This document shows positions 1 to 22,747 of a DNA stretch of 22,747 nucleotides, piece by piece. A program made the translations under genes and the position numbers. The notes under the pieces were generated by a model. It ran no database searches and was not told the DNA's origin. It saw only the letters and a list, made by a program, of their open reading frames with translations. Numbering within the stretch: position 1 is the stretch's first letter; every line of letters starts with the position of its first letter. This DNA comes from a virus, in IMG/VR virus record IMGVR_UViG_3300010375_000052, positions 1 through 22,747 of that record; one strand, 5' to 3'.

Positions 1-132
1 CTTCTCGCGTCCTGCAAGGGTTATCTGGACGGCATCGCCCAAGCCTGGGGCATCAACGATAGCGTTTTCGACCCGCGCGTTCAGATTGGCGAGCCCATCA
101 AAGGCGGCAAGATCGTGGTGACGTTGGGATGA
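1..132 (+). CDS. C-terminal end of a phage protein, possibly RusA-like resolvase (5' partial)
   Basis: An open frame enters from the left edge and ends at the TGA at 130-132, giving 43 visible residues. The segment contains LDGIAQAWGIND, then GEPIKGGKIVVTL at the end. The 'YLDGIA.A.GIND' followed by a C-terminal beta strand resembles, from memory, the end of RusA-type Holliday-junction endonucleases, where an aspartate-rich DNL...LDGL..GV..DD segment precedes the last strand. This fits the neighbouring replication-type gene, because RusA genes usually lie near replication modules of lambdoid phages. Most of the protein and the main catalytic aspartates lie outside the window, so the family call is tentative. 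The stop codon overlaps the start of the next gene as ATGA. Confidence 0.45.
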   Translation, partial: LLASCKGYLDGIAQAWGINDSVFDPRVQIGEPIKGGKIVVTLG

Positions 133-548
133 GCTATATCTATTTTATTGAGTGCCGGGGCGCGCACACGATCAAGATCGGATATACGTCGAGCAACCCC
201 TTATCGCGCCTATCTTCCATGCAGACAGGATGCCCGTATGAATTGAGGCTCCTGTTTTACGTAGAAGGGACTCTTAGCGAGGAAAAGGCGCTCCACGAGC
301 TTTTTGCTCCGCTTCTTCTTCGCGGGGAATGGTTTTCCGACGAATTGAAGCTCGCCGATTTGACCGGCTGGTGCGTGGCCGATGTCCCGTTCGGTTCCTT
401 GATCCCAAGGCCATCATTTATGGAGGCGCTTCGCCACACTATTTGGAACAAGAAGCCGGCCTATCCTGGCGACAACGAGGCGCTGTACGGGATGAGCGCC
501 GATATAGACGTTCTAGTGGGCAACTGGCCCGAGGCCGTGATGCCATGA
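129..548 (+). CDS. GIY-YIG / T5orf172 (Mug113-type) family protein
   Basis: The 139-residue protein opens with the strand YIYFIE (residues 3-8), followed by KIGYT (16-20) and an arginine at 27. A glutamate pair (51-52) lies before ALHELF, and GEWF is at 66-69. This spacing is characteristic of the T5orf172/Mug113 branch of GIY-YIG proteins, which are small phage and plasmid proteins related to homing nucleases. Nuclease activity of this branch is rarely shown. The core ends near residue 75, and the C-terminal 60 residues have no recognised motif. The start overlaps the preceding stop and the end overlaps the following start, both as ATGA, so translation is probably coupled. The family is fairly clear; the role, such as DNA processing or exclusion, is not visible in the sequence. 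Confidence 0.8.
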   Translation: MSYIYFIECRGAHTIKIGYTSSNPLSRLSSMQTGCPYELRLLFYVEGTLSEEKALHELFAPLLLRGEWFSDELKLADLTGWCVADVPFGSLIPRPSFMEALRHTIWNKKPAYPGDNEALYGMSADIDVLVGNWPEAVMP

Positions 549-1282
549 GGCCCGCGAGCGATGTCATGCGCGATCTAGCGCTCTCCGGCCTAACAGTCGA
601 CCAGCTCGCGCTTGTCATGGAGCTTTCTGCTAGCTTGGGCGGAGAGGTTCGCCGCGATCCCGTAGCCGAAAAGCGCCGTGCATATGACCGTGAGCGCAAG
701 CGGAAATCCACCGGAATTCCACCGGAGTCCACGGAATTGGTTTCCCCCAAAGAATATATATCAAACCCCCATCCAGTTACCCCATCAGCTAAAGCTGATA
801 CCCCCCTTAACGATTTTCCAACTCGGGTTGTCGAAGGCTGGAACACCGAAACCGCTGGCACACCCCTGCCGAAAGCCAGACCACTCACCCCAGACCGCCG
901 GAAGCACCTTGCCGCCAGGGTCAAGGAACACGGCGAAGACGCGGTTTTCGTGGCAATCCGCAACATGGCCGCCAGCGAATTTCACTCCGGGAAGTCTGGA
1001 AAATGGACCGAGGGCAATCTCGGTTGGCTACTGAAAAGCCCTGAAAACTTTACGAAAATGCTGGAGCGCAGTGCGCCGCCTGCTGCCAAGCAACCCGTGC
1101 CGGTCGAGCAAACAATCCAAGCACGGCAGGACCAGGCCAGGATTTACCGCCGCATGGGCCGGGAGAACGAGGCTGACGCGCTGGACCGGGAAACCGAGCG
1201 CATCCGCAAAGCCGCAGGAATAGGCGAGATATTGCACCGCATCACCCCGCCTAACCAAGCCTCTGACCACGGTTCGCATTAA
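545..1282 (+). CDS. Phage replication-organiser-like protein
   Basis: The frame is open from further upstream, but ATG 545 overlaps the preceding stop as ATGA and begins a sensible protein of 245 residues. Residues 1-57 are helical and end in a basic stretch (EKRRAYDRERKRK). Residues 58-92 form a Pro/Ser/Thr-rich linker. Residues 94-175 form a domain beginning VVEGWN, then LPKARPLTPDRRK and HGEDAVFVAIRNM, ending near SGKWTEGNLGWLLK. From memory, this C-terminal domain is widespread in replication-organiser-type proteins of alphaproteobacterial prophages. The last 70 residues are helical and charged. The DNA encoding the linker carries direct repeats, an AT-rich run and a palindrome, the arrangement seen in lambda gene O. 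Origin binding is inferred from family resemblance and position. Confidence 0.6.
   Translation: MRPASDVMRDLALSGLTVDQLALVMELSASLGGEVRRDPVAEKRRAYDRERKRKSTGIPPESTELVSPKEYISNPHPVTPSAKADTPLNDFPTRVVEGWNTETAGTPLPKARPLTPDRRKHLAARVKEHGEDAVFVAIRNMAASEFHSGKSGKWTEGNLGWLLKSPENFTKMLERSAPPAAKQPVPVEQTIQARQDQARIYRRMGRENEADALDRETERIRKAAGIGEILHRITPPNQASDHGSH
700..806 (+). other. Candidate phage replication origin inside the replication-type gene
   Basis: Three near-identical units lie in tandem: TCCACCGGA at 707-715, TCCACCGGA at 718-726 and TCCACGGA (one C shorter) at 728-735, with start-to-start spacings of 11 and 10 bases. They are followed by an AT-rich run (AGAATATATATCAAA, 751-765). A perfect palindrome follows, ATCAGCT at 784-790 and AGCTGAT at 793-799, flanked by C-runs. 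Iterons, an AT-rich unwinding region and a position inside the replication gene are the lambda-ori arrangement. The repeats and palindrome are seen directly; origin function is inferred. Confidence 0.45.
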
Positions 1283-1288
1283 GGAGGA
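1281..1288 (+). promoter_or_regulatory. Consensus ribosome binding site
   Basis: AAGGAGGA lies five bases before the ATG at 1294 and overlaps the TAA of the preceding gene. It is the strongest Shine-Dalgarno match in the window, so the 68-residue product is probably made at a high level. Confidence 0.75.
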
Positions 1289-1293
1289 AAATC

Positions 1294-1500
1294 ATGGAAG
1301 AACTCGTAATTCGCATCGTTAAAATCAAGAACGGCTTCACGGTCTACGGTGACGTCAACAAAGGATATCACCATGCCCGTACCGAGGTGACGTTTTTCGA
1401 AGATCTTAACGGCGTAGAGTCTGAGATCACGACAATCCTGCTTAACGCTGAGAAAATGGCGGATGATATCGATACTACGAAAGACCCGACCGACTTTTGA
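1294..1500 (+). CDS. Small acidic hypothetical protein
   Basis: This 68-residue protein has no recognised family. It begins with a basic beta-strand-like segment (VIRIVKIKNGFTVYG) and continues through a second strand (TEVTFFEDL). It ends in an acidic tail (MADDIDTTKDPTDF). Charge and size would suit a small regulatory or DNA-mimic-like phage protein, but no motif supports a specific role. The start is well fixed by a consensus ribosome binding site five bases upstream. It lies between the replication-type gene and a small membrane protein in the same transcription direction. Confidence 0.65.
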   Translation: MEELVIRIVKIKNGFTVYGDVNKGYHHARTEVTFFEDLNGVESEITTILLNAEKMADDIDTTKDPTDF

Positions 1501-1537
1501 CCCCGCCTAACCCAACCCCGCAAGCAGAAGGAATGAG

Positions 1538-1729
1538 ATGATGGAGTTCGCGAAATGGATGGGGGTGAATGTGGCGCTCGGCATAGCCGGCGTGATCGCG
1601 TTCGCGATGATCGTCGATTTTATCTGCTGGGGCATTCCGCCGGTTTGGGATTGGCCGCCAGAGGCGCGTGTGGTTAGCGTTGCGGGTGCCATGGTCATAT
1701 CGATGTTTGCAGCGATGGCCCGCTCATGA
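1538..1729 (+). CDS. Small membrane protein with two predicted transmembrane helices
   Basis: The 63-residue protein has a hydrophobic stretch at about residues 10-31 (VNVALGIAGVIAFAMIVDFI) and a second at about 46-60 (VSVAGAMVISMFAAM). A short Trp/Pro-rich loop (CWGIPPVWDWPP) joins them. The start is one of two consecutive ATG codons, with an AAGGA ribosome binding site just upstream (1528-1532). The end overlaps the next start as ATGA. The size and topology would fit a holin, a superinfection-exclusion protein or another inner-membrane phage protein. No lysis enzyme is adjacent, so a holin role is not supported. Coding is likely on spacing and overlap. Confidence 0.6.
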   Translation: MMEFAKWMGVNVALGIAGVIAFAMIVDFICWGIPPVWDWPPEARVVSVAGAMVISMFAAMARS

Positions 1730-2022
1730 CCCACAAAGACACCACGATGCTGGAGCGCTTGGCGCGCACTCTTGAGCCTAGAGCATGGGCGGCTCTCGAT
1801 TTTGGCGATACGCTTGCGTTCAAGAACAGGCGAACATCTTCGCTTCGGAAGGCCCGCGCCATCCTGAACGAGCTGAAACAGCCCAGCGAGGGGATGGTGG
1901 AGGCTGGGCGCAGTGCCGATGTTTGGACGTATGGAGGCAAGCAATACGCATCCGCTGAAGAGCATTGGCGCGCAATGATCGACCACGTCCTGAATGAAGG
2001 GGAGGGGGCCAACAATGGATAG
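1726..2022 (+). CDS. Conserved small phage protein of unknown function
   Basis: This 98-residue hydrophilic protein contains LERLARTLEPRAWAAL near the N-terminus, a KARAILNELKQPSEGMVEAG segment in the middle, and a C-terminal HWRAMIDHVLNEG helix. From memory, proteins with this 'ARAIL.ELK.PSE.MVEAG' segment recur in early regions of alphaproteobacterial phages and prophages, but I know of no assigned function. It starts inside the stop codon of the membrane-protein gene (ATGA), which argues for coupled translation and a genuine start. No catalytic or DNA-binding motif is evident. Confidence 0.65.
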   Translation: MTHKDTTMLERLARTLEPRAWAALDFGDTLAFKNRRTSSLRKARAILNELKQPSEGMVEAGRSADVWTYGGKQYASAEEHWRAMIDHVLNEGEGANNG

Positions 2023-2074
2023 TGAAGTTGCGGCAGCGAACGCGATCTCTTGGCGATTACGAAAATGGATATGA
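2015..2074 (+). CDS. Possible 19-residue leader-like ORF
   Basis: ATG 2015 overlaps the end of the preceding gene (stop 2020-2022) in another frame and runs 19 codons to a TGA at 2072-2074, seven bases before the next ATG. It has a GGAGGGGG run upstream (2000-2007). It may be a short coupling ORF linking translation of the 98-residue protein to the winged-helix protein, or it may be chance. The peptide has no recognisable features. Confidence 0.2.
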   Translation: MDSEVAAANAISWRLRKWI

Positions 2075-2080
2075 GATGAA

Positions 2081-2299
2081 ATGACCGTTGTGGCTAAAGG
2101 ATTGCCCAGGGGGCGGCCACCATTGAAACGCGCTGCTATTCTGACATATTGGCGCGATCACGGCCCTTGCTCGATCGGACAGCTTTGCCGTGCCACCAAC
2201 ACCGAGCGCTCGCGCCTCAAGCGCATATTGCGCGACCTCGTCAAAAAAAATGAGATCGTCGAATTTAGCCCCCTCCCCATGATCGATATTGCTGCGTAA
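2081..2299 (+). CDS. Small winged-helix DNA-binding protein
   Basis: The 72-residue protein has a basic N-terminal arm (GLPRGRPPLKRA), then a helix (AILTYWRDHG). A helix-turn-helix follows at about residues 30-57 (SIGQLCRATN, then RSRLKRILRDLVKKNEI), ending in a strand (IVEFSPL) that can serve as the wing. The pattern 'G..SI.QL...T......L+RIL..L...NEI' is typical of winged-helix proteins of the MarR/ArsR-like and phage-replication type. It sits directly before the small terminase, where it could act as a late-gene regulator; this is inferred from position only. The DNA includes a run of eight A at 2243-2250, which still reads in frame. Confidence 0.6.
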   Translation: MTVVAKGLPRGRPPLKRAAILTYWRDHGPCSIGQLCRATNTERSRLKRILRDLVKKNEIVEFSPLPMIDIAA

Positions 2300-2311
2300 T
2301 TAGCTTGCCCC

Positions 2312-2818
2312 ATGAGCGGGAAGACATCAGCCGCAGAGAATGAAATAGGACGGCCGTCAGCATATCGGGATGAATATGTTGAGCAGGCGGCGAAGCTTTG
2401 TGCGCTTGGGGCAACCGATGATGAAATGGCCGATTTCTTCGGCGTGCATCGGGCAACCCTATACCGTTGGAAGCTCGAACACTCTGACTTTTGCGACGCC
2501 ATAAGGTCAGCAAAGGAAATTGCGGACGAACGCGTTGAGCGTAGCCTGTACCAGAAAGCTACCGGATACGATGTCACCGAAGAGCAGGCGGTCAAGCTTA
2601 AGGTTGAGCAGTACGAGGAAAAGGTTGAGGTCGTCGAGATACGGAAGCACATTCCGGCCGACACGACCGCAGCTATCTTCTGGCTCAAAAATCGACGCTC
2701 ACAAAATTGGCGCGACAAAACCGAACACGAGCATTCTGCGGTCGGCGTTCTTGCCGATGTGATTGCAGAACGCCGGAAGCGTGTCGTTGAACTGGTCGAG
2801 CTTCCCAATGGCCAGTAA
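2312..2818 (+). CDS. terS: Terminase small subunit
   Basis: The 168-residue protein has a helix-turn-helix at about residues 34-54 (ATDDEMADFFGVHRATLYRW), followed by a long charged helical region. A segment HIPADTTAAIFWLKNRRSQNWRD (about 113-135) is, from memory, typical of small terminases of many temperate phages. The small subunit recognises the packaging site and regulates the large subunit. The gene immediately precedes and overlaps the large terminase by 11 bases. No strong ribosome binding site is visible before ATG 2312, and the first downstream in-frame ATG would cut into the helix-turn-helix. The call rests on both motif and context. Confidence 0.88.
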   Translation: MSGKTSAAENEIGRPSAYRDEYVEQAAKLCALGATDDEMADFFGVHRATLYRWKLEHSDFCDAIRSAKEIADERVERSLYQKATGYDVTEEQAVKLKVEQYEEKVEVVEIRKHIPADTTAAIFWLKNRRSQNWRDKTEHEHSAVGVLADVIAERRKRVVELVELPNGQ

Positions 2819-4301
2819 GCCGCAAGATCCACAGATCATGCTCGCCGAGGACATCGCAGACTTCACGCATGATCCCTTGGGCTATGCGATGTACGCTTTC
2901 CCCTGGGGCGAGAGCGGCCATCTGTCGGACGTTGAAGGCCCGCGCAGCTGGCAATGCGACACGCTTGAGGATATTCGCGAGCATCTGGAAAATCCAGCCC
3001 GTCGCCATACGCCGCTGCTGATCGCACGCGCTTCTGGGCACGGCATCGGCAAGAGCGCACTGATCGCCATGATCGCTTGCTGGGCGTTGGACACGTGCGA
3101 AGATACACGCGTCGTCATTACGGCCAACACCGAACAGCAGCTTCGCACCAAGACGTGGCCCGAGGTTCTGAAATGGCGCGGTATGTCGATCACGAAGGGA
3201 TGGTGGAAACCGACCAAGACCGCGATCTTCTCCGCCTTCCCTGGCCATGATGAAAACTGGCGAATGGATGCCGTAACATGGTCCGAGAATAACACTGAGG
3301 CGTTTGCTGGCTTGCACAACAGGGGCAAGCGCATTGTTTGCATCTTCGATGAAAGCTCGAACATTGCAGAAAAGGTGTGGGAGGTCACGGAAGGCGCGCT
3401 GACCGACGAAGGCACAGAGATCCTCTGGATCGCATTCGGCAACCCGACGCGTAACACTGGCCGCTTTCGCGAATGTTTCGGCAAGCTTCGTCATTTATGG
3501 GGCACGCGCAAGATCGACAGCCGCACGGTTGAGGGCACGAATAAGCAGTTCCTGCAACAACTCGTCGACACCTACGGCGAGGAGAGCGATATCGTGAAGG
3601 TGCGCGTTCGCGGTGAATTCCCGTCTGCATCATCGCTGCAATTTATTCCGTCGCATCTCGTGGAAGGCGCCAGTAAGCGGGAAATTCCGGCCATTGACCA
3701 TAACGAGCCGCTGGTGATTGGGGTCGACGTTGCCCGTTTCGGTGATGACGACAGCGTGATCCGCTTCCGCCGTGGCCGCGATGCCAGGACCATTCCTCCT
3801 ATCCGCATGAGTCAGGTTGATACGATGCAGCTCGCCGCCCGAGTGCTTGAGCAGCATCGCAAATGGGGCGCGGCGATGATTTGCGTGGATGAAGGCGGCG
3901 TTGGCGGGGGGGTGGTCGATCGTTTGAGGATGATGGGGGCGCCTGTTGTCGGCGTCCCTTTCGGCGGCAAGCCGTTGGGCCATGTCAAATTGGCCAACGG
4001 CGAGAAGGTGCTGAACCGCCGCGCTGAGATGTGGGCGGTCATGCGCGAATGGCTGACAGGCGGCGCGATCGACGACGACGACAGGCTGCACGATGATCTG
4101 ATCGGCGTGGAATACGGCTTCAACGTGAATGATGAAATCGCGCTTGAGCGCAAGGAGCACATGAAGAAGCGCGGGCTTGCTTCTCCCGATGACGGCGACG
4201 CGCTGGCGTTGACGTTCGCCGCCCCGGTCATGGCGCAGACATTCGAGAATGAATGGGACGATTTTCGAGATGATGGCCGCAGCACGGTTGGGGGATATTG
4301 A
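2808..4301 (+). CDS. terL: Terminase large subunit (packaging ATPase and nuclease)
   Basis: I chose ATG 2808 (497 residues), which overlaps the end of the small subunit, rather than an upstream ATG in the same frame that lies deep in that gene. The ATPase domain has a Walker A-like GHGIGKS at 77-83, a Walker B VCIFDE at 177-182 and a coupling-type GNPT at 211-214. The C-terminal RNase H-like nuclease domain starts near 300, with D307 in GVDVAR, D361-E362 in ICVDEGG and D461/D464 in the DDGDA segment. These are the expected acidic metal ligands. The protein docks on the portal, translocates DNA into the prohead and cuts it. All key residues are present. The stop shares one base with the portal start (TGATG). 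Confidence 0.96.
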   Translation: MASKPQDPQIMLAEDIADFTHDPLGYAMYAFPWGESGHLSDVEGPRSWQCDTLEDIREHLENPARRHTPLLIARASGHGIGKSALIAMIACWALDTCEDTRVVITANTEQQLRTKTWPEVLKWRGMSITKGWWKPTKTAIFSAFPGHDENWRMDAVTWSENNTEAFAGLHNRGKRIVCIFDESSNIAEKVWEVTEGALTDEGTEILWIAFGNPTRNTGRFRECFGKLRHLWGTRKIDSRTVEGTNKQFLQQLVDTYGEESDIVKVRVRGEFPSASSLQFIPSHLVEGASKREIPAIDHNEPLVIGVDVARFGDDDSVIRFRRGRDARTIPPIRMSQVDTMQLAARVLEQHRKWGAAMICVDEGGVGGGVVDRLRMMGAPVVGVPFGGKPLGHVKLANGEKVLNRRAEMWAVMREWLTGGAIDDDDRLHDDLIGVEYGFNVNDEIALERKEHMKKRGLASPDDGDALALTFAAPVMAQTFENEWDDFRDDGRSTVGGY

Positions 4302-6343
4302 TGGGCGACTTATCCATCCACGACATATTGCGCGCGCACAACCTGCTCGATGAGCTTGAGGGCAACGACATCACGCGCATCGGCAGCCAGTGTCTTGAGG
4401 AGTTTGAGTATGATCTGGCATCGCGCAACAACTCGATCGAGGAAGGTCGAGGCTGGGAGGCGCGTTACGATCGCTATCTCGACATCGCCATGCAGGTCCG
4501 CGAGGCGAAGAATTTTCCTTGGGCGGGGGCCGCGAACGTCAAGTTCCCGTTGCTGACAACGGCCAGCATCCAATTCCAGGCCCGATCTTATCCTGTGATC
4601 GTGGATGGTTCCAATCTGGTGAAGGGCCGTGTGCTTGGCCCGGATCCTGACGGACATAAACACGCGCGCGCCGAGCGCATCGGCGATCATATGACCTGGC
4701 AACTGCTGTACGACACGCCAGGCTGGGAAGAGGACACCGATCGCCTGCTGTTGATGCTGCCGATCGTGGGATGCGTCTTCCGCAAGACCTATTACGACCT
4801 GGTTCAGCGCAAGAACATCTCGCGCATGGTCCCGGCCAAGGACTTTGTGATCAACTATTGGGCGACATCGCTTGAGTCGGCCCCGCGCTTCACGCAAATC
4901 CTGAGATTTTACCCGCACGAAATCCAGGAGAAGTTCCGCACGAAGCAATGGCGCAAGGTGAGTATCCCGGAGGCAGAGAGCGACCGCGATCAGTCTTCAA
5001 CGGCCCCGATCGAGTTTCTGGAGCAGCATTGCCGGCTTGATCTGGACGGCGACGAGTACCCCGAACCCTACGTGGTAACGATGGTGCGCGAGAGCGGCGA
5101 GGTCGTCCGACTTGAGCCATGCTTCGACCCGACCACGGTTACGATGTCCAGCAAGGAAGTCGTCAGGATCGAGCCGAAGCGCTACTTCACGAAATACGGC
5201 TTCATCCCATCGCCCGATGGCGGCTTCTACGATATCGGGTTCGGTTCGTTGCTCGACGATATCACGGCGACGGTCGACACGACATTGAACCAGTTGTTGG
5301 ATGCTGGCGCGCTCCAGAATGCGCAGGGCGGCTTCCTCGGCTCCGGTGTCAGCCTCAAATCGGGCGATTTGCGCTTCAGGCTGGGCGAATGGAAGCGCAT
5401 GGACGTGTCCGGCGGGTCATTGCGTGACAATATCGTTCCGCTGTCGCTTCCCGGCCCCTCGCAGGTGCTGTTCAACCTGCTGGAGATGCTGATCAGCGCC
5501 GCGAAGGAGATCACGAGCGTCCAGGATGTGCTGACGGGCGCCGGTCAGGGGCTCAACACGCCGGCTACGACGGTCCTCGCGCAGATCGAGCAGGCCACGA
5601 AGGTCATGACCGGCATTTTCAAGCGCATCCACCGCTCTTTCGGGCAGGAATTGCGGATATTGTTCGACTTGAACCGTGATTTTCTCGACGAAAAAGCCTA
5701 TTACGCGCTCAGCGACACGCCGGGTGTCATTGGTCGGAAAGACTATCAGGATCAGGACATCGATGTTGTCCCTGTGTCCGATCCGACGATGGTCAACGAT
5801 GCGCAAAAGGCTGTGCGGGCTCAGGTTCTCCAGGGCTTCATCAACGATCCGCTGACGAACCAGCTCGAATTGCGTCGCCGCATTTTCGAAGGAACGGGGC
5901 AGACCAATATCGACGAGCTACTAAAGGTCGATCCGCCGCCGCCCGACCCCAAGATGGTTCATGATGCGGCCAAGCTCGCCAATGATCGCGATGAGACGAA
6001 GGCGCGGATACGGCAGCTTAATGCGTCCGGGTCTGCGTCGCTGATGACGGCGGCTCAGACTGCTTTCACGATGAATGCGCTGACCGATGCAAGCTCGCTT
6101 GCGGCAGCATCCGTCAAGCTTGGAACCGATGCTGCTGACATGGAGGACGATGGTGCGCCAGCTATGCAACCCGGAGGCGCTGGAGGCATGGCGCCGCAAC
6201 CCGGTGACGGAGGAATTCCTGCAATACCTCAAGGACCGCCGGGAGAAGATGCAGGAGCTATGGGGCCGGGGCCAGTTGATGGATCCGTCATGCCAAACGG
6301 AGGCGGCGGTCCTGGGCTCGCTCCAGTACCTCAAGCCGGATGA
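4301..6343 (+). CDS. Portal protein (P22-like)
   Basis: ATG 4301 gives 680 residues; a TTG one codon upstream is less likely. The segment NFPWAGAANVKFPLLTTASI (71-90) is characteristic of portal proteins of P22-like and related podoviruses, as is the following 'ARSYP' strand. The length suits the large P22-type portals, which carry an extended C-terminal region. Twelve copies would form the ring at one vertex that binds the terminase during packaging and the gp4-like factor afterwards. The last 60 or so residues are a low-complexity Gly/Pro/Ala/Met tail unlike the rest of the protein. The DNA of that tail also encodes a second protein in another frame. Confidence 0.93.
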   Translation: MGDLSIHDILRAHNLLDELEGNDITRIGSQCLEEFEYDLASRNNSIEEGRGWEARYDRYLDIAMQVREAKNFPWAGAANVKFPLLTTASIQFQARSYPVIVDGSNLVKGRVLGPDPDGHKHARAERIGDHMTWQLLYDTPGWEEDTDRLLLMLPIVGCVFRKTYYDLVQRKNISRMVPAKDFVINYWATSLESAPRFTQILRFYPHEIQEKFRTKQWRKVSIPEAESDRDQSSTAPIEFLEQHCRLDLDGDEYPEPYVVTMVRESGEVVRLEPCFDPTTVTMSSKEVVRIEPKRYFTKYGFIPSPDGGFYDIGFGSLLDDITATVDTTLNQLLDAGALQNAQGGFLGSGVSLKSGDLRFRLGEWKRMDVSGGSLRDNIVPLSLPGPSQVLFNLLEMLISAAKEITSVQDVLTGAGQGLNTPATTVLAQIEQATKVMTGIFKRIHRSFGQELRILFDLNRDFLDEKAYYALSDTPGVIGRKDYQDQDIDVVPVSDPTMVNDAQKAVRAQVLQGFINDPLTNQLELRRRIFEGTGQTNIDELLKVDPPPPDPKMVHDAAKLANDRDETKARIRQLNASGSASLMTAAQTAFTMNALTDASSLAAASVKLGTDAADMEDDGAPAMQPGGAGGMAPQPGDGGIPAIPQGPPGEDAGAMGPGPVDGSVMPNGGGGPGLAPVPQAG

Positions 6344-6380
6344 TGTGAAGCAATTCTATGGGGAAGATGATGCAGACTAA
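6150..6380 (+). CDS. Small conserved phage protein overlapping the portal tail in another frame
   Basis: ATG 6150 is preceded by TGGAGG (6141-6146), a near-ideal ribosome binding site, and gives 76 residues: mostly helical, charged and non-repetitive (NPEALEAWRRNPVTEEFLQY at 7-26, then DRREKMQELWGRGQL). For 194 bases it is read in a different frame from the portal, exactly where the portal is low-complexity. Similar small proteins ('...TE.FL..L+..RE...E.W..G.L') follow portal genes in other podoviruses, as I recall. Composition and ribosome binding site make this a real gene rather than a shadow. Its function is unknown, perhaps assembly-related. It overlaps the next start by 23 bases. Confidence 0.7.
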   Translation: MVRQLCNPEALEAWRRNPVTEEFLQYLKDRREKMQELWGRGQLMDPSCQTEAAVLGSLQYLKPDDVKQFYGEDDAD

Positions 6381-6678
6381 CACGTCGGGGATGGTTCCGG
6401 TCGACCTCAAGATGCTGGTCAAGGTCGATCCGCCGGAAACGAGAACGGCTGGCGGGATCATCATGCCCGAGTCATCGCTCGAAAAGCAGAAATATGCCGC
6501 ACAGAAGGCAACGATCATCGCGATTGGCAAATCCTGCTTCGCTGAATGGATCGAGAAGCTGAACGAGGGCGAGCGCGTGCTGATCGCGCAATATTCCGGG
6601 GCGCTGCTGAAGGGCGCGGACGGCGAGGATTATCGGATCATCCGTGATGAGGATGTCATAGCAAGGCTGGAGGAATAG
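6358..6678 (+). CDS. GroES-like co-chaperonin
   Basis: The 106-residue protein aligns along its length with GroES. A VKVDPPETRTAGGIIMP stretch (21-37) corresponds to the N-terminal strand and mobile loop, in which the hydrophobic GGII tripeptide region docks on GroEL. It continues with ATIIAIG (51-57), GERVLIAQYSG (71-81) and DYRIIRDEDVIA (91-102), the last matching the GroES roof and final strand. Phage co-chaperonins such as T4 gp31 replace or assist host GroES so that the large capsid protein fits the GroEL cage. Its place between portal and scaffold suggests the same job. ATG 6358 has GTGAAG seven bases upstream; ATG 6367 or 6370 are alternatives that would not affect the domain. Confidence 0.85.
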   Translation: MGKMMQTNTSGMVPVDLKMLVKVDPPETRTAGGIIMPESSLEKQKYAAQKATIIAIGKSCFAEWIEKLNEGERVLIAQYSGALLKGADGEDYRIIRDEDVIARLEE

Positions 6679-6680
6679 CC

Positions 6681-7478
6681 ATGGCAACGGCAGTCGAAGA
6701 CGTCGGTCAGATCGAAGATCAGGCACGGCAAGCCGAACCAGAGATCGATTACGAGAAGGAGGCGCGCAAGATCGGCTGGAAATCGGCCGAGGAGTTCGGC
6801 GGCGATCCTACCAAGCATGTCGACGCCAAGACCTATTATGATCGCGGTCAGGAGCTGATGCCGGTTCTACGGGCTCAGAACCAGACATTGCTCAAGCGAT
6901 TGGAGAAGATGGAGAAGGAGATGGCAAAATCTGCCGAATTCTTCTCACAAGGCGAGCAGCGCGCTTATGAACGGGCTTTGGCTGAAATCCGCGCCGAACA
7001 GCGGGCGGCGGTTGAAACCGGAGACGTCGAGGCCCACGACAGAGCGTCCGAAAAGCTCGATAAACTTGAAAAACCATCCAAGCCGCAGGTGGCGAACGAC
7101 GACATGGCGCTTGCCGAGCAGCGCGCCGAGGAATTCGCCGATTGGCGGCGCGAGAACAAGTGGTTCGACGATAACCGCGCCATGCAGGACTATGCGACGG
7201 CTCAGGCCGATATTCTTTTCAAGCGCAAGGGCGGTTTTATCGATCGATCCGATCTGGATGCGATTACGGACAAGGTGAAGGCCAAGTTCGCGGAGGAGTT
7301 CGAGGCGGAAAAGCCGAAGCCCCGCAATCCGGTGGACGGTGGCGGCATCGCAAGGGCTCCAAGGGGCGGCAAGACCTACGCCGACCTCCCCCCCGAGGCA
7401 AAGCAGATGTGCGACAAATGGCTCAAGAACGGCGTCATCAAGAGCCGTGAAGACTATGTGAAATCATATCAGTTCTGA
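6681..7478 (+). CDS. Probable scaffolding protein
   Basis: The 265-residue protein is strongly charged and predicted helical. It has an acidic N-terminus, a coiled-coil-like segment at about 80-150 (LLKRLEKMEKEMAK and following heptads), and a basic Lys/Arg-rich C-terminal third ending YVKSYQF. It has no enzymatic motif. Position between portal and capsid genes, charge pattern and size fit internal scaffolding proteins, which guide coat assembly through a basic C-terminal helix-loop-helix and leave before DNA fills the head. A GGAGGA site six bases before ATG 6681 supports the start. Scaffold sequences diverge fast, so the call is from context and composition. Confidence 0.7.
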   Translation: MATAVEDVGQIEDQARQAEPEIDYEKEARKIGWKSAEEFGGDPTKHVDAKTYYDRGQELMPVLRAQNQTLLKRLEKMEKEMAKSAEFFSQGEQRAYERALAEIRAEQRAAVETGDVEAHDRASEKLDKLEKPSKPQVANDDMALAEQRAEEFADWRRENKWFDDNRAMQDYATAQADILFKRKGGFIDRSDLDAITDKVKAKFAEEFEAEKPKPRNPVDGGGIARAPRGGKTYADLPPEAKQMCDKWLKNGVIKSREDYVKSYQF

Positions 7479-7489
7479 AGGATCGAGAG

Positions 7490-7978
7490 ATGGATGAACC
7501 AGTCAGACGCGGGCGCCCTCGCCGGACCATCGCACCGCAGAATCCAGAGCCGGCAATGGAAAAACCGGAGGAAACCGCGCCCGTAGCGGCAAACGGACGC
7601 CGCCGTCGCCCATCGGTGGGAGGCCACGCCGCCAAGCTGTCCGCCCCCACGCGTCCGGGCTATGTCCGGCGCTGGTTCAATGACGATAAGAACAGACTTG
7701 CGGACGCCGAAGAACTAGGTTACGATCACGTCACTGAGCAAGGCATCAAGTCAACCGATGCCGGTTCGCGCGTTTCACGCCTCGTAGGCACCAAGGCGAG
7801 CGGCGAACCTCTCCGAGCCTATCTCATGGAAACCCCCGACGAGCTATATGCCCAGGGTTCAGCGGAGAAAGAGGCGCACAATCGGCAGATAGATGATGCG
7901 ATCATCGCCGGGCGTGATTCAACAGGCCAGATGGTTTCTGAAACCTATGGTCATGGTTCAATCAAGTCCGATCGCTGA
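7490..7978 (+). CDS. Conserved phage head-region protein of unknown function
   Basis: The 162-residue protein begins with a Pro/Arg-rich tail holding two basic AT-hook-like motifs, GRPRR (8-12) and RRRRP (37-41). A compact region follows at about 55-142: GYVRRWFNDD (57-66), SRVSRLVG (93-100), GEPLRAYLMETP (105-116), and the AEKEAHNRQID helix. From memory this second region is conserved in proteins lying next to coat genes of many phages, without a known role. The basic tail could contact DNA or the scaffold. It starts 11 bases after the scaffold-like gene, with a GGATCGAGAG purine-rich site upstream. Confidence 0.65.
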   Translation: MDEPVRRGRPRRTIAPQNPEPAMEKPEETAPVAANGRRRRPSVGGHAAKLSAPTRPGYVRRWFNDDKNRLADAEELGYDHVTEQGIKSTDAGSRVSRLVGTKASGEPLRAYLMETPDELYAQGSAEKEAHNRQIDDAIIAGRDSTGQMVSETYGHGSIKSDR

Positions 7979-7991
7979 GGTCCACTGATCC

Positions 7992-8021
7992 GGCACCTGC
8001 GATCGAAGCGCAAAGGGTGCC
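7992..8021 (+). promoter_or_regulatory. RNA hairpin holding the ribosome binding site of the decoration gene
   Basis: GGCACC (7992-7997) pairs with GGTGCC (8016-8021), and inside it TGCG (7998-8001) pairs with CGCA (8009-8012), leaving a 7-base loop and an AAG bulge at 8013-8015. The purine-rich AAAGGG (8012-8017) used to start the gene at 8025 lies in the bulge and 3' arm. The pairing is read directly from the sequence. A role in translation control or mRNA processing is inferred. Confidence 0.5.
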
Positions 8022-8024
8022 ATC

Positions 8025-8624
8025 ATGGCGAATGTCAATGCACCGAAGGGGCTGATCCCGGTTCGCGGGGTTAACGGTCAATATGTGACGGGCGCCCTTC
8101 GTTCCTATGTTCATGACAGCGGCGATTCGACCGCTATTTTCATCGGCGATCCGGTCAAACTGACGGGCGGTTCATCCATCGTCAACGGCGCCGTGATGCC
8201 GAACGTCATCCAGGCCGCTACCGGCGACGTGATTGTCGGTGTGGTGGTCGGTGTTCTGCCCGATGTGGCGACGAGCACGATCTACTGCGCGGCGTCGACC
8301 ACGCGGGTGCTTCTGGTCGATGACGATCCCAACACGCTCTATGAGATCCAGCAGGTTACCGGCGGTACGCCGCTGACCGCGAACGACATTGGCCTGAATG
8401 CCAATTTCGTGGTCGGTTCCGGCTCGACCTATACGGGCTATTCCGGGGTCACGCTCAACAACGCGACCGAGGCGACGACCAACACCCTCGATCTCAAGAT
8501 CGTCGGCATGGCCAATCGTGCCGACAATGATCCGGGCTCGTCGGTCAGTTCGGGCTCCGATGCCAGCGTGTTCCACGTCCGCATCAATCGCCATCAATAT
8601 GTCAATCAGGTAGCGGGGGTCTAG
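8025..8624 (+). CDS. Capsid decoration / cement-type structural protein
   Basis: The 199-residue protein starts NAPKGLIPVRGVNGQYVTG. This 'NAP.GL.PVR...G' opening is, from memory, shared by a family of abundant phage head proteins encoded just before the coat. The rest is Gly/Ser/Thr/Val-rich, with IFIGDPVKLTGG, GDVIVGVVVGV and LDLKIVGMANRADND strands, as expected of a beta-rich decoration or cement protein. It has no cysteine pairs or catalytic motif. It sits four bases before the major capsid gene and behind a hairpin that includes its ribosome binding site, so the two are probably expressed together at a high level. Confidence 0.7.
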   Translation: MANVNAPKGLIPVRGVNGQYVTGALRSYVHDSGDSTAIFIGDPVKLTGGSSIVNGAVMPNVIQAATGDVIVGVVVGVLPDVATSTIYCAASTTRVLLVDDDPNTLYEIQQVTGGTPLTANDIGLNANFVVGSGSTYTGYSGVTLNNATEATTNTLDLKIVGMANRADNDPGSSVSSGSDASVFHVRINRHQYVNQVAGV

Positions 8625-8628
8625 GGCC

Positions 8629-9537
8629 ATGAGCACGATCACAACCGGGCAAATCGCCAAGCTGCTCTGGCCGGGGCTTAATGCACGCTGGGGCACGAAA
8701 TACAACGAATACGCCATGGAATGGAAAGACCTTGTGGACGTGGAAACGTCGGACAAGGCCTATGAGGAAGATCAGGAGATGACCGGCTTCGGTCTCGCCC
8801 CGATCAAGGCGCATGGCGCATCCATCGTCTATGATACCGCATCCCAGGGCATCACGTCGCGTTACACGCATCTTGCCTACGCGCTCGGCTTCATCATCAC
8901 CCATGAGGCGATCCAGGACAATCTTTACGAGAAGATCGGCATGCAGCGGACGGGCAGCCTTGCCTTTTCGATGCGGCAGACCAAGGAGAATGTTGTCGCG
9001 AACATGTATAATCGCGCCTTCAACAGCTCCTATCTTGGCGCTGATGGTGCGGTGTTGCTTTCGACGGCGCATCCCAGCCTTTCGGGCAACCAGTCGAACA
9101 CTCTCGCGGTGGCGGCGGATCTGTCTGAGGCCTCGCTTGAGGATATGTGTATCCTGATCGGCAAGATGACCAATTCGCGCGGCATGAAGATTTCGGTGCA
9201 GCCGCGTTCGTTGATCGTGCCGATCGACCTTGAGTTCGAGGCGGCGCGCATCCTGAAGTCGACCAGCCAGAGCGGGACCGCGAACAACGATATCAACGCG
9301 CTGCGTTCGATGGGCATGTTCCCGGACGGCATCAAGGTCAACCATTACCTGACCGACACGGATGCCTTCTTCATCCGCACCAATGTCGATGATGGCCTCA
9401 AGCTGTTCCAGCGTGAGGCGGCTTCGTTCGCTCAGGACGAGGACTTTGACACGTCGAACATCAAATACAAGGCATATGAGCGCTATTCGACCGGCTGGTC
9501 CGATTGGCGCGGGCTGGCGGGTTCGCCCGGCGCCTGA
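8629..9537 (+). CDS. Major capsid protein, Mu gpT-like (HK97 fold)
   Basis: The 302-residue protein carries the hallmarks of the Mu gpT major head family. These are ALGFIITHEAIQDNLYEKIG (about 88-107), ENVVANMYNRAFNSS, then STAHPSLSGNQSNTLAVAADLSEASLE, LIVPIDLEFEAARILKS, NDINALR, VNHYLTDTDAFFI and DEDFDTSNIKYKAYERYSTGWSDWRG at the end. The length is close to gpT (about 305). It assembles into the icosahedral shell by the HK97 fold. P22 uses a larger coat of its own type, so the head here belongs to a different coat lineage from the P22-like tail genes downstream. A strong hairpin follows the stop codon. Confidence 0.93.
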   Translation: MSTITTGQIAKLLWPGLNARWGTKYNEYAMEWKDLVDVETSDKAYEEDQEMTGFGLAPIKAHGASIVYDTASQGITSRYTHLAYALGFIITHEAIQDNLYEKIGMQRTGSLAFSMRQTKENVVANMYNRAFNSSYLGADGAVLLSTAHPSLSGNQSNTLAVAADLSEASLEDMCILIGKMTNSRGMKISVQPRSLIVPIDLEFEAARILKSTSQSGTANNDINALRSMGMFPDGIKVNHYLTDTDAFFIRTNVDDGLKLFQREAASFAQDEDFDTSNIKYKAYERYSTGWSDWRGLAGSPGA

Positions 9538-9550
9538 TGATTTGTTTCCC

Positions 9551-9576
9551 CTGAGCGCCGGGAAACCGGCGTTCGG
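9551..9576 (+). terminator. Strong hairpin just after the major capsid gene
   Basis: An 11-base-pair stem (9551-9561 with 9566-9576, two G-T wobbles) closes on a GAAA tetraloop at 9562-9565. The inner arms are CGCCGG and CCGGCG. It begins 14 bases after the capsid stop. No run of T follows, so it is not a classical intrinsic terminator. A 3' mRNA-stabilising element, partial terminator or RNase processing site is as likely. Confidence 0.55.
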
Positions 9577-9597
9577 ATAGAACGCTCGGAGTGAAAC

Positions 9598-10005
9598 ATG
9601 GCTTATGACACGGTTACGGCACCTGCGGCGGGCACGGTGCTTCCGGTCGACACGATCGGCACCACGAAATTCCCGCGAGAGAAGGTGGCGTTCGGCGCTG
9701 AGGGGTTCGCCTCGGATGTGTCCGATTCCAATCCCTTGCCGGTCGGCGGCACGACGCTGCTAGCGGCTTTGGCATTGGTTGCTCCGTCCACCAACGCATT
9801 CTCGATCACGCCGCACGACACCAACGCGCTTTCGATCATCCCGCGCGCGATCGTGGCGCAGGTCGCGGGCAATGTCACGCTCAGGACCAGCGGCTCGTCC
9901 GCTGATGTCGTGGTTTCGGCGGTGGCGGGCGTGCCGCTTCCGCTTCGTGTTCAATATGTCCGGGCGACGGGAACCACCGCCACCGGCATCGTCGGCTTCG
10001 CATAG
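9598..10005 (+). CDS. Head spike-base-like structural protein, first copy
   Basis: The 135-residue protein has an N-terminal part with TIGTTKFPREKVAFG (20-34) and a C-terminal domain from about residue 69. That domain contains SITPHDTNALS, AGNVTLRTSG, PLPLRVQYVRATGTTATGI and a final hydrophobic residue pair. The C-terminal domain matches the smaller protein encoded at 10707-10949 ('TP.D', then 'G.V', then 'LP..V..V..TGT.AT'). I recall the same signature in the spike-base protein of the Rhodobacter gene transfer agent (Rcc01079), so a head-vertex or surface base is proposed. An alternative is a general head-completion protein. It follows the capsid gene, with a CGGAG site upstream (9586-9590). 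Confidence 0.6.
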   Translation: MAYDTVTAPAAGTVLPVDTIGTTKFPREKVAFGAEGFASDVSDSNPLPVGGTTLLAALALVAPSTNAFSITPHDTNALSIIPRAIVAQVAGNVTLRTSGSSADVVVSAVAGVPLPLRVQYVRATGTTATGIVGFA

Positions 10006-10014
10006 GGGGAATAT

Positions 10015-10704
10015 ATGTCTGTAACACGCCTTCCGGCAGGCCTGAGCACCAGGAAAGCCACCGATCCGTTTGGGGCCTATACGCACCCCGATGAAACCGA
10101 TCAGCATCTCTATTTCAATGATTTCAACACCTACACGTCCGGCGACTGGACGATTACCGTGGTGGGAACTTCGACGCCGGCTCTTGTCGCAGGTGACGGG
10201 GGTCAGCTTGGCATCACGACCTCGGCCACCTCGGGCGATTCGGCCTTCCTTCAGAAGACGATCGCATCGTTCACATTCGAGACGACCAAGCCGGCGTGGT
10301 TTGCATCGCGCTTCAAGGTTTCGACCCTGGCTACGACCGCCGTCGTGGGGTTGCAGGTGATCGACACCACACCGCTCGACGTCACGGACGGGATCTACTT
10401 CCTGACGACGACGGCGACGGGCGCCATTACCGGCATCGTCCGCAAGAATGCGACGACCGGCAGCTCGTCGGTAGCGGTTGGCTCGCTGGTGGCGGATACC
10501 TTCACCGAACTGGCCTGGTATTGGGACGGCAAGGATACGGTCAACTTCTATCAGGACCGCGTACAGAAGGGCTCGATTACGGGCGTGGCGGCAAGCTATC
10601 TGCCGGATACCACGACGACCGTTTCCTTCGGCATCCAGACGGATTCGGCCAACGCTCGAACGATGACGGTTGATTACTTCCTCGCGGCAAAATCGAGGCG
10701 CTAG
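10015..10704 (+). CDS. Lectin-like beta-sandwich head or spike protein
   Basis: The 229-residue protein is rich in Thr, Ser, Gly and aromatic residues. It has a pattern of strands typical of concanavalin A/laminin G-like sandwiches: YFNDFNTYTSGDWTI (about 33-47), GDGGQLGITTS, GDSAFLQKTI, WFASRFKVS, FTELAWYWDGKDTVNFY and MTVDYFLAAKSRR at the end. Similar 'FNDF..Y..GDW...GDGG.L..' proteins occur in the structural regions of many phages as minor or decoration proteins, as I recall. It lies between two genes that share a spike-base-like domain, so it may be the exposed, carbohydrate-binding part of a head spike. Sugar binding itself is not visible in the sequence. The upstream site is GGGGGA (10006-10011). 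Confidence 0.6.
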   Translation: MSVTRLPAGLSTRKATDPFGAYTHPDETDQHLYFNDFNTYTSGDWTITVVGTSTPALVAGDGGQLGITTSATSGDSAFLQKTIASFTFETTKPAWFASRFKVSTLATTAVVGLQVIDTTPLDVTDGIYFLTTTATGAITGIVRKNATTGSSSVAVGSLVADTFTELAWYWDGKDTVNFYQDRVQKGSITGVAASYLPDTTTTVSFGIQTDSANARTMTVDYFLAAKSRR

Positions 10705-10706
10705 AG

Positions 10707-10949
10707 ATGAGTGGCCGCAGCCATGACATCTCAGCCGCCTATGACGCAGTGGCGGTGACGCCAAGCGATTCGACGGTCATTCGGACGACAAGGAGCCTTT
10801 ATGTGGGAGTTTCTGGGGACGTTGCTGTCACAATGGCCTCCGGAGCAACCGTCACCTATAAGTCCGCCCCCATCGGGATCCTTCCTGTCCAGGTTAGCAA
10901 GGTTCTTTCGACAGGCACTGCGGCGACTAACCTTCTGGCGCTCTACTAA
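10707..10949 (+). CDS. Head spike-base-like small protein, second copy
   Basis: The 80-residue protein consists almost wholly of the domain seen at the C-terminus of the protein encoded at 9598-10005: VTPSDSTVI (17-25), LYVGVSGDVAVTMASGATVTY, ILPVQVSKVLSTGTAATNLLALY. This complete single-domain form is the closer match to what I recall of Rcc01079-like spike-base proteins of gene transfer agents and alphaproteobacterial phages. The gene begins two bases after the lectin-like gene, and its TAA overlaps the next ATG. It probably forms an oligomeric base on the capsid surface; this is inferred from the family. The start ATG 10707 has only a weak GAGG nearby. Confidence 0.65.
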   Translation: MSGRSHDISAAYDAVAVTPSDSTVIRTTRSLYVGVSGDVAVTMASGATVTYKSAPIGILPVQVSKVLSTGTAATNLLALY

Positions 10950-11167
10950 TGGCTAACGCGATCTGCATGCGGACTGGCTTCAAGGTCAAGCTGTCGAACA
11001 TCGTGCGGCAATGGGACGGTTTGTTGGTGGACCGCAGGTTCGCCGATCACCGTCATCCGCAGGAGTTCGTGCGCGGTGTGCGGGATGATCAATCATTGCC
11101 GTTTGCAAGCCCGGAAAGTCCGGACGTCTTCATTGGTCCGGGGGACGTCACAGCGGACGATCTTTGA
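10949..11167 (+). CDS. Zinc-ribbon-like phage protein that has lost its cysteines
   Basis: The 72-residue protein begins MANAICMRTGFKVKLSNIVRQ and continues WDGLLV, then HRHPQEFVRG and SPESPDVFIG. From memory, a widespread phage family has the same layout with two Cys pairs: one in 'IC..CGF' at the start and one in 'V...CW...HPQ' in the middle. Here only Cys6 remains; the expected partner positions hold Thr9 and residues of VDRRFAD. The fold may survive without metal, or the member may be specialised. It is translationally coupled at both ends: TAATG with the gene before and TGATG with the one after. Its role is unknown, perhaps in head or vertex completion. Confidence 0.6.
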   Translation: MANAICMRTGFKVKLSNIVRQWDGLLVDRRFADHRHPQEFVRGVRDDQSLPFASPESPDVFIGPGDVTADDL

Positions 11168-11331
11168 TGGAAGGCCGAATCGAGGGGCGCATGTCTGCCG
11201 ACCGCAAATCCTACGAGATCACGGTTGCGGGGCAGGTACGCAGGACGATCCCGATCGAGGAGGCGAGAGCGGACGCAAGGCTTGCCGTGACGATCGAGCG
11301 TAACGGGTGGGAGAAGGTGGATGCTTCTTGA
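11167..11331 (+). CDS. 54-residue hypothetical protein
   Basis: ATG 11167 shares a base with the preceding stop (TGATG) and the frame runs to TGA at 11329-11331. The product begins MEGRIEGRMSADRKSYEITV and ends ERNGWEKVDAS. It is a compact charged alpha/beta peptide with strands YEITVAG and LAVTIERNGW around a helix (IEEARADARL). A second ATG at 11191 (residue 9) is a possible start. The tight overlaps with both neighbours (11 bases with the next gene) support real coding despite the small size. I do not recognise a family. It belongs to the head-to-tail transition part of the operon. Confidence 0.55.
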   Translation: MEGRIEGRMSADRKSYEITVAGQVRRTIPIEEARADARLAVTIERNGWEKVDAS

Positions 11332-12079
11332 TCTTCTCGCGCTCGACATCCTTGGCGCCGGCACCGACCACACCGGACTTTCCGGTCGGTCCTCATTCTC
11401 GCTGGTCGCTAATGAGATCATCCGCAAGGCACTGAGCATAATTGGCGTTGGCTCGGAGGGCGAGGCGATCACTGCCGACATGTATGCGCGTGGGATGGAA
11501 TCGCTCAATCTGCTGATCAAGACATGGGGGACGATCGAGCATCTTTGGGCGCGTGAGCAGCGGACGCTCAACCTTGTCGGGGGGCAAGCGGCCTATCCGC
11601 TCAATCCCAAGCCGCTGCGGGTGCTTTCGGCGCGCCGAGGCCTCTTATCGGGTGGCTATGAGACGCCCATGTTCATGTGGTCGCGCTCGGAATATCTTGA
11701 CCAGCCTAACAAGATGACATCGCTGTCCACGCCGGTCAATTTCTATTATGACGCGCAGCGCGCCAGCGGCACACTTTACCTGTGGCCGGCGCCATCGGTT
11801 CAGGTGGCATCGCAATTCATTGTGACGCTCGATGTCGTGCGGACGCTCGACGACATGATCAATTCCAATGACGGCGCCGATTTTCCGCAGGAATGGCTTC
11901 AGGCGATCATCTGGAACCTCGCGGATGACATGCAGACCGAATATCCCGTTAACGATCAGAGACTGGCTGCCAAGATCGAGACCAAGGCCGCGATGCTGCT
12001 AGGTCAGTTGCGTGGCTTCGATCAGGAGACCAGTTCGCTCTATCTCCAGCCTGATGATCACTGGGGACGGCGGCATTAG
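11321..12079 (+). CDS. Tail accessory factor, P22 gp4-like head-to-tail adaptor
   Basis: The 252-residue protein has the core of the P22 gp4 family from about residue 27: LVANEIIRKALSIIGVGSEGE, then MESLNLLIKTWGTIEHLWA, GGQAAYPLNPK, PVNFYYDAQRASGTLYLWPAP, and a C-terminal helical part with PQEWLQAIIWNLADDM. In P22, gp4 binds the portal after packaging as the first tail factor and can have cell-wall hydrolase activity; I see no hydrolase motif here. ATG 11321 lies inside the preceding gene, with GAGAAGG just upstream (11311-11317). The first 26 residues are not part of the conserved core, so a later start cannot be excluded. Confidence 0.83.
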   Translation: MLLDLLALDILGAGTDHTGLSGRSSFSLVANEIIRKALSIIGVGSEGEAITADMYARGMESLNLLIKTWGTIEHLWAREQRTLNLVGGQAAYPLNPKPLRVLSARRGLLSGGYETPMFMWSRSEYLDQPNKMTSLSTPVNFYYDAQRASGTLYLWPAPSVQVASQFIVTLDVVRTLDDMINSNDGADFPQEWLQAIIWNLADDMQTEYPVNDQRLAAKIETKAAMLLGQLRGFDQETSSLYLQPDDHWGRRH

Positions 12080-12535
12080 ATGCCAGACATCCAAACACTT
12101 ATGGGCATAAATCCGCCCGATCTTTCAGGGCAGTTTAACACTCAACTTAGTTCGGAAGACGAGGCAGCTTTCCAGAAATGGCTGCGCTTGCTTCCTGCAA
12201 GGCTACAAAGCGTCTCAGACTATGATCTGCGCGGCGCGTGGAAAAACAACGCGAAAGAAGCCGCGAACGGGCATCTTCCTGACACATGGAAGAAGCCAAA
12301 CCATCCAACATTTTCGCGGGAGAGCGTTTACAGCAATGCGCAGAATGGCATTGGCGGTCAATGGACTGATGGTAGCCCACAAACTCAAAACGATGCCCAA
12401 AAAAACTGGGTTTATTGGGCATCACCAGCGAATGCGCGCTATCGAGCACCTGCAACTCTAGCTGATTATTTCGCTCGGGTGGAACCAAACAGCACCGTCG
12501 TGCTCCCAATTAATTATGACTTGGGTAAAAGATAG
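12080..12535 (+). CDS. Conserved phage structural-region protein (unknown function), unusually AT-rich
   Basis: The 151-residue protein contains YDLRGAWKNN (48-57), then GHLPDTWKKPNHPTFSRESVY (64-84) and GGQWTDG (92-98). From memory, this 'YDLRG...GHLPD..KKPNHPTFS.ES.Y...GG.W' pattern is shared by proteins of many phages of different morphology; the role is unsettled. By eye the base composition is clearly less GC-rich than the flanking gp4- and gp10-like genes, so the gene may have entered separately. The first ATG follows directly on the preceding TAG and has no good ribosome binding site, so translation may rely on re-initiation. The stop overlaps the following GTG. Confidence 0.65.
   Translation: MPDIQTLMGINPPDLSGQFNTQLSSEDEAAFQKWLRLLPARLQSVSDYDLRGAWKNNAKEAANGHLPDTWKKPNHPTFSRESVYSNAQNGIGGQWTDGSPQTQNDAQKNWVYWASPANARYRAPATLADYFARVEPNSTVVLPINYDLGKR
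12392..12423. repeat. Perfect 9-base inverted repeat inside a coding region
   Basis: GATGCCCAA (12392-12400) is mirrored exactly by TTGGGCATC (12415-12423) with 14 bases between. Read on the - strand, the stem is followed by a T-rich stretch (GTTTTGAGTTTG), as in an intrinsic terminator. No - strand gene is evident here. Confidence 0.5.
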
Positions 12536-13890
12536 TGTCCAAGACCAAGCCAGCCCTTCAATACAGCCAGGGGCGTTCACTGCCATGGAGTGGCGCCAAG
12601 GTCGTCAACTGCTTCGCTGAAAAGGCAGATGGAGACCGCGAGGACGATCTTGCGATCATGGCGACGCCAGGCCTTGACAGGTTTGCCGTGCTTGGCTCCG
12701 ACCCAGTACGCGGCTCGACGTTCATGGGCGACAAAATTTACGCGGTGGCCGGGACAAGTCTTTATTCGATCGACCAAAACGGTTCGGTTTCGCTTCTCGG
12801 GAGCGTTCCGGGCCTTGGTCCGGTCAAGATGGCGAATAATGGGACCGAGGTCGCGATCGCAGCCGATCCCAATGGCTATGTCTATTCCGGCGGCACGGTG
12901 CACAGCTCGGAGGATCTGCCCGAGGTTATCGATGTTGCCTATATCGACAGCTATTTCGTATGGGTGATCAGAAACTCCGACCAGTGCATTTATTCCGGGA
13001 TTGCGGACGGGCTATCCTACGACCTCCTCGACGTGTTCACGGCGGAGGGATCGCCAGATCGCCTGATAGGCATCGTCAACGATCACCGCGAGCTGCAGCT
13101 TTATGGCGGGGCTACGATTGAGGTGTTTTACAATGCCGGCGGCGCGGACAATGTGTTCGAGCGGCAGGGAAACGCCTTTATCGAACGCGGCTGCTTCGAT
13201 CGGGACAGCATCGTCAAGATCGACAACAGCGTGCACTTCGTCGGCGACGACAGGACCGTCTATAGACTCGACGGCTACACGCCTATTCGCATATCAACTC
13301 ATGCGATCGAATATCAGTTGCGCAATGCGACCTATATGCGTGCCTTCACCTATGCCCAGGAGGGCCACAAATTCTATTGCATTTCAACCGGCCAAGGCAC
13401 GTTCTGCTACGACATGGCGACGGGCGCATGGCATGAGCGCAAAAGCTGGCAGACGATCAACTGGCGGGTGGGCGGGGCCGTCACGGCATGGAACCGGACA
13501 ATCCTTTCCGATGCCTATACCGGCATCCTCTACACGCCCAATCTCGACAGCCACACCGAGGACGGCGACCCTATCGCCATGGAGGTGGAATTACCTCAAA
13601 TCGGGGCTGGGCGCTCGCGGGTGACGATGTACGGCTTTGAGGTTTATTGCGAAACCGGCGTCGGGCTGAATGACGGGCAGGGCTCTGATCCCAAGATCAT
13701 GCTTCGCTATTCCGACGATGGTGGCCGGACATGGTCTAACGAGTTGTGGCGCTCGCTTGGGCGGATCGGCCAATACCGCACGCGGGCTATCTGGCGGACA
13801 TTGGGACAATTTCGGGTGCGAACGATGCGGCTGACGATCACCGATCCCGTAAGGCGGCTGATCATGAGCTATTATGCTGATTGCCGATAG
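12535..13890 (+). CDS. Packaged-DNA stabilisation / tail-hub protein, P22 gp10-like
   Basis: The 451-residue protein starts at a GTG that shares its first base with the preceding stop (TAGTG). It is beta-rich. Characteristic parts are VNCFAEK near residue 24, ATPGLDRFAVLG, EDLPEVIDVAYIDSYFVWV, ELQLYGGATIEVFYNAGG, FIERGCFDRDSIVKIDNSVHFVGDD, ATGAWHERKSW, and a C-terminal SDDGGRTWSNELWRSLGRIG segment. These match the P22 gp10 family, which forms a propeller-like hub that binds gp4 and closes the portal channel. Gene order (portal, coat, gp4, gp10) agrees. The C-terminal 'ARGG-RTWS' type strand pattern is also shared with sialidase-like repeats. No defect was seen. Confidence 0.85.
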   Translation: MSKTKPALQYSQGRSLPWSGAKVVNCFAEKADGDREDDLAIMATPGLDRFAVLGSDPVRGSTFMGDKIYAVAGTSLYSIDQNGSVSLLGSVPGLGPVKMANNGTEVAIAADPNGYVYSGGTVHSSEDLPEVIDVAYIDSYFVWVIRNSDQCIYSGIADGLSYDLLDVFTAEGSPDRLIGIVNDHRELQLYGGATIEVFYNAGGADNVFERQGNAFIERGCFDRDSIVKIDNSVHFVGDDRTVYRLDGYTPIRISTHAIEYQLRNATYMRAFTYAQEGHKFYCISTGQGTFCYDMATGAWHERKSWQTINWRVGGAVTAWNRTILSDAYTGILYTPNLDSHTEDGDPIAMEVELPQIGAGRSRVTMYGFEVYCETGVGLNDGQGSDPKIMLRYSDDGGRTWSNELWRSLGRIGQYRTRAIWRTLGQFRVRTMRLTITDPVRRLIMSYYADCR

Positions 13891-13892
13891 AT

Positions 13893-14927
13893 ATGACCTT
13901 CACGATCAATCCGCCGAATACGCCGATGGTGGACGGTGCTGGCCGCCCGACTGCTGAATATTATCGCTTCTTCGCGCAATTGCAGCGCAATGCGTCAACT
14001 GACATCTCGGGTTCGCTGGCTGGCGCGCCGTTTCTGACTTTCGCGACATCACCAGTCCTGACCGGCGAGCGCGTTCTGACCGGCGGAGCCGGCCTGACGG
14101 CCAATGTCGGCCCCAGCTTCGTGACGATGGATCTGGACGATACCGCAGTGACGCCTGGGACCTATGGCGGCTCTGCGGTGCAACTGACGGTCGATCAGCA
14201 GGGACGAATCACGGCAATATCGTCGATCACTCTCGACAGCGACGCCATTCCAGAGGGTACGGTCAATCTCTATTTCACCAATAGCAGGGCGCGATCCGCG
14301 CTCTCTGGAAGTACTGGGATAAGCTATAACAGCAGCACTGGCGCGATTGCGCTTGCCAATACCGCCGTGACGGCTGCAAGCTATGGTTCTGCATCTGCCT
14401 TCCCAACATTCACCGTCGATGCGCAAGGGCGATTGACCGCCGCCTCCACGCTACCTCTCTCGGCAGCGAAGTTCGACCATTATGCGACTGTGGGCAATAG
14501 CGGCACGACGGAAACCGATCTTTATTCAGACACGATCGCAGCCGGACAATTAGGTGCGAATGGCGACAAGCTCGAAGCCAATTATGGGGGAACGTTCGTC
14601 TCGTCAGGAACCGCCACAAGGCAGATCAAGGTTTATTTCGCTGGCACCGCCATCCTCGATACTGGCGCGCTTACGCTGAGCTTATCTTCGGCATGGGTTG
14701 TTCGCGCGTCTCTTATCCGCGTTTCATCGTCTGTCGTGCGCTATATGGCATCCCTGGAGACGGAAGGAGCGGCGCTGGCGGCCTATACGTCCGTGGGCGA
14801 ACTGACAGGGCTGACACTGTCGGGGACAAATATTCTCAAGATCACTGGCACGGCGGCGGGAACAGGGGCGGCATCCAATGATATTTCCGCGCTCATGGGG
14901 GCGGTGGTCTTCAGGCCAGCCGCATGA
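13893..14927 (+). CDS. Repeat-containing tail fibre protein in the position of the P22 tail needle
   Basis: I chose ATG 13893, two bases after the gp10-like stop; a TTG at 13881 is in frame. The 344-residue product has an N-terminal part MTFTINPPNTPMVDGAGRPT with a helical FFAQLQRN segment. Two copies of a fibre repeat follow, at about 83-112 (TAVTPGTYGG...LTVDQQGRITAIS) and 157-186 (TAVTAASYGS...FTVDAQGRLTAAS). Between them is EGTVNLYFTNSRARSAL, common in phage fibres. The C-terminal 150 residues form a Ser/Thr/Gly/Ala-rich domain, perhaps a globular tip. P22 has its gp26 needle here, so this fibre may replace the needle. It is non-enzymatic as far as can be seen. Confidence 0.7.
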   Translation: MTFTINPPNTPMVDGAGRPTAEYYRFFAQLQRNASTDISGSLAGAPFLTFATSPVLTGERVLTGGAGLTANVGPSFVTMDLDDTAVTPGTYGGSAVQLTVDQQGRITAISSITLDSDAIPEGTVNLYFTNSRARSALSGSTGISYNSSTGAIALANTAVTAASYGSASAFPTFTVDAQGRLTAASTLPLSAAKFDHYATVGNSGTTETDLYSDTIAAGQLGANGDKLEANYGGTFVSSGTATRQIKVYFAGTAILDTGALTLSLSSAWVVRASLIRVSSSVVRYMASLETEGAALAAYTSVGELTGLTLSGTNILKITGTAAGTGAASNDISALMGAVVFRPAA

Positions 14928-15038
14928 TGCTTTGACCTTGGCGCATTTCGTGATAATGAATGCGGGGGTGCGACACGCATCGGCGGCAGGATCGGGCCGC
15001 TTCCCATAGCCAGACGATCGCTCAGCGGATGAACTGGC
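14928..15038. promoter_or_regulatory. Non-coding gap before the hydroxylase gene, with a hairpin
   Basis: This is one of two clear gaps in the + strand operon. An inverted repeat CGCATT (14942-14947) / AATGCG (14959-14964) lies soon after the fibre stop, with no T-run after it. A TTGACC at 14932-14937 and GATAAT at 14952-14957 resemble promoter hexamers but are only 14 bases apart. ATGAATGCG (14956-14964) followed by a G-run recurs before the tailspike gene at 20752-20760. I see no other structure. Confidence 0.3.
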
Positions 15039-15578
15039 TTGCGGCATTTCCAGAAAATCGCGGAAGGCGTCGATGTCATTCCCATCCTCAACGCGCTTTC
15101 TGCGCGGGAGGAGTTGTGGAACGAGAATGACTTGAGATCCACGCATCCCGCCAGCCCGCACGGCGCGGTCGATGATATCTGGGTGTTTTTCAACGATCCG
15201 TCCAATGCGGAATCGGTCGTCAATGACCTTGATGTGGTCTCATATCGCGGTTGGCGTGAACTTCCTCAATTGAGGCCGCTGGTGTTCGATATCATGCGCC
15301 GCGTCGAAGCGGTAAAGCTAGGGCGAGTGATCATCACGCGCCTGCCTCCAGGCAAGGAAATCCCACCCCATATCGACCAGGGCGCTCCGGCGACATATTT
15401 CACGCGCTACATGCTCGCGCTGCAATGCCTGCCCGGCGCCATCTTCAAGATTGGAGAGGAGGTGATCAACTTCCGCATGGGCGAGTGGTGGATGATCGAC
15501 AATCGAACCGAACACAGCGTCGTCAACAACAGCGCGGACGATCGCATCGTTCTCATCGTGGATTTGAGGCTGGAATGA
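15039..15578 (+). CDS. Aspartyl/asparaginyl beta-hydroxylase-like Fe(II)/2-oxoglutarate dioxygenase
   Basis: An in-frame stop lies only two codons before TTG 15039, and no ATG fits, so TTG is the likely start. It gives 179 residues beginning 'xRHFQKIAEGVDV', the N-terminus I recall for this phage family. The C-terminal double-stranded beta-helix holds the iron ligands His111 and Asp113 (PPHIDQG) and His159 (EHSVVNN), with Arg169 (DDRIVLIVD) placed to bind 2-oxoglutarate. Members hydroxylate protein or small-molecule side chains. The substrate here is unknown; a virion or host envelope target is speculation. It overlaps the acetyltransferase gene as ATGA, and the pair sits where P22 has small assembly genes such as gene 14. 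Confidence 0.8.
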   Translation: MRHFQKIAEGVDVIPILNALSAREELWNENDLRSTHPASPHGAVDDIWVFFNDPSNAESVVNDLDVVSYRGWRELPQLRPLVFDIMRRVEAVKLGRVIITRLPPGKEIPPHIDQGAPATYFTRYMLALQCLPGAIFKIGEEVINFRMGEWWMIDNRTEHSVVNNSADDRIVLIVDLRLE

Positions 15579-16060
15579 CACTGACCGCCACACCGGAACC
15601 TTTCGCGCCCTTCCTTGAAGAAGTGGCCCCCTTGCTTCCGCGCCATTATCTGGAACTGGCGCTCGACCAGGATCATGTCCCGCTCGATCCCTGCTTCGAA
15701 GAATATCACCGGCTCGACGCCTTGGGGCGCATTCTTGTCGTCACCTTGCGCGAAAAAGGCGAGCTGGCCGGCTATTTCGTCGGTTTCATTGGGCCGGCGC
15801 TGCATTACCGCACGCTCCTGCAGCTGAGCCTCGATATCTTCTGGGTAGCCCCGGAGCATCGCGGCAAGATGGGCGGGTTCATCCTGTTCAAGGCGGTTGA
15901 ACGTGAGGCGCGCAGACGCGGCGTCGGGCGCTTCTTTGTCGGCTCCAAACTCCATAAGGATGCGTCATGGCTGTTCGAGAAGCTCGGCTATACCGAGGTT
16001 GAGCGCTATTATTCCAAGACATTTTTCGAAGAGGCCCACATCATGCAGGCGGCTGAATAA
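15575..16060 (+). CDS. GNAT-family N-acetyltransferase
   Basis: ATG 15575 overlaps the hydroxylase stop and gives 161 residues. The core GNAT motif A is IFWVAPEHRGKMGGFILFKAV (88-108), with the acetyl-CoA pyrophosphate loop HRGKMGG. Motif B follows at about 119-149 with GRFFVGSKLHKDASWLFEKLGY and then VERYYSK. From memory, this variant, with FVGSKLHKDAS after an EREARRRGV helix, is recurrent in podovirus virion operons, next to hydroxylase or ejection genes. It transfers an acetyl group from acetyl-CoA, but the acceptor is unknown. Location suggests modification of a virion or host protein during assembly. The stop overlaps the next start (TAATG). Confidence 0.85.
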   Translation: MTLTATPEPFAPFLEEVAPLLPRHYLELALDQDHVPLDPCFEEYHRLDALGRILVVTLREKGELAGYFVGFIGPALHYRTLLQLSLDIFWVAPEHRGKMGGFILFKAVEREARRRGVGRFFVGSKLHKDASWLFEKLGYTEVERYYSKTFFEEAHIMQAAE

Positions 16061-16962
16061 TGGTCGGCGTAGCTATCGCAGGCGCTGCGGTTGTAGGCGC
16101 GGGCTCTTCGATGATTGCCGGGAGCAAGGCCGCCAAGGCACAGAAGCAGGCGGCGCAGACGGCAGCGGACGCATCCAATCAGGCGACACAAGCTCAGGTT
16201 GAGGAGGCCCGGCGTCAATATGACCTGACGCGCTCCGATTACGCTCCGCAGCGTGCGGTCGGGCAAAGCGCGCTCTACAAACTTGCTGACATGTACGGCG
16301 TATCACGGCCCGAAGACACCTCGATCTATGCATCAGGGATGCCGGGGGGCACAGCCACAACGATTCCGGAGAAATTTCCAGCGCTGCCGCCGGGTGTTCC
16401 CAGTGGGCGCTATTTCCCAGCCTCGCTTTACGATTCTACATTGTCGAAGATGCCCGGCTACCAACCGGCGACAACTACGCATGAGGCACCGATCGCGATG
16501 ACGCCCGGATATGGCGGGTATGAGGAATCGCCGGGCTATCAGTGGCAGCTTGACCAAGGATTGCAGGCGATCGATCGTCAAAATGCGGCACGCGGCATTC
16601 TCAACAGCGGCGGCGCCGACAAGGCACGGATGCGTTATGCCACAGGTCTCGCGTCGGGAGATTATGAGACTTTCGCCAATCGGCTCGCGGCCTTGGCTGG
16701 CGTCGGGCAGACGGCAACGGCTGGGACCGCTGCTGCTGGAGCAAGTTCTAGTGGCCAGATCATCAACGCCTATGGCCAGAACGCGCAGAACATCGGGAAT
16801 GCCGCAACCGCAGCCGGCAACGCGCGCGCGTCGTCCTATGCCAATACCGGAGCGAGCATTAGCGGCACGGCGAGCAATCTCGCGGGCATGTACATGATGA
16901 GCAATGGCGGTTTTGGTTCGCCCAAATATTACGGCGTATCCGGTTCTGACGGGATCTACTGA
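16060..16962 (+). CDS. DNA ejection (injection) protein, gp7-like
   Basis: The 300-residue protein starts with a hydrophobic Gly/Ala segment (VGVAIAGAAVVGAGSSMIAG, 2-21), followed by an Ala/Gln-rich helix (22-55). A central Pro/Gly/Tyr-rich part leads to a conserved core at about 157-217: SPGYQWQLDQGLQAIDRQNA, then GGADKARMRYATGLASGDYE and FANRLAALAGVGQ. The C-terminal third is Ala/Gly/Ser/Asn-rich and repetitive in character. This core is typical of DNA transfer proteins of P22-like phages, which are packaged in the head and expelled into the cell envelope before the DNA. Two further ejection-type genes follow without gaps. The family call is firm; equivalence to a particular P22 protein is inferred. 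Confidence 0.82.
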   Translation: MVGVAIAGAAVVGAGSSMIAGSKAAKAQKQAAQTAADASNQATQAQVEEARRQYDLTRSDYAPQRAVGQSALYKLADMYGVSRPEDTSIYASGMPGGTATTIPEKFPALPPGVPSGRYFPASLYDSTLSKMPGYQPATTTHEAPIAMTPGYGGYEESPGYQWQLDQGLQAIDRQNAARGILNSGGADKARMRYATGLASGDYETFANRLAALAGVGQTATAGTAAAGASSSGQIINAYGQNAQNIGNAATAAGNARASSYANTGASISGTASNLAGMYMMSNGGFGSPKYYGVSGSDGIY

Positions 16963-17678
16963 TGGCTAGCAACCCTTGGGAAATATTGGCCAACGCGCGG
17001 GCGCAGACGAACCAGTTGCCTGAGCTTTATATGCAGATGCGACATCAGCGGCTGTCCGATATGTATCAGGCCAAGCAGATGGAGCGCCAGGACAAGCTCG
17101 ACGAGCGCGCCGACAAGGACTATCAACGTGGCGAACAGGTGCGAAGCGGGCTGACGTCGGCTTACGACCCGTCAACCGGCCAGATCGATCCTACCAAGGC
17201 CCGCGCAGCCTATGTTGGGGCGGGCGATGTCGAAGGCGCGATGAAATTCGACGACGCTGAGTTGGCGCGCAAGCAGAATGAACTCAAGACCTATCAGACG
17301 ATCAATGAATATGCGTTGCAGCAACTCGGCGGCGTGCGGGATCAGGCGAGTTATGACGCGGCGCGGGCGAATGTGAAGATGATGTTCGACCAATATGGGC
17401 ATGGCATGCATTTTCCGCAGCTTCCTGATGTTTACGATCCGACCGCAATCCATAAGCTCCAGATGGGCGCGCTTTCCGGCAAAGAGCAGCTTCAGATGCA
17501 GATGGAGGAACTGAAGGCGGCAGAGCAGCAACGCCATAACCAGGCCACGGAAGCGACTTCAGCGGGCAATCTTGCACTCAGCAGAAAGCGCGAAGAGCGC
17601 TTGACAAAATGGGGGCCGCAGCCGCTCATAGGTGTGATGGGCAACATCCCTTCGAGCACAGATGATTTGAATTACTGA
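16962..17678 (+). CDS. Coiled-coil protein, probable ejection-complex component
   Basis: The 238-residue protein is highly charged and predicted almost wholly helical. It is rich in Gln and Met: LYMQMRHQRLSDMYQAKQME near residues 22-41, a KLDERADKDYQRGEQ stretch, and QLQMQMEELKAAEQQRHNQA near 182-201. It has no catalytic motif and no clear membrane segment. It lies between the gp7-like protein and the 888-residue ejection protein, with one-base stop/start overlaps at both ends (TGATG), as P22 gp20 lies between gp7 and gp16. I therefore propose a second ejection protein. The sequence does not match any family I know well, so the call is mostly positional. Confidence 0.6.
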   Translation: MASNPWEILANARAQTNQLPELYMQMRHQRLSDMYQAKQMERQDKLDERADKDYQRGEQVRSGLTSAYDPSTGQIDPTKARAAYVGAGDVEGAMKFDDAELARKQNELKTYQTINEYALQQLGGVRDQASYDAARANVKMMFDQYGHGMHFPQLPDVYDPTAIHKLQMGALSGKEQLQMQMEELKAAEQQRHNQATEATSAGNLALSRKREERLTKWGPQPLIGVMGNIPSSTDDLNY

Positions 17679-20344
17679 TGGCGCAGCCCAACCCCACAAC
17701 GACCGTCACCAATCCAAGGATCGCGAAGCTAATCGAGCTTGAGGTTTCTGGACGCATCAAACCCGAACATCAGTTGGAGCTGGATACGTACCGCGCCCAA
17801 GGACTTGCGCCAAAGAAATCGAGCGGCAATTCGCTTACCGAATACCAAGGCAAGTCGACTGGATTTTATGAGCGGGCGATTGGTGCCGATAGGGATTTTC
17901 TTGCAGCAGGAGCGGGCGGTGACCCGGTCGGCGTTGCCGGCGACGCTGCGCGGGCAGTCCTCCCCGCAAACGTCGTTAACTCCTTTACATCTCCTGAGCG
18001 TCAGAAAGCACAGCAGGCTAAGGAGGACTGGATCAGGGCCTCGCTTCGGTATGAATCAGGGGCAGCGATTTCCCCTGCTGAATTCGAGGGGCAGGATAAG
18101 ATATTCTTTCCTCAAACCGGCGACAGTCCCGAGACGATTGCACAGAAAGCCAAGGCGCGCCAGCGCGTGGCGGAAAGCCTGAAGGTCGCGGCTGGTCCTG
18201 GCGCAGCGGATAAGGGATTGTCCGCCAACGCACCGCTCGATCCATTGGCTCAGGGAGATATCGGCTTCAACCAGGGCGATCCCGGCAACACGATTGTTTC
18301 GCCAGAGGCGATTGCTTTTCAGCAGGATCTTCAAAAACGTGTCAATGCGCGCGAGTTCAAGTCCCCTGAAGAGATTATTGCTTATGGGAAGGGCAAGGGC
18401 TTCAACATCGACGCCAAGGACGCACAGGCAGCGATCGATTATTTCTCCAAAGGGGGGCGGGATACGGTTGAGGTTGCTACTCCGGTAGAAGCTGGTTCGC
18501 GCGAGGCGGCTAAACGCGCCGAAGAAGCGGTTGCAAATCAACCAGGCGGCGCCGGGACGGCGTTTATGCACGGCGCGGCGGATACCGTTATGTTTGGCCT
18601 GAATGATGAATTCGGAGCAGGCGTTCGCGCGCTCACGTCAGACAAGCCGACAACTTATGAGGACGAGCTTAAGCTTACACGCGCCGTAAAGGATGCCGAA
18701 GCACAGCAACATCCATGGACTTATACCGGAGGCCAATTGACTGGTGCCTCCATAATTCCATTTGGCGGCAGCGCTCGCACCCCTGCTGAAATGGCGAAAG
18801 TGGGCGGAGGAATGGGAGCGCTATACGGCCTTGGCTCAGGCACCGATCTGGAAAGCCGGCTTTCGGCAGGCGCAAAGGGCGGCGTGTTTGGTGCCGGACT
18901 GGGCTACGGTTTTGGGAAATTGGCTGATCGGTACATTAATCGTACGCCCCCGATTCCGCCGTCTGGCGGCGGGCGTGTCCAAGAGGCTTCTGACATTCTT
19001 CAGGCGAGCAATGATCTTCGTGTTCCTGTCATGCCAGCTGATGCTGGCGGCCCAACAACTAGACTATTGACGGCGGGCGCAGCAGCAACGCCGGGAGGCG
19101 TTCAGCCAATCGTGTCTGCGGCACGAAATGTGCAGGCCAAGGGAGGTGAGGCGCTGGATCGCATGGCGTCGGCGGAGGGGAATGTACTGAACAAGGAGGC
19201 CGCTGGAGACGCTGTTCGCGAAGGCGCGCTTGCCTACAGAAATAGCAGCCGAACCGAGATTGGCAAGGAATACACTCGCGCAGCGGCGCTGGCCGGCGAT
19301 ACGCGCGTTGCGCCGAACGGGGCTTTGGCCAATCTGGATAAGAATATCGCTGAATTGAGCGAGGTTCCGGGAGGCGCGGATGGCCTTGCCGTTCTTCAAT
19401 CACTGCGGGAGGATCTTGCGGCGCGTGGCACTATCAGCGTTGACGGTATTCGCGGCATGCGGACCCAGTTGCGCCAGAAGTTCATTAAGGATGGCTTGCG
19501 TGGGTCAGATCTGGAACGGCGGGTGAATGGCGCCATCGATGCCGCAAGCGAGGATTTGGTTACCTCTCTACGCACACAAGGCAAGGCCGAGGCGGCAAAT
19601 GCATATACCAAGGCCGATCGCGAATGGGCTGACCGGGTAAAAAATCTCGATGATGTCATCATGCCAATCATAGGAAAGAAGGGCGAGAAAAGCGGTGAGC
19701 AGATTGTGGATGGCCTCAATGCTGCCGCCAAGGGGAATAATGCGCGTCTAGACAAGCTTTTCGCCGTCCTCCCAGAGGATGTAGCTGGCGACGCGCGCGC
19801 AACGTTGATCAATCAGCTTGGCCGCGCGAAGAGTGGTGCACAGAATGCTGACGGGAGCGCTTTCTCCTTCGATACGTTCCTAACCAACTGGAATTCAATT
19901 GGGGCGAGTGCAAAGAATACGATCTTTCGGGGCGAAAGCCGCAAAGCGATCGACCAGCTCGCGCTTTTGGCTGAAAAATCCAAGGCGGCAGGCCGCTATC
20001 GCAACGCTTCAAATACCGGCCTGGCGATCATGTCATCGGCCACAGCCGGGACTGCATTTGCCAGTATGGCAACGCTCGGTAAGGTGCTGGCTGGTCAATA
20101 TATTGCTGGCCGCGTGCTCGCGTCTCCCCATGTGGCCAAGGCCATTCTCAACATTGCCAAGGCGAATAATCCGGCGGCTTCGATTGCCAGGATCGAGAGG
20201 CTAACCTCCATTGCGACGAAAGATCCTACCATTCGCAATGAAGTCATTCAGCTTCAGCAAAAGCTTATGGCCGCTGTAAACGATAATGTAGTCAAGACCG
20301 GCAGTGCCGCCGCTTCACCAGATGAGCGGCCAGGCGAACAATAG
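17678..20344 (+). CDS. Large DNA ejection / internal virion protein
   Basis: This is the longest gene in the window (888 residues). An N-terminal helical domain at about 53-175 includes YQGKSTGFYERAIGADRDF, ASLRYESGAAIS (121-132), then KIFFPQTGDSPETIAQKAKA (141-160); this ESGAAI...YFP..GD...QK motif recurs in internal virion proteins. A Gly-rich, zipper-like hydrophobic region spans about 352-415 (GGGMGALYGLGSG, KGGVFGAGLGYGFGKL). The C-terminal half is mostly helical, and a hydrophobic stretch near the end (SATAGTAFASMATLGKVLAGQ) may be membrane-active. No lytic transglycosylase motif was seen. It likely forms part of the trans-envelope DNA conduit, analogous to P22 gp16. A - strand gene ends 68 bases downstream. 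Confidence 0.75.
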   Translation: MAQPNPTTTVTNPRIAKLIELEVSGRIKPEHQLELDTYRAQGLAPKKSSGNSLTEYQGKSTGFYERAIGADRDFLAAGAGGDPVGVAGDAARAVLPANVVNSFTSPERQKAQQAKEDWIRASLRYESGAAISPAEFEGQDKIFFPQTGDSPETIAQKAKARQRVAESLKVAAGPGAADKGLSANAPLDPLAQGDIGFNQGDPGNTIVSPEAIAFQQDLQKRVNAREFKSPEEIIAYGKGKGFNIDAKDAQAAIDYFSKGGRDTVEVATPVEAGSREAAKRAEEAVANQPGGAGTAFMHGAADTVMFGLNDEFGAGVRALTSDKPTTYEDELKLTRAVKDAEAQQHPWTYTGGQLTGASIIPFGGSARTPAEMAKVGGGMGALYGLGSGTDLESRLSAGAKGGVFGAGLGYGFGKLADRYINRTPPIPPSGGGRVQEASDILQASNDLRVPVMPADAGGPTTRLLTAGAAATPGGVQPIVSAARNVQAKGGEALDRMASAEGNVLNKEAAGDAVREGALAYRNSSRTEIGKEYTRAAALAGDTRVAPNGALANLDKNIAELSEVPGGADGLAVLQSLREDLAARGTISVDGIRGMRTQLRQKFIKDGLRGSDLERRVNGAIDAASEDLVTSLRTQGKAEAANAYTKADREWADRVKNLDDVIMPIIGKKGEKSGEQIVDGLNAAAKGNNARLDKLFAVLPEDVAGDARATLINQLGRAKSGAQNADGSAFSFDTFLTNWNSIGASAKNTIFRGESRKAIDQLALLAEKSKAAGRYRNASNTGLAIMSSATAGTAFASMATLGKVLAGQYIAGRVLASPHVAKAILNIAKANNPAASIARIERLTSIATKDPTIRNEVIQLQQKLMAAVNDNVVKTGSAAASPDERPGEQ

Positions 20345-20396
20345 TGCAGCAAGCGCGGTTTTGCGCCCTATCGCATACGCGCTTCCGAATATGACG

Positions 20397-20422
20397 AGCG
20401 CCTGCCAAATCCTCAAGGCGCT
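20397..20422. terminator. Inverted repeat between converging genes, weak terminator candidate
   Basis: AGCGCCT (20397-20403) pairs perfectly with AGGCGCT (20416-20422) around a 12-base loop. The - strand lipoprotein's stop codon (20413-20415) lies in the loop. It stands between a + strand gene ending at 20344 and a - strand gene ending at 20413, where a bidirectional terminator would be expected. No T-run follows on either strand, so the assignment is weak. Confidence 0.3.
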
Positions 20423-20637
20423 ACACAATCAAAGCGAACAGCGTTGGTGAGAATGTCGCGGCTCGAAACGCGCGGGATCTTGTCGAACTTTTTGCAATGC
20501 TCTGTCATCATCGCATAGGCTCGATCGTTTCCGAGGCTGCCTGATTTGTTGATCACGCCACCGGTTTCATTGGCGAAGCTGAGGCGCGGGGCGCAGCCTG
20601 TCAGGGCTAGCGCTATCAATATGACTGATCGCATCAT
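20413..20637 (-). CDS. Small lipoprotein on the opposite strand (possible moron)
   Basis: The 74-residue product has a lipoprotein signal: two Met, a short basic n-region (R3), a hydrophobic core VILIALA and a lipobox LTGC with Cys15 as the lipidated residue. The mature 60-residue part has HCKKFDKIPRV and a C-terminal VRFDCVAP. From memory, the pattern 'A...HC..+.K........F.C' is common in small exported proteins of Gram-negative bacteria, in which the two cysteines may form a disulfide. It is the only credible - strand gene here and sits between ejection and tailspike genes. Opposite orientation suggests its own promoter and expression in the lysogen; I could not identify that promoter. An Rz1-like spanin is less likely because there is no Pro-rich region or partner gene. 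Confidence 0.65.
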   Translation of the reverse strand: MMRSVILIALALTGCAPRLSFANETGGVINKSGSLGNDRAYAMMTEHCKKFDKIPRVSSRDILTNAVRFDCVAP

Positions 20638-20770
20638 GGCCTGAATAGCACGCTTTCATTCCAGCGCCAAGCATGCTAGAAAAGCCCCTGACAGCGCTAT
20701 GAGCGTCAAGCGGTAGTGGGCCGCGTCATCCAGACAACCACATTCATCATCATGAATGCGCGGGGACTGG
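20638..20770. promoter_or_regulatory. Divergent non-coding region between lipoprotein and tailspike genes
   Basis: This 133-base gap separates two divergently transcribed genes, so it should hold promoters for at least the - strand gene. A palindrome CATTCAT (20741-20747) / ATGAATG (20752-20758) with a 4-base loop lies 12 bases before the tailspike ATG at 20771 and could be an operator or an RNA hairpin affecting translation. ATGAATGCG (20752-20760) followed by CGGGG is shared with the gap at 14956-14964. No convincing -35/-10 pair with normal spacing was found. Confidence 0.35.
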
Positions 20771-22630
20771 ATGGCATCGCTGTTCGACACAGGTATATTC
20801 AGCATCGAAGGCATCAACGGCGAGGTTTTGCCGGGTGCCAAGCTTGAGTGGTTCGCGGCCGGCAGTTCGTTGCCGCTGGCGACATATTCCGACGCCAATC
20901 TAACCATCCCCAATCCCAACCCGGTGGTGGCCGATGCGAGCGGACGGTTCCCCGAAATATATCTCCAACTTCTGCCTTACAAATATGTTCTCTCCACGTC
21001 TCAGGGCGTGGTGCTGGTGACACGCGATTATTTCTCACCGGGGACCGACACCGTCGCGCTGACGCGCCTTGCGCTTGCGGAATTGCCCGTTCGCTCTGCC
21101 GGTCAGAAAGCTGATCTTGTCGAGGGGGGAAGGGCCGGACGTTTCACGTCGTTCGTCGGCACTCCGCCGTCCGATCCATTGCAGGGCATCTATATCCAGT
21201 CGCTCACTGACGGTTTTTATTGGGCGCGTGATTGGGACGGCATCAACGGCTATCCGGAGTGGTTCTACGACAATAGCGGGGATTGGCTGGCTGCCCTCAA
21301 CGCATGCGAGACGCTTTGCCCTGTCATTCATCTAGGTGCGAAAGATTATTCGATCTCGGCCACTTGGGCCATCCAGACGGAAAATCGTACAGTTAAGGGA
21401 TCGAGCCGCTTCAACCGCGCCTCCGGAACCGGAACGCGCATCACGATGGCTTCCGCCACCGCCAATATCGTCAAGGTTGGATACGACACCCAGCCTGCCG
21501 GAGCGGTAGAGCAGGACCAGCTTCAGGGCGGCTTTCTCAAGAATGTAACGCTACAGGATCTTGCAATCTGGCGGACGGTCGCTCCGTCGCCGTGGGGAAC
21601 GATCAACGACGAGGATACGGTCGGCAGCGGTCTTCGCGTTCAATATGTCCTGAAATGCAGGTTCAGCAATCTTCTCATTCAGAACAGCGCGTGCGGCGTC
21701 TATGCCGGTGCTACCATCTACACGAAATTCGATGATGTCGAGGCGCGGATAGACAGCCCGACGACTGCCGGCAATTACGATACGTGCCGGGGATGGTTTC
21801 TCGATGGCAACCGCACCTTCGGCTATGCGGGCGGCAACGCCAGCATTTACCTGAACCGTTGCGTTGGTGTCGCCAACCGGAAAAGCGGCAGCACGACCGA
21901 TGGAAACATCCCGATCGCGCTTTTGATGAAGGGGGCGTTTGTCGACACCTTTGTCCGGGATTTCGAGGTGGCGGGGACAAGCAAGGGAATTGTCCTGAGC
22001 GCTCCTGGCTTAACCTACCCGTCATCAGTCGATGTCCATATCGATCACCCCATTGTCGACCAATGCGACACGGTCGGGATCGAGGTTGGCGACATCAACG
22101 CCGGGGCCGCCATCGAGATTATCGCCCCTTACGTAGCATCAAATGGCTCGGCCTCTTATGGGGTCAGCATCTTCAACGGCTCCGGTGTGACGCTTCTGGG
22201 AGGGCAGCTGCACGGGCATTGGAGCGGCGGCGCCGGGCTTCAGCTCACGGACATGGGCAATGTCGTCGTTCATGGTACGAAACTACTCAATTGCATCAAC
22301 GGTGTCGTGATTAATAATTCGCAGGGCTGTGAAGTCGCTCCTCAGTTCATTCAAAGCCAGGCGCTTACGGCGCCAGTAGCCGTTTCCATCCAGGACAGTA
22401 ATCGATGCCGGGTCATCCCGTACATCGCCGTCTCGGGCGGCGGCGTATTTACCTATGGCATCAATCTGGTGAGCGGCAATACCAATCTATTATTGGACGT
22501 ATCTGGGATTGCGGATGGAGCAACCACCGATCGCATCCGGAGTGGGGGAAGTGGCGGATCGGCCATCGCCACGCAAGGGAATGTGTCTGGGCACGTCATC
22601 ATCAATCCAGGCCAGGGGGCGATGCTGTGA
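20771..22630 (+). CDS. Tailspike protein with N-terminal attachment domain and beta-helix
   Basis: I chose ATG 20771 (619 residues), because 'MASLFDTGIFSIEGINGEVL' matches the usual start of this attachment domain; an ATG at 20756 is in frame. Residues 1-85 contain PGAKLEWFAAGSSLPLATYS and NPVVADASGRFPEIYL, the phage head/tail-binding module. A linker (about 90-185) leads to a right-handed parallel beta-helix region at about 190-590, with regularly spaced short strands, Asn/Gly turns and segments such as FSNLLIQNSACGVYAGATIY and GVTLLGGQLHGHW. Such spikes are trimers that bind and often cleave surface polysaccharide. I could not assign catalytic acids with confidence, so depolymerase activity is inferred from fold. 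It corresponds in position and type to P22 gp9. Confidence 0.85.
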   Translation: MASLFDTGIFSIEGINGEVLPGAKLEWFAAGSSLPLATYSDANLTIPNPNPVVADASGRFPEIYLQLLPYKYVLSTSQGVVLVTRDYFSPGTDTVALTRLALAELPVRSAGQKADLVEGGRAGRFTSFVGTPPSDPLQGIYIQSLTDGFYWARDWDGINGYPEWFYDNSGDWLAALNACETLCPVIHLGAKDYSISATWAIQTENRTVKGSSRFNRASGTGTRITMASATANIVKVGYDTQPAGAVEQDQLQGGFLKNVTLQDLAIWRTVAPSPWGTINDEDTVGSGLRVQYVLKCRFSNLLIQNSACGVYAGATIYTKFDDVEARIDSPTTAGNYDTCRGWFLDGNRTFGYAGGNASIYLNRCVGVANRKSGSTTDGNIPIALLMKGAFVDTFVRDFEVAGTSKGIVLSAPGLTYPSSVDVHIDHPIVDQCDTVGIEVGDINAGAAIEIIAPYVASNGSASYGVSIFNGSGVTLLGGQLHGHWSGGAGLQLTDMGNVVVHGTKLLNCINGVVINNSQGCEVAPQFIQSQALTAPVAVSIQDSNRCRVIPYIAVSGGGVFTYGINLVSGNTNLLLDVSGIADGATTDRIRSGGSGGSAIATQGNVSGHVIINPGQGAML

Positions 22631-22664
22631 TGTCAGCTTTCGTAATCTAACAGGGAGAACTGCC

Positions 22665-22747
22665 ATGCCATCAACCGGACGACCGCCGAGCAGCCGGTCA
22701 AAGCCCAAGCCGACGAAGCCGACGGCCCCTGTAAAGCCGTCCAAGGA
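22665..22747 (+). CDS. Start of a basic Pro/Ser-rich protein (3' partial)
   Basis: ATG 22665 has a GGGAGA ribosome binding site (22653-22658) and follows the tailspike by 34 bases. The 27 visible codons encode a Pro/Lys/Ser/Thr-rich, strongly basic N-terminus (RPPSSRSKPKPTKP...). The frame is open to the window end. Such low-complexity basic tails precede domains of many kinds in phages, so the function cannot be told. Lysis genes often follow the tailspike in P22-like phages, but nothing here shows that. Confidence 0.5.
   Translation, partial: MPSTGRPPSSRSKPKPTKPTAPVKPSK

Follow-up and report, generated by a model that had tools for sequence, protein, structure and literature searches.

The window, which is the whole stretch of DNA analyzed here, comprises an entire IMG/VR record: a linear fragment of 22,747 bases. 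Three further IMG/VR contigs carry the same protein as the replication-type (rep) gene of the window at about 90% identity and served as close relatives (L001 and L002, probably one phage, and L003). The features at the locus are as follows.

129..548, plus strand: T5orf172/MUG113 (GIY-YIG-like) gene; Pfam PF13455 (1.7e-10) and PF10544 (1.6e-5); ATGA overlap with the rep start
545..1282, plus strand: rep gene, 245 aa; PHROG 19658 (1.6e-14), 10469 (2e-10) and 345 (2e-7)
659..709, plus strand: part coding for the basic helix, residues 39-55, ...KRRAYDRERKRK..., helix H39-55 in the AlphaFold model
707..715, plus strand: iteron 1, TCCACCGGA, kept in L001-L003
718..726, plus strand: iteron 2, TCCACCGGA, kept in L001-L003
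728..735, plus strand: third unit, TCCACGGA, degenerate; altered in L001/L002, partly deleted in L003
743..770, plus strand: C-tract-flanked AT-rich core, TCCCCCAAAGAATATATATCAAACCCCC, proposed unwinding element; unchanged in the relatives over 743-799
784..799, minus strand: hairpin, bottom strand ATCAGC-TTTA-GCTGAT, loop 790-793
827..1069, plus strand: C-terminal domain of Rep (DnaD-like/O-like helicase-loader type), from PHROG matches

The rep gene and the elements in its linker-coding part

Rep consists of a short helical N-terminal part, a basic helix, a disordered linker and a helical C-terminal domain. Its AlphaFold model (pLDDT 82, with low confidence at linker residues about 60-90) displays two short helices and the basic helix in the N-terminal region. 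The PHROG matches, labeled 'replication initiation', 'DnaD-like' or 'O-like', involve the C-terminal half, and the C-terminal domain is common to 80 viral loci. Pfam returned no DNA-binding domain for Rep, and its N-terminal part showed no winged-helix domain like that of lambda O; a PDB fold search with the Rep model gave nothing useful (best E 0.39), and scans of genome collections found no relative of this Rep, the core peptide pattern matching other taxa only. The basic helix is the counterpart of an RQARYRERK stretch that directly precedes the iterons in other Reps, and is proposed as the candidate iteron-binding part.

The T5orf172/MUG113 gene is a neighbor of rep and lies outside the proposed origin. 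Its ATGA overlap with the rep start is also found in L016 (L016:1172-1624), and the domain is fused within the Rep of L090 (L090:1281-2261) and, by eye and without Pfam confirmation, in that of L071. T5orf172/MUG113 is a recurrent partner of phage Rep. Further upstream, an ORF at 1-132, cut by the start of the record and ending in ...EPIKGGKIVVTLG, looks by eye like a RusA-type resolvase. Downstream of rep, no match to a P- or DnaC-type helicase loader was seen among the small ORFs at 1294-2299 of this fragment.

A preliminary description of the locus had pointed to three tandem TCCAC(C)GGA-type repeats, an AT-rich run and a perfect palindrome within the linker-coding part, and all of these are present. 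The repeats, at 707-735 with spacings of 11 and 10, are non-random: the linker contains 9 repeat pairs against a null mean of 0.9, and 0 of 200 shuffles in which the protein is kept and synonymous codons alone are changed reach 9. The 11-base spacing puts the repeats in different codon registers, so that there is no corresponding amino-acid repeat. The third unit fared less well than its neighbors: besides being degenerate, it reads TCCGTGGA in L001/L002, and the L003 copy is broken by a 2-nt deletion. The conserved iterons are therefore only two, which is few for an iteron origin and counts against reading the region as one.

The AT-rich run AGAATATATATCAAA at 751-765 is invariant in the relatives. 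It lies in a core, taken as 749-766, whose 21-mer AT content ranks among the highest 0.4% in the window and which retains low-use codons (ATA 7%, TCA 9%). The palindrome at 784-799 can be written as 7+7 with a 2-base spacer, and is better described as a 6-bp stem with a 4-base loop (ATCAGC-TAAA-GCTGAT on the coding strand). Taken alone it does not reach significance in the window (p 0.1-0.2), and the region has no Rfam match; since significance at this single locus is weak (p about 0.1), the case for the hairpin rests on conservation and recurrence. C-tracts of 4-6 flank the core and hairpin on the coding strand (741-806; also in L030, L031 and L149), with G-tracts on the other strand. Such C-tracts occur in many of these GC-rich Rep linkers, and could indicate a G-quadruplex or be a by-product of proline-rich linkers. 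GC skew lends no support to an origin: the window is a fragment, and the skew minimum in L015 is 4.8 kb from the element.

Conservation in close relatives and proposed exchange of parts in distant ones

The DNA alignment with L001-L003 shows no change in either exact iteron, in the AT core and its flanking C-tracts, or in the hairpin. Within this small sample of close relatives, variable codons make up 4 of 35 in 700-806 versus 79 of 199 elsewhere in rep (Fisher P 0.001), and no other stretch of rep stays unchanged for as long as 743-799, where even synonymous positions show zero changes (permutation P 0.014). Of the elements whose retention the preliminary description proposed to check by nucleotide alignment, two iterons and the palindrome are retained while the rest of rep drifts; the third repeat is not conserved. 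The linker peptide PKEYISNP is conserved too. In L003 (L003:173-908), rep falls into two frames because of the deletion at the third repeat, with iterons, core and hairpin intact; this is perhaps a sequencing error, or perhaps a real two-frame gene.

More distant Reps display the same order of elements with different parts. The nearest relative by C-terminal domain, L043 (62% identical), has GTAACG/CGTTAC iterons, a core (CCCCCAATGATATATATTCTAACCCCCC) similar to that of the window, and a hairpin that is letter-identical to those of the window and L001-L003. L152 combines another N-terminal part and 11-bp GCCATCGGACA repeats with the same hairpin sequence. Searching with the 18-base core led to L016 and L025, in which Rep has a different C-terminus and is followed by a primase/helicase-type gene; here, five GTNACGTAAC-type iterons are followed by CCCCCTAAAGAATATATATCAAACCCCC and then by the hairpin CGCTTTC-TAAC-GAAAGCG. 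L016 contains a 22-base exact match to the core (AAAGAATATATATCAAACCCCC), even though its Rep differs in iterons and C-terminus. L026 carries the hairpin CAGTTTC-TATC-GAAACTG in the equivalent position. The RQARYRERK-type basic stretch sits directly 5' of the iterons in this group. The exact 18-mer CCATCAGCTAAAGCTGAT recurs in about ten unrelated contexts, mostly repeated signal-peptide-like PSAKAD, and these matches are coincidental.

Iteron type thus differs among Reps (TCCACCGGA, GTNACG, TGATCAC, GTCTTAA or GCCATCGGAC), and the order of iterons, C/AT-rich segment and hairpin stays. In the window and in most relatives, iterons are more numerous than synonymous shuffling predicts (combined p 3e-35, 39 loci), and so are iteron-like repeats in the relatives sharing the C-terminal domain. 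From these sequences we infer that the N-terminal part and the iterons have been exchanged together, with core, hairpin and C-terminal domain forming a separate unit. At L042:2501-3100, a Rep N-terminus truncated to 63 aa precedes another Rep-like ORF whose repeats are new (GTCTTAA/GCGTCTGAAACC); the replication module may have been duplicated here.

A class of hairpins in Rep linkers

Hairpins with stems of at least 6 and loops of 3-4 were counted in 70 non-redundant Rep linkers (43 gathered by the C-terminal domain, plus the window, L043 and L152, and 24 by the basic stretch), with permuted synonymous codons as the null. The coding-strand loop is mostly C-T(A/G)A(C/A)-G and the stem varies freely; read on the bottom strand, the loops are d(cGNNAg) (30 versus a null mean of 0.58), d(cTTTAg) (15 versus 0.25) or d(cGNAg) (4 versus 0.10). 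The class total is 49 hairpins versus about 1 expected, approximately 50-fold over the null, for a loop class that was defined after inspection of part of the same data. Class hairpins occur in 44 of the 70 loci (null mean 0.93, maximum 4; 26 loci are without), a frequency that the way loci were gathered may inflate. Their density is 2.93 per kb in linkers versus 0.011 in 283 kb of flanks of the same loci, a 270-fold difference, and the mirror orientation, with the same loop motifs on the top strand, occurs 0 times among the 70 linkers. Independent loci agree with this picture, and in view of the strand asymmetry and the low density in the flanks, the class is unlikely to have arisen by chance.

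Three loops, C-TAAC-G, C-TAAA-G and C-TGAC-G (bottom strand GTTA, TTTA and GTCA), account for 39 of the 49. The window loop, TTTA on the bottom strand, falls outside d(cGNNAg)/d(cGNAg), which 34 of the 49 members fit as GNNA or GNA; of the 30 GNNA loops, 29 have a pyrimidine in third position. When the loop was ignored in selection and only tetraloops with stems of at least 7 were taken, 29 of 33 were closed by C-G and 31 lay in the same codon phase. These 33 hairpins have 28 different stems, and their loops carry T at position 1 in 28 cases, A at position 3 in 25 and C at position 4 in 25. The free stems disfavor a sequence-specific site in double-stranded DNA, and the one-sidedness of the loop disfavors a symmetric site. 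The shared codon phase agrees with a common ancestry of the elements, because indels in the linker must keep the frame.

Among independent loci anchored on the C-terminal domain, the class is present in 5 of 22 (null mean 0.16, maximum 2), or 6 with L212 on the correct strand (GTAATCC-TAAC-GGATTAC). Carriers include Bacteroides phage BS-TP2 and Pseudomonas phage phi297, whose replication gene has a CTGACG hairpin; the hairpin of L219, one of the five, is in a different codon phase and may be due to chance. Genes of named phages, found mostly via N-terminal domains, contain the class in 1 of 18, and on the other 17 we reject the idea that every O/DnaD-like gene has the hairpin. The class hairpin is hence widespread, not universal. 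Its occurrence showed no link to the absence of a phage helicase gene. In L045, L097 and L114, T-A closes hairpin loops of TATTC or TATC; these do not belong to the counted class, and the element may be broader than that class. In the literature searched, mostly journals readable without subscription, no hairpin of this type is described for phage rep genes. The palindrome, initially regarded as one more part of an origin, has turned out to be the most widely recurring element.

Origin reading, alternatives and known systems

On these sequence patterns, 700-806 is very probably a replication origin nested in the linker-coding part of the phage's own initiator gene. The fuller explanation that we favor, and consider probable, adds a sequence of events: Rep would bind the iterons through its N-terminal part and basic helix, the AT core would open, and the bottom strand of the opened region would fold back on itself as a small hairpin whose loop is unusually stable. 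This hairpin would mark or protect the place where helicase or primase is loaded, with loading aided by the C-terminal domain of Rep; helicase loading, priming and prevention of strand closure are all candidate roles. On account of its loop motif, we take the hairpin to be a signal that acts in single-stranded DNA once the origin has opened. GNA triloops and TTTA loops are regarded as specially stable in DNA. Selection experiments identified d(cGNNAg) as a stable DNA tetraloop (Nakano 2002, cited by PMC8373063). Against this reading, nearest-neighbor energies favor the bottom strand only slightly and give no advantage to TTTA or GNA loops. Because the loops are narrower than stability alone demands, a protein may read them.

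Whether the hairpin acts as DNA bears on an alternative in which iterons and AT core alone make up the origin and the hairpin works in the rep mRNA or an antisense transcript, as a terminator, processing or translation signal. The region is transcribed, minus-strand T-runs follow the hairpins of L031 and L038, and nearest-neighbor RNA parameters likewise favor the bottom strand of GNNA loops. However, a T-run is absent after the window hairpin on both strands, Rfam gives no match, and the coding-strand loops UAAC, UGAC and UAAA form no single RNA class. RNA stability on the bottom strand predicts GNRA loops, whereas a purine at the third loop position, needed by RNA GNRA, is nearly absent; together with the d(cGNNAg) motif, this argues for DNA, and we regard the RNA alternative as unlikely. 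Slightly less so, though still doubtful, is a specific form of the favored explanation in which the coding-strand apex, CTA or CTG, presents a primase start site. These trinucleotides are used by several bacterial DnaG primases, and the three most frequent loops place one of them at the apex in most loci; but CTA and CTG are common anyway, and TTC and TCGC loops do not fit.

It is highly improbable, in our view, that the region is an operator for Rep autoregulation instead of an origin. Initiator iterons can serve autoregulation in iteron plasmids, but the sites here lie about 160 bp into the coding sequence, with an AT core and hairpin behind them, and the entire order of elements recurs across different Rep families. 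That a DNA element is nonexistent, conservation reflecting protein-level constraint or recent common ancestry, is hardly credible: the linker peptide is itself conserved and the relatives are few and close, yet synonymous sites are frozen at the element and not elsewhere, low-use codons are kept, the 11-bp-spaced repeats are out of codon register, and class hairpins far exceed the synonymous null.

Extending the favored explanation beyond this locus, we see about an even prospect that phage origins widely carry a single-stranded DNA signal in the form of a hairpin, its stem free and its loop fixed (mostly c-KTYA-g or c-GNA-g on the bottom strand). The signal would be phase-locked in the linkers of Reps with DnaD/O-like C-terminal domains and some others, and would recruit helicase-loading or priming machinery on opening. 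The origins of most uncultured phages are unknown; if this reading is true, a rep-linker hairpin whose loop, strand and codon phase are fixed would allow origin and orientation to be called from sequence alone, and would pose the question of which replication protein reads the hairpin regardless of its stem sequence.

Phage genes for DnaD-like helicase loaders or replisome organizers share the C-terminal domain family with the window Rep (PHROG 10469, 19658). They differ in their N-terminal domains, and the named-phage matches that involve the N-terminal part only are without the hairpin. In the ssi/PAS single-stranded initiation hairpins of phages and plasmids, a small hairpin serves as a loading or priming signal. 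The window hairpin near the opened origin is proposed to act likewise; here, by contrast, the stem sequence is free and the loop alone is constrained, and a PriA, DnaA or primase site is putative at most. The arrangement as a whole has a close parallel in lambda, whose gene O harbors both iterons and an A+T-rich segment (PMC5043065; PMC6022878; also the sequence of locus L163), and a nested origin is thus of an already known kind. The lambda-like origin put forward in the preliminary description is supported in part: by conservation at the DNA level, by the recurring order of elements, in which the initiator gene carries iterons and then an AT-rich segment between its N-terminal part and C-terminal domain, and by the different iterons of L043 with core and hairpin kept; the C-terminal domain also matches the PHROG 'replication initiation O-like'. 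The likeness does not extend to the sequence and number of the iterons, to the winged-helix N-terminal domain, which is not recognizable in the window Rep, or to a P/DnaC-type gene, which is not seen beside rep; lambda O, in turn, has no hairpin of this loop class. The window departs from the lambda plan in its hairpin of this loop class and in a Rep without a recognizable winged-helix domain.
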